Below, one piece after another: positions 1-64,000 of a stretch of 64,000 nucleotides of DNA. The DNA is from Artemia franciscana. Lineage: Eukaryota > Arthropoda > Branchiopoda > Anostraca > Artemiidae. The notes below the pieces were generated by a model. That model was given only the letters and a program-made list of their open reading frames with translations. It searched no databases and was not told the origin of the DNA. The position numbers were made by a program, and so were the translations under genes. Each line of letters starts with the position of its first letter. The first letter of the stretch is position 1. Where the stretch lies: positions 48,052,857 to 48,116,856 of the forward strand of contig NC_088867.1 of the NCBI RefSeq assembly GCF_032884065.1. Direction: 5' to 3'.

Positions 1-1667
1 CGGAATTTGAAATAAAAGTTCTGAGACATGAGTTCCTTCTAAATATCAAATTTCATTAAGATCCGGTCACCCATTCTTAAGTTAAAAATACCTCAGTTTT
101 TCTAAGTTTTCCAAATCAACACCAGTCGCTCCTCCAAAGAGAACAGATCCGTTCCAAATATGCCAATCACGTATCTATAACTTGTGTTTATTCTTCCCAT
201 CAAGTTTCATCCCGATTTCTCCACTCTAAACGTTTTCCAAGATTTCCGTTTCCCCCTCACAGGCCCCTATGTCCCCGGATTCGATTCAAACTGAAAATAG
301 ATTATAGATCTATTTTCAAATATTATAGATCATTATGAAAATAGATCCTTCTATATATCGAGTTTCATTAAGATCCGATCACCCATTCGTAAGATCAAGA
401 TACCTAAATTTCCACATTTACCAAGAATTTCGGTTTCCCCCTCCAACTCTCCCAATGTTACCGGATCTGGTCAGGATTTAAAATAAGAGCTCTAAAGCAC
501 AAGATCCTCATATATGAAATTTCATTGGTCCGGTTATGTCAGTCATATATCTTGGACATGTTTTTATTGTTCCCACCAAGTTTCATCCTGATCTCTCCGC
601 TTTAAGTGTTTCCAAGATTTTCGGTCCCTCCCCCTACTCCCCGCCAATGACGCTTAACATAGTCGGAATTTAAAATAAGATATCTGAGTTACGAGGTACT
701 TCTAAATATGATTTAAGATCCAATCCCTCCTTTGTAAGTTAAAAATACTTCATTTTTTCTAGTTTTTCCGAATTAACCCCCCCCCCCCCCCAATTCCCCC
801 AAACAGAGCGGATCCGTTCCAGTTATGTAAATCATGTATCTAGGACTTCTTCTTATTTGTCCCATCAGGTTTCATCCCAATCACTCCAATCTAAGGGTTT
901 TCCAAGATTTTAGGTCCCCCCTCAGCTCCCCCCAATGTCACCGGATCTTGAGCGGATTCGGTTATGTTAGTCAGGTATCTTGGATTTGTTTCTATTCTTT
1001 CCACCAAGTATTATCCTGATCTCTCCGCTTTACGTGTTTTCCAAAATTTCTGGCTCCCCTCCCCCCTCCAATGACCCTGGATCTGGTCGGGATTTAAAAA
1101 AAGAGATCGGAGTTACGAAATCCTAAGATCCAATCACTCCTTCATAAGTAAAAAATACCTTTTTTCTAATTTTTCAGAACTAACCCTCCCCCCTCCCCCA
1201 AAAGGAGCGGATCCATTCTGGTGATGTCAATCACGTATCTAGGAGTTATGCTCATTTTTCCCACTAAGTTTCATCCCAATCCCTCCACTCTAAGCATTTT
1301 CCAAGATTTTAGGCCCCCCTCCAATTCCCCCAATTTCACCAGATCCGGTTGGGAATTAAAGTAAGAGCTCTGAAATACAATATTGTTCTAAATATCAAAT
1401 TTCATTAAGATCCAATCACTCGTTTCTAAGTTAAAAATACCTCATTTATTCTATTTTTTCTGATTTAACCATCCCCCCACTCGCCTCAGATGGTCAAATC
1501 GGGAGAACGACAATTTCTAATTTAATCTGGTCTGGTTCCTGATACGCCTACCAAATTTCATTGTCCTAACTTACCTGGAAGTGAATAAACTAGCAAAACC
1601 AGGACCAGCAGACTGAGAGAATTTGCAATTGCTATATATCACTATGTAGACACCAAGTGCCATAAAA
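1..1667 (+). mobile_element. HINE/Helentron-like tandem-array element, copy A (left end outside window)
   Basis: Imperfect direct repeats of roughly 240-300 bp fill this stretch. Each carries the landmarks 'aaataagagctctgag', 'aaatttcattaagatccg', 'aagttaaaaatacctca', a C-rich tract, 'gcggatccgttcc', 'aagtttcatcccgat' and 'ttttccaagattt'. The block ends with the same unique tail as the copies at 32.2 and 55.8 kb ('gatacgcctaccaaatttc' through 'ccaagtgccataaaa'). In those copies the tail carries a terminal hairpin (CACTTGG-TTAATA-CCAAGTG); here one hairpin arm is decayed ('cactatgtagacaccaagtg'). Central tandem repeats, a 3' hairpin and short inverted end motifs fit non-autonomous Helentrons (HINE/DINE-1 type). 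That class is inferred; no Rep/helicase is encoded. Confidence 0.6.
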
Positions 1668-2688
1668 AAAAGTAAAATTTTAACTACTTTACGACAAACT
1701 GGGAAAAATATGTTTTTAAACAAAAACAGCAGCTAATTCTTATAACAGAGAAGTCAATATACCATTGCACCCTCTCAAAAATCGAATTTTCAAACCAGTA
1801 ACATCTCTTTGGTGCTCCAAGAAGTGATTTTTGTTTATAAATGGGAAAAGAGAAGCTTTCAACTTCTAAATGGGATATGGAGCACATAAGGATTGTATTG
1901 CCGCTTGTGTGCATAATCTGTAGAATATAGAAAAAATCATTATTCTGCAAAATTGATTTGTTTTCTGCAAAACAAAATATTTTGTAACTGTGGGTTATAC
2001 CAAGTGTGGTAATTTCTATAATCATCCAGTTCATGTATCTTAATGTGACCTCTGACATAGTTGTTTGTATGTTGCAAAAAATTTCTTCCTTATTCGAATT
2101 TCTGATTTGTTGATAGAACTCTTTAGAGATTAAGCAACATAATATAGAAGGTCAAATCAATTCATTTGGATGTTGTGGTCATGGTAATGCAATTCAACCA
2201 TGTACACAGGAGGCTCCAAATGAATCACCTTTGTAGGCTACTCTTTCTATGGGAAAACATAGGATTCCACAGTGAACACATACAACCATAAATGGTCTGA
2301 ATTACTTTTGATTAACACTTGCATAGCTCACAGCAGCTTTTTGGTTTTGTAGTGGGGTTTTCACCAGTTTGCTGGTGTTGAAAATAACAATGGCACTATT
2401 GTCTTAACACATTATTTATTTCCACTTTACTTTCTGCTTGATTTGTTCTGATTCTCACAGTTGCTTTTCTCATAACAAAATTCTTTGTTCTTAACTTTCA
2501 TTGATGCTTTTTGATATTTGCCTTGGCGTGAATGCAGAAAAATTGCATACCCAACAGCAGCCTTGATGCTTATTGGTCACTATAAATGCAAAAAGAACAA
2601 CTAAATGTCCTGGGAGAATCATCTTGATTGGCAGCTAGGCTGTAAAATGTATTCTGAAGCTGTGACATTAGTTTTTCCATAATGTAAT
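1668..2688. other. no supported gene
   Basis: AT-rich DNA between the HINE-like tail and the LINE tail. A 124-codon open frame lies on the minus strand at 1684-2058, but it has no recognisable domain, no splice context and strongly biased AT-rich composition, so I do not call it. Confidence 0.5.
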
Positions 2689-2690
2689 AC

Positions 2691-3306
2691 TACTACTACT
2701 ACTAACTACTAATAACTCACTGCAGCACCAAGCCGCCTGAGGCCAACACAGCTACGCACGCTCCTCCTCCAACCTAATCTATTTAAAGCCTCCCTCTTTA
2801 CACCCTCCCAGGAAGTTCCCATTTCCTTTAAATCCTTATTTATGACATCCTCCCAACCCAGACAAGGACGACCTGCTTTCCGTGTAGCCCCAGACGGTTG
2901 GCCAAAAAGGACAATCTTCGGTAATCTGTCATCCTTCATCCGTAGAACGTGGCCTAGCCATCTCAACCTTTCTTTCATTATAGCCCCAGAAAGCGGGATT
3001 GAACCACACTTTTCGTACAACCTACTGTTTGAAATACGGTCAGTCAGCCGGGTACCCAGAACAATCCGTAGGCAATTTCTCTGGAAAACATCTAGTAAAT
3101 TTTCATCTGCTTTTCGGAGTGTCCATGCTTCAGAGCCATATTTGACCACTGTCATCACTGTAGCTTCCAATATTCTAATCTTGGTTTGTAGGCTTATCTT
3201 TCTATTCTTCCAAACTTTTTTTAACTGTGAAAAAACACCCTGAACTTTAGCTATTCTACTTTTAACATCTTCACTGCTCCTACCATCTTTACTAATAATA
3301 CTAATA
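2691..3306 (-). pseudogene. 5'-truncated RTE-like LINE, C-terminal end of the reverse-transcriptase ORF
   Basis: About 198 codons read openly on the minus strand from 'SIISKDG' to 'LRRLGAAVSY' and a stop at 2709. The segment matches, at 80-90% or better by eye, the C-terminal part of the LINE at 33.6-34.2 kb, including 'ILEATVMTVVKYGSEAW', 'RIVLGTRLTDRISNS' and 'RLRWLGHVLRMKDDRLPK'. This is the thumb and C-terminal region of a non-LTR retrotransposon polyprotein; the catalytic RT core and endonuclease are missing. The frame continues upstream to 3548 but the LINE similarity stops near 3306, the 5' truncation point typical of abortive target-primed reverse transcription. The 3' end runs almost directly into a (TAG)n tail (plus strand 2691-2715, 'actactactacta'), as in RTE-clade elements with short 3' UTRs and simple-repeat tails. 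It is open but cannot encode a working enzyme. Confidence 0.85.
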
Positions 3307-4660
3307 ATAATGTAATAACCAAAAGAAAAACAAGTAGTGCTAGATTGTAGTAACCTATGGCTGTTTAAGCTACTAATCTTCCACATTTCAGCTTCCCCAT
3401 TACCTGTTCTAACTATAGGTACACCTTCAGAGCTACCAGTCCTTTTCAGATTCTTATTAGGTTTTATGACAAATAACCAGTTTTGAGACAATTTGGCTAT
3501 TTGATGCAGACTTGGCCAAATACTAACTTGCAGTTGAAGAGAAATCAAATAAGTAAAAACCTATCAATGTCCATGACTTAAAATAAATTTTTCATAGTGA
3601 AATTAAACCTCGATAAAGTATTATTTTGAACAAGTTTTATAAAGCAGTAGCATGAGAGCTTCTGCTGTAGCCTATACTTGAACTTTCAAGCCCAACTGCC
3701 AAAACTTTAATTCCCATATATCTTAAACAAAACGTTTCGAAAATTTCAGCCCTCTATATCTCTCAAATATTAAGATATAGTACCTATCTATAAATTTAAT
3801 CTGACCTTTATCATAAGTAGTCTATTGAGTTGATGTTTCAATTTAAATTCACAGAAGATATGTATTTTTTTTCAATAATACTTCAATTTATTTTAATCAA
3901 TGTATTTTTTCAATAGTTTGGCTGTATGCCACTAAGAGACATCAAAAGAGAACAGCAGAAACAAAAACAGCTCTTTTTTGTCTTACAGTTACTTTTATGG
4001 AGTTTTGATTACTTTTGAGTCTAAATTAAATTTAATTAATGCCACATACAATTTTTTACAAGGGGAATATATTTGAAAATATTAGTTTGCATAAAAATAA
4101 TATTCTTAAGCAAAAGCAAAAATATCAAATTTTCACTAGCAAATGAAGAAAAAATCAATAAAACTTTTAACAACAAGGATTTCTGGCAAAAGGGTCAATT
4201 TCGTTATTCTTTGGACATTCAAATATAATGAACTTCAAATTAATATAGTAAAAGTAAAAGAAAATCCGAAATAGCCTACTTTCCCTCTTGAGATAAAACT
4301 AGTACAAACTTGTCTTTATGAAGTTTCTGAAACCTTTGGAAGGGAGGTGTGGAAGAAGTACAAATAGAAGCTTGAAAACACTTTCTATGAAGATATTTTA
4401 GGTTCTGAATTCATTTGAAAATCCTTAAATTACCTGCATTAGACCAACAACTTGGTAAGACCTGAGAATTAGAGTTATTAAGACAGAAGCATTTTAAGAG
4501 AACAATGCTTAGTTTACAACAGGCAAAATAATTGAAGCTATACATTTTGACAACAGTTACACTATGCTTTGCCATCCCTTCTCCCTAATATTCCCATATA
4601 CAGCCCAAACTATTCATTTCCCATGAGATTTTCTATTTCTTGATTTTGTAACAGATAGTT
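3307..4660. other. AT-rich DNA without supported gene
   Basis: No open frame with recognisable features and no clear repeat boundary seen. Composition is like the flanking AT-rich repeats. Confidence 0.5.
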
Positions 4661-4664
4661 CAGT

Positions 4665-5560
4665 TTATGGGCAAAGAGGTTTAAACAAGAGTGATTACCT
4701 TAAAGAAAATAAGCAAATGCTTAAGAGATGAACATTGGCATCCTGGTATATTCTGGCCACTGAAAATAATTTAAATAGGTCTCACTTATAATAGGTCAAA
4801 TCTTGAGAAAAGTTGTTCACAGCTTCAATATTTTGGAAATAATTTCATTTGATTGAGGTCATATCTACAAGCATATTATGAAGAATTAATTAAAAATACT
4901 TTCCAAAATACTTACCAAAATTATGGAATAAGAGGTATAAACATGAGTGATGCTAATACCTAAAAAGAAAATATGAAAATTTTTAAGAGATGTCAACTGT
5001 GTGTTTTTTTTTCTCTTTTTTTTTGTTTTTTTTTATAATTTGCTCATTATGATTCATTACCTCTTGATACTGTAACTACAACAAAATAGAATTATAATCA
5101 AATAATATGTTTTAAACAAATATTTTAGTGTTTTTCTAGAGCCAAAAGTAGCTTACCAGTAAAACAACCATTAACCATTTTGAAAGAACATAAAAAGGAT
5201 ATCAAGTGGTATGTTCACCTAAATTAAGATATTTAAGATAATTGTATAGCTAACAAAAAATACAGTTAGAATACTTGTGACAATAAGCCAAAATTTCAAA
5301 GTCAAACACAAAGAAAAATCTGATTAGAATATAAATGGCAGTAAGAATTACAAGCTACAGTGAGAATAAGAGCTTGTCAAAAGTATTTTGGAAAATTGGC
5401 ATTCTGGTAGATTCTGGCTATCAAAAATGATCTAAATAAGTCACAAGTTTGAGAAAATTTGTTCAGAGCTTCAATTTTTTGGAAATAAATTCATATTATT
5501 GAGGTCATATTTATGAGCATATTCCAAAAAATTGATAAAAATACTTTCCAAAAAGAAGTT
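4665..5560 (+). repeat. local degenerate duplication
   Basis: The block around 4665-4735 ('aagaggtttaaacaagagtg') recurs at 4925-5000 ('aagaggtataaacatgagtg'), about 260 bp apart. The block 4740-4915 ('ggcatcctggtatattctgg' ... 'aaatactttcc') recurs at 5397-5553 ('ggcattctggtagattctgg' ... 'aaatactttcc'). These are diverged direct repeats with no coding potential. Confidence 0.7.
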
Positions 5561-5944
5561 TTTCAAAGAATAGTACATATTAAACTTTAGATCAGAAGAA
5601 ATATACAATAGCTTAAACTCAAAAGATCCAGAAATTAAATAAATAATCAGGGCCAAAAAATACAAAAGATAGAATTATAAATGCATAAATAAATCTTAAA
5701 ACAAACACAGTTTCAATTGAATATGAATATTAAACTTAAGATGAACAAAAATATTTTTCTATTGAGGCATAAACAAAACCAAAAACAAACAGAAATACAA
5801 TAGAGACTAATATAAATGAATAAATAAATCTCAAAACAAGTGAAACCTATCCTTTCAGCTCTATAAATCAGGCTTTACTAAAGGAAATTTTCCTATGTTT
5901 GATAACTCTACAGATTCTATAAATTTAGCTTCAGTAAAAATAAG

Positions 5945-6511
5945 GGTGAAATTCTAGTTTAGCTATTTTTATGCTTTTGGAAAGGGGTTAAGTTAGGAAA
6001 ATAAAGCCTGCCGTAATGAATTCAGGATAAAAAACATACTCTGATATGGTATTGCTAAGCTTCTATATTAAACCTCTCCTGATTTTTAAGGGTTAGAAAT
6101 TTGCCTAATTGACAGGTATATGGCTAGTGAAATTTTTAGCTAAATAAATCTGTACCTTAGTTTTTAGTTATCAATCTCTTTTTCACTGGCTTTAGTGAAT
6201 GGTTTTTAGTGACTAGTTTAGAGAAATACTATTCCTGTTATCTTGAATAGAAATTTAAGCCATATTGTACAGTTTTTTTCAAAACTTAGGATGCATTTGT
6301 AGATCTTTGAAACCTCATAAATTGCAATAAACCAAAGTTGTGAAGCAAAATAGTTTTGTTGTAGATTGCATAAATGGGAGATTTATTTTGCAAGATTTCA
6401 CTTTTATAATGCAAAGATATTTAAAGGTCACTACCCTCTAGAGAAGAAGTTTTTTTCCCTAACTTAAACCCCTTACAAGATTGCAAAACATAGCTAAACT
6501 AGGATTTTACC
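5945..6511 (+). mobile_element. long-TIR MITE ('MITE-L' family), copy 1
   Basis: The ends are inverted copies of each other: the left reads 'gaaattctagtttagct' and the right reads 'agctaaactaggatttta'. Just inside lie 'ggggttaagttaggaaaata' and, inverted, 'ccctaacttaaacccc'. The interior ('aaacctcataaattgcaata' and neighbours) recurs in at least four other places here: about 40.15-40.53, 41.84-42.39, 45.87-46.59 (opposite strand) and 48.26-48.88 kb (opposite strand). No protein is encoded. About 570 bp with terminal inverted repeats of about 100-160 bp indicates a non-autonomous DNA transposon; superfamily unknown. Confidence 0.7.
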
Positions 6512-8720
6512 AAAAAATTACCTAGTGAAGCTAATCTACAGCTTAATCTAAAAGGGGATTCTGTGACAGACCCTGGGGTTGTGAGTGCTCTGGCCTAAGC
6601 CAGTAAGCAACATGGTGTTTTTTTTTTATAAAAAAAAAAACAGCACAAATGTGTTTAATAGAAATAAAACTGGGTAAAATTTTGACAGTTCATGCAACTG
6701 ACTTACTAATAAAGAAAATATAGCCTACTACTTGATGCCTTTTTTTAAGTTCTTTACAAATACAACAATGACTTCTATTGCAACTTCTTATTTAAGCACT
6801 TTTTGAGCTCTTAAAAATGATGAATTTTTGATTAAAGTGTGAGTTATCCCTTGTGTTCAACAACAAAGAATAGCCTATTATGTTTTCTCAGCACCATCTT
6901 TTCTTGGTTATTTTTGAAAAATAATACTGTTTTCTTAGTGCTAGAATTATTTTTATTTGGTTTAGGTTAGATCAAACAGTGCTTAAATTTAAATTTGTGG
7001 TAGAAGCATTACAAACTGTCATAAATTAACCAAAAATTGTAGTCTTGGCAGAATTAACAATAATTCAGTTTGAATTTGCCCACATTCATATTGAATTAGT
7101 CTAGGCTATACTCCTCTGTCTTTTTAAAGGTGGAAAAAACAAAGTATTCCTAAAGAGCCAAGACCCCAAATCCCAAGGGAGCTGAAAACTAACATGAATC
7201 TTGGTTTTTCAAATTCCAGCCAAAAATGTTTCCATTCATGTACAATTGAAATAGTCAAACTAAGAGGTGAACTTTCTTAAGGATAATAAATTAATTTGAG
7301 TTTGAAGCATAGGCATAACATTAATGTCTTTCAGAAACAAGTCAGAAACATTTAACAAAACTTCACTTTGAAAATGTCCTAACTGTCTCGGTTTTAATTT
7401 CATTTCTTCTGTGAACGACCAGTGACTTCTCTTGATGCACGACTAGCACGAGTGCTTTCTAGCTCAAATCTCTTACCATTCAAAAATTTCGAAAAACCTG
7501 TATGTTTCTAAGCATTTTATTTCTGTGATGCTATACCTCCAGAAAGCTGGACCCAAGAAAATCGGAATCACTGATAATAATTCTATAAGCCTATAAATAT
7601 GCTCAGAAAAAGAAGCACCAGACTCAACTTCTACTTTTGAAAATAAGCAAAATAGCCTTACTTGGCGCCCGGAATATAAATAGTGAGTCAGAAGAAGCAA
7701 TTGATATTTCAAGTTATATTCCAAAGTGTTATATTCCAAGCTAGTTCTAGTAACATTCGCTACTAGTTGCAGTTACAACGGCAATGGCAGCCACAAAAGT
7801 TTCAAGTAAAACCATAACCCATTTCTAAAATACTGTTGACATGGCATTTTGACAGTTTTTCTCCACATAATATCTTTTGATTCACTTCAATGTTCTCCTA
7901 AATACTCTTAAAGTTACCATTTTAGACCCAACAAGAATAAAAAATTCCCCCTTTTCTATTTTTGAATCTTAAATATAAACAATTGGCAAATTGAATAATT
8001 TAATTTAGGTCCCTATTCAAAACTTGCATTCAATGAGCTAAAATAAACATAAAGTTATCCATTAAAATACAAAATGTTTCTAAGGAATTTCAAAGTTTTT
8101 AATTGAATGGTCAAGGATCCCAGTCAACTTTTCCCCTAAATATTTTCTAAGTTTGCAGCTGTTCCTATTTGAAATCCTTTTTAATTGAATTACATTCTCT
8201 TTTACAAATTAATTTTGTATGTGGACATGCTTGAGGGGCTGTTTTCCACGTATTTTGATTCCGGGGAAGATATTTTCACGGGGGGTGGGGGGGACATTCT
8301 AAAGTGATTGATTAGAAGTTAAAGTCCTTCTCAAATAAAAGTATGCTAAGGAGAATTTTTCACGCTGAATCGTCCGAAGGAAATTTGAGGGGGGAGGCTT
8401 TAATCAAGGATGGAACTGTGTGGGAGAATTTGATAGAAGTAGGGGTCTTGCGCCTTAGATTAAAAGCAATTTCCAATGAGGAGTTTCCTTTGAAGGGGAA
8501 AGATATATTTCATGAGGGATGAGCCAGATTTACCAGCATTATTTGAAGAACGATCAGAAATTAAATAAATGAAAACCGAGTTTTTTTCAACTGAAAGCAT
8601 GGAGCAACATTAAAACTCAAAGTGGACAGATATTATTCCGCATATTAAAGGTTGCTCCCTCTTCAATACCTTGCTTTTTACGGATACAGTTTGATAGTTT
8701 GTCCCAAAGTTTGACGGAAC
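6108..8720 (+). repeat. segment duplicated at 40.15-41.0 and 51.88-53.5 kb (uninterrupted copy)
   Basis: Collinear with 40148-40996 and then 51879-53530. Examples are 'cttacaagattgcaaaacat' against 'tttacaagattgcaaagcat', 'accccaaatcccaa' shared, and 'agcctataaatatgctcaga' against 'aagcctatatactcaga'. This copy continues smoothly through about 7372-7385 ('acttcactttgaaaatgtcc'), exactly where the other copy is split by 10.9 kb of extra DNA. No convincing gene lies within it; the minus ORF at 7473-7739 is AT-rich and featureless. Confidence 0.8.
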
Positions 8721-9189
8721 GGCCATTTAAACACGGGGTTTTTTGTTGTCAAAATTACGCAAGCTAACCTCTCGAGGCTGCAATTATTGTATGATAGACA
8801 ACAAGCTTTATTCCAGGTACTTTTTTTCATTTTATGATCTTCCACCTTTGGATCATATAGTAACGGTCAATGTAAGTAATTTGCCTTCTTGGACTTTTTT
8901 CGAGACGTGGGCAAATATTTTTTTAATTGACAACAGAATGATTTGTTCTATGGATTTGTTATTTCCCTTGCATGGCAGAATGAAAGTCTTGACAATTCAA
9001 ATAAAGTGTCGTTTGCATTCATAATGTGCTAATCAAGAGAAAGAAGAGGCCCTAAAAACCATGACTTCTAGAGAAGCCGCCCGTCAAAGATGGGAACATT
9101 TCAAGTGACTAACCATACCATGCTAACTAGCATCTATAGCTTAGAGTAACAAGTAGCTCAAAATGTGAATTTTGTTCTTTGTCCAGATG
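8721..9189. other. no supported gene
   Basis: A 93-codon plus-strand open frame (8743-9024) shows no domain I recognise. It lies just upstream of the piggyBac relic but has no visible piggyBac motif. Confidence 0.4.
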
Positions 9190-9868
9190 ATACTTCTGAC
9201 CTGAGAGACCTGCCAATTAAAGATTAAGAACCATCTGATCCATCATAGGTTTCACCCGATGAAAGGTTTAGAAGAACTGTTCGAAGAAGAAATAGAAACC
9301 AGCAGAATTGAAGTCAACAGCTGTGACAGTCAGGATGAGTGTCATGATAAGAGACGTGAAGAGATCCAATCACAAGTTTAAACTAGTCCTACTTCTAAAC
9401 TAATGAGATGAAGCGACATTACTTGGAGAATATTAGATTTTATCCAAATACACACTCTGCTGAAAGATCAGCTTTATGTTGACCGAAAAATGAAAGGTAA
9501 GATCCCATTGGAATATGTCAGGCTGCTTTTTAGCAACGAATTAATAACTCATACAAGCAATCAGATGAATATAATATTTGCTTCAGAAAGATGGAAAGCA
9601 GTTAGGGGTTTCTTCAGCTGACACTGAGTGTTTCCTGTGACTCCTTTTATTTACAAGAATAGTGAAAATATCCTCCTATTGCAGCTTTTGGTCAAACACA
9701 ACTCGATACTCCGTGATAGCAGATGCAATGTATCGTGACGGATTTGGATTGATAAAGAAGTGTTTGGAATTCAATGACAATGTATTGCAGAAGCCTCCCA
9801 GAGACTCTCGTTACGACATTATTCATAGAATTTGTCCATTGATAAAGAATATAGATGTTGATTAAGCC
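9190..9868 (+). pseudogene. decayed piggyBac-type transposase (N-terminal half)
   Basis: Translating the plus strand in shifting frames gives an acidic leader ('DDTSDLRDLP', about 9188-9220), then 'IPLEYVRLLFSNELI' (about 9510-9545) and then the 67-codon open frame 9662-9865 with 'FWSNTTRYSVIADAMYRDGF', 'LEFNDN' and 'DSRYDIIHRICPLI'. This order matches the start of the PGBD/DDE_Tnp_1_7 domain: the helix 'P..yf.lff.deli' followed by 'M.rdRF..i...lhFndN......d.l.kirpl.....'. Several stops and at least two frameshifts interrupt it, and the catalytic aspartate region downstream is absent. It is therefore a truncated, dead cut-and-paste transposase. Family identification is by motif pattern only; no TTAA-flanked ends were found. 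Confidence 0.7.
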
Positions 9869-10500
9869 CCCTCACCCTTGCAAATATGTAAATACATAAC
9901 CAATCCAAAATATATATATTTCTTATGTACATTACAATAGTGTAAAGGTACCGATGGTTCGAAAGTTTTTGTGAGAAAAAGCTCTTTTTCTACTTCGGAA
10001 CTGTCAGTTTAAAGGCTTTTGGCTTCAAAAAGTAGGTAGGAAAAACATCTTAAAAATCTAATTGTTTGATTAGAAGTTTGACGTTTTATCAGAAAAGGGT
10101 ACATGAGTCCGGTTTTCTTAAATTGGAATGTTTTCAACCACAAATTTGACAGAACAAAAAAGTTACTTGTTTTCAACCTAGGTCAACGTAAGTTTGAACC
10201 TCAATTCGACACGTGTCGGAATTCTTCAGGAATACTTATTGGTAGATCCTGATGCATTCGAAATGCCTTTTCTTTTTACTCTTTTTCTTCAATTTTTTTC
10301 AACAATATGGTATGTAATCACACGGTCTAGGTCTTTATAATATAATGTGTGATTTAATAGCGTGATATGGGTATCCCAATAAACTCTATCTGGAACGGAT
10401 GACTTCCTCTCAGCTTTACTGATTGAGCAATGATTTCTTTGTTGTTCACAGTGAAAATGTTTTCACCATTTCGGTATTACATAGTTTATTTACCATTTTA
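9869..10500. other. no supported feature
   Basis: AT-rich noncoding sequence between the piggyBac relic and the minisatellite. Confidence 0.5.
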
Positions 10501-13500
10501 ATCTACATTTTTGTTGGTGAAGCTTGTTGCATGTTTATTTTTCTCTTCATGAAACTTGCACATTTATTTTTCTCTTTGTGAAACTGATTTTGTTTATCAA
10601 ACATTTTGTAAGCTGAGTTTCGCTCGGAAAACTTGATGTAAGCTGATTTTTTCACGAAACTTGTTCCGTGTGGAAATCCACTTTTTCTCCTCCTAAAACT
10701 CGCACATTGATTTTCTCCACGTGAAACCGATTTTGTTAATGAAACTCTTTGCGTGCTGACTTTTTCTTGCTTATAGAAATTGCTGTGGGATAATTTTTTT
10801 CTTCGTGAAATAAACATTGATTTTTTCCCCTCGTAAAACTGATTTTGTTTATCAAACCTGTTGCAAGCTGATTTTTGCTTAGGGAGCTTGCTGTTTGCAG
10901 ATTTTTGTTCGTGAAACTTGTTCCATGTTGATTTCTTTTCATAAAACTAGTATATTTATTTTTCTCCACATAAAACTGATTTTGTTCTAGGTACTTGTTG
11001 CGTATTGAGGCTATTCATTACTTGTCCCATATGGAACTTCATTTTTCTCCTCATGAACTCCCGCATTTATTTTTCTCATGTGAAACTGATTTTGTTCAGG
11101 GAACTTGCTTTATGCTGATTTTTTCTTCATAGAAATTGTTGTGTTCTTATTTCTGTTCGTGAAACTTGTTGAATGATGATTTTTTTTTCTTCGTGAAGCC
11201 TGTACAATGATTTCTCTCCTCATGAAATTGATTTTCTTCATGGCTCTTGTTGCATGTTGATTTTGTTAATGGAAGTTATTCCAAGTGGAAGGTTATGTTT
11301 CTTCTTGTGAAACTTGTGCATTAAGTGTTCATCTGATGAAACCAATTTTGTTTATAGGACTTGTTGTGTACTGATTATTTGTTCGTGAAACATGTTGCGT
11401 GTTGATTTTTTTCGTGAAAATTGTTGCAGGTTGATGTTTCAATTCTCGAAACTTGCATATTGATTTTTTCTCCCTGTGAAACTGATTTTATACATGGAAC
11501 TTTGCGTGCTGATTTTTGTTGTTCGTGGGAGTTTCTGCTTCCTGAATTTTGTTCGTGAAACTAGTTGCATGTTCCTCCTCGTGAAACTTGAACATAAATT
11601 TTTTCTCCTCGTGAAACTAAATTTGCTCAAGGAAATTGCTGCATGCTGAATTTTTGTTTATGGAACTTGATTCGTACTGCTCTTTGCTCGCAAAAATTGT
11701 CTTATGTTGATTTTTCTCTTCATGAAACTTGTACATTGATCTTTCTTCTCGTGAAACTGATTTTATTCATGGAACTTCTCGCGTACTTATTTTTGTTCAT
11801 ATAACTTGTTGCGTGTTGATTTTTCTTAAAGTAAAAATTCTCCATTGTTTTACTCCTCGTGAATTGATTTTGTTCATGGAACTACTTGCGTGCTGATTTT
11901 TGCTCATGGAACTGCATGCTGATTTGTTTTTGTTCTTAAAGCTTCTTGTATATTGATTTTTTCTCATCATTAAACTCATGTATGGATTTTTCGCCACATG
12001 TAACTGATAATGTTCATGGAACTAGTTGCGTTCTGATTTTTGTTCATGAAGCTTGCCGTGTGCTGATTGTTGTTCATGAAACCTGTTGCAGGTTGATTTT
12101 TATATTTGTGAAACTTTTACTCGAAGTTTTTCCTCGTGAAACTAACCTTACACTTGGAAATAGCTGCGTGCTGAATTTTTGTTCATGGAACTTGTTTCGT
12201 GATGCTTTTTGTTTGCAAACTTATCGCATGTTAATTTTTCTCCTCGTGGATCTGATTCTATTCATGGAACTTGTTGCGTGCTTATTTATGTTCGTAAGAA
12301 TTGTTGCGTGTTAATTTTTCTTATAGTGAAACTTGTCCATTGTTTTTCTCCTCGTGAAATTGTTCTGTTCATGGAACTTGTTGAGTGCTGATTTTTGTTC
12401 TTGATACATATTGCATGTTGATTTATTCTTTCGTGAAACTGATTTTCTTCATGGAACCCCTCGGGTGCTGATTTTTCTTACTCGTGGAACTTGTTGCATC
12501 CTCATTTTTGTTCGTGAAACTTATTGCATGTTCGTTTTTCTCTCTGTAAAGCTTGTACCTTCATTTTTCTACTCGTGAAACTTAATTTTTCATGGAATAT
12601 ATTGCATCCTGATTCTTTTTTTTGTAGAACTTGCCAAGTGCTGATATTTGTTCATTCAACTTGTCGTGTGCTGATTTTTGTTCGTGAAACTAGTTGCATG
12701 TTGATTTTTCTCTTTATGAAACTAAAATGATTTTTTTTATCATGAAATCAATTTTGTTCATGGAACTTATTAGTTTCTAGTTCGTGGAACTTGTTTCATG
12801 CTGCTTTTTGTTCGCAAAACTTGTTCCACGTTGGTTTTCTCTTCGATAAACTTGTATATTGATTTTCTCTTCGTGAAACTGATTTGGTCCATGGAACTTG
12901 TTGCGTGCTGATTTTTGTTCGTGGAGCTTTTCGTATGCTGATTTTTGTTCGTGAAACTTTTTGGAAGTTGATTTTTCCCTTTGTGAAACTTTTACTTTAA
13001 TTTTCCTCCTCCTGAAACTGATTTTTTTCATGAAACTTGGTGCCTGCTGATTTTTTTGCTTTGAAGTTGTTGTGTGCTCATTTTTATTCGTGAAACTTAT
13101 TAAACGTTGATTTTTTCTCCCCGTAAAACTGACTTCATTCATGAAACTTTGCGTGATGACTTTTCCTGCTCATACATCTTGCTGGGTGATGATTTTTGGT
13201 TTCGTGAAATATGCACATTGATTTTTCACCAAGCAACTGATTTTGTTTATGGATAGTGCTGCGGAAGGATTCCTTTTCGTGAAACTTGACGCACGTCGAT
13301 TTCTAACTTTTTGAAACTTGTACGGTGATTTTTTCTGCTCGTGAAACTTATTTTCTTCATGGAACTCTCTGCGGGCTGATTTTTTTTTTGTTCGAGAACT
13401 CACTGCGTCCTGATTTTTGTTCGTGACACTTGTTAAATGTTTAATTTTTCTTCTTCAAAATTGTGTAGTGATTTTTCTATTTGTTAAACTGATTTTGTTC

Positions 13501-14249
13501 ATGGAACCTATTGGGTACTGATTTTTTTTTGTTCGTGGAGCTTGCCACCCACTGAATTTTGTTTGTGAAACTTGTTACAGGTTGATATTTTCTCTGCTTG
13601 AAACTTGTACATTGATTTTTATCCTCGTGAAACTGATTCTGTACATGGAATTTGTCGCATGTTCAATTTTTACTCATATAACTGGCTATGTGCTGATTCT
13701 TGTTCGTGAAACTTATTATATGTTGATTTTTTTTTGTTCCCTGAACTTACTGCTTGCTGATTTTTTTTTGTTCGAAAAATTTCTTGCATACTGATTTTTT
13801 CTAATTGTTAAACTAGTGCATTGATTTTCTCCTCGCGAAACTGATTTTGTCCGTGGAACTTGTTGGGTACTGATTCTTGTTGACGGAACTTAATGAGTTC
13901 TTATTTTTATTCACAAGACTTGTATATTGATTTTTTCCCTCATGAAACTGATTTTGTTTATGAAAGCTGTTGCAAGCTGATTTTTTGTTACGGATGTTGT
14001 ATATGCTGATTTTGTTCGTGAAACTTGCTGCTTGCTGATTTTTTTTTTCTATGTAAAATTTCTGCATTCATTTTTCTCCGCAAGGAACTGATTTGGTTCA
14101 TGGTACTTGCTGCGTGTTGATTATGTTCATGAAACTTGTACGTTGTTCATGTGGAAGTTTATTTTTCTCCTCGCATGTTGATTTTTCGTTGATAAAACTT
14201 GTTACATAGATAACTTCGAAGGCCACACTGCCTTTCCATGACGAAAGTA

Positions 14250-14434
14250 AAACAGTTCAAAATAGGGATGAAACCTTTGTATTGACAGTGAGTAGATATA
14301 AAATTATTTAAACGGATATTTTGGACACATATACAGTGTTCATCATCACCAGTAAAACTTTACTGCTTCCGTTTAAATAATTTTATATCTATTCACTGTC
14401 AATAAAAAAGTTTCATCCCTATTTTGAACTGTTT
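14250..14434 (+). mobile_element. small foldback MITE ('MITE-Z'), copy 1, inside the minisatellite
   Basis: Left arm 14250-14315 (from 'aacagttcaaaatagggatg' to 'attatttaaacgga') and right arm 14368-14434 (from 'tccgtttaaataa' to 'tatttttgaactgtt'-like sequence) are inverted complements with few mismatches. The central loop includes 'ggacacatatacagtg' and 'catcatca', which recur in the MITEs at 24031-24193 and 63748-63911. No coding capacity. Minisatellite sequence resumes on the far side, so it was inserted into the array. Confidence 0.8.
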
Positions 14435-14565
14435 TAAAACTTGTTACATACTTAGTTTTCTCCTGAAACTTGGTGCAAGTCAATTTTTCCACTTCGTGAA
14501 AATTGTATAATGATTTTTCTTCTCATGTAAGTGATTTTGGTCATTGTAATTGTTGTATTTCAATT

Positions 14566-14593
14566 TTGTTAATGGAATATATTCCATTAACAA
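14566..14593. repeat. perfect 28-bp palindrome at an inversion point of the minisatellite
   Basis: The half-site 'TTGTTAATGGAATA' is followed immediately by its exact reverse complement. To the left the minisatellite units run in one orientation; to the right (14610-14680, 'gagaaaaatcaacatgcaaa') they run in reverse complement. Confidence 0.85.
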
Positions 14594-14729
14594 TATTCTA
14601 CGAATTCACATTAACAAAGAGAAAAATCAACATGCAAAAAGTTTCACAAACGAAATCAGCACACAACAAGCTTAAATAAGAAAAATGGTAATTTTTTAAC
14701 TTATAAATCTATTTTCGAGGGGAAAAGCT

Positions 14730-16230
14730 CGAAAAAACCCTTAGGCGAGATAATGTGCACCAAAAGGTTCATCTGGAAGTGGTACATTGTGCCATGCTAA
14801 CCTAAAATGCTGGGAGTCATCAGATGGAACGCTTGTGTAATTGAACATTTTTCCCAGAAAAATGTCATATTTGCGATAATGCGTGCTAGAAGGTGTCGTG
14901 TACCAGCAAACGAGGGTCATGGATTGGGAATTGTCGTGGAACATCATAATCTAGGAAAGCAATGACAATTTTCCACTTATCAAATAAAAACACAGGTCAT
15001 TTTTATATTTTAAATTTATTTTTGAGGGAAAAATGTAAAAAAAACATTAGGTGGTAACGTGCACTAGAAAGGTGTCATCAGGAGTAGTACATTGTGCCAC
15101 TCTAGCTTCAAGTGCAAGAAGCCACCGGAAGAAATGGTAATGGGAAATTATTAAGGATAAACGACTGATTCTTGTATAAACAAATATATATTTGAAGGAA
15201 AATGCTTTAGAAAATATAATATGTGTGATAATGTGCACAAGATGGTATTATGTGCCATTTGTAGTTTGCTTAAGTGGTGTTAATTAGGGGTGTAACATTA
15301 AAACATGAGCTATTGGATTATATAACGATAATGCATTATTGTTAATGAGAAAATATCTGGAAAATGTCTTATAAATGATGAGGGGTGTTAGAACGTACCA
15401 GAAAGACTAGTCAAAGTGTAGCAAAGTGGGGTCAAATGAGATGGCGTGTCACGTGGGTTTGGCTTGCAAAAACATCAGCTATTGGATTTAAATCCTATTT
15501 AAACAGGAAAATAACTGGAAAATTTCTCATGAAATGACGAAGGGGCTGTTACAGGGCACTAGAAGGGACAGTAACAGTGTGGAAAGATGGCGAGAATTGA
15601 CAAGGTGCATCACGGAGTGTTTGCTTTCGAAAACATGTACCATTGGATTTAGTGTGATTTCTAACGAGAAAATACCTTAGGAAGGATGAAGGTGGTGTCA
15701 GAGGGTGTTGGATGGTCAATCGTATTATAGCACGGTGGAAGGAATTGTGATGATGCATCACGGAGGGTTAGTTTATGGAAACATGATTCATTGAATTTGA
15801 ATCATATTTTTCAGACGTAATATATGGAAAATGTCTAAGGAATGATGACTGGGGACAAGAAAGTGTCAGACAGTCCATCATAGTGTAAGATGACGGTGTG
15901 GATTAAGAGGGTGTGGTCAGGAGGAGCGTGCCTTGCCAAAAAGAAATGAATCATTGTAATTAGATCATATTATTACCATGAAAATTTCTGAAAAATCTGT
16001 TAGGAATGATGACGGGGTGCTAGGGGGCAGGGATACTGTGACGTGGAGGTGTGACTTGACAAGGTTTATCACGGAGGGATGGAGTGCAAAAAAACATGAA
16101 TCATTGGATTTATTTCCACATTGTTATGAAGAAAATTTCTGATGAAATGTCTTAGAAATGATAATATGTATCACTTGAGGGCCATGGGGTAGCCACATAA
16201 TACAACATTGGCGTAAATTGATTGGACTAA
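14730..16230 (+). repeat. diverged tandem array, period about 150-170 bp
   Basis: Recurring landmarks are 'aacatgaatcattggattt' (about 15300, 15470, 15628, 15777, 15940, 16090), 'ggaaaatgtcttaggaatga', and 'aaggtgcatcacggaggg'. The leftmost units (about 14745, 15055, 15225) share 'gtgcac' and 'tacattgtgcca'. Noncoding and highly diverged between units. Confidence 0.7.
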
Positions 16231-16727
16231 ACTGTTATAAAAAGTTAAGGTGCAGGGCCTGAAATTTAACACTTAGTTAAAAGAATGAAAGATTTTCAGT
16301 AAGAGCTCTCAGAAACAGCTCTTAATATTGCTTAAATTTATCTCTAATGGCGAGCCTCCCTCTTTGAATTGCTTGCTAGGGTGGGCTAGCCAGTTACGGT
16401 GCCTGTGGCGTCGATTTCCGTAGTCTTAGTACAATGAAACAAGGAATTTTGATTAAATATTCTCAGAAATAGCACTTAATATGGATAAAATTTATCTAAC
16501 ACCCCCCCCCCCCCCGAGAGAAAATGCTTGCCAGAACCGCCATCGTCCTTAATTCATGGTTCTTTTTACACAGATTTTAGCCTATATCAGGGTTTTTCAC
16601 ATTTTATTGTTTCCGTTTTTGAGTTATAACTGCTTTTTCTGTCTTTTAATAATACTTCATATATTTTCTAAACAACTTTTGTACATACAAAATTTGTATC
16701 CTTAGATTTAACGGTCCAGGATAAAAT
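16231..16727. other. no supported gene; poly-C tract and small internal repeat
   Basis: 'ctcagaaacagctcttaata' at about 16310 recurs as 'ctcagaaatagcacttaata' at about 16460. A run of 14 C lies at about 16502-16515. Nothing else is recognisable. Confidence 0.5.
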
Positions 16728-17062
16728 TCAGTACCTTTCACTAATATAATCTAGATATTTTGTAGTATATACACTTGAGTATGCTCGTTCAAGAGTGCCC
16801 TTTAATATAAGTTTAAAATTCTGTATAGCAAAGAGGAAAAGGATAGACTTTTGGTCATTGCAGGAAGTCAAAGTATATTCTACCAATACAGATACTCTCG
16901 CTTTCCTTTCATCTCTGATAGCAATATTATCTGATAACAAAATCTAATGCCGTATCCTTTACCTTTACCATTACTCAACATGCGGGTGTACTTCAAATGT
17001 AAGAAAATTTCATCAATCAATTTTCCACCCTGCATGTCAGTTATTGTAGTCATAGGAAACAT
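16728..17062 (-). pseudogene. unrecognised frameshifted coding-like relic
   Basis: Two overlapping minus-strand open frames, 16880-17062 and 16728-16940, read as one protein if a frameshift is allowed near 16930. The first gives 'TITDMQGGKLIDEIFLHLKY' then 'GKGKGYGIRF'; the second continues 'LSDNIAIRDERKARVSVL' then 'LTSCNDQKSILFLFAIQN'. The residue mix (G, D, R, K, aromatic spacing) is more protein-like than the background ORFs here. I do not recognise the family, and no splice sites or flanking exons were identified. It could be a decayed transposon or integrated-element gene, or chance. Confidence 0.3.
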
Positions 17063-17309
17063 GTAATGAATTTGATCATTCTAGTATGCACGAACAGGTG
17101 ATTCCCGTCGCGTCCAAAAGGTTATTTCTTAGAATCCATTTCAAAAAACATAACATTGGAAATAGATTGCTGGTCTGACAGTCTAGGGCGTAATTCCATT
17201 AGATGTAAATGACCCTTTCTAATCCTAACGGGGACAAAATCATTAGCATATAAAGTTTACCTGAAAATAACACTTTGAAAGAAAAATAAAAACCTTTGAA
17301 AAAAGAATC

Positions 17310-17860
17310 CGATGTGTATATCGTCATTGCGTAAAACAAGGTGTGCACTGACATTACATAATACCCACGTGTGCCCCCCGTCGTTACGTAACACACATAT
17401 AAGACTGCATCAAATAACCCGAGCAAGCTATCACTACGTAACATCCTGAATATATGCTGTCAATACGTAATATCACACGTGCCCTACCTCACGAGGAAAC
17501 CCCTGACGTGTAAGATTGCGTCACATTCTCCATATGCACCGTTATTGCGTAACACCGCACGTTGTACTGCCATTAAGCGACTTCTCCAGTGTGCACCGCC
17601 ACGTGTGTGCTCTTTCCAGTAACAAGCGGGGATTTCTTCAAGGGGCACTAAAGTCTAGCCTGTCACGAAATTACGTTATTCCCAATAAATCTACTAGGTC
17701 ATGTACGATTACGCCACTCCCAATAATCTAGCAGTCAAGCAAGATTGCGTCATCTTTAACTCCTATAACGTAACAGACATGTCTTAGAAAACACTCCCTA
17801 CTACGTAACAGACAGGTGTACTATACGCGCGTGCTATTGCATCAGACCCCTATGCACGGA
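17310..17860 (+). repeat. CpG-rich degenerate minisatellite with TACGTAA/TGCGTAA cores
   Basis: About 15 copies of a core (A)TTACGTAAC or ATTGCGTAAC recur at 28-50 bp spacing, for example near 17322, 17352, 17393, 17434, 17463, 17513 and 17543, then more loosely to 17820. They are often followed by 'ccacgtgtgc'. CpG is dense here although the surroundings are AT-rich and CpG-poor. Cores resemble PAR-bZIP (TTACGTAA) and E-box (CACGTG) sites, but the roughly 30-bp periodicity suggests a minisatellite. Confidence 0.6.
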
Positions 17861-18092
17861 ATAAAGTCTTGAGGGCTGGTAGCCCTAATAGTTTACCCCC
17901 TTAAGTACTAATCAAAACATGGGTAGGATTTTGATGGTGTCGTTTTTGATAGTTTTATGACATAATTCAAGGATCAGCAGATCATCTATATATCATCACT
18001 TTTGAGGGAATCTTACCAAATATATTAATCACAGTAATTAAGGACGACAGTAATTGAGGAGGGGTTCAGAAAGAATATTTTGTGTTTTACAG

Positions 18093-18388
18093 CTTGGGAT
18101 CTATTTGAAAGAAAATATATACAAAATTTATTAAGAGAGGACCTACTTCAAATTTCTTCAGTGGTCCATGAATTAGTGTGCTGCGATAAACTAAGTAGAA
18201 TGCTTAAAAAATATGAACATAGTATGAATCCAAACGGTAGTTCCTCAAATGATGGAAAAAGTCTAGCATCTAGCATCAAATCAGCAAAACTAAGATTACA
18301 AAAGACTTTTATAAAAGTTTTTCCTTTAGAAAATATCATTACAGTTAATAATCATAAAAATCTCTCGTTGTTGAGAAAGTACCAGTAA
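18093..18388 (+). CDS. possible terminal coding exon, unknown protein
   Basis: A pyrimidine-rich tract ends in a clean acceptor ('ttttgtgttttacag') at 18092. An open frame of about 98 codons follows to TAA at 18386-18388, starting with two bases of a split codon (phase 1). The peptide includes 'WDLFERKYIQNLLREDLL', 'VVHELVCCDKLSRMLKKYEH', a Ser/Asn-rich linker and 'SAKLRLQKTFIKVFPLENI'. Composition is balanced and looks helical. No domain is recognised, no upstream exon was found on the plus strand in 16-18 kb, and no clear AATAAA follows closely. It could be the last exon of a host gene or a transposon fragment. Confidence 0.35.
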
Positions 18389-20345
18389 ATTCAAAAGTAA
18401 TGTTTTCGTCAGAGAACGCTTGAATTTGAACTAATTGTTTCTCATCTGTTTTGCATGTTCAATGAAGTTTCCACACAGTCACTTCTATTTCGACAGGGTC
18501 TGTTGCTGTCGGTCGACAATTTCGACAAGGTTACTACAAGGCATTCTCAAAAAGATATGAATCTCATAATAGAAGTCAATATATATATTTGAATTCGGCT
18601 GAAGGAACATTTTTTAGTCTATTTGGTATTCCTTTACATCAGACAAGAAAAACATTTGGCACATAGTTTCTTCAACATAATATTAGCTACCATTTTAACA
18701 AGAAAAAACCAATGTGGCTATATTTAAAATAATATCAAATGTATCTTGATGCATTTGTGCTAATCCCAACTTTTTTTGTATAAATAACCAAGTAATGACA
18801 GTTTGAACATAACATAGCTAAAAAATTACAAGGAGTCCATTTTGTGTCAGAAAAAGGAAACTGATTGAATTTTCATTTCTTATCTGGGTGTATCGGATAT
18901 AGTGTCCGCTTTTCGAAAGGTAAAAATACAACGATGGCTTCAAGAGATCGTGTTCGAAGTCAGAACTAAGCAGAGTCCTCCTATTTTGAAGGAAAATTTC
19001 AATAGTGGTTCCATAATTGCACTGCCAAATCATCGGTGCCTTTACCCTACATAATTCTTTCGTTTAAAACCAATAACCTAAAACTGAAACAATATTGACA
19101 ATTTCAACAACTAGGGTATTCCTTATCAAGAGCCCTGATTCTGCATCGAAATTCTTATAATTTAATTGATGAAATTATTTCTTTATTATTTACAGCAGCT
19201 ATTTGTTAACCAACATTCCTTTGTTTTTTTCATTTTATCTGTTCTTGAATATGATCTAGTAACTTATTATATAACCTTAACTGATTAATCTATTAATGGC
19301 TACGAAGACCATTAGGGGGGAAGGGGAACCAGGGATTAAATGTCCAAAACACACGAAAAAATTGAAATTGTCTCTCATCTGTTCTAGCATGTCACCTTCT
19401 GAAATGAAGCTATTCTAGACCTTTACCTGTTTTAAGAATTAGACAGAGAATGAACATATAATTAAAACTAAGAAAAGAAGAAATTAGGAGTTTTAAAAAG
19501 GATGTTCAAGAAAGTTCAAACAGTCTTTGGTAATTAGTATTCCCTTATAAGTAGACCAATTCCTTAGTGTTCAAAAAGGAGGTTTCCTTTTCCACTGTTC
19601 ATTCCATGAATTAAGTAATGGTTAAATCCTCAGTCTATTCTGTGGTAATATTTTTTGTAGTCGAGTTTGTCATTAAAAAAAAAAAAAATCTTAACTGAAA
19701 GAGCAGACCAGCATTAAAACGAACAAGAATTATTAATAATTTCTCTTGTGTTCTGTTAATACCTCTTCGAGAATCGGGGAAAAAATGCGTTACTTTAGCG
19801 AAAAGAGAAGGGGTTGGTGATAAGAAAATCATATAAAAAAAATGTAAAGTTTAAATATTGCTCTTTACTTTCATTTGAAAGAATTCGTGCCTTTTTTTTT
19901 ATTTCTGATGGTATTGTAACGGAACTTATGAGTTTACTTTGTTTTTTTCTCTTTTTTAATATATAGTTAAAACTAAGCTATTTTTCTTCCTTAGAAATCT
20001 TTTACTTTAGGGACAGAAACCTACTCAAGAATGATTGATTCTACAATGGAGATTTAGCGAGATTTTAGACCCAACCATAGCTATATTTAAAGCACTAAGG
20101 ACAAAAAAATTTTTTTTTAGTTTAAAATAAAAATTGGCACAACCATATATATCGTAGGAAAAAAAAATAAGAAATTAAATTGCTAATAAAAAACACCTCC
20201 ATTTGTAGTTGTGCAGTTTTGGTTATCGTGCTTTAATTTTGAATGGTTAGTTGCCTTTGGGAACCAACAGATTTTTCATGACCAATGAGAAGGCCAAATT
20301 AGAAAGAATGTGTATTTGAAGATATTGGACCTATTTTGTCTCCAG
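18389..20345. other. no supported gene
   Basis: AT-rich intergenic or intronic sequence with A/T homopolymers (for example 19675-19688). Small ORFs on both strands show no recognisable features. Confidence 0.5.
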
Positions 20346-20476
20346 GGACAGGTCTGAAAGATACTGAGACTAGAACGTCTCTAATACTATTCTTTGGACC
20401 TTGGTTCATTTTAGTAATAAAAAAGAATAATTTCAGAATGTTTTATGAAGATTCAAGAAGCCGATATAATAAAAAG
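20346..20476 (+). CDS. possible internal exon, unknown protein with a hydrophobic segment
   Basis: Bounded by a good acceptor ('ctattttgtctccag', ending 20345) and a donor ('aaaaag|gtatca', 20476/20477). The frame between is open and reads 'GTGLKDTETRTSLILFFGPW' followed by 'FILVIKKNNFRMFYEDSRSR'. A stretch of about 15 hydrophobic residues could be a membrane segment. The exon enters in phase 1 and leaves in phase 0. No homologue recognised and no partner exons found, so this is an ab initio suggestion only. Confidence 0.2.
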
Positions 20477-22075
20477 GTATCAATAAAAATTAGCTTTTTA
20501 TTACGGTTTATAAAAGATACTTAATTTCTTGCAGAAATGAAAGAAAAACAACTAATAAAGAGCTTTCAGTGGTGTATACTTTATTAATAATTAGAACTAG
20601 AAAATCAAGACACAAAAATGTCTAGGTAACAAGTATCAAAATGATTTAAGGATCCCTCGAGCAAAAACATTTTATACAAAGCAATAAACATTACAAATAC
20701 TATTTAAGAGCCAAGGTCTGATTCATACTATAAGCTTGGGCAAGACCAAAATGAGCTAGTGCAACATTCCATTGGAAACTGGGTATGTAGTTTCGAGTTG
20801 CATATTGGTGATTTTTTTTTACAAATCTATGTTGTCATGAATCCAAAACAGGTAAATAAAGTTAACAGGCATACTTTGCAATCTAGATCTGATTAAATTT
20901 ATTTTTATGACACACCTAATCTCAGCAAATAAATCTGTAAAAACCTGGCTGTTTGCTTGGCCTAAGAAAAGTCGACAACCAATAAGACGTTTATTACGAT
21001 CCGTTAAACAAACATTTACAACAGTCAATTCTATGGAACAGCTCAAATAGATCCTTCTTCATTCATTAGAAGGAACTATATCTGAGAGTGAGAGCTATTA
21101 CAATAGGCTTAAACATTTTAATTTTATTTCAAAGTCCAGTTCTGTTTGTTTTTTTTTCTTATCGTGGAAATTTTTACATGGAGGGACGGGATTGCTTTCA
21201 GATTACAGGTTTAGTGTTAGCAACACACAGTTTCCAAGTAAATGAAACAAGATTTATAAGGAGTTATTGGAGCTTTAGTAATTTTACGTCTTTGGCCGAC
21301 TGGAATCATTATAAATCAATGCAGTATAGAACGAAATGGTAACGTCTCATAATTAATAGCAGAAGAATTTCCACCCACCCCCTCACTATTACTGAGACAC
21401 TAAATTCGCCTCCAAAATTTTCCTTTATCGGATTTTTGTGGACTGGCTACATCGATCCAAATTACCTACAAATACAAAAGATTTCTCACCTCTGAATTTT
21501 TTTAAATCATTGCTCACCAAGAGTTGATTAACAATGGCAAACAACATTGGTTGGAAAAAGTCCTAATAAAATTATCAAGTTTTGAATAATGTCTGGAGAC
21601 AAGGGGGAGGGGGCCTTAAATTCAGGCAAATTACAAGGGGTTCTGGATAACTAGCATCTGGACTTAATAAAACCAAATAAAAAAGGTCTAAATTTTTCAC
21701 ACATAGACGTGGTCTTGACATAAGATTCACAGCCAATGTATGAATTTTAAAAGCCAATTTTAGATATGAATCTTTTATTCTTTTTGGTCTTGGTGCCAAA
21801 AAAAGATAATCTAATGAATCCTTTAAAGCTTCTTAGAATGCTAATTTTGGCCGATTTTCTAAGGAGGGGAAGGATATCCTAGGGTATGCTTAGCAAAGGA
21901 ACTTACGGAAGTAATTTTCAAGCAGATCTATTTCTTTCACGCCCAAAAAGAATTAAACAAAACATTTTTTGCAGTAATCCCCTCCTGGACCGTTCACCAA
22001 AGAAATGAAAACAGACATATTGGGTTTACTTTTTGGGATGAGGGGACTTGCTCTTTTACTTCATTTTTCAGTGTA
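20477..22075. other. no supported gene
   Basis: AT-rich sequence. The plus ORF at 21088-21342 contains an acceptor-like 'ctttcagattacag' at about 21208, but its peptide is not recognisable. Confidence 0.5.
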
Positions 22076-22697
22076 TAAAAGCCCTGTCACAGCACAAACT
22101 TGATAGGCACAAGTTCAGAACATATAAATAAAAAAAAAAAATTACTGTCATTGGGGTTACTCATCCAATACCAATCAAACGAAACTTCAATTATATTTTG
22201 AATCCTGTTGGCTTATCCTAGAATAAGTTGTTGGATGCTACTTCAGAGCTGACTCAACTAAAAGTACTTTTTGAACAAATAACATTTAAATTGAGTCTCA
22301 TCTGTATTAACTCTTTGGAGCTCATCCAAATACCTTGATATAGAAGAGCATTTTTTTTAAAAATATATCACATTTGTTAAAATCAGGCTCATATCTGTCA
22401 CTAGGTTTCACAGGATGATTTTGAAATTGGTAAAGAAACTAAACAAATAAAAAAAAAACAATTATTCTGACGTATTACTAATTGGTTTTAAGAAAAAAGA
22501 TCACAAACAACTGAGGATACAGCAATCTTCCCAAACTCCTGTATGCATACTTTAATGTCAGAAAATTGCTAAAATCAGGAAAGATTTACTATACACATCC
22601 CATATGAAAGGTTTTCCACCTGTACGCAGTCTTTAACGTGTATTCAAACTGCAAATTTGCGAAACACTCTTCTCACATACATAACGGATGTAACTGT
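22076..22697 (-). pseudogene. decayed 3' zinc-finger relics and flank of zinc-finger gene 1
   Basis: Minus-strand sequence after the last readable finger still shows broken C2H2 units. At 22590-22690 there is a unit reading approximately 'VCEKSVSQICSLNT', a stop, then 'TGGKPF'. At about 22290-22375 a second shares the 'ctctttggagctcat' landmark with the relic at 61340-61400. Flanking DNA at 22076-22215 aligns with 56220-56357, and 22215-22270 with 60915-60970 beside gene 2. The ancestral finger array was therefore longer than either surviving ORF. Confidence 0.7.
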
Positions 22698-23645
22698 CTA
22701 CTCACTCATATGCTCTATTTGGTGCTTGGTTAAATTTCCTGTTCGAGAAAAGTTTTGGTCACAAATATCACACTTAAACTGTTCTTTACTCGTATGCTCT
22801 CTTTGGTGCTGGTTCAAACTTCCTGTTTGAGAAAAGGTCTTGCCACATACATGACATTTAAACAGTTTCTCGCCCCTCATGAACTCTTTGGTGCCTGTTC
22901 AAATTACCCATTTCAGAAAAACATTTTTTACATATATCGCATTTATACGGCTTCTCACCTGTATGCATTCTTTGGTGTTTGTTCAAATTATATGCTCGAG
23001 CAAAGGTTTTGTAACATACATCACATTTAAACGGCTTCTCACCTGTATGAATTCTTTTGTGCGCGTTCAGACTACCCATTTCTGAAAAGCATTTTTTACA
23101 TGCATCACATTTATACGGCTTCTCACCTGTATGTAGTCTTTGGTGGCTCTTCAAATTAACAGCACGAGAAAACATCTTGTCACATATATCACATTTAAAA
23201 AGTTTTTCACCTGTATGTACTCTTTGGTGCTGGTTCAAAGTGTCTCCTCGAGAAAAGGTCTTGTCACATACCTCACACTTAAACGGTCTCTCACCCGTAT
23301 GTACTCTTTGGTGCTGGTTTAAACTTGCTGCTTGAGAAAATGTCTTGTCACATAAATCACACTTAAACGGTTTCTCATCCGTATGCACTACTTGGTGTCT
23401 GTTCAAACCACTCAGTTTAGAAAAGCATTTTAGACATACATCACATTTAAACGATTTCTTACCTGTACGCATTCTTTGATGGGTCTTCAAATTTCGTATA
23501 TGAGAAAAGGTTTGGTCACAAACATTAGACGGTTCAGATTCTGATGCATATGCATTTGAAAAATCACTAGCAGATGTCTTCTTTGAAAAATATAGTGACA
23601 TATTCCCCTGTAAATGTAGTCCAGAATCGGTTGTTGAAAAGTGGC
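22698..23645 (-). pseudogene. C2H2 zinc-finger gene 1, finger-array exon with a +1 frameshift
   Basis: The exon begins at an acceptor ('tgaaatttctag') at 23646-23647, in the same place as the exon of gene 2. An N-terminal stretch 'GHFSTTDSGLHLQGNMSLYF' and a Ser-rich linker come first, then a degenerate finger lacking its first Cys and last His. Seven good C2H2 fingers follow (FKCDVC...H...H type), joined by TGEKPF-like linkers. A one-base insertion at about 22872-22879 ends the first frame at 22858 ('HEGRETV'). Two more fingers ('FKCHVCGKTFSQ', 'FKCDICDQNFSR') continue in the shifted frame to a stop at 22698. The family typically binds DNA in the nucleus as transcriptional regulators. Either the protein is truncated to seven fingers, the gene is dead, or the insertion is a sequencing error. 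Its partner exon is at 27963-28133. Confidence 0.8.
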
Positions 23646-24030
23646 CTAGAAATTTCAAGTATACGCAGTAAAATAAAGTACATATTTCAAAAAGTTTTAA
23701 AAGTCTTCAAAGTAAGAAAACAAAAGCATGTTTTAACGACTATTTTTATTTTTGATCCTTCACTCTCCTTCATGGTGGTATGTATATTAGCTGTTAAAAT
23801 TAGTTATTCTAATGTAACGGGTAGCCGAAAATGAAACCTTAAAGGATCAAAAAGAATGCTGTGGGGTAAATCCGACCATAAGTGAAGGAGAGGAAATATT
23901 ACAACAAAAACTAGGAATTATTATAACTTAAAGAGGAAGAGCGAATATAATGCACATCATATGTTTAAGGTAAAAATTTTTTGATAGCAGCAAAGATTTG
24001 GATTAAAAAAGACACAATTCACGTTTCGTC

Positions 24031-24193
24031 ACAGTCCATTAAGGATAAATCGTTTAAATAGACAGTAAAAAACAATGGCAAAAAAATCAGGATATTTCGG
24101 TCCCACACAGTGACACCATCGCCAGCAAATATCCAGTATTTTTTTCACCGTTTTCCACTTTCTATAAAAAAGATTTATCCCTAGTTGAACTGT
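24031..24193 (+). mobile_element. small foldback MITE-Z, copy 2, in intron of zinc-finger gene 1
   Basis: Inverted arms: left 'acagtccattaaggataaat' through 'aggatattt'; right 'aaatatccagta' through 'gatttatccctagttgaac'. The loop 'cacagtgacaccatcgcca' is shared with copy 3 (63748-63911). It lies 386 bp upstream of the finger exon; copy 3 lies 509 bp upstream of the homologous exon of gene 2, so the insertion predates the gene duplication. Confidence 0.8.
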
Positions 24194-24574
24194 TATTTTT
24201 AAGACCAGAGGAGAATATGGCTTTAGTCGCTTTTTTAATTTTGTAATCGTATGGGATTCGATATGTTCTTCAGGCTATACATTTAAAACAACTCGCTCTA
24301 GATACAAACACAAAACTTTTGACTTTAACTTCAAAACTGAATTCTACATTTTGTTTGAATCTAGAGTTTGCAGTAGAATACTCGTCTACACTGAAAAATT
24401 ACGGTAAGCATTTCAGATCTTCACAACCAATTTTCTCTTTAAATCAAATTCAATTTGAAATTAAAATAACAGAGAGATTCATTAAATAACAGACAGATTT
24501 ATGGTGTTGGTAAGCAGAACCTAGGTGACTGAGAATATATTACGTAGAATTTAATTAAACATTCCTGTGAAAAT

Positions 24575-26845
24575 GGTTTCGGTAAACCGGTTTATTTGAA
24601 TTCAAACGCGCTAGCAGAATTTAAGATATAGCATTGAACTTTGCTTGACCGCTTACATCAATATAAGGATGGTCTGGCCGCTTGTATCAACATCATCTTG
24701 GGAACGACCACTTGTATCAAAACAGCCACGCCGTGACTGATTCTATTAATGTAGACATGTTGAAAAAAGGGAAAAAAATGCTAAAAATGAAACAATCAAA
24801 CATTAGAAAAATAATAATAATAAAATGCAGCAATAAATATATAAAATATTTTCATCAAAATGTTTTGCTGTTTGAGATAAGATGAGGAAATATGTGATTG
24901 TGTTACACAAAATGTATTGTTTCTGGAAATGAGATGGATATGTGCAAATGCATTATTTAAAAACAAAATATTGCCTTTAGAATCTTGGGCTGCTTGAAAT
25001 AAAACGAGGGAAATATGTGATGGTTGTTGCTCAAAAAGTTATTCTTCCTTGAAACAGGATTATAAATAAGCAACGCAATTGAAGTTCTTTAATTCAGGGC
25101 TTGAAGTTGCAGTGCTGAATCTAATTGCCTGAAAAGACAGTACACAAAATCAAAATTAAACATTGCTAAAACATATTTTTGGGGATCAGTTTACTGTTCG
25201 TCGTCTGTTAAAAAATACAAAACTGTAACAAAAGATGGATATATATTGTTTCCGATAAAATTTTGGATAGGTATACATTCACTGCGATTTCGGTTAAGCA
25301 CACCAAAATTGTCCTGTTTGAACGAAAGGAGCTATACATTAGGGGTGGAAGATGGTATAAATAATCAAGAAGACACAAAATATGTTACGTAAGATCAAAA
25401 TTAAACATTGCCAAGAAACTCCTGTTTGGGATAGGTTTACTTTTTATTTGGAACTGCCAGCTAATATTAAGATCTGAATTAATTTATCCTTGTTTTAAAG
25501 AAAGGTTATTGGATGCTTTAAGATTACAGCGTCTATCTATTTTTTAGAATCTAGTTGCCTCAAAGACATTACGTAAGATGAATATTAAACAATGTAAATC
25601 AGTATACTTGAATTGATTTACTGTTTTACAATCTATGTCAAACTGGGAAACTGCAGCAAATGTTATCACTTTTTTCTTTCCATTAAAAGTGCTGGTGGTC
25701 TCCTACTGCTGCCATCGATCCATTTATAGTCATTATGGCAACATATTTTGACTGCTACATTTGCTGCCATCTATTATGTTATAGTTATAGATGGTAACAT
25801 AAATGTTTTTCACCTACGTTTAGTCAGTCCGGCCCCCCACACTAGCTAAACCCAAACGAACTTAACTTTAAAGAATTTAACCTAATGTAATATCGCTTAA
25901 AATCAATTCTGTTATCATCTATTTATATGGTGGAATAAATGGCAGCAGTTTAGGTAATCAAGCCATGTTGCCATTTTATGTTGCCATTTATATGAATCGA
26001 TGGCAGCAGTAGGGGAAGACCTGAAATTGCACACGAACGAAAATAAAATTACTATCATATATCAAAGTACTATAATTATTTGGCAAAAATCCAAATAAGA
26101 AATGAATTGATCCCAAACAGAAGTTTCTCAGCAATGTTTAGTTTTGATCTTACGTAATATGGCTTTTCTTTCAAACATGAGAACTACATGTGTCAAATTT
26201 TGTAGAAATATTTAAGCATTTTGAATAAACTTTTACTTTTTTCTATTTTATTTAAAAAAACAATACATTTTGAGAAACAACATCAAATATTTCCTCATCA
26301 TATTAAACATTTATAAGAAAATATTTGATATTATTAATAATGCAATTGGTTGTTTTCCAACTTATTTCAAGAAACAGTAGATTTTAAGCAACACCATCGC
26401 ATATTTCTCCAATCTTATTTCAAGCAACAAAATACTACAAATAAAATATTATAATATTGAATAATGCATACGCTTATTTCTATCTTATTTCAATAAACAA
26501 CCTATTTTGAGCAGCACCATCACATATTTTCTCACCATATTTCAAACATCAAAACATTTTGAAGGATGTATTTGATGCTTTGACTAATCTATTATTCGTC
26601 ATTTTTTATTTTATTATTTTTTTACATATTTTCTATTTTTTTTGTCATCACCATACCTAAGTTGACAGAATCGGTCACACCAAACCTACAGTGATATAAA
26701 AAGTCATACTGCTGAATGTTGATACTAGCGGTTGACACAATCCCTAGCTTAAATTAACCAGTCAAGTAAAGTCCAATACTATATCATAAATCCTACAAGC
26801 TCATTTGAATTCAAATACACCGGTTTACTATAGTCCTTTGTTTAT
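24575..26845 (+). mobile_element. large foldback element with arms of about 0.8-1.1 kb
   Basis: The outer ends are inverted: the left reads 'ggtaaaccggtttatttgaa' and the right reads 'aattcaaatacaccggttta'. The left arm (24575-25680) and right arm (26040-26845) then align as reverse complements through several landmarks: 'caatcacatatttcctcatc' (reverse of left) against 'catcacatattttctcacca', 'aaacattttgatgaaaatat' against 'aaacattttgaaggatgtat', and 'atagaatcagtcac' against 'acagaatcggtcac'. No long ORF is present. It lies wholly in the intron of zinc-finger gene 1. Non-autonomous foldback DNA transposon by structure; superfamily undetermined. Confidence 0.75.
25694..26021 (+). mobile_element. 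MITE nested at the centre of the large foldback
   Basis: Terminal inverted repeats: left 'ctactgctgccatcgatcca', right (inverted) 'ctactgctgccatcgattca'. Inner repeats of 'ggcaaca' and 'gctgccat' extend the symmetry to about 80 bp. It sits between the two arms of the larger foldback. Confidence 0.7.
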
Positions 26846-27520
26846 AAAATACTCCAAGGATAATCCATATGTTGATGCATCTGGTAAAAATGAAAATTAC
26901 TTTCTTTATCTTAGCGCACGTCAAAAGAAAAAAGGGATAGAAGACTTGTCACTTTTTGATTCATCAAAATTCTAATCATATTATAGAATATAATATGTAT
27001 ATCATATAATAGAATATAATAGAATAACTATTCATATTATATTTTTAGCAGCAGAATCACATATTTTCTCGACAAATTTCCAACATCAAAACATTTTGAT
27101 GGATGCATTTGATGCTTCGAATAATCTATTTATTTTTTTTTTTTTTTTATTACTTATTTACATTTTTTTTTTTCTGTCATCACAATGCCTAAGTTGATAG
27201 AATCGGTCACACCAAGCCTACGGCGATATAAACAGTCATTCTGCTGATGTGTTGATACTAGCGGGTCACGCCATCCCTATATTAATATGACCAGTCAAGG
27301 AAAGTTCAATATCACGAAATCTACTAGCTCATTTGAATTCAAATACACCGGTTGACTATAGTCCTCTGTATATAAGACACTCCGAGGATAATCTATATGT
27401 TGATGCATCTGGTAAAAATAAAAATGACTTTCTTTATCCTAGCGCACGTCATAAGAAAAAAGGGATTGAAGACTTGTCACTTTTTGATTCATCAAAATTC
27501 TATTCATATTATAAAGTACA
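26510..27520 (+). repeat. tandem duplication of the right foldback arm plus adjoining DNA (period about 535 bp)
   Basis: 26510-26990 and 27045-27520 align closely: 'caaacatcaaaacattttga', 'agaatcggtcacacca', 'tgaattcaaatacaccggtt', and beyond the element end 'gttgatgcatctggtaaaaa' and 'agaagacttgtcactttttg'. The duplication therefore includes non-element flank. The flank is open in both copies ('DNLYVDASGKN' and 'DNPYVDASGKN', then 'KKKGIEDLSLFDSSKF'), which looks like a captured or residual coding segment. Confidence 0.75.
27345..27500 (+). pseudogene. short coding-like segment, duplicated at 26847-26973
   Basis: Plus-strand frame reading 'DYSPLYIRHSEDNLYVDASG' then 'DFLYPSARHKKKGIEDLSLF'. 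The upstream tandem copy reads almost the same in the same frame but ends in a TAA right after 'DSSKF'. Most differences change residues (for example Arg/Lys, Glu/Lys, Pro/Leu), so no strong purifying selection is evident. No domain recognised. Confidence 0.3.
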
Positions 27521-27962
27521 TTTAAAATCCAGCCTTATATCCACTCAGTAAAGGAAACTTAAGATAATTTAAGGAAGTTTTATTCAATCCTGATGTATCA
27601 TGACTGCAGGTGTAAAGAGAATAGGACTGATGCAGTATTGATCCCCTTAAGGTGCGTACTTGTGAGGGAAGCACTAGTATCCATATTATCATTATTACTA
27701 ATATAGAGTAGAAATATGGATTGCAAAATCGATATAAAAATGAAGTACTAAGGCTGGTTACAAAGCTCAAAGCTAAACTACGTTAATGTGAAAAACTAAA
27801 GTGTTCAGCATAAGCTACAGAAACAGTTTGGTAAACACACGCACATTGCAGTAACATGAAACAAAGTTCCATTTTAAGATTCAGTCCCTTTGTTCTATTT
27901 TCGTCGAATAAAATACTATCCAATATATTCCAATTACCAAAAACACAATGTTTCAGATATAC

Positions 27963-28133
27963 CTTCATTGTTAGAGCATATGAGTTCTGATTCCTGGGTA
28001 TCATATTCAAATTTACATGGTCCTGAAATGCTAGGTAGATTAACGAAGTGAACATCTTCACGTTTTGGTGGCAAAAGGTGGCTTAGAAAGTGGATGGGCT
28101 TCTCAATGTCACCTGGTAAAGCATCTTCAGCTT
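27963..28133 (-). CDS. upstream coding exon of zinc-finger gene 1
   Basis: On the minus strand an acceptor ('aatttgttttag', AG at 28135-28134) precedes 171 nt with one fully open frame, followed by a donor ('aatgaag|gtatat'). The peptide starts 'AEDALPGDIEKPIHFLSHLL', includes 'KREDVHFVNLPSISGPCKF', and ends 'TQESELICSNNE'. It leaves in phase 1 (a single G), which completes the first codon of the finger exon at 23645 (G+GC = Gly, then His-Phe-Ser). Strand, order, phase and donor quality all fit splicing across a 4.3-kb intron. An acidic, finger-free N-terminal region is usual in this family. It enters in phase 1, so at least one more upstream exon is expected beyond 28.14 kb; I could not identify it. 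Expression evidence is lacking. Confidence 0.6.
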
Positions 28134-28558
28134 CTAAAACAAATTACAAATTAAACAGACAATGCGGCGCACTCAGAAAATAATTATAGGTGGCAGTATA
28201 AATCTGATAAAGAGTATATTCATGATAACAGCTTTTTATGCAGTGACTGTTGTTTTTTGTTGTTTCATTTCTTTCTTTTTTCAATAGGTGCTTCCAAATC
28301 TCATAAATAATTTCCATTAGAAATATCCACTTTTATAAGGGTGTTGAAGATGCTTTTAACTAATTATTTATGGTTCCCTTTGTGTCTGTGGCCCTGTGGT
28401 CTGTAACGTTAGCATCAGACGGAAGCTCTGATAAAGAAGAAATGAATGTCTCTATCTTGGCCCACTCATACCCGACAAGACCCAAAAAAAAATATGTTAG
28501 GGCGGCTGTTCGATCGTCCTAGCGGCGAAACCCTAGGCTCTATGACTCAGCTTTGCTT

Positions 28559-29236
28559 ATGTGCATAGTTTTGCCACTGTTAGCCAAAAATTTTGAACCC
28601 AATCCTCATAGGCACTTTCAAAGTAGGCTCTTCTATAGAACACAGGAACTTTAAGATTGGGCTTCATTTGCTCATCTTTGACCTTCATAGCATCAATAAT
28701 GCAATTGTCGCGTTATTATCACTCACATGAGACGTAATATCTTACTACCAGTGTAATCTCACTCAGTTATGTATATTTTGTAAAACGTATATAATTTTTT
28801 ATTATATTTATTTTTTTATATTATATTCATCGCAAAGGCTGACCATATGCGTTTTTTGTTCTTTGGGGCTTTTCTTTCTTTTCTTTTTTTTTACTACTGC
28901 TCACATAAGCCTGTGAGGCTGTTAATTGGATACTGTTAGGGAAAGTGAGGGGCTAAGAAGTGACTTAATATAGTTGTTAAACTTGGTAAATAGTTCGTTG
29001 AATTTAGCAGTTAAGATTGTATTCGCCTTTTCTTTGACGGTGGAAACCCAGATAGGGTTGTACATCGCTAATTTTAGCAGCACTATTTCATTTTCTGTAC
29101 ATTTCTCAAGAAGTCCTTGCTTTAAACAAATTTCAGAGTGTAGAACCACACCGGTTGATCCGTATGAGTCCTGCACTCGATTATTCACAGTTGATCTGCT
29201 CTGCTCAGAATGGGCAGAAAAGATAAACCCTTCCAT
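28559..29236 (-). pseudogene. two unassigned coding-like patches
   Basis: Minus-strand 28922-29236 is open for 104 codons, with 'VVLHSEICLKQGLLEKC' and 'NPIWVSTVKEKANTILTAKF'. Minus-strand 28559-28713 is open for about 50 codons, with 'KVKDEQMKPNLKVPVFYRRA' and 'YEDWVQNFWLTVAKLCT'. Both have protein-like composition, but I recognise no family and find no donor that would join them in phase to the exon at 28133. They may be exons of a neighbouring gene, 5' parts of zinc-finger gene 1, or transposon debris. Low certainty. Confidence 0.25.
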
Positions 29237-29856
29237 CCAAGTCAGATCACAAAATCAGTTGATGGTCCGGCTCTGGTTTGACCTTATCATATTAAAAATA
29301 TAATTGTTGATTCCCGCTCACCTGTCCCACACAGTTTAAGGGAGAACACTCTGCACAGGTACAGCGTGGCGTATGGCTGGTAACCACCAGTTATTCTGAA
29401 TTTTTTTTAGACGAAGGTTGTTGTTATGGTTTTTTGAAGTTTTGTGCTGTCATTTTTTCGGCCTGCATGGGAGGCCAAAACTATGCACTCTGTATTCAGA
29501 CACACTCAATAGCTCAAAGTTCAAGATTTTATAACACTATACCAAAATTTCGGGTATTTTCCAAACCACGTCTATCAAGCTCTGGTAAGTTGCCGAAACC
29601 TAGAAATGAGCAGCCACAGCCTATAGTAACCAAAAGTTTAAAAGCGGATTTTGTCAGAATATATGTAGTGAGAAAGATTTTGAAAGTACTTAAATGAGAG
29701 TTAATTCCAAAATAATAATTATATCCAGATTTAGAAGAACTATAATTTATAATTATTGTAGAATTTTTTTTTAGGATTTTAGAGAAGAGCCTAAAACCGC
29801 TCAAAAATAACATCAAGTCAAATAAGAAATGCAATACTGAAGTCGCCATTATCAAC
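29237..29856. other. no supported gene
   Basis: Short opposing ORFs only (29434-29697 plus, 29529-29858 minus), with no recognisable features. Confidence 0.45.
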
Positions 29857-32306
29857 AAGAGCTAAGAGCTCATATGGCACTTGTGACGAGGCAAGAAGAG
29901 CTAAGAGCCAAGAGATCATATGGTATGAGCTCTAGCAAAATTCTATGAATAAATAGATTAATTTAAAAAGAAAAGAAGAGGCTTAATGCCTGTCAGGATT
30001 TAAAATAAGAGCTCTGAGTCACGATGTCCTTCTAAATATCAAAATTCATTAAGATCCGATCCCCCACTCGTATGTTATAGATACCTAATTTTTTCTAATG
30101 ATGCCTCTCCCTTTAGCCCCCCAGATGGTCGAATTTGGGAATAAGACTTTATCAAGTCAATTTGTGCAGCTCCCTAACACGCCTACCCATTTTCATCGTC
30201 CTAGCACGTCCAGAAGCACCAAACTCACCAAATCACTGAACATCTCCCCCCAACTCAACCAAAGAGAGCGAATCCAGTATGGCTCCGTCAAAAACGTATC
30301 AAGGACATTTGCTTATTCTATCCACCAAGCTTCATCCCGATTCCTCCACTCCAAGTGTTTTCCAAGATTTCCCACTCAAACTTCCCCCAATTTCAAAAGA
30401 TCTGGTCGGAATTTGAAATAAGAGCTCTGAGACATGAATTCCTTCTAAATATAAAATTTCATTAACATCCGATCACCTATTCGTAAAATAAAAATACCCC
30501 AATTTTCACGTTTTCCAAGAATTCCGGTTTCCACCTCCAACTCCCCCCAGAATAACAGGACTGGTCGGAATTTAAAGTTAGAGCTTTAAAGCGCAAGACC
30601 CTTCTAAATATCAAATTTCATTAACATCTGGTCACCCTTTCGTAAGTTACAAATACCTCAATTTTCAAAATTACCCCCCCCCCCAACTCCACCAAATACA
30701 GCAGATCCGGTCTGATTATGTCAGTCACGTGTCTTAGACATGTTTTTATTCTTCCCATCCAGTTTCATCCTGATATCACCGCTTTAAGTAATTTCTAAGA
30801 TTTCCGGTTCCCCTCAACCGCCCCCCCCCCAATTACGCTGGATCCGGTTGAGATTTAAAATAAGAGATCTGAGTCAATTCTAAATATGAAGTTTCATGAA
30901 AATCCGATCACTTCTTCGTAAGTTAAAAATACGTTATTTATTCTAATTTTTCAGAATTAACTCGCCCCCCCCCTCTCAATAGAGCGGATCCGTTCCAATT
31001 ATTTAAATCACGTATGTAAGACTTCTGCTTATTTTTCCCACCAAGTTTCATCCTGATCCCTCCAATCTAAGCGTTTTCCATGATTTTAGGTTCCCCCACT
31101 TCAAACTCCCCCCAATGTCACCAGATCCGGTAAGGACTTAAAATAAGAGCTTTGAGACACGATATCCTTCTAAGTATCAAATTTCATTGAGATCCGATCA
31201 CCTGTTCATGAGTTAAAAATACCTCATTTTTTCTAATATTTCAGAATTAACCCCCCCCCAACTACCCCAAAGAGAGCGGACCCGTTCCGGCTATGCCAAT
31301 CATTTATCTAGGACTTGTGCTAATTTTTCCCACCAAGTTTCATCCCGATCCCTCCACTCTAAGTGTTTTCCAAGTTTTAAGTTTCCCCCTCCCAACTCCT
31401 CCCGCCATGTCACCAGATCCGGTCTGGATTTAAAATAAGAACTCTGAGACATGATATCCTTCTAAATATCAAATTTCATTGAAATCCGATAACCCGTTCG
31501 TAAGTTAATAATACTTCATTTTTTCTAATTCTTCAGAATTAATCCCCCCCCCCACCTACCTCAAAGAGAGAGGATCCGTTGTGGTTATGTCAATTATTTA
31601 TCTAGGACTTGTGCTTATTTTTCACACCAAGTTTCATTCCGATCCCTCCACTCTAAGTGTTTTCCAAGTTTTAGGTTTCCCCCTCCCAACTCCCCCCCCC
31701 AATGTCACCAGATCTGTTCAGGATTTAAAATAAGAGCTCTGAAAAACGATATCCTTCTGAATATCAAATTTCTTTGAGATCCGATCACCGGTTCGTAAGT
31801 TAAAAATACCTCCCCCCAACTACCACAAAGAGAGCGGATCCGTTCCGGTTATGTCAATCATGTATCTAGGACTTGTGATTATTTTTCCCACCAAGTTTCA
31901 TCCCGATCCCTCCGCTCTAAGTGTTTTCCAAGTTTTAGGTTTTCCCTTCCAACCCCCCCCCCCCCAATGTCACCAGATCTGTTCGGGATTTAAAATAAGA
32001 GCTCTGAGACACCATATCCTTCTAAATATCAAATTTCATTGAGATCCGATCACCCATTCGTAAGTTAAAAATACTTCAGTTTGTCTATTTTTTCCAAATT
32101 AACGGGCCCCCCACTCCCCCCCCCCAGATGATCAAATCAGAGAAAACGACTATTTCTAATTTAATCTGGTCTGGTCCCTGATACGCCTGCCAAATTTCAT
32201 CGTCCTAGCTTACCTGGAAGTGCCTATAGTAGCAAAACCAGGACCGACAGACCGACCGAATTTGCGATTGCTATATGTCACTTGGTTAATACCAAGTGCC
32301 ATAAAA
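29857..32306 (+). mobile_element. HINE/Helentron-like tandem-array element, copy B (complete)
   Basis: Full-length copy. The 5' end has 'aagagctaagagctcatatg', then 'atggcacttg', then the near-palindrome 'catatggtatgagctc'. About eight degenerate units follow; those starting near 31141, 31433, 31728 and 31992 are about 290, 295 and 264 bp long. The 3' tail 'tgatacgcctgccaaatttc' ends in the hairpin CACTTGG-TTAATA-CCAAGTG followed by 'ccataaaaa'. The 5' 'atggcacttg' is an inverted match of the 3' 'caagtgccat'. An 80-bp segment about 'cgtcctagc' occurs near both ends. No ORF of interest; 30098-30421 is a chance frame through the repeat. Confidence 0.7.
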
Positions 32307-34250
32307 ACCATTAGAAGAAAATAGTAAAAAAAAACTAAAAGATCCCCACCTTGAGCAACAAGAAAAATTCCTTTTTTATTCTGTGGTTAGTAAAGAAAAT
32401 GGAGAAAGCATTAAAATATGAACTAAGGAGATATGAAGTGGAGGCCATGGATACATGGAAAGATGCGGCTATACGGTAATAGTAAAATATTATACTGGCA
32501 TGTTAATAAATTGAAAGGGAGTAGCCAATCCGAACTAGTCCCAGTTAAACATGAAAATGGGGCAACGATTAGTGATAAGGAAAAAGTTAAAGAAAGATGG
32601 GTGGAACATTTTGAAAATGTGCTAAACCGAGATACACTTGCAGGAAAACATATAGATAAAAATGAAAAAGTTTGTGATACCTTGGATGTGAAGGAAGATT
32701 TGTTTAGTGAGGAAGAATTAGCGACAGTACTAAAAGGATTAAAAAATAATAAGGCTCCAGGTGCTGATAGTATGATTAATGAGTTTCTTAAATATGGTGG
32801 CTCTGAGGTTAGGAATAAGCTACTGAGGATTATGAACATGATTTTTGAAAAAGGGGAAGTGCCCAATGAGTTTAGGAAAACCTTAATTAAACCACTGTAT
32901 AAGAAAGATGACAAGAGTGATTGTCGTAATTATCGAGGAATTAGTCTGATCTCTGTAGGTAGCAAATTACTGAGTAATATGATACTTTTTAGACTGAGAG
33001 ATGCTGTAGACAAAGTTTTAAGGGAAGAACAAGGCGATTTTAGAAAAGGTAGACGATGTGTCGACCAAGTTTTTACTCTTGGGTTAATGACTGAGAAATC
33101 CCTTCGTTGTCAAACACCTTTGATCCTCAGTTTTATTGATTATGAGCAAGGTTTCGATTCTGTTGATAGAACAGCGTTAACAAAGGTCTTATCGTTATAT
33201 GGTATACCAGAAAAATACATTAAAGTGATTTGTGCTATGTACGAGAATAAAACTGCTGCCGATAAGGTAGGAAATGAGGTTAGCTACTGGTTTTGTATTA
33301 AATCAGGAGTTAAGCAGGGTTGTGTTCTATCCCCCTTTATATGGATCATTTTGATGGACTTCGTCTTAAGGAGCATGGGAAAGGCAATTGGAGACCATGC
33401 AATCAAATGGGGGGGGGGAACACTCCTGGGCTTAGATTCTGCTGACGATTTAAGCATATTAGATGAAAGTGTGAAGAAAATGAATGAATTTTTAGAGGTT
33501 TTGCGAGTTCAGGGTGCTAAAATAGGCTTGAAAATTATTGTTAAGAAGACTAAGTTACTAAGGCTAGGAATAAGTGAAGATGAACATTAGACATTAGGTA
33601 ACGAAAAGATTGATCAGGTTGGGAGCTTCAGTTACCTTGGTAGTATTATTAGGAAAGATGGTAGGAGCAGTGAAGATGTTAAAAGTAGAATAGCTAAGGC
33701 TCAGGGTGTTTTTTTACAGTTAAAAAAAAGTTTGGAAGAATAGAAAGATAAGTCTGCAAACTCAGATTAGAATATTGGAAGCTACAGTGATGACAGTGGT
33801 CAAATATGGCTCTGAAGCATGGGCGCTCCGAAAAGCAGATGAAAATTTACTAGATGTTTTCCAGAGAAATTGCCTACGGATTGTTCTGGGTACCCGGCTG
33901 ATTGACCGTATTTCAAACAGTAGGTTGTACGAAAAAAGTGGTTCAATCCCGCTTTCTAGGGCTATAATGAAAGAAAGGTTGTGATGGCTAGGCCACGTTT
34001 TACGGATGAAGGATGACAGATTACCGAAGATTATCCTTTTTGGCCAACCATCTGGGGCTACACGGAAAGCAGGTCATCCTTGTCTGGGTTGGGAGGATGT
34101 CATAAATAAAGATTTAAAGGAAATGGGAGCTTCCTGGGAGGGTGTAAAGAGGGAGGTTTTAAATAGATTAGGTTGGAGGAGGAGCGTGCGTAGCTGTGTT
34201 GGCCTCAGGCGGCTTGGTGCTGCAGTGAGTTATTAGTGGTAGTAGTAGTA
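32307..34250 (+). pseudogene. RTE-like LINE reverse-transcriptase ORF with inactivating lesions
   Basis: The main frame 32433-33590 (385 codons) carries the non-LTR RT core: 'LKNNKAPGADSMINEFLKYG', 'RKTLIKPLYKKDD', 'CRNYRGISLISVGSKLLS', 'FRKGRRCVDQVF', 'SFIDYEQGFDSVD' (about residue 234), 'SGVKQGCVLSPFIW' and the catalytic box as 'LDSADDLSI' (S336-D339). The usual aromatic before ADD is Ser, so one catalytic-box residue is altered. An upstream frame 32399-32479 ('MEKALKYELRRYEVEAMD') is joined by a deletion/frameshift. TAG at 33588, a frameshift at about 33720-33735 in a poly-A run, and TGA at 33982 (CGA in the 2.7-kb copy) break the rest, which continues to 34236. A (TAG)-type tail follows at 34230-34250. 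No endonuclease domain remains. It abuts the end of HINE-like copy B. Dead retrotransposon. Confidence 0.85.
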
Positions 34251-34567
34251 ACTGGGGGTCCATGGGTCAAACAAAGGAAAACGCCAAAAATCACTTTGAA
34301 AAAAGACGGTATTTCAATGCTTTGCTTTGAGTTTATTTTAATTCTTTGAATGCATTTTTTGAGCAAGGACCTAACAAATGAATGATAAAACCAAGCATAT
34401 GAAATATATTTAAAAACGGAATTTAATTTTTCAAAGGGGAATGAGCGGCTACAACCCCTTTAGCCCCCCTCCCCCGTAGGTGCACGCCTCAAGAGACATC
34501 GATAAATTTAACAGTAAAGCTCATTAAATAAATGTGAGTCCTTTTTTTTCTTAATTAATTGTAAAAA

Positions 34568-34571
<4 letters not shown>
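34251..34571. other. no supported feature
   Basis: Unique-looking AT-rich sequence between LINE tail and microsatellite. Confidence 0.5.

Positions 34572-34639
<68 letters not shown>
34572..34639 (+). repeat. (TA)n microsatellite, about 34 units
   Basis: Uninterrupted TA dinucleotides for about 68 bp. It lies near the symmetry centre of the inverted HINE-like pair. Confidence 0.95.
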
Positions 34640-34641
<2 letters not shown>

Positions 34642-34664
34642 ATTTATATGTATAATTTTTTATA

Positions 34665-37265
34665 AAATCTTTTTATATGGAAGTTGGTATTAACCAAGTG
34701 GCATATAGCAATCACAAATAGGCCTACTGTTTGTCTGTCTGTCCTGGTTTTGCTACTTTAGGCACTTCCAGGTAAGCTAGGACGATGGATTTTGGCGGGC
34801 GTATCAGGGAGCGGACCATTAAATTAAAATAATCGTTTTCCCGATTTGAGAATCTAGGGGGGGAATGGGGGGCCTGTTAATTCGGAAAAATAGAAAAAAT
34901 CAAGTATTTTTAACTTATGAACGGGTGATGGGATCTTAATGAAATTTGATTTTTTGAAGGATATCGTATCTCAGAGCTCTTACTTTAAATATCAACCAGA
35001 TCCTAAAAAAGGGGGAAAACCTAAAATCTTGAAAAGCGCTTAGAGTGAGCGATCAGGATAAAACTTGGTGGGAAAAATAAACGGAAGTCCTAGATACGTG
35101 ATTGACATAAACGGATCGGATCTGCTCTGTTTGGGGGAGTTGGGGGGAGGATCAATTCTGAAAAATTAGAAAAAATGAGGTATTTTTAGCTTACGAAGGA
35201 GTGGTCAGATCTTAATGAAATTTGTAGTTTGGAAAGATATCGTGTCTCAGAACATTTACTTTAAATCCCGACTGGATCCGGTGACATTGGGAGGAACCTA
35301 AAATCTTGGAAAACGCTTAGCGTGGACGGATTGGGATGAAACTTGGTGGGAAAAACAAATACAAGTCCTATATACGTGATTGACATAACCGGGACGGATC
35401 CGCTCTCTTTGGGGGAGCTGGGGGGAGGGCTATTTCTGAAAAATTAGAGAAAATGAGGTATTTTTAACTTACAAATAAGTGATCGGATCTTAATGAAATT
35501 TGATACTTGGAAGGATATTTAGTCTCAGAGCTCTTATTTTAAATCCCGACCGGATCTGGTGACATTAGAGGGAGTTGGGGGGGACCAAAAATCTTGGAAA
35601 ATGCTTAGATTCGAGGAATTGGGATGAAACTTGGTGGTAAAGAGAATGATAAGTCCTAGATACGTGATTGACATAACAGGAACGGATCCGCCCTCTTCGG
35701 GGAAGTTGGGGGGAGGAGAGTTAATTTAAAAAAATTAAAAAATGAGGTATTTTTAACTTACGAAGGAGTGATCGGATCATAATAAAATTTGATGTTTAGA
35801 AGGATATCGTGTATCAGAGCTCTTATTTAAATCCCGACTGGATCCGGTGACATTTGGGCCTAAAATCTTGGAAAATGCTTAGAGTGGAGGGATTGGGACG
35901 AAACTTGTTGGAAAAAATAATCATAAGTCCTAGATACGTGATTGACATAACTGGAACGGATCTACTCTCTTTGACAGAGTTGGAGAGAGGGTTAATTCGG
36001 AAAAATTAGAAAAAAGAACTATTTCGAACCTACAAAGGAGTGATGGGATCTTAATTAAATTTGATGTTTCGAAGGATAATATGTCTCAGAGCTCTTATTT
36101 TAAATCCCGACCGGATCCGGTGAAGGGGAAGTTGGGGGTTGGGGCGGAACCGAAAATCTTGGAAAATGCTTAGAGTGGAAGGATTGGTGGAGTTAGGGGA
36201 GGAGTAATTTGCAAAATTAGAAAAATGAGGTATTTGCAACTTACTAACGGGTGATCAGATCTTAATAAAATATGATATCTAGAAGGATCTTGTGCTTTAG
36301 AAATCCTATTTTAAATCCAGACCAGATCCGGTGACATTAAAGGAAGTTGGAGGGGAAAACCAGAATTCTTGGAAAAAGTGAAAATTGAGGTACCTTACAA
36401 ATGGGTGATCAGATCTTAATGAAAATTGATATATAGAAGAATCTTATGTCTCAGATGCTCCATTTCCAATTTGAATCGGATTTGGGGAAACAGAGGGTTG
36501 GAGGGGGGAAACAGAAACCTTGGAAACTGGAAATCTTGTGAAAAGCTTAGAGTGGAGAGATCAGCATTAAACTTAATGGGAAGAATAAACACGTTATAGA
36601 TACAAGATTGATATAATTGGTACAAATCCGTTCTCTTTGGAGGAGCTGGGGGTTGTTAATTTGGAAAAATTAAAAAATTTATGTATTTTTAACTTAAGAA
36701 TGGGTGACCAGATCTTAATGAAATTTGATATTTAGAAGGAACTCATGTCTCAGAGCTCTTCCCGAATTCTGGTCGGGATTTTAGATCCAGACTAGATCGG
36801 TTGATATTGGGGGAGTTGGAGGGGGAAACCGGAATCTTGGAAAACACTTATAAATGTCATAGATACGTGATCGATGTAACCGGACCGGATCTGCTCTGTT
36901 TGGGGGAGTTAGGAGATGGGGTTCAGTGCTTTGGCGAAATTGGTAAGCGTATCAGGGAACTGCACAAATTGACTTAATAAAGTTGTTTTCCCTGATTTGA
37001 CCATCTGGGGGGCTGAAGGGAGAGGAAAAATTAGAAAAAACGAGGTATTTTTAACTTACAAGTGGGTGATAGGACCTTAATGAATTTTGATATTTAGAAG
37101 GACCTTGTGACTCAGAGCTCTTAAATTTAAATGCTGACCAGCAATAAGCCTCTGATATTCATTTTAAAGCAATCTATTGATTCTACGAATTTTGCTAGAG
37201 CTCATATTATATGAGCTCTTGGCTCTTCCGACCTCATCACAAATGCCATATGAGCTCTTAGCTCT
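34665..37265 (-). mobile_element. HINE/Helentron-like tandem-array element, copy C (inverted)
   Basis: Reverse complement of copy B. It starts with the hairpin end ('ggtattaaccaagtggcata'), then 'cttccaggtaagctaggacg' and repeated units with 'aaaacgcttagagtggagg'-type, 'gggatgaaacttggtgg' and 'aacggatccgctctctttgg' landmarks. It ends with 'ttgctagagctcatattata' and 'atgccatatgagctcttagc'. Units number about eight. Small minus-strand ORFs at 36051-36239 and 36416-36625 merely translate the repeat. Confidence 0.7.
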
Positions 37266-40147
37266 CATTTATATAGCAAACAAAAATCTGAAATATTCTG
37301 AAAAAAAATTCACAAAAATAGAACCAATAAAAACCTGAAATTCATACAACAAAATTAATATAATAGAACTGATAGCTGGAAAAGTGTAAATTCAGGATAA
37401 CGTACTGAATTAATAAAATAATAAAATAATTACTGAATGAATATGATATAAATGAATACTGAATGAAAGAAATATATAACCAGAAAATAAACATTTTACA
37501 GCTTAACAATCAAAAGAAAAGTGACAAAATGAAGCGTAAAATAATATCAATCAGTTAGAGTTTTCTGCATTACTTCTCAAACAATAAAATACAAAATATA
37601 GTCTCCCAAAGTTTAACTGCTGAATTCAAATAACTTAATTCCTCTCTTATATATCTCTTAGCCTTATACCCGTCTGAAACCCCATTTTTACCCTTCTTTG
37701 ATGGTAATATTTCGTCCATCATACCTGCATACAGAAAAGATAGACAGAAAATTTCTCTACCAATTGATTATTTGTCTAACCAAACTTAAAAATAAAAGCT
37801 AGTAAATTGAATTTAAATGTATTTTGCAGCACAAAGAAGCCACTTTTATTACCCCTCACCTCTTAATCATAATTTCTAAGAACATATGCAGTTAAATTTT
37901 TTGTTGTGACCACTTAATGAGGAAGAAAAAAAGGCAACAATTATTTACTAGAGCAAAGTAGCTTTTTTGTTATAAAAGAGCAATTTTAACATTATACCTT
38001 ACCATTTTTAATGAAAGAATCCTCAGAATCAGTGATGAGATCAGCCATAATTCATGACAAGTCCATAAAAAATCTGGAAAAGAGTTAATCCAAATTATGA
38101 GGAGCCCAATACTATCATCAACAGTCAGATACAAGACAGATTTTTGTCAAGAGAGTCCTAAGATACAAACAATTTAATGACTGATGACTAATAATGACTT
38201 TTAACCACTAGAAATTATATTTTATTTTATTAGAGTTGAAAGAAAAGTCTTTACTCCTTCAGCAGTCAGAAGCAATACAAATCTGATTTTTTTTAGAAAA
38301 TGGTGATAAAATTCAAAAACTTAATTTTTGATGCAACTATATTCAAAGTGTAGCTGTTAATTTAAAGTTAAATATACTTTCACAGTAAAAAGCAAAATAC
38401 AATTGCTAGTTTGCTCTGTTAGTTGTACTCTGTTATTAAATTTTCTAAGCAAAAAAACTATTGGAAAATATTTTTGAACTCCTGAAATAAAACCTTTATT
38501 AATAGTTGTAATGACTAAAACACTGCAAAGTATACACCTAATATGAAAAGGTTATAATATATTTCCAAGAGGGTATATCAAGCTGTTCTTACTTTTGGGG
38601 CTTCAAAATGTGATAATATATCTAAAATTAGATCCAATATATACTATGTAATACCATTGTATTGACAAAAAAAAATATTAAAAAACTAGTAACTACCTTC
38701 TAAAGTAATTTAAAATTCAAGTCAAAAGTGAAACTCAAGCAATTTTAGGATAATTTCTAGAAAAATAGGACTAGAATTTTTTTAATATCTACTAATCTGA
38801 ACATTTTTTTTTTCTAAAATATTTCTGAAACATCAATCAATTGCTTAGTTTAACTATGGAGGACAAGCTTCCTGGGACCCTGTGACAATGTCTAAATTTG
38901 ACTTCAATTAATTGTTTATCCAAATATTGTTTCAGCATCTATGCCAATATCTAGAACTCTTGGATTACACTATAAGAGGATATACTAATAAAAAATAGTA
39001 ACAAAAACTACCTGCATTCAGAAGATTTTATATATTCCTTGGTTGCAGTAACAGCTGTAACCTAAGACAAAGCTCACAGATATTGAAATTGCCCAAAATC
39101 CATTAAAATCATGTCGATTTGAAACAAAAAGTAACCAAAACTTGGCTGTCCAACCTTTTTAATATTGCCCCATCAAACCTTTTTGAAGCCTACAAAAGAT
39201 AAACTAAACACAATTGTTACCTTGAAAAAAAGTCTTGAAAAAGAGCTTTTGAAAAAAATAATAATACCCTTTACTGCCCTAAACTTTTTAGAATATCCTG
39301 ATATTTTAGACTATATATACAATAGAACAATATTTTCATATGTAGCCTTACCATATAAGAACAAGAAAATGATACCCATCATTCTGTTCCTATTTCTAAC
39401 TTCCATTTTTTTCTAATTTCATAACACTATTTGACTGTTTTAGGTCCCACTTCACCAATTTAAAGAATCAGAATCCCTTCTTAGTGTCCCTGTTGCTTTT
39501 CAAACAAATAGCTGAAAAAAGGATGTGGAATATAAATAAAGATATAAAATATAAATAAAATAAAAGACAGATAGAAAATTTCAAATAAAAACATCAGGAA
39601 TTTTTTTTTTATAGCACAGGCATAACCAAGATTTAGAAGGGTCATATGACACAGTTTCCATGGTGGAAATTAAAGCTAAATAAATATCATACTTTAGTCT
39701 TCTTTTATTTTCTAATTGCATACATTTGTATTTTTAAATGTACAATAATAGTCACCATCTATGTTATCCTAATGTCAAAAATTGGTAAAAATTTTTATTT
39801 GACACTAAACCTGTCACCTTGACAACATGATTATAGAGAGGGAGACAGTTATTTATTCCTAGCTCTTGATAAATGGCTATGTTCATTTTTAACCACATGT
39901 TTCATGCTAGGGAAAAAATCATATCAAGGTTGAATTTTATAAAACATATGCCCAAATTAAGGAGAAAAACTAGATGCAATACAAGAATATTGAGAAAAAA
40001 ATTTTTAGTTTCAAACAAATCATCTTTCTTTGTAGAGTGTGTTAAAAAATGATTCAAGATTCTTATTCATTTATTTTGAATAATTTAGAGGCCTCAAAAT
40101 TGTGAATAGACAGTAAACTTCAAAATGCTTGGACAGCTGTCGACACA
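37266..40147. other. AT-rich DNA without supported gene
   Basis: Very AT-rich (poly-A/T runs, short ORFs such as 39165-39416 with low-complexity K/I/L content). No domain, splice-bounded exon or clear repeat edge seen. Confidence 0.5.
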
Positions 40148-40996
40148 GTTGACAGGTTTATGACTATTAAAATCTGACAGAACAAAGTTTTACCTTAATT
40201 TTTCACTCTCTTTTTCTCTGGTTTTATTTCTAAAAATACCATTCCTGTTATTTGAATAGAATTTTAAGCAATATTGTGGTTTTTTTTTATAAATTTAGGA
40301 TATGTCTTTGAAGGTCTTTGAAAGCTCATAAATTAGGATAAACCAAAGTTGTAAAGCAAAATACAGTTTTGTTCTATCTTGTATAAACAGGAGATTTATT
40401 TTGTAAGATTTTGCTTTTATAATAAAAATATGTTTAAGGGTCACTGCCCTCTAGAGGGAGAAGTTTTGTTTTCCTACCTTAAACCCTTTACAAGATTGCA
40501 AAGCATAGCTAAACTAGAATTTTACCAAAAGAAGATTATCAAGAGAAGCTAACCCACAGCTTAACCTAAGAGGGGAATCGGTGACAGGCCCTGGGATTGT
40601 GAGCACTCTGGCCTAATGCAGTCAGCAAAATGGCATTTTTTTAATATTTAAAAAAATATACAGATTTGTTGGCTCAATTAGTAATAATTCAGTGTAAATT
40701 AGCCCACATTCATATTCAACTAGCCTAGGCTATATTCCTCTATCTTATCAAAGGTGGAAAAAATAACACGTCCCTGACTAGCCTAGACCCCAAATCCCAA
40801 ATGAAATGAAAATTAACATGAATCTTGGCTTTTCAAATTCCATCCTAAAATATTTTCATTAATATACATAGTAATAGCCCAACTAAGAGGTGAACTTACC
40901 TTTAGAGTCAGAAATCAATTAGAGATTGAAACATAGGCCTAACATTCATTTCTGTCAAAACCAGTCAGAGGTATTTAATAGAACTTCACTTCTGAA
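40148..40996 (+). repeat. left part of the duplicated segment (homologous to about 6108-7378)
   Basis: Collinear with 6108-7378, including a MITE-L remnant (right end at about 40526, 'agctaaactagaattttacc'), 'gggattgtgagcactctggc', 'tcatattcaactagcctagg' and 'aggcctaacattcat'. Homology stops abruptly at 40996 and resumes at 51879. Confidence 0.8.
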
Positions 40997-41837
40997 GGGT
41001 GTGTTCCAAGGACTTACTGAAGTAACCGAATGGTTACTATTTCCGTTCCTAGCGGGAAAATGGTTACTGCCCAACCCGCTGGGAACGAGAATAGTTACTG
41101 CCGGCAGTAACCGCAGTAAGTGATTTTCTTACATTGCTCAAAAGAATGGTTAGCGCAGTAAGTACATAAGGCCTTTTTTCGCGTCAACCAAAGAGACTGT
41201 TTGAGCTCAACCACTCGGTGTGGTTGAGCTCAACCGCTGTTTTTGCGTGAAACAGTGACAAACCAGGTTGTCATGAAAAGTGATTTTGCGTGAAACAATT
41301 GACTGGTTGAACTCTAATTTAACCAGAACTGTCATTGTTTTTAACCGTAGGGTTCTACCATTCATAATTGTTGGTTGATCTTTTCAGGCGTAGATTTCGA
41401 AAAGAAGAATTCGTAGGCTATAAATAAGTCTATATAAAATAAGAATTATAAGCTGACAAATAGAATTCTAGCCACGCAAAAGTAAGGTTTAATTTTGTTT
41501 TTTTTTTCGTATTAGGGCTATTTGGATAAATGTTGGGTTATATCCTGCAATTTTATTCACATAGGCCTTAATACAGGAAGTCAAGAGTTTGAATATGCAT
41601 TTGAAAACTTATGTAGATACTTGGAAATCTTTGTTTCATCCTTTTGATGCCCTAGACTTGACCTTAGCTTGGTAATTTGGCTTCAGAGATAAAACCTTGA
41701 TGAAGCAAGACCCTAGTGGTTATAAAGCATTGTTAATCCAATTACTATTCTTACTAGATGCTTCAAGATGTGTTGCATCTTTGTCAGAACTCTTTACATT
41801 TCAGCCTTACCCTATAGGGCCATGGATAAATTTTCAG

Positions 41838-42385
41838 GTCAAACTCTAGTTTGGCTACTGTTTGCTATCTTAGAAATGGGTTAAGTCAGGAAAATAGAAC
41901 TTCCAGTAATGAATCCAAAGCAAAAAATATGTAAAATTCTAGTTTAGCTAATTTTCATTATCTTGGGAAGGGAATAGGTTACAAGAATGAAACTCAGTAA
42001 TTAATCCAGGGTCAAAAACACTCTGGGAAGGTTCTGCCAGGCTTCTATGTCAACCCTTTTCTGATTTCTAAGTCTTAGATAATTGCTTACTCAAAAGGTC
42101 TATACCTATACTATTGAAATTTTGACAAAACAAGATTTACCTTAATTTTTAATTATCAGTTTCTTTTTCTCTGGCTTTAGCTCTTAAAATGCAATTCCTT
42201 TTATTTGAGTAGCATTTTAAGCCATATCAATATTTTTTTTTTCAAAATTTAGGAAATGTCTTTGCATATCTTTAAAACCTTATAAAGTGGATTGAGGAAA
42301 GCTGTGAAACAGTTTCTTTGTACTCCATGTAAGCAGACCTTCCCAGAACATACTTTAGCCTTTAGACCCATCCCTGAAAGTTTTT
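41838..42385 (+). mobile_element. MITE-L, rearranged copy
   Basis: Two nested left ends ('aaactctagtttggctactg' and 'aaattctagtttagctaatt'), then the MITE-L interior ('tgcatatctttaaaacctta') and an inverted right-end block 'ttagcctttagacccatccc'. The plus ORF at 42292-42591 crosses this boundary and is judged spurious. Confidence 0.6.
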
Positions 42386-42897
42386 TTTTCAATCTCACCC
42401 CCTGGTGCTCTTTTACACATTGTATAAATTGTGAAGAAATGCCTGCCCCCTTGCTAAAAGTCTTAGAAGTATCTTATATCAAAATACACCTGATACAGTT
42501 TAATTTTTTAGAGATGACACAGAATAGCATTAAAGCTGAGTATTTGCTTTGCAAGAAATGTGTCCCTTCTGTTGTAAAGCATTTTGGATAGACACTAATC
42601 TAACCATGGACATATTGCTGTTGCAAATGGTTTTGCTTAAAATGGTTTGGAAAACAAATTGCAAATGTAAATTTGCTTTTTTATCATTATTTAAGACTAG
42701 AATATCACAAAGCTATGCAATCACATTGCTTGTTGTATCTTAAGTAAATACAATCTCTGATGGAGTTTTGTTGATACCTGTCTTAAAATTAATTTGTCTA
42801 AATAAAATATATTGTTTATGGGACAGTAGAGAAAAGCAACAACCATGAATTGAGTTTTTTTCAATATTTCTTTTTTCAAATAATAGTTCTCTGGTCA

Positions 42898-42980
42898 CAT
42901 TTGTGTTCCTTGCTAAGTTGTTGGCACTCTGGTTTGGGAATCCTTTGTCCAAGGGGTACGGGTTTAATTCCTGGCATTGC
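42898..42980 (+). repeat. tRNA-derived SINE head, copy 1
   Basis: Box-A-like 'ttgctaagttgttgg' and box-B-like 'gggtttaattcc', spaced as in a tRNA with a variable arm. A conserved body ('tggagttttgttgatacctg' at 42762; 'tggagctttgttgacacctg' at 43052) repeats about 290 bp apart. SINE-like rather than a functional tRNA gene: the acceptor stem does not pair. Confidence 0.55.
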
Positions 42981-43188
42981 TAGTGTATTGGGTTTTTACC
43001 AGCTAAGTATTCACCATGCTAGTTTGCATCTTAAGTAAAGCAATCCCTGCTGGAGCTTTGTTGACACCTGCCTTACAATAACTTGTCTAAGTAAAATACA
43101 ATGTGTATTGAAGATTAGTGAAAATGGCTGTAAATCCATCTTGTTTTTTTTTCAATATTTTTTTTTAATAGTTGTTCTACTCTGGTTG

Positions 43189-43270
43189 TAATAATGTTCT
43201 TGGCTAAGTGGAAAGCACTCTTAGTGAGAAATCCTTCGTCCATGGGGTACAGGTTTGATTCTTAGTATTG
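43189..43270 (+). repeat. tRNA-derived SINE head, copy 2
   Basis: 'cttggctaagtggaaagcac' (box-A-like) and 'caggtttgattc' (box-B-like), with the same internal 'aatccttcgtccatggggta' segment as copy 1. Confidence 0.55.
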
Positions 43271-45864
43271 CCTGTTTATTTGTTTTAAATGGGGGTCAGT
43301 GATGTTAGACAGATCTAAACCAGCTCTAAATAGGCAAATGGAGAAATATGCAAAAGGTAAGCAGGGAGGGTGTACAAAAGCACAAGATTTCTGGCCCCCA
43401 GCCCTTAATTGCAATTCTTGGCCAAAGGGTCACAAAGTGGAAATTAGCACTGCCAGTTTAGACCTTGATGTGTCAGTGCTGCCATACTTACTTACTTGCA
43501 TATTGGTGTTGAGTTTGCCCACATTTTATCTTCATTACTATCTAAAATCATTTAGACATTCAGCAAACTGTCTCAAACCACAATTAGTATTGAATAGTTT
43601 TTGGGCCTTACTGACTTTCCCTTTATAGCAAAGGTTTATTGTTGTGTATAATGTAGATATTTTAAAGTAATCAATCATTAAGAAGTCCCTTTTAGTTTTA
43701 TCAAGTTTTTGAGTAATAAACCTTTTTAATTACCTTAAAATATTTATTCAGGTCCTTTACTATTGGCTGCCCTTTATATTACAATAATGATTGAAATATA
43801 TTGTGGCAACTAAAAATTTGGATAATCCAACCTATTTTACCATCTTAAGGTTGTTTACAAAGGTGTATGAAATATTTAAGTACTGACTTAGCTACAGAAA
43901 ACCTCTAGATATAATAAAATGTAAGCAAGATGGCTCTTACTTTGACCATATCTATGGAAGCACTAATGAGAGAGTGGGTTATTTGATGCATTTGTAGGAT
44001 TGAGTGAGATGAGAAATGAAGTGTAGGCTTGATGAGAGATGGCTGGTGAATGTGATGAGGGATGAATGTTTTGTAAGATTTTAAAATTTTGGACAATGTC
44101 TCATGTTGACAGTAGAGTGCAGAAGTAAAATTTGGTAATTTTTTTTCTTTGTTTCTGTTATGTTAGACAATATTGAATATTCTAAAGTGAAGTTTCTTTT
44201 TTGTTTGGAATTGTGATGGCCCTAGGGCTTTAGTGCAATACAAATTACTAATGTTTATTCACTTTCTTTAAACAAACACAAGGTCTATGTCTCCTAGCTT
44301 TAACAAAGTCAAATGTAATTTTAAGACCAGGGATTTCAAATTAGGTCAAATGAACTTCTGGTAAAAATGAGCAATTTATGAAACATCTAGATTAAAAAAA
44401 AGTCTTATAGACAACAAAGAAGACAATTGAATAAAGAAAAGTACCTTATATCATAATTGTTGTGCACCCTTAAGATAGAAATGAACAAAGCTTCAATTAA
44501 GATTCTGTTTTGTTTAAACAGACAGAAGGGACAAACCTCCAAGCTTTGACAAATACAATCTCACTTTGTGGCTCCTATCTTTTCAAAGGGGACTTTCTTT
44601 GGATTTTTTCTATCCAACTAAAACTGAAAAGGACAGCATGATATACAAGTGACTTTCCAATTACCCTACATAGCAAGAGAAAATCATTAAGTTAGGCTAT
44701 GCTTTATCTCAATCCCCCTCCCAATGTGCAGAAATATGGCTCAAATTTCATATTTTCAATGCATTTAACCTCCTGTCACCTGTTTTTCTAGTTATTGTTT
44801 GTCACATTTGTTTAATTTACAGCTACATGGGATGAAGTTAGAGAGACAGATTGACAAAACAAATGGAAAATAGGAAATTTCAGCAATACATTTTTATATT
44901 GGGAGGATTGAGGGGTAAAGTAGAGCAAAGTTGAATATAAAATGTGTTACCAGCTATTATTCTAAAAATTATGAAGCATGAATTTTTTTTTTATTATGTT
45001 TCTTTCTCTTCAGGTCCTTCTCTAGGGCTTTACCAAATCAAACATTCTATGCCCAGAAAAATTAGCAACAAGGTATAGTCTATATACAAAGGCTTATGTT
45101 ATTTAACTATGAATATGGAATTTATATGGCAATCAGGAACTGGATACAGGCGAAAGCAAGTAAAAAAGAAAGAAAAAACTTCCCTAGTTAGCTCAGGAGA
45201 CTTTTAATAGATTACTCTTCAGATAATTGCCTATGATACATAATTTAAATATTTACCCCTGTACAGTAGGGCATTAAAACAATCTATCACAATGTAAGAT
45301 ACAATATATTTAGATATGATGCTGATTTACAAATTCCAGGATTCTTTGTTGTAGTTTTCATAATTTTGTTGATAAAGTTTTATATATTCATCATATTTTA
45401 TTTTATGTCATTAACATTAGCCAAACTAAACTTCTCAATAGAACTTGAATGTGGTGGCTATAATGCACAAGTACTGCAAAAATCTTACAACACATTATGT
45501 GTTAACTGTTCAGTGAGAAAAAAACTATTTTCCTAGTTTAGCTTAATTTGTTATATTTTTGTGCTTATCAGAAATATTTTATTAATTTTAGGCAGCTGTC
45601 CCCCCTCAAAAAATTCTTAAACATTTGCTGGTTTATACTTAACTAGTATTCTACTGAAAACAAAAATTAATATATATTTTGTATTGAAGAAATATAAAGT
45701 CCTTTGGATTATTTTTTATTAAGATTAAGCAGTTTGCTACTTTCTTTTGTTAGGCTAAGCCTGTAATAGTGCTTTATTGTGAAGAGCCAAAATTTGTAGG
45801 GATTGCAAAGGCTAGCCTGAACAATATGTTATTACAAATTATTAGGTTAAACTTCTGTTTGGTA

Positions 45865-46590
45865 AAATTCTATTTTAGATAAATTTGTATTATCTTGAAA
45901 AAGGTTTAGGTTAGGAAAATGAAACTTTTAGGGATGGGTCTAGAGACTAAACTATATCATGGGAAAGTATTTTGGAGCATCTAACTCTATTCTTTCTCTC
46001 TCTTAAAAACGTTTGCCTTAAATTACCTTAAATCACATTGTCTAATGAAATAAGTATTAAATCCCATAGAATTGCTGGTTAGTGATGATGACAGTTGGAA
46101 ATCTCAATATTTGGTCCACACCCTTAGAAATGCTTGTGTTATAAAAGTGAAACCCTTGCAAAATAAATCTTCTACTTAAATGACAAGAAAAAAGCGTTTT
46201 TAGTGTCCTAACTTTGCTCAATTTCAATTTATGAAGTTTCCAAGATTTGGAAACTTTCAGGATATACATTTCCCTATATTTAAATACGAAACACTGATAT
46301 GGCTTAAAATTCTACTCAAATAACAAGAATTGCATTTTCAGAGCTAAAACCAGAGAAACAGAAACTGCTAGCTGAAAATTAAGGTAAGATGTTGTTTTAC
46401 CAAAATTTTAATAGTTACAGACCAGTCCAGTATGCAAAATTCCAAGATTTAAAAACAGAAGAGGGTAATCACATAAGCTTAGCAATAGCTTCTCAGAGTA
46501 TGTTTTTAGCTATGGATTAATCACTGAAAGTTTCATTCACCTAACATAACCCCAATCAAAGATAGCAAAAAGTAGCTAAACTGGAATTTG
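45865..46590 (-). mobile_element. MITE-L, inverted copy
   Basis: Ends 'aaattctattttagataaat' and 'tagctaaactggaatttgac'. The interior is the reverse complement of copy 1 ('tttgctcaatttcaatttat', 'agaattgcattttcagagct'). Confidence 0.7.
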
Positions 46591-46994
46591 ACTGGAAATT
46601 TAATCTATAGCCTGGTAGGCTAGTAGAATTCCAAATCAAAACAAAAAGAAGTCAAACTAGAATTTTATCCTCTGTTTAGGGTAGCTCAACAAAGCTAAAG
46701 TCTTATCATTTAGGACTTTTTAATAGATAAATTGCTTTTACAGTATGAATACAACATTTTCCAATATATTACCTGAACAATTTAACCCAAGATTCCACTA
46801 ATTCAGACCCTTCCTTTCTCTCCAAATATACCAGAGAGTATGCTAGATCATTTTTCAATTCTCTCTGACCTCAAACTAATGTGAAATATGTCAAATCCGA
46901 AGGAAATTAAGCCAGTGCTAAATCATTTAATTATAATAGAATGACACTCTTAACACTATACGGATATTTTATGTTTGAAATTTTTTGCCCAAAC

Positions 46995-47724
46995 CGACAA
47001 GTAAAAAGTGTTTTCGCGAACCAGTTTTGTTTGAGCTCAACCATATGTAATTTTTTCCGTTTTTGCGTTAAACATACAAGCTGGTTAAACCAAAGCTGTC
47101 ATTGGTTAAACCAGCTGGTCTTCTTCTTCTTATTCAGCAGACGGGCTTTTCAGTTGATACTATTTAGCCCTTTTCCTTTTGGCTCACTCTGTGAGATCGA
47201 CAGAGCTATGGAGCTGGTTTGTCTTGTATGATTTGTATCTGCTCAGATTTCTTGAAGTATATCTTTTGATACCAGCAGTTGAATTATAAGAGAGTATATA
47301 TTGATCTCTGTGCTCTGCGGGAGAGTATGGTCAGCAAGACTCTTGGCTGTTGGTGGAATTTTGTGGTGTTTGAAGCATTCTAACATTTTACGTCGCAGGG
47401 TATACTGTGCAGACGTCAGCATATTACATTCAAATAGGCAGTGATCTATTGTTTCATTCTTAAGATTACATGACCTGCAAAGGGGGGACGAGGGAACTTC
47501 GCCACTTGAATTAGGAATCTGATATGAAAATGCCTGAAAATTTAGCCCATTTGAACCTGACCGAATCCTATGATAAATCTTGGAAAGGTGCTTACTTGGG
47601 AAAGGTGATGGGGTAGGATTCTTATTAATTATCAGTACCTCTGTAAATCTCCAGCGGTAAATATCTCTAATGGGGATTGGTCTCCCACTGCTTGCCACCC
47701 GCTGGTTGACGCGAAAAAAGGCCT
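46995..47724 (-). pseudogene. LINE C-terminal fragment with zinc-knuckle motif
   Basis: The minus-strand frame is open from just inside 47724 to 47243 (about 160 codons): 'FFRVNQRVASSGRPIPIRDI', 'HRIRSGSNGLNFQAFSYQIP' and then the CCHC motif 'CRSCNLKNETIDHCLFEC' (C-x2-C-x8-H-x4-C), followed by 'LRRKMLECF'. This cysteine-histidine motif at the C-terminus is typical of non-LTR retrotransposons whose ORF2 ends after an RNase H-like domain. An immediate TAG precedes the frame. RT and endonuclease are absent. The downstream noncoding part (47130-46995) contains repeated 'ggtttaacca' and 'ggttgagctcaaac'. Its relatives lie at 41169-41355. Unrelated to the RTE-like copies at 2.7 and 32 kb. Confidence 0.65.
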
Positions 47725-48261
47725 ATAATTCATCTTCTTCAACAAAATTCTCATTCAACAAAAAATAAATAAGGAATATCAAGTTATTTGCTTCGAAGAA
47801 GGTGGGACGGTGATTTTGTAAAAGAAAGAGAGATCTGAGCCAGGTTAGTAAATCACCATAGTTTGGGATCAACATTAAAGGACACCCTGAGTAGTAGGCT
47901 ATCTATTAGCAAGAAGGTTAAATCAATGAAAAACTTATTATTTAATTTAAAGATTTCCATGTTTTCTGGCATATCCAGACATAATTGGTACCTTAAATTG
48001 CCATTTGGAATCATTCTAAGGATTGACTTCTTTCAGGTAACATTGTGAGGCTCCATTAAATTGCCACATGGTAGCATTCTAAGCATTGACTCCTTTTAGG
48101 CTCTGTAAACAGGCCTAGGTGAAGTATTACAGATAAGCTGAGGATTTATGGACTGCTAAATCATTATTCTGAGACTGGCTTTAATCCTATTGAAGAAGTA
48201 GGCTAGGGTAGACTATTCAGAGTCTATTCCAAAGGATGGTAATTTTATCCATTAAAATTCT

Positions 48262-48880
48262 AGTTGATTGACTCCTTGCTATCACTGAAAGGGGTTAGGT
48301 TAGAAAAATGGTACGTTCAGGAATGGGTCTATGGGCTAAATTATGTCCTGGGAAGGGATTTCAAAGTACACATCTCTGCTCATTCTTGCTCTAGAGGGCC
48401 CTGACCTTTGATGACCTTCAAAAATAGGCCATGTGTGCTATAAAAGTAAAACCTTACAAAATAGATCTTCTGTTGAAATGAAGTACAACAAAATTGTTCT
48501 CAGTTTCACAACTTTGCTCAATCCCAATTTATAAGGTTTTAAAGATATGCAAATACATTTCCTAAATTTTGAAAAAAAAAGTTGATATGGCTCAAAATTT
48601 TACTCAAATAACAGGAATTGAATTTTCAGAACTAAAGGCTGAGAAAAGCAAATGGTACCTGAAAATTAAGGTAAAATGTTGTTTTGTCAAAATTTCAGTA
48701 GGTATAGACCTGTCATGGAGTCAAATTTCAGGGCTCTCTAGAGGGAGAAGAAGTGAAGGTGGGTACTTTAAAATACCTTACCAGGATATACTTTAGCCTG
48801 TAGACCCATCCCTGAAAGTTTCATTTTCCTAACCTAACTTCTTTCTGAGATAGCAAGAAGTAACTCAACTAGAATTTTAC
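48262..48880 (-). mobile_element. MITE-L, best-preserved copy
   Basis: Terminal inverted repeats of about 150 bp. Left: 'attctagttgattgactcct' then 'ggggttaggttagaaaaatg'. Right (inverted): 'attctagttgagttacttct' then 'aagttaggttaggaaaatga'. The shared internal 'gggccctgacctttg' / 'gagccctgaaatttg' marks the inner edge. No ORF of substance. Confidence 0.8.
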
Positions 48881-49416
48881 CTTTTATCTGTCTGGTAAAA
48901 AAAAAATCCTTCAAATTTTAGATATGCTCTAATTCTACAGGAGCAAAGAAAAATGCTTTTTAAAATTGCCATCTAGAGATTAAATACCAGCTAAATTGCC
49001 TGAGTAAAGCAAACCTAGGGAGCCAAAAAACTTGAAATATGCTTAACTGCTTCTTCAACAGTTGCAAATGATCTGACAAAGAGTTAAGTACAGAATTTAA
49101 GCCAGAAGGGCCTTTTATGTTTTTTCTATTCTCACCAGAATGAAACACAAATCCAATGTTGACTTGCACAAAAAACTCCAGGTAAGTTGTAATAATTGGT
49201 CCTTTAGCCTGATGTAGCTGCTATTTGTTGCTTTGAGTGCATTGCTTACAATGGGAGCTTAAAGTTGTCATGACAAGCTGCATGGTTGTGTGTACAACCC
49301 CTTAGGCAATTCTCTCTTCTTTATATGCTTATTGTTGTTTAAGAATGATCAAGCTTCACAGTAATCTCCTTTCATGACTTACAGTTTAAAATTTGTTAAT
49401 GCTTCATTGATTGCAG

Positions 49417-49587
49417 GAGAGCTAGAAAGATGGACATTAGAACAAGCTATGAATTTGGAAATTGACATAAGAGGAATACCATTTTCTGATTTATACAAGC
49501 AGGCTGCACCTGCTGAGAGTCAGCAGACTATGGAAGAAACAACCCAAGATAAAGTCACAAAGAAGTTTTGTTCTGGGAAAGATAAAG
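49417..49587 (+). CDS. candidate internal coding exon, unknown protein
   Basis: Strong acceptor ('cattgattgcag', ending 49416) and a near-consensus donor ('ataaag|gtaagt', 49587/49588) enclose 171 nt with an open frame in phase 1-1. The peptide begins 'ELERWTLEQAMNLEIDIRGI', continues 'PFSDLYKQAAPAESQQTMEE' and ends with a Lys-rich 'KFCSGKDKG'. Composition is hydrophilic and protein-like and the splice sites are the best in the window. I do not recognise a domain. It lies inside the 10.9-kb foldback insertion, so it may be part of that element's own spliced gene or a captured host exon. No matching exon was found in the opposite arm. Confidence 0.45.
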
Positions 49588-51270
49588 GTAAGTTAGTTAT
49601 GGTTTCAGATCATAGCTGCAGAGAAGAGAAGATTGATGCCAGATGCACATTTTTTTTGTCCTGTTCATATTAGCTTGGAAAACCATTAGTCACATTAGCT
49701 GGGAAATGTGCAACAGACAAAAATGTGACCAGCAGTCACATTAACTGGGAAATGAGCAACAGACGAAATTTCATTTTGTCTGTTGCTCATTTCTTGTCAA
49801 TACTACTGAGGGGTCACAGATAAGCACTAGAGTCCTCATTGATCAATAATATGTGCTTGTATATATATAGCCTGTTGCTACTTATTTTTCTCTGGGAATA
49901 AGATGTTTGATGTGGCATAAACCAAAGGAAGGACCTGTAGACCTAGAGAAACATATGTTAAAAAAACCGATTTTTTATAATTGCACAATAATTATAGCTT
50001 ACACAATTTTACATGCAGTCCTGCTCTACTTTACTCCCAGCCCTCCTAATATAGAAATATATAGCTGAAGTTACATGTTTCCCATTGATTCTGCCAATCT
50101 ATCTCTCAACCTTTAACTCCCTGTTAATTGAAGCAACTGTGACAAAGCAAGAATGGGGGAAGAGGTAACAGGTGACAGAATACATTGGAATTACATAATT
50201 TTGGCTATATATTTGCACATTAGATAGGTTGGAGGTAAATTATAGTACAGAGATGCATGCTTTTCCGTTTGGTATGTAGGCTAAGTAGAAGGTCACTTGT
50301 ACCTGATGCTGTCCCTGTTGTTTTTAGTTGGATGGGAAACATCCAAAGAAAGTTTCCTTTGAAAAGGAAAGGTGAGATTGCCCAAAAGGTAGATTGAATT
50401 TTTCAAAGCTTGGAGGTTTTCCCCTTCAGTCTGTTTAAAGGAAAATGGATTCATAATTGAAGCTATGTTCATTTCAATCTTAAGGGTGACCTATATTTGT
50501 GACAATTCATTAAACGGCTGTAAAGGGATATTTTGTTTATTCATTTGTCTTCTTTGTTTTCTAACAGTTTTTTTTAATCTTTAAATTGATATCCCTTTCT
50601 TACAAATTATTTATTGGTACCAAGGTCCACTTGCAAGTTTTCACCTACTTTGTAATCCCTGGTCTTGCGACTGCATTTACATTTACTGAAGCTAGAAAAC
50701 ATAGAACTCCTATCTATTTAAAGAAAATCAATGGATATAAGTAGGTTTTATTATATTTAAGCCCTAGGGCCATGGCAATTAAAAACAAAATAAAGGAGAT
50801 TAACTTTAAAATACTTGACATTAAATAAGCATAATAGTCACAAAGAAAAACAAATAACAAAATTATAGTTCTGTGCTCAGTTGCCAACCTGAGCAACTGT
50901 CATAAATTTTTAAATCTTGCAGAACATTCACCCCCATTACATTCACAAGCCATCTCTCATGACCCACACTCTTGTCCATACATCCACATTTCAGGGAAAT
51001 GGAAGGACCATATTACTGGTATTCTGCATTTCTAATTATATTTAATGGGTTTGAAAGAAAATTTCTATGGCTAAGTTAGTAGGGGAATGAAGTACCTGGT
51101 GGTCCTTTAGCCAGGTAGTACAATAGGAAGCTAGGGACCAGCCAGCCTATGCTCTTGCATGCCTGTCCTCCTTATTGTCCCTAGATTTCTATCTGTACTC
51201 ATTTACAGTTGGGCCAATTCTAGCTGAGGTTAGTTATATCACCAACCCCTATCCAAAACCAAATAAACTG

Positions 51271-51356
51271 GCAATGCCAGGAATTAAACCTGTACCCCTT
51301 GGACACAGCATTCCGACCCAGAGCGCCTACCACTTAGCAAGGAACACAAATTTGAC
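51271..51356 (-). repeat. tRNA-derived SINE head, copy 3 (inverted)
   Basis: Reverse complement reads 'ttgctaagtggtaggcgctc' (good box A) and 'caggtttaattcctggcatt' (box B). The conserved body continues on the minus-strand upstream side to about 51560. It forms part of the inverted arm of the 10.9-kb element. Confidence 0.6.
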
Positions 51357-51878
51357 CAGATAACAACAATTATTTGAAGAAAAATAGAATATTGAAAAAA
51401 AATGCTATAGTTGTCCCACTACTATCCTGTAAATGCTATAGGCCCATTTTATTTAGACAAATCAATTTGAGACAGGTATCAACAAAACTTCATCAGGGAT
51501 TGTATTTGCTTAAGACACAATCAAGCTATGTGAATGCTTAGCTTTGTGATATTCTAGTCTTGAAATAATAAAAAAGAGAAAATTTATATGTTCTATTTAT
51601 TTTCACCAGCTCATTTGAGCAAAATCATTGTGACAGCCAAATGCCCATGGTTAGCTTAGAACCTCTCTAAATGCTCTGAAACAGAAGGAATTAAAAGAAA
51701 ATTATACTAATCAGCATTAAACTGTCCCTTAAATTTAAACACATGTATTTAATTTCGAAAATGACGCTACTGCTATTCAGCTTACTGTGCCGTTCCCACT
51801 TGCTCTACTGCAGTTAAAAATGGGCAGTTACCGCGCAGTAACTGCAGTTACTGAAAAACCATTAGCTGGAATACACTC

Positions 51879-53530
51879 GAAAATATCAGGTGTCTCAATT
51901 TAAATTTAGTTTCTTCTGTAAATGATGGTGACTTCTCTTGCTGCATGAGTGCTGCCTAGCATCAAATCTCTTCTCAGAAAATTTCGAAAAGACTGTATAT
52001 TTCTAAGCATGTTTTTCTATGATGCTACCTCTACGGAAAGCCGGGCCTAAATAAATTAGAATCACTAACTATAATTCTATAAGCCTATATACTCAGAAAA
52101 AGATGTACCTGACTCAACATCTACTTTTGAAAACCAGCATGATAGCTTCACTTGGTGCCCGGACTATAAATAAAGTGTTACGGTGAACCATTGAAGAGTC
52201 TAATAAAAGTATACAGCAATAGATTTTATTAACTAATCAAAATAGAAAAATATAAGCCTATATACTCAGAAAAAGATGTACCTGACTCAACATCTACTTT
52301 TGAAAACAAGCATGATAGCTTCACTTGGTGCCCGGACTATAAATAAAGTGTTACGGTGAACCATTGAAGAGTCTAATAAAAGTATACAGCAATAGATTTT
52401 ATTAACTAATCAAAATAGAAAAATATGAATGATAATAGAAAGACGGAAGAAAATAGTCATTGAAATATTCACCTAATATCGTTAACTGCTATAAAGATCC
52501 TAAAAATATGGATTTAATACAACCTGGATGTACATTGTGTCTTTTAAGTACGTAGAACACCTATTTCGGTATTCTCTGAAAGTTTCAACTTAAGGCCCCT
52601 ATCCATTCCCGATGTGAATATATTGGCTCCCATTCATACCCTTTTGAAACTTGGACGCACAAAATGTATATTGCTTTAGTGCAACATCCATTGCATCATC
52701 CTGTGATAGTTTCAACGCTATACCCTTAGCATTTTCTGAGTTATTGCAAGTTTTATGTTTTGACCATTTGAGTTAATATAGTATTTTTTACTGAGTTAGA
52801 CAGTCCCCTCAAAGCTCTTTGAGATTTCCAACTTAATGACCTTAACCATTTTAAAATATCTTTGATAAGCCTTTTTACCAACAGGTGCTCATCTATGCAT
52901 TTTTGATTATTTTCAAAAGTAGTGATAGCAGCAGTTGCAGTTGCAATTAGAGGCAGATGAAGTTACATGTAAATAAAGTCACAAGTGGTTCTGGTTAAAA
53001 GCAGATACAGTTGCAAATACTTGTAGTCATAAATTGTCATTACTTGTAGTCACAAGCAGTCAAAGTTAAAGAGACCAGCATATTCAGTGGCAGATACAAG
53101 AAATATTAATACAAATAAAGACAAACAAATTTCAAGTTGAGCTTATAGATTCAACTCTGAGGAAGGACTGCAAGTTATGAATTTTGCCCATTGTTTACAT
53201 ATAGTATTGGTTATTGGGAAGTATACAGACATTTTCAGGAGGGGTTTTTTCTGGTGGCGGGGGTCATGGGAGGAGGTTACGTAATAAGATCTTTCCACGA
53301 AGGAGTTTATCATGGGGGAAGAGAATTTTCATGAAGTGGGAGCTACATTTCCAGTATCATTTAAAAAAACAAATGAGAAATTAAATAAAAAAAAAACAAT
53401 AAGAAATTAAATAAAAAAAGTTTTTTCAATTGAAAGTAAGGAACAACATTAAAACTTAAAACAAACAAAAATTATTACGTATATGAGGGGGTTCTTACCC
53501 TCCTCAATACCTCGCTGTTTACTCAAAAGT
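51879..53530 (+). repeat. right part of the duplicated segment (homologous to about 7379-8720)
   Basis: Resumes the collinearity broken at 40996: 'aaatttagtttcttctgtaa' matches 'atttcatttcttctgtgaac', then 'tttcgaaaagactgtat', 'cataattctataagcctata'-type and 'ggtgcccggactataaataa' follow in the same order as 7390-7690. The later 'caattgaaagtaaggaacaa' matches 'caactgaaagcatggagcaa' at 8588. Confidence 0.75.
52081..52426 (+). repeat. 173-bp tandem duplication, nearly perfect
   Basis: 52081-52253 and 52254-52426 are identical except for 'ccagcatg' against 'caagcatg'. Each copy starts 'aagcctatatactcag' and ends 'aatagaaaaatat'. Confidence 0.95.
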
Positions 53531-54222
53531 ATTTTTAGCAGTTTTCAAAGAGCTATTTATTCTAACTAAATGGCCTTTGTTATTTGGGGGCCATTTTTAA
53601 AGAATTTAAAAAAAATCAAACTTTTGCATAAAAAGCGAGGTAGTGGAGAAGGAGCAAACCCCTCACACACGTGATTAAAACATACGATTATATGTTCGTT
53701 AAGTAAGTTAATTCGCAAGTTAAGTATATTTATTACAAATAGAAACGACCGTAAGTAGAATTAAGAGTTATGGTGGCCTTTTTAAGTAACCAAAAAAAAA
53801 TTGGCGGATAAATAGACCCCACCCCCTCCCCTTTTCTCAAAATCCTCCGATCAAGATTTTGAGAAAGCCATTTAACCAAAAAAGGAAAATTAATATACAA
53901 ATTTTGTTTTAATTATTCATTTAAGTTGAGCCAAAATCAAAACCTGGATAAAGTCAAAAATTTCAGAAATGAAAAAAAAAATTATGTGACTGAAAGTAAG
54001 GGGCAACATTAAAACTTAAAAGGAGGGATTGTCCCTTCCAAAAAACCCAGCTCTATACGCTAAAGTTTCACTCTTTCTCAAAACTATACTTCTTAAAACA
54101 ATAAAAAACAAACTTTAGCGCAAAGAGCGGGGCGTCGAGGAGGGAACAATCCCTTTCATTTACGGAATAAATTCTGTTCGTTTTAAGTTTTAATAACTCT
54201 CCTTACTTTCAGTTAAAAAAAA
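53428..54222. repeat. two related foldback repeats
   Basis: 53428-53665: 'cctcaatacctcgctgttta' pairs with the inverted 'aaaaagcgaggtagtggaga'. 53985-54215: 'actgaaagtaaggggcaaca' with 'ttaaaacttaaaa' pairs with the inverted 'ttttaagttttaataactct' and 'ccttactttcagt'. The first also resembles 8588-8690. No coding capacity. Confidence 0.7.
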
Positions 54223-55884
54223 AAAGAGCTAAGACCTCATATGACACTTGTGACAAGGTTTGAAGAGCCAAGAGCTCATATGGTATGAGTTCTAGCAAAT
54301 TTCTAAGAATAAATAGATTGCTTTGAAACGAAAATCAGAGGCTTAATGCCGGTCGGGATTTAAAATAAGAGCTATGAGTCACGAGTTCCTTCTAAATATC
54401 AAAACTCATTAAGATTGGATCACCCACTCGCAAGTTAAAAATACATCAGTTTTTCTATTTTTTTCTCTCTCTGCAGTCCCCTTCCAGGTGTTCGAATCGG
54501 GGAAAACGACTTTATCAAGTCAATTTGTACAGATCCCTGACACGCCTACCAATTTTCATCGTCCTAGCACGTCCAGAAGCACCAAACTCGCCAAAGCACT
54601 GAACCCCACCATCTAACTCCTCCAAAGAGAGTGGATCCAGTCCGATAACGTCAGTCACGTATCTACGACATTTATAAGCATTTTCCAAGATTTCTAGTTT
54701 CCCCCTCCAGCTCCCCCCAACGTCAAAAGATCTGGTTGGGATTTGAAATAAGAGCTCTGAGACATAAGTTCCTTCTAAATATCAAATTTCATTACGATCC
54801 GGTCACTTGTTCTTAAGTTAAAAATACCTCAATTTTTCTAACTTTTCCAAATTAGCAACCCCCAGCTCCCCCAAAGAGAACAGATTCGTACCAATTATAT
54901 CAATCTCGTATCTATAACTTGTGCTTATTCTTCCCATCAAGTTTCATTCCGATATCTCCAATCTAAGCGTTTTCAAAGATTTCCGGTTTCCAAGATTCTG
55001 TTTCCCCCCACCGATCCTCTATGTCCCCGGATCCAACTCAAATTGGAGATGAAGCATCTGAGACATAAGACTCTTCTATATATAGAGTTTCATTGAGATC
55101 CGATCACCCATTCGTAAGATACCTCGATGTCACGTTTTCCAAGAATTTGGGCATCCCCCTCCAACTCCTTTCAATGTCACCGGATCTGGTCGGGATTTAA
55201 TATGAGATTTTAAAGCACAGGATCCTTCTAGATATCCAATTTCAATAAAATCTGATCACCGGTTCGTAAGTTACAAGAAACTCATTTTTTCCGGATTACT
55301 CCCCCCCCCCAACTCCACCAAAGAGAGGGAATCCGGTCCGGTTAAGTCGAGATAAAAAATAAAAGATCAGAGTTTCGAGGTCCTTCTAAATATGGAATTT
55401 CATTAAGATACGATCATTCTTTCACAAGTTAAAAATACCTCATTTTTTCTAATTTCTAGAATTAACCTGTGCTAATTTTTCCCACTAAGTTTCATCCCGG
55501 TCCCTCCACTCTAAGCGTTTCCCAAGATTTTAGGTTCCCCCCTCAATTTCCCCCAATGTCACCGGATCCAGTCGGGATTTAAAATAAGAGCTCTGAGACA
55601 TGATATCCTTCCAAATTTCAATTTTCATTAAGATCCCATCACCCTTTCGTAAGTTAAAAATACTTCCTTTTTTCTATTTTTCCGAATTAACCGTCCGCCC
55701 ACTCTCCCCCAGATGGTGAAATCGGGAAAACGACTATTCCTAATTTGATGGTCCCTGATACGCCTGTCAAGTTTCGTCGACCTGCCTGGAAGTGCCTGAA
55801 GTAGCAAAACCAGGACAGACAGACAGACCGACAGAATTTGCGATCGTTATATGTCACTTGGTTAATACCAAGTGCCATAAAAAC
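54223..55884 (+). mobile_element. HINE/Helentron-like tandem-array element, copy D
   Basis: Complete at both ends. 5': 'agagctaagacctcatatga', then 'aagagctcatatggtatgag'. 3': 'tgatacgcctgtcaagtttc', then hairpin CACTTGG-TTAATA-CCAAGTG and 'ccataaaaac'. About five degenerate internal units. It ends about 20 bp before the ankyrin relic and probably truncated it. Confidence 0.7.
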
Positions 55885-55904
55885 TTGTTTTTTTTATACT
55901 TATT

Positions 55905-56200
55905 ATTGGAATAAGACACCGCTAAATTCTGCCACTGAACAAGGAAAAGCAGGTCTTTTTAAGCTGTTGGTTTCAAATGGGGCCAGTATAGTTGCCCTGG
56001 TTTATTTTAATATGACACCACTGCACTATGGGGCTTAAAAAGAAAAATTAACAGTTTGTAAGCTACTAATTTCAAATGATGCCAATATATGACTACAATG
56101 AACTTAAAAAACACCGTTACGATATGCTGCACGGCAAGGGAAAGTAGCACTTCGTAAGCTAATAATCTCAAATTATACTGCCTTTGAATTCTTTTAAAAA
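55905..56200 (+). pseudogene. ankyrin-repeat relic
   Basis: The plus-strand frame gives 'NKTPLNSATEQGKAGLFKLL' then 'VSNGASIV', matching the ankyrin pattern G/N-x-TPL-x-x-A-x-x-x-G-x-x-x-x-x-x-L-L-x-x-G-A. A second start 'NMTPLHYGA' ends in a stop at 56036. Further degenerate pieces ('VCKLLISNDANI', then 'KTPLRYAARQGKVALRKLII') follow with stops between. About three repeats of a formerly longer repeat protein that mediated protein-protein contacts. Broken, with its 5' side cut off by HINE-like copy D. Confidence 0.7.
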
Positions 56201-56219
56201 GACAACTTTACAAAATAGG

Positions 56220-56357
56220 CGTGCAAGAGCCCTCTCACACCAGGAATTTGTCGTCTCATGTTCATAATATATAAATGAAAAATTGTTGTTATTAGAATTA
56301 TTCATCCAATGCCAATAAAAACAAATTGTGTTCTACTTTGAAATCCGTTTTGAGGCG
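56220..56357 (-). repeat. left fragment of the duplicated zinc-finger 3' flank
   Basis: Aligns with 22076-22215: 'agagccctctcacacca' with 'aaagccctgtcacagca', 'ttattcatccaatgccaat' with 'ttactcatccaataccaat', and 'ctactttgaaatccgtttt' with 'atattttgaatcctgttgg'. The matching continuation is at 60915. Confidence 0.65.
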
Positions 56358-56379
56358 GCCCCGACACAAATATTACAAA

Positions 56380-59300
56380 AAAAAGTCTTTCAGTTTTTCA
56401 AAATTTGGCTTGATCAAGGGCAGTTAGTTGACTTTTTTTTATCACTTTAAGGTTCCTCTCTCTCACACAAGTCTTGTGGTCTACTTGGGCAAGCAAACAA
56501 AATCTGAGATTCTGAAAATTTCAAACCAATTCAGAAAGTAAAATTTTTCATCACTGTTTAATATCTGAACGCATTGAAATGTTCTGTAGGAGTGAAATGT
56601 TGTAGGGGAGATAACCACATTTTTTATTTTCAAGAAACAAAACAAAATTTATGGTTTACTTAGGAACCAAACAAAATAAAAAGTCAGAAATTTTCAAACT
56701 AATTGAGAAAGCAAAAAATTTTCAGCACAGTTTGATATCTGGACCCAACGAAATATTGTAGTGGAGATAAACAAATTTTTCATTTTCAAGAAACAAAACT
56801 TATTGTCTACTTAGGCAAGCAAACAAAACCAAAATTCTGAAAATTTTAATATTTATTGTATGCGGTTTCCCAAATAACTGGCCAATGAGCCCTTTGGGAT
56901 ATTGTTTTTGATGTATATATTGTTGCACATTTTAATACCTAAACACATTGAAATATTGTATGGGAGATAGCTATATTTTTCATTTGCAAGACACAAAACA
57001 AAACTTGTTATCTGCTTAGGCAAGCTATCAAAATCTAAATTATGGAAATTTCAAACTAATTCAGAAAGCAAAATTTTTCAACACAGTTTTAATGTCTGAA
57101 CACATTGAAATATTGTATTGGAGATAACTATATTTTCCATTTCCAAGAAACAGAGAAAACTTATTGTCTACTTAGTCAAGAAACAACAAAACTTATTGTC
57201 TACTTAGGCAAACAAACAAAATCAAATTTCTGAAATTTTCGAACTAATTCAGAAAGTACTATTTTTCAGGACAGTTTAATATCCAAACAAATTGAAATAT
57301 TGTATGGGAGATAACATATTTTTCATTTGTAAGAAGCAAAACAAAACTTGTTATCTGCTTAGGCAATCTAACAAAAACTAAATTATGGAAATTTCAAACT
57401 AATCCAGAAAGTGAAATTTTCCAACACAATTTTAATATCTAAACACATTGAATTATTGTATAGGAAATAACCATATTTTTCATTTAAAAGACACAAAACA
57501 AAACTTATTATCTGCTTACGCAAGCGAACAAAATCTAAATTATGGAAATTTCCAACTAATTCAGAAAGCAAAATTTTTCAACACAGTTTTAAAGTCTGAA
57601 CACATTGAAATATTGTATTGCAGATAACTATATTTTACATATCCAAGAAACAGAGCAAAACTTATTGTCTACTTATTCAAGAAACAACAAAACTTATTGT
57701 CTACTTAGGCAAGCAAACAAAATCAAATTTCTGAAATTTTCGAACTAATTCAGAAAGTACTATTTTTCAGGACAGTTTAATATCCAGTCACATTGAAATA
57801 TTGTATGGGAGATAACCATATTTTTCATTTGTCAGCCACAAAACAAAAACTTGTTATCTGCTTAGGTAAGCTAAAAAAATCTAAATTATGGAAATTTCAA
57901 ACTAATTCAGTAAGTAAAATTTTTCAACACAGTTTTAATGTCTGAACACATTGAAATATTGAATTAGAGATTACTGTATTTTCCATTTTTAAGAAACAAA
58001 GCAAAACTTATTGTCTACTTAGTCCAGAAACACTAAAACTTATTGTCTACTTAGGCAAGCAAACAAAATCAAAATTCTGAAATCTTAAAACTAATTCAGA
58101 AACTACCATTTTTCAGGACAGTTTAATATCCAAACAAATTGAAATATTGTATAGGAGATAACCATATTTTTCATTTGTAAGAAACAAAACAAAACTTGTT
58201 ATCTGCTAAGGCAATCTAACAAAATCTAAAATATGGAAATTTCAAACTAATTCAGAAAGCAAAATTTTTCAACACAGTTTTAATGTCTGAACACACTGAA
58301 ATATTGTATTGAAGATAACTATATTTTCCATTTCCAAGAAACAGAGAAAACTTATTGTCTACTTAGTCAAGAAACAACAAACCTTATTGTCTACTTGGGC
58401 AAACAAACAAAATCAATTTTCTGAAGTTTTCGAACTAATTCAGAAAGTACTATTTTTCAGGACAGTTTAATATCCAAACAAATTGAAATATTGTATGGGA
58501 GATAACCATCTTTTTCATTTGTAAGAAACAAAACAAAACTTGTTATCTGCTTAGGCAATCTAACAAAATCTAAATTATGGAAATTTCAAACTAATTCAGA
58601 AAGCAAAATTTTTCAACACAGTTTTAATGTCTGAACACATTGAAATATTGTATTGGAGATAACTATATTTTCCATTTCCAAGAAACAGAGAAAAATTATT
58701 GTCTACTTAGTCAAGAAACAACAAAACTTATTGTCTACTTAGGCAAACAAACAAAATCAAATTTCTGAAATTTTCGAATTAATTCAGAAAGTACTATTTT
58801 TCAGGACAGTTTAATATCCAAACAAATTGAAATACTGTATAGGAGATAACCATATTTTTCATTTGTAAGAAACAAAACAAAACTTGTTATCTGCTTAGGC
58901 AATCTAACAAAATCTAAATTATGGAAATTTCAAACTAATTCAGAAAGTAAAATTTTTCAACACAGTTTTAATGTCTAAACACATTGAATTATTGTATAGG
59001 AAATAACCATATTTTTCATTTGAAAGACACAAAACAAAACTTATTATCTGCTTAGGGAAGCGAACAAAATCTAAATTATGGAAATTTCAAACTAATTCAG
59101 AAAGCAAAATTTTTCAACACAGTTTTAATGTCTGAACACATTGAAATATTGTATTGCAGATAACTATATTTTCCATTTCCAAGAAACAGAGCAAAACTTA
59201 TTGTCTACTTATTCAAGAAACAACAAAACTTATTGTCTACTTAGGCAAGCAAACAAAATCAAATTTCTGAAAATTTCGAACTATTTTAGATAGTACTATT

Positions 59301-60200
59301 TTTCAGGACAGTTTAATATCCAGACACATTGAAATATTGTATGGGAGATAACCATATCTATCATTTGTCAGACACAAAACAAAAACTTGTTATCTGCTAA
59401 GGCAATCTAACAAAATCTAAATTATGGAAATTTCAAACTAATTCAGAAAGTAAAATTTTCCAACACAGTTTTAATGTCTGAACACATTGAAATATTGTAT
59501 TAGAGATAGCTGTATTTTCCATTTTCAAGAAACAAAGCAAAACTTATTGTCTACTTAGGCAAGCAAACAAAATCAAAATTCTGAAATCTTAAAACTAATT
59601 CAGAAACTGCCATTTTTCAGGACAGTTTAATATCTAAACACATTGAAATATTGTATGGGAGATAACCATATTTTTCATTTGCAAGACACAAAACAAAACT
59701 TGTTATCTGCTTGGGCAATCTAACAAAATCTATATTATGGAAATTTCAAGCTAATTCAGAAAGTAAAATTCTTCAACACAGTTTTAATGTCTGAACACAC
59801 TGAAATATTGTATTGGAGATAACTATATTTTCCATTTTCAAGAAACAAAGCAAAACGTATTGTCTACTTAGTCAAGAAACAACAGAACTTATTGTGTACT
59901 TAGGCAAGCAAACAAAATCAAAATTATGGAATTTTCAAACTAATTCAGAAAGTACAAGTTTTCAGGACAGTTTAATATCTAAACAAATTGAAATATTGTG
60001 TGGGAGATAACCATATTTTTCATTTTCTAGACACAAAACAAAACTTATTGTCTGCTTAGGAAAGCTAGCAACATCTAAATTATAAAATTTTAAACTAATT
60101 CAGAAAGTACATTTTTTACCAAAGTTTAATATAAGAACGCATTGAAATGTTGTATGGTAGATAAACATTTGTTTTCATTTTCAAGAACCAAAACAAAACA
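56380..60200 (+). repeat. 3.8-kb satellite with about 170-bp monomers and about 345-bp dimeric higher-order units
   Basis: Monomer landmarks are 'aacttattgtctacttaggc' (type A) or 'aacttgttatctgcttaggc' (type B), then 'aactaattcagaaag', 'tttttcaacacagttttaat' or 'tttttcaggacagtttaata', 'cacattgaaatattgtat' and 'ggagataac'. Type-B positions near 57010, 57350, 57850, 58198, 58545 and 58885 give a repeat of about 340-350 bp. Several A monomers carry an extra 28-bp direct duplication ('caagaaacaacaaaacttat'). The outermost units (56.4-56.8 and 59.9-60.2 kb) are the most diverged, as expected for a homogenised array. Confidence 0.9.
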
Positions 60201-60657
60201 TTTCGTAAGTACTGACAAATATAATTTCCCAACAATTCATAAAAAAATATTTTCGATCTGTTCAAACATTATATATGGACAAAACATTTTTTTCACTTTA
60301 TTTTATTGTGCGATTGAGTCTTGTTCCAAAGATACTTAAGTCTTCACAATACCATAAAATAAGTGACAGACCTGTAACTGAAATTTATCTTAAAAAGCTC
60401 TTTCTTTAATCGAAATCAGAGTAATTCAGGTAGGAACACGAGCCACAAATTTATTTTTGTTCACTGATCCATGGTTCTCGTTTCTTTAGCCTTTTGATTA
60501 TTTTTACCCTTTTCTTCTTTTTGAGAAAACTAAATGAAACAAATGAGAACTATTTATGCCTTGCTTTCTTACGTAAATTTTTGACTACTTAAAAATCCTA
60601 ATTACAGTGCATTTCAGTTTTGCACAACATAAACTTTTGTTTCCTTTGAGATTATAG

Positions 60658-60801
60658 ATTGAAGAGGAAATTTTATCAGAAGATAGAGATTTGCCTGTTT
60701 CACCTCTTATGGTTCCACATTGGTCATTAGATGCAAAGACATGTTTCACTTTTAAAACAAACGGAACTGCCAGAAAAGATTACAGACATCTAAAGGGGTA
60801 A
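60658..60801 (+). CDS. possible exon, unknown protein
   Basis: Acceptor-like 'gtttcctttgagattatag' ends at 60657. An open frame then reads 'IEEEILSEDRDLPVSPLMVP', 'HWSLDAKTCFTFKTNGTA' and 'RKDYRHLKG', ending either at TAA (60799-60801) or at a donor 'ggg|gtaatt' (60797/60798). The peptide looks protein-like but no family is recognised. It is on the plus strand, opposite to zinc-finger gene 2, and within DNA absent from the gene-1 copy of the segment. Ab initio only. Confidence 0.25.
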   Translation: MEEEILSEDRDLPVSPLMVPHWSLDAKTCFTFKTNGTARKDYRHLKG

Positions 60802-60914
60802 TTTAAATAGAAGAATTAGCCAACGTGGAACAGTTTTTATTTTTTCTCAAGTTTTTTTCTTTAAATAAAACCACTATTGTTCCGAAGTTCTTGCTGTAGT
60901 CTACAAATTGAGAG

Positions 60915-61680
60915 GCTTTTTCTGGAATAGGTTGTTAGATGCTAATTTAGAGCCGACTTAAATGCAAATACTCTTTTGCACATCTCACATTTGAATGGTT
61001 TCTCCCCTGTGTGCATTCTTTAGGAAGAGCCGTATTGGTACCGGCCAGCCTAGTGGCCTTAAACTGCTGGGGACAGGTAGCTCAGGTACTTGCACTTCCC
61101 ACAATCAATAACAGTGTATTATTGTTCATAATTGCATATATTCATGGTTTGCAGACTGGAGGAGAATAGTGCTTTCAGTGGCTAGTTATTCTGGAGAAGA
61201 AGTCAAAGAGGTGAAAGGACTTGTTGCGAGTCCATATACCTCCCTACAATTTTTGGAACTGGATTCTTTGTGAATGTTCAAATGGTTCAGTAAAGGTACG
61301 TCTTGGATAAATCATCTTTTAAACAGTTTCTCATTTTTATCAACTCTTTGGAGCTCATTCAAATATGTTGATGTTGACAAGAATTTCTTATATACATCAC
61401 ATTTGTTACATTCAAGCAAATTTGTAAAACTACTTTTCATAGGATGATGATGAAATTAGTAAATAGACTAAACACATGAAAAAAAAAATTCAAAGTATTA
61501 CTAATCGGTTGCAAGAATAATAGCCATAAACCAATGAGGATAAAACTTGTATTACAAAATTGTCCTAAACTCCAACAAACATCACATATGATAGGTTTCT
61601 CACATGTACACTCACATGTATATGTGCATTCAAACTGCAAGATTGCGAAAACACATCTCAGATAAACAACATTTCAATGA
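60915..61680 (-). pseudogene. decayed 3' zinc-finger relics of gene 2
   Basis: Minus-strand remnants: a fairly good half-finger 'RMHTGEKPFKCEMCKRVFAF' then 'KSALN' and stop (about 61016-60942); 'CDVYKKFLSTSTYLNELQRV' (about 61400-61330); and a broken unit with 'EKPIICDVC' (about 61600-61575). About 300 bp (61022-61315) of unrelated sequence separates the first two. They correspond to the relics beside gene 1. Confidence 0.7.
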
Positions 61681-63239
61681 CTAATGACCCGTGTGCACTC
61701 TTTGGTGCTGGTTTAAACTTCCTGCTTGAGAAAAGGTCTTGTCACATACATGACACTTAAACGGTTTCTCACCCGTATGAATTCTTTGGTGCTTGTACAA
61801 ATTTCCTGTTTGAGAAAACGTCTTGTCACACACTTCACATTTAAACGGTTTTTCACCTTTATGAATTCTTTGATGTTCGTTCAAATTTGAGGAATAAGAA
61901 AAGGTCTTGTCACATACATCACATTTAAACGGTTTCTCACCCGTATGCTTTCTATGGTGCCGGTTCAAATGTGATAATTGAGAAAAGGTTTGGTCACAAA
62001 CATCACACTTAAATGGTTTATTACCTGTATGGATTCTTTGGTGCCGATTCAAATACAGCATTTTTGAAAATATCTTATCACACACATCACATTTAAACGG
62101 TTTTTCTTCCGTATGCATTCTTTTGTGCTTGTTCATATTCCCTATTTGAGAAAAAGTTTGGTCACAAACATCACACTTAAACGGTTTTTCACCTGTATGC
62201 AGTCTTTGATGTATAGTCAAACAGAAAACCTGCGAAAAACGCTTCTCACAAACATCACACTTAAACGGTTTTTCACCCGTATGCACTCTTTGATGTTTGT
62301 TTAAAGTGTCAGAGCGAGAAAACGTCTTGTCACATACATCACATTTAAACGGTTTCTCACCGGTATGCATTTTTTGGTGTTTATTTAAACGTGGTGCTTG
62401 AGAAAAGGTTTGGTCACAAACATCACACTTGAACAATTTTTCACGCGTATGCAACCTTTTATGTGAGTTTAGATTTTGTACCTGAGAGAACGTCTTGTTG
62501 CATTCGTCACATTTAAAAGGCTTCTCACCCGTGTGCAGTCTTTGGTGCTGGTTCAAATTTGCAGCTTCAGAAAACATCTTGTCACACACATCGCATTTAA
62601 AAGGTTTCTCACCCGTATGAATCCTTTTGTGCTTGTACAAATTTCCTGCTTGAGAAAAGGGTTGGTCACAAACGTCACACTTAAACGGTTTTTCACCTGT
62701 ATGCAGTCTTTGATGTGTATTCAAACTGAAAACTTGCGAAAAACGCTTCTCACAAACATCACACTTAAATGGTTTTTCACCCGTATGCACTCTTTGATGT
62801 TTGTTCAAAGTATCAGTGCGAGAAAACGTCTTGTCACATACATCACATTTAAACGGCTTCTCACCCGTATGCATTCTTTGGTGTTTGTTCAAATGACCTG
62901 CTTGAGAAAAGGTCTTGTTACATTCATCACATTCAAACGGCTTCTCACCAGTATGCACTCTTTGGTGCTGGTTCAAATCCTGCATTCGAGAAAATATCTT
63001 GTCACATACCTCACATCTATAGGTTTTTTTTTCTTTATGAGTTGTTTGCCATCTTTCCGATTTTTTATACTCTTTACTTTGCGGGCAATTTTTCGAAACA
63101 GTTTTCTGATTTTCTAAACCTTTTCCTTCAGACTCCGATGTACATACACTTGAAAAACCATTCGTAGGTGGATTATTTGAAACAAATAGTGACGTATTTC
63201 CCTGTAAGTGTAGTCCAGACACGTGTGGTGAAAATTGAC
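61681..63239 (-). CDS. C2H2 zinc-finger gene 2, 16-finger exon (5' exons outside window)
   Basis: The exon opens at an acceptor ('acttaaattttag', AG at 63241-63240) in phase 1, homologous to that of gene 1. The start reads '(G)QFSPHVSGLHLQGNTSLF', then a Ser/Lys-rich linker of about 55 residues. Sixteen consecutive canonical C2H2 fingers follow (C-x2-C-x12-H-x3-H) with TGEKPFKC linkers; four linkers deviate (TREKLFKC, TEEKPFKC, TGNKPFKC, KGEKPFKC). The protein ends six residues or fewer after the last His ('VHTGH', TAG at 61681). About 519 residues are encoded here, with no internal stop. Fingers 3-5 (RTDT, QVFS, QAGN helix starts) are near-copies of fingers 9-11 (RSDT, QVFC, QIGN), showing a six-finger internal duplication. 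The family acts as nuclear sequence-specific DNA-binding proteins; target unknown. There is no effector domain in this exon; one may be encoded beyond 64 kb. Internal ATG use is not supported, since the GTG at 63222 is mid-exon. Confidence 0.9.
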
Positions 63240-63747
63240 CTAAAATTTAAGTATATAGAGTTAAGAAAAAACTAATAAAACGGAAAAACCAAAATTCAAA
63301 AAAAAACGAAAAAAACATCTTTCAACATGTTCTAAAAGTTTAGAGAGTTTGAAAAAACGAATAAAACAAAATATCGTAATTCAAAAAATCAAAAAAAAAA
63401 AAAAAATCATCCAATATTTTCAGTCTACAGAGTAAAAAAAAAAAAGTAAACCTTTCGTTATCATTTAACGACTAATTTTATTTTCGAACCCTCGTGGTGA
63501 TACTTAGATTAATTTTTAAAATTATTTATTCTAAAGCAGGAGAAGAAAAATTAAACCTTAAGCGATCAAGAAGTATACCGAGGGGTAAATCAAACCATTA
63601 GCGAAAGATAGGAAACATTACAATATTATTAGGAATTACTGTAACTAGAATACACATCATATATTGAAGGTAATTTCTTGGGGTAGCCTTAAAGCTTTGG
63701 ATTAAAAAAACGACAAAAGTCACGTTCTCCTCAGGTCTTAAATATAC
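63240..63747 (-). other. intron/upstream DNA shared with zinc-finger gene 1
   Basis: 63465-63735 aligns with 23724-24028: 'cgactaattttattttcgaa' with 'cgactatttttatttttgat', 'aaaccttaagcgatcaagaa' with 'aaaccttaaaggatcaaaaa', 'ggggtaaatc' in both, and 'cacatcatat' in both. Noncoding homology confirms segmental rather than retro-duplication. Confidence 0.7.
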
Positions 63748-63911
63748 CAGTTCAAATAGAGATATATCCTTTTATTAAACAGTGGAAAGCAATGACAAAA
63801 AATTCCGGATATTTAGGACACCTAATCAGTGACACCGTCATCAACAAATATCTGATATTTTTTTCCTTGTTTTTCACTGTCTATTAAAAGGATTTATCCT
63901 ACTTGAACTAT
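63748..63911 (+). mobile_element. small foldback MITE-Z, copy 3, upstream of zinc-finger gene 2 exon
   Basis: Inverted arms 'cagttcaaatagagatatat' ... 'tccggatattt' and 'aaatatctgatattttt' ... 'ggatttatcctacttgaac'. The loop 'taatcagtgacaccgtcatc' matches the copies at 24031 and 14250. Confidence 0.8.
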
Positions 63912-64000
63912 TATTTGTACGACCTGACGTTTTATTTTAGATCCAATAGGACTCACTATGTTCTTCTAGCTTCAGTCTAGCTTTTAGGCAGTTTGTATCA

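Follow-up and report, generated by a model that had tools for sequence, protein, structure and literature searches.

Nested DNA transposons at a locus of Artemia franciscana, one of them a probable non-autonomous relative of PIF/Harbinger elements

We analysed a window of 64,000 nt of the Artemia franciscana genome (the whole stretch of DNA studied here) and searched the assembly of the species genome-wide. One of two related segments in the window is split by 10.88 kb of additional DNA containing kilobase-long inverted blocks. What is this DNA, and what moved it? The initial annotation read it as a 10.9-kb foldback or hAT-like element with its empty site in the same window. Our analysis retains the insertion of a transposon with terminal inverted repeats (TIR) and the empty site, and replaces the foldback and hAT readings.

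The insertion and its empty site

The two segments are collinear, as first noted: 40234-40663 matches 6224-6643 (82%), 40669-40996 matches 7045-7372 (81% identity), and 51891-52172 matches 7384-7682 (77% identity). Independent local alignments stop on the left at 40996/7372 and resume on the right at 51878/7369, so that the break in homology at 40997/51878 is abrupt rather than gradual and the limits originally given to the insert are exact. Its termini, GGGTGTGTTCCA and TGGAATACACTC, are also as described before. The target duplication, tentatively proposed to be 8 bp, is in fact 3 bp (GAA): the left junction reads ...CTTCTGAA[GGG...CTC]GAAAATA... and the empty copy ...CTTTGAAAATG. We call the inserted transposon element A.

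40997..51878, forward strand: element A, whole insertion, delimited by the TIR and target duplications in 19 copies and by the empty site
40994..40996, forward strand: left target duplication of A, GAA
51879..51881, forward strand: right target duplication of A, GAA
7370..7372, forward strand: unduplicated target GAA, the paralogous empty site in segment 7045-7690

The empty site is thus a paralogue within the window. Segment 7045-7690 has 26 matches genome-wide (20 of 20 candidates scored), of which five besides the segment itself are continuous across the insertion site, one with 90% identity (C5:48019256) and four with 65-68% (C2:55594273, C535, C616, and C3:20043673). The match at C5:47910122 ends 3 bp beyond the target, and the sequence (L053) continues through an unsplit TTTGAAAAT. 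The one at C5:48134811 covers positions 333-646 only, starting 5 bp right of the target, and compares the right side alone. A probably moved by cut and paste and entered one of several local copies of a repeated segment.

Genome-wide searches returned other copies, empty sites, and target duplications. Besides the window copy, 18 copies sharing both ends were read end to end. The target duplication is of 3 bp in 16 of the 19 copies (15 by script, L045 by eye) and of 4-9 bp in none. The 16 duplications are TAA (4), ATA (4), GAA (2), TCT (2), GTA, AAA, GCG, and CAT (1 each), and in two copies that landed in known sequence, L039 (inserted in A) and L045 (inserted in B, an element described below), the target itself can be read. 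Flanks that differ by transitions only had suggested a decayed duplication of 8 bp and hence a hAT-like transposon. With a target duplication of 3 bp this origin is excluded, and we give it practically no chance.

Element A and the elements nested within it

The family ends in a 13-bp TIR (GGGTGTGTTCCAG...CTGGAACACACCC), which measures 13 bp in the aligned copy L046 and whose exact form is found 521 times in the genome, against 5 times for the reversed control. The family numbers some 250 copies. The motifs of GTTACTGC/GCAGTAAC type noted close to both ends are present in the family consensus, and may be binding sites of the transposase.

40997..41168 and 47725..51878: sequence of A proper, interrupted by nested element B
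40997..41009, forward strand: left TIR of A, GGGTGTGTTCCAG in the family, the window copy ending ...CCAA
51866..51878, reverse strand: right TIR of A, decayed, CTGGAATACACTC
40997..41168, forward strand: left terminal module of A with the GTTACTGC/GCAGTAAC-type motifs
48427..50056, forward strand: segment of A missing from short copies
49836..51688, forward strand: core of A, reverse-homologous to the B core at 42565-45112
48253..48880, strand not assigned: hairpin repeat C inside A, with inverted arms of ~159 bp that are 80% complementary
41169..47724, strand not assigned: element B nested in A, with a TIR (AGGCCTTTTTTCGCGTCAACCA) of 22 bp, exactly inverted
41166..41168, forward strand: left target duplication of B, ATA
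47725..47727, forward strand: right target duplication of B, ATA
42565..45112, reverse strand: core of B, reverse-homologous to the A core
47120..47700, reverse strand: 5'-truncated LINE tail in B, with a zf-RVT match below cut-off

Element B is missing from the other 18 copies of A that were read end to end: in all of them 41169 is joined directly to 47725 (41169|47725). The LINE tail within it is flanked by GCTGGT at 47114-47119 and 47701-47706, and has no counterpart in the B copy of L057. Repeat C is common to A and B, where related stretches lie at 45861-46592 and 41836-42401. In the order of events that we propose, non-autonomous transposon A would have entered a repeated segment, duplicating GAA, and the second TIR transposon B, itself carrying a LINE tail, would then have entered A, duplicating ATA.

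Inverted blocks on a dot plot are also seen with the FB/Galileo foldback elements, and those reported in the window are real: 44020-45112 pairs with 50970-49836 (70.7%) and 42565-42996 with 51688-51255 (79.0%). Judged from their alignment, the blocks are a diverged core that A and B have in common in opposite orientations. Hence, the arms are divided between two nested elements, while the TIR of A is 13 bp instead of a long terminal inverted repeat, and 14 of the 19 copies of A measure only 2.4-2.7 kb, are non-coding, and differ by 1.0-2.5% from the consensus. Copies of A that lack B share these ends and the target duplication, which refutes a giant foldback element mobilized by its long inverted arms and leaves it hardly credible. 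The foldback appearance is mostly an accident of nesting, A having later been split by another transposon and by fragments of further ones.

One may also ask whether A and B together form a 10.88-kb composite that moves as one unit in the lineage of the window, since a locus on C9 has the left end of A followed by B at the same site, 97.5% identical over 6 kb. However, that locus does not continue into A beyond B, and B is found in the left end of A at two sites 7 bp apart, in both orientations at one of them, which fits repeated independent insertions. We regard the composite as quite improbable.

Could any longer copy of A be autonomous? The candidates were rejected: L049 owes its length to a nested LTR-type retroelement with integrase domains and L055 to a LINE, the LINE of L057 is located within B, and L044 has a 6-kb insert with C arms for which the frame tested gave no Pfam match. 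In none of the copies found do the two TIRs of A enclose a transposase. The segment 48890-50056 is retained in at least 14 other copies (among the best 40 of 1102 candidates scored).

An exon and its genomic neighbourhood

The coding lead within A was an exon described initially as being of unknown family. The lead proved sound, and the family can now be placed, as the exon goes with a Myb gene and a convergent PIF/Harbinger transposase.

49417..49587, forward strand: decaying exon (57 aa) from the second gene, of Myb/SANT type, of an element of the Harbinger lineage

The AG/GT splice bounds proposed for the exon hold, and two distant homologues have retained the acceptor. The exon had no Pfam match, and a Pfam search of four ORFs of the window, including the exon, gave nothing above the cut-off. 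The short copies of A lack it, as do the copies of a second class. Genome-wide we found 24 places with the exon, 18 clear and 6 weak, together with at least 150 matches to PF13359 (the best 150 of 263 candidates scored) and 33 to PF13837 (Myb_DNA-bind_4). PF13873 had a single match in the genome, away from every exon place.

At 4 of the 24 places (C4:54.53M, C14, C19, and C6), exon, Myb, and convergent DDE follow each other in this order within 3.9-4.7 kb, with PF13837 between exon and DDE: the Myb domain lies 1.4-2.5 kb downstream of the exon on the same strand, and DDE_Tnp_4 lies 3.3-4.0 kb from the exon on the opposite strand. The order is kept on C308, stretched to 12.4 kb. At C16:1.61M the Myb match is 1.9 kb from the exon, and C426 has the exon and a convergent DDE 6.9-7.0 kb apart twice, two cases that may be one duplicated stretch. 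Among the matches listed, 15 of the 18 clear places have no DDE within 7 kb downstream. Under random placement, binomial probabilities for the exon-DDE pairs are 3e-10 (3 of 6 weak places, up to 4 kb) and 6e-8 (3 of 18 clear places, up to 7 kb), values that overstate significance because transposon-rich regions cluster.

The Myb match at the C4 locus has the highest score genome-wide (61.4 bits) and lies in a stop-free frame of 212 aa. The DDE there reaches 125 bits against DDE_Tnp_4 and 52 bits against Plant_tran. An exact left TIR of A with A-type subterminal sequence stands 3.0 kb ahead of the exon (TIR at 54530606, exon at 54533592, Myb at 54536235, DDE at 54537773). The interval from exon to Myb contains other repeat sequence (L077), and near C4:54540000 no exact right TIR followed by the expected TTT was found (27 places). 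The C14 and C19 exons retain the splice acceptor and the start GGLERW, and the DDE pieces there align closely with that of C4. Exon and Myb domain would be spliced into one predicted protein. Presumably, a Myb/SANT protein would bind the ends of A and a DDE transposase (DDE_Tnp_4) would cut them, with both proteins provided in trans, and a transposase of the C4 type probably moves A.

The affiliation of element A

Most likely, A is a non-autonomous family of the Harbinger lineage (PHIS) with relaxed 3-bp targets, because its exon is part of the Myb/SANT gene present in PIF/Harbinger elements with two genes and stands once 3 kb behind a left end of A. The donors in PHIS are two-gene elements with a DDE_Tnp_4 transposase and a Myb/SANT protein, and they and their deletion derivatives resemble A in the 3-bp target duplication, the short TIR with G(N)5GTT, the many non-coding deletion derivatives, and the nested insertions. 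The TIR of A (GGGTGTGTTCCAG) starts with A or G and contains G(N)5GTT. This motif is required of plant PIF/Harbinger ends in a Medicago study, which asks for a TIR of at least 14 bp, one more than the 13 bp of A (PMC2213677). A differs from these elements in that the genes were not seen between both of its ends, and in that 12 of its 16 target duplications are neither TTA nor TAA (4 are TAA, none TTA). Because it lacks the TWA target, we do not file it under the PIF/Harbinger group proper. The PHIS groups outlined in PMC4482050 include Pangu (ANT), with TIRs that usually begin with AG or GG, NuwaI (CWG), and NuwaII (TNA). They have the same type of transposase, and the targets of A fit none of them consistently (no ANT, no CWG, and TNA in 4 of 16).

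Literature searches on superfamilies with 3-bp target duplications yielded general papers, and one for nested or self-inserting MITEs led to PMC2213677 and PMC10288884. The PIF/Harbinger elements MtPH-A6-4 and MtPH-M-2 of Medicago are likewise long composites arising from nesting, likened to A here by their description in PMC2213677, and differ in being plant elements with TAA/TTA targets.

Duplications of 3 bp are also made by Zator-like and CACTA-like superfamilies, and A could belong to one of these and have merely captured a Harbinger exon. Its relaxed targets, unlike those of the PHIS groups as outlined in PMC4482050, would agree with this, as would the lack of the exon in the short copies and in the second copy class. 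Yet the TIR does not start with CAC, and the left end of A, the exon, the Myb domain, and the DDE occur together at C4. The ISAzo13/Zator-type DDE model PF07592 (the Zator-ISAzo13 link is taken from a passage of PMC5718144) gave 0 candidates in the genome and likewise 0 in the control genomes. We consider this origin unlikely. Very probably, A is a lineage derived by internal deletion from a PIF/Harbinger-like (PHIS) element with two genes; it entered a repeat, and B was later nested into it.

It is also possible, and we propose it tentatively, that A represents the non-autonomous side of a PHIS group not yet described. Its transposase would use many different target triplets and would frequently insert into the family's own ends or next to them, and the related B would in addition have landed repeatedly in the left end of A. 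A literature search for Artemia and Harbinger, by titles, found no published description of the A family.

What looked like a giant foldback element becomes an ordered stack of ordinary insertions, and an abundant, young family of brine-shrimp DNA transposons is now given exact ends, target duplications, and empty sites. At C4:54.53 Mb, a left end of A together with the exon, a Myb match, and a transposase points to the likely donor of A. If the affiliation is true, a Harbinger lineage with relaxed 3-bp targets would offer a handle on what sets the target choice of PHIS transposases.

Insertion site and nested structure of element A

We searched an assembly of 1,270,528,402 bases in 6468 contigs, in which the window occupies C5:48052857-48116856. 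Alignment within the window showed that the collinear segments, abrupt breakpoints, termini, and inverted blocks described in the initial annotation are all real. Element A (40997-51878), a transposon with terminal inverted repeats (TIRs), is flanked on both sides by the duplicated target GAA, and the paralogue of the insertion site holds a single GAA at 7370-7372, which is the empty site. The host segment belongs to a low-copy family clustered on C5, the contig of the window (26 matches genome-wide). Five other matches cross the insertion site without interruption, a sixth (L053) was judged by eye to do so, and one (C5:48134811) starts 5 bp to its right.

Local copies of the host segment lie at around 47.91-48.15 Mb of C5 (48019256, 48059901, 48134811, and 47910122). 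At 47910122, another A copy lies around 100 bp beyond the equivalent site, with a target duplication (TSD), ATA, unlike that of the window. Just right of the insertion, 52078-52426 is a tandem duplication of a unit of around 176 bp (99.4% identity). A repeat of around 115 bp is found at 54349-54463 and in about 20 other places of the window, in both orientations, with about 72-87% identity.

The sequence at 41169 is joined directly to that at 47725 in 18 of the 18 other A copies. The gap between these positions in the window is filled by element B (41169-47724), with 22-bp perfect TIRs and ATA duplicated. Both elements contain the hairpin repeat C. The core of A (49836-51688) is 70-79% alike, in reverse, to the core of B (42565-45112). 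The inverted blocks that had suggested a giant foldback element stand, but the foldback picture results from this reversed likeness of the two cores. We found B within the left end of A at five loci (window, L002/L056, L003/L057, L004, L005), although the query held around 31 bp of B, so that B-bearing loci ranked favourably. There are two insertion sites, 7 bp apart, one of which was used in both orientations. The locus in C9 (L056) does not return to A sequence past B. In L057, B lacks the LINE tail (47120-47700) and has received a second B, with TSD TAA.

Copies and targets of element A

The left-end query (40990-41200) gave 44 matches (best 40 of 428 candidates scored) and the 3'-end query 40 (best 40 of 803). 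From these lists we read 20 stretches, some picked for the closeness of the two ends. Leaving out L047, L054, L056, and L057, which do not have both ends, 16 stretches contain 18 two-ended copies, or 19 with the window. An exact 3-bp TSD was found in 16 of the 19 (15 by script, L045 by eye): ATA and TAA four times each, GAA and TCT twice each, GTA, AAA, GCG, and CAT once each. The remaining three are the tandem pair of L043 (AAA/AAG, AAG/AAA) and the copy of L048 (TCT/AGA), which is next to an inverted A end. The right TIR of the L049 copy is irregular.

The exact 13-bp TIR occurs 521 times in the genome, against 5 for the reversed pattern, and a hand count among the matches listed (C1 to C4:54.5 Mb) gave 23 plus/minus pairs 2.56-2.76 kb apart. 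The consensus of the 14 uninterrupted copies has 2711 bases, including one flank base; these copies diverge from it by 1.0-2.5% and the window copy by 4.8%. The longest stop-free frame is 88 aa. Element A is a deletion series, since the short form misses 48427-50056, whereas 48890-50056 is present in the window and in 14 more copies, and another class retains part of it (best 40 of 1102 candidates scored).

In 5 of the 16 stretches (L039, L043, L048, L055, L058) A lies in or beside another A end, which is a lead and not a rate, as the selection of stretches favoured close end pairs. The two head-to-head copies of L058 (4324-4334), 11 bp apart, are separate insertions, since their TSDs differ (TAA, ATA). 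Six right ends (L020, L022, L023, L024, L026, L038) have both the flank ATAAGCAATTATATC and the neighbouring repeat in common, so A was carried along within a larger amplified unit; this repeat also lies beside several minus-oriented ends. The A copy of L044 (757-6974) holds a 6-kb insert bounded by inverted C arms. A frame inside it is reminiscent of the end of an IS1595/Merlin-type transposase; a Pfam search of this frame gave no match.

The exon with its Myb and transposase neighbours

The exon of A (49417-49587), previously of unknown family, has 18 clear genomic copies. Several carry stops or a frameshift, so the exon is a relic. Two copies among the 18 are situated in other sequence and are diverged (72-79%). 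Searching again with the undamaged C13 copy raised the number of weak homologues from three to six (E up to 10). Those of C14 and C19 retain the splice acceptor and the GGLERW start. The exon also occurs, together with some 100-150 bp of intron on its flanks, in a different repeated context (L074, L075), where an in-frame TAA is shared.

Among the matches listed (best 150 of 263 DDE_Tnp_4 candidates scored), the weak exons of C14, C19, and C6 have a convergent DDE_Tnp_4 transposase at 3.27-3.45 kb, near that of C308 there is one 12.4 kb downstream and another 6.4 kb upstream, and neither C2381 nor C4:58.88M shows this arrangement. In the same list, a convergent DDE accompanies 3 of the 18 clear exons, at a distance of 4.0 kb in C4 and of about 6.9 kb in the two cases of C426; the remaining 15 lack one within 7 kb downstream. 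Myb_DNA-bind_4 has 33 matches genome-wide (60/60 candidates scored), none of them in C426.

Myb_DNA-bind_4 matches near exon copies
C4:54536235, exon's strand, between exon and DDE
C14:642580, exon's strand, between exon and DDE
C19:22000190, exon's strand, between exon and DDE
C6:26435559, exon's strand, between exon and DDE
C16:1611868, 1.9 kb behind a diverged exon
C308:66206, between the C308 exon and its DDE

The transposase pieces of C14 and C19 align closely with the C4 transposase. At C4, a candidate donor, a left end of A lies 3.0 kb ahead of the exon-Myb-DDE set, whose frames for Myb (212 aa) and DDE (347 aa) are free of stops. The link between A and a Harbinger transposase is strong but not closed, since an exact right A end was looked for nearby and not found, and other repeat sequence lies between the exon and the Myb domain (L077). 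On C1, a split DDE_Tnp_4 with a convergent Myb (51758904-51761775; Myb at 51761527) lies 3.8-6.7 kb past a 4.1-kb A copy, outside its ends (TIRs at 51750989 and 51755067).

Classification and proposed mobility

Many other Myb matches show this convergent arrangement with a DDE at a distance of around 2 kb (e.g., C2:4652162/4654165 and C10:27833421/27835421), so Artemia Harbinger elements are generally built in this way. Element A resembles the PHIS superfamily, which includes PIF/Harbinger, in its 3-bp TSD, its TIRs, and an exon that belongs with a Myb and DDE_Tnp_4 pair. However, PMC4482050 defines the PHIS groups with 3-bp duplications by TWA, ANT, CWG, and TNA targets, and those of A do not follow these definitions. 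Hence, we regard A as PHIS-like and assign it to none of the groups. According to PMC2836001, PIF/Harbinger elements require two proteins, of which the Myb-type one binds the ends, and this agrees with an arrangement in two genes. Element A most likely moves by cut-and-paste, with a DDE transposase supplied in trans that would make 3-bp staggered cuts at the target, and a Myb partner that may bind its subterminal GTTACTGC-type motifs.
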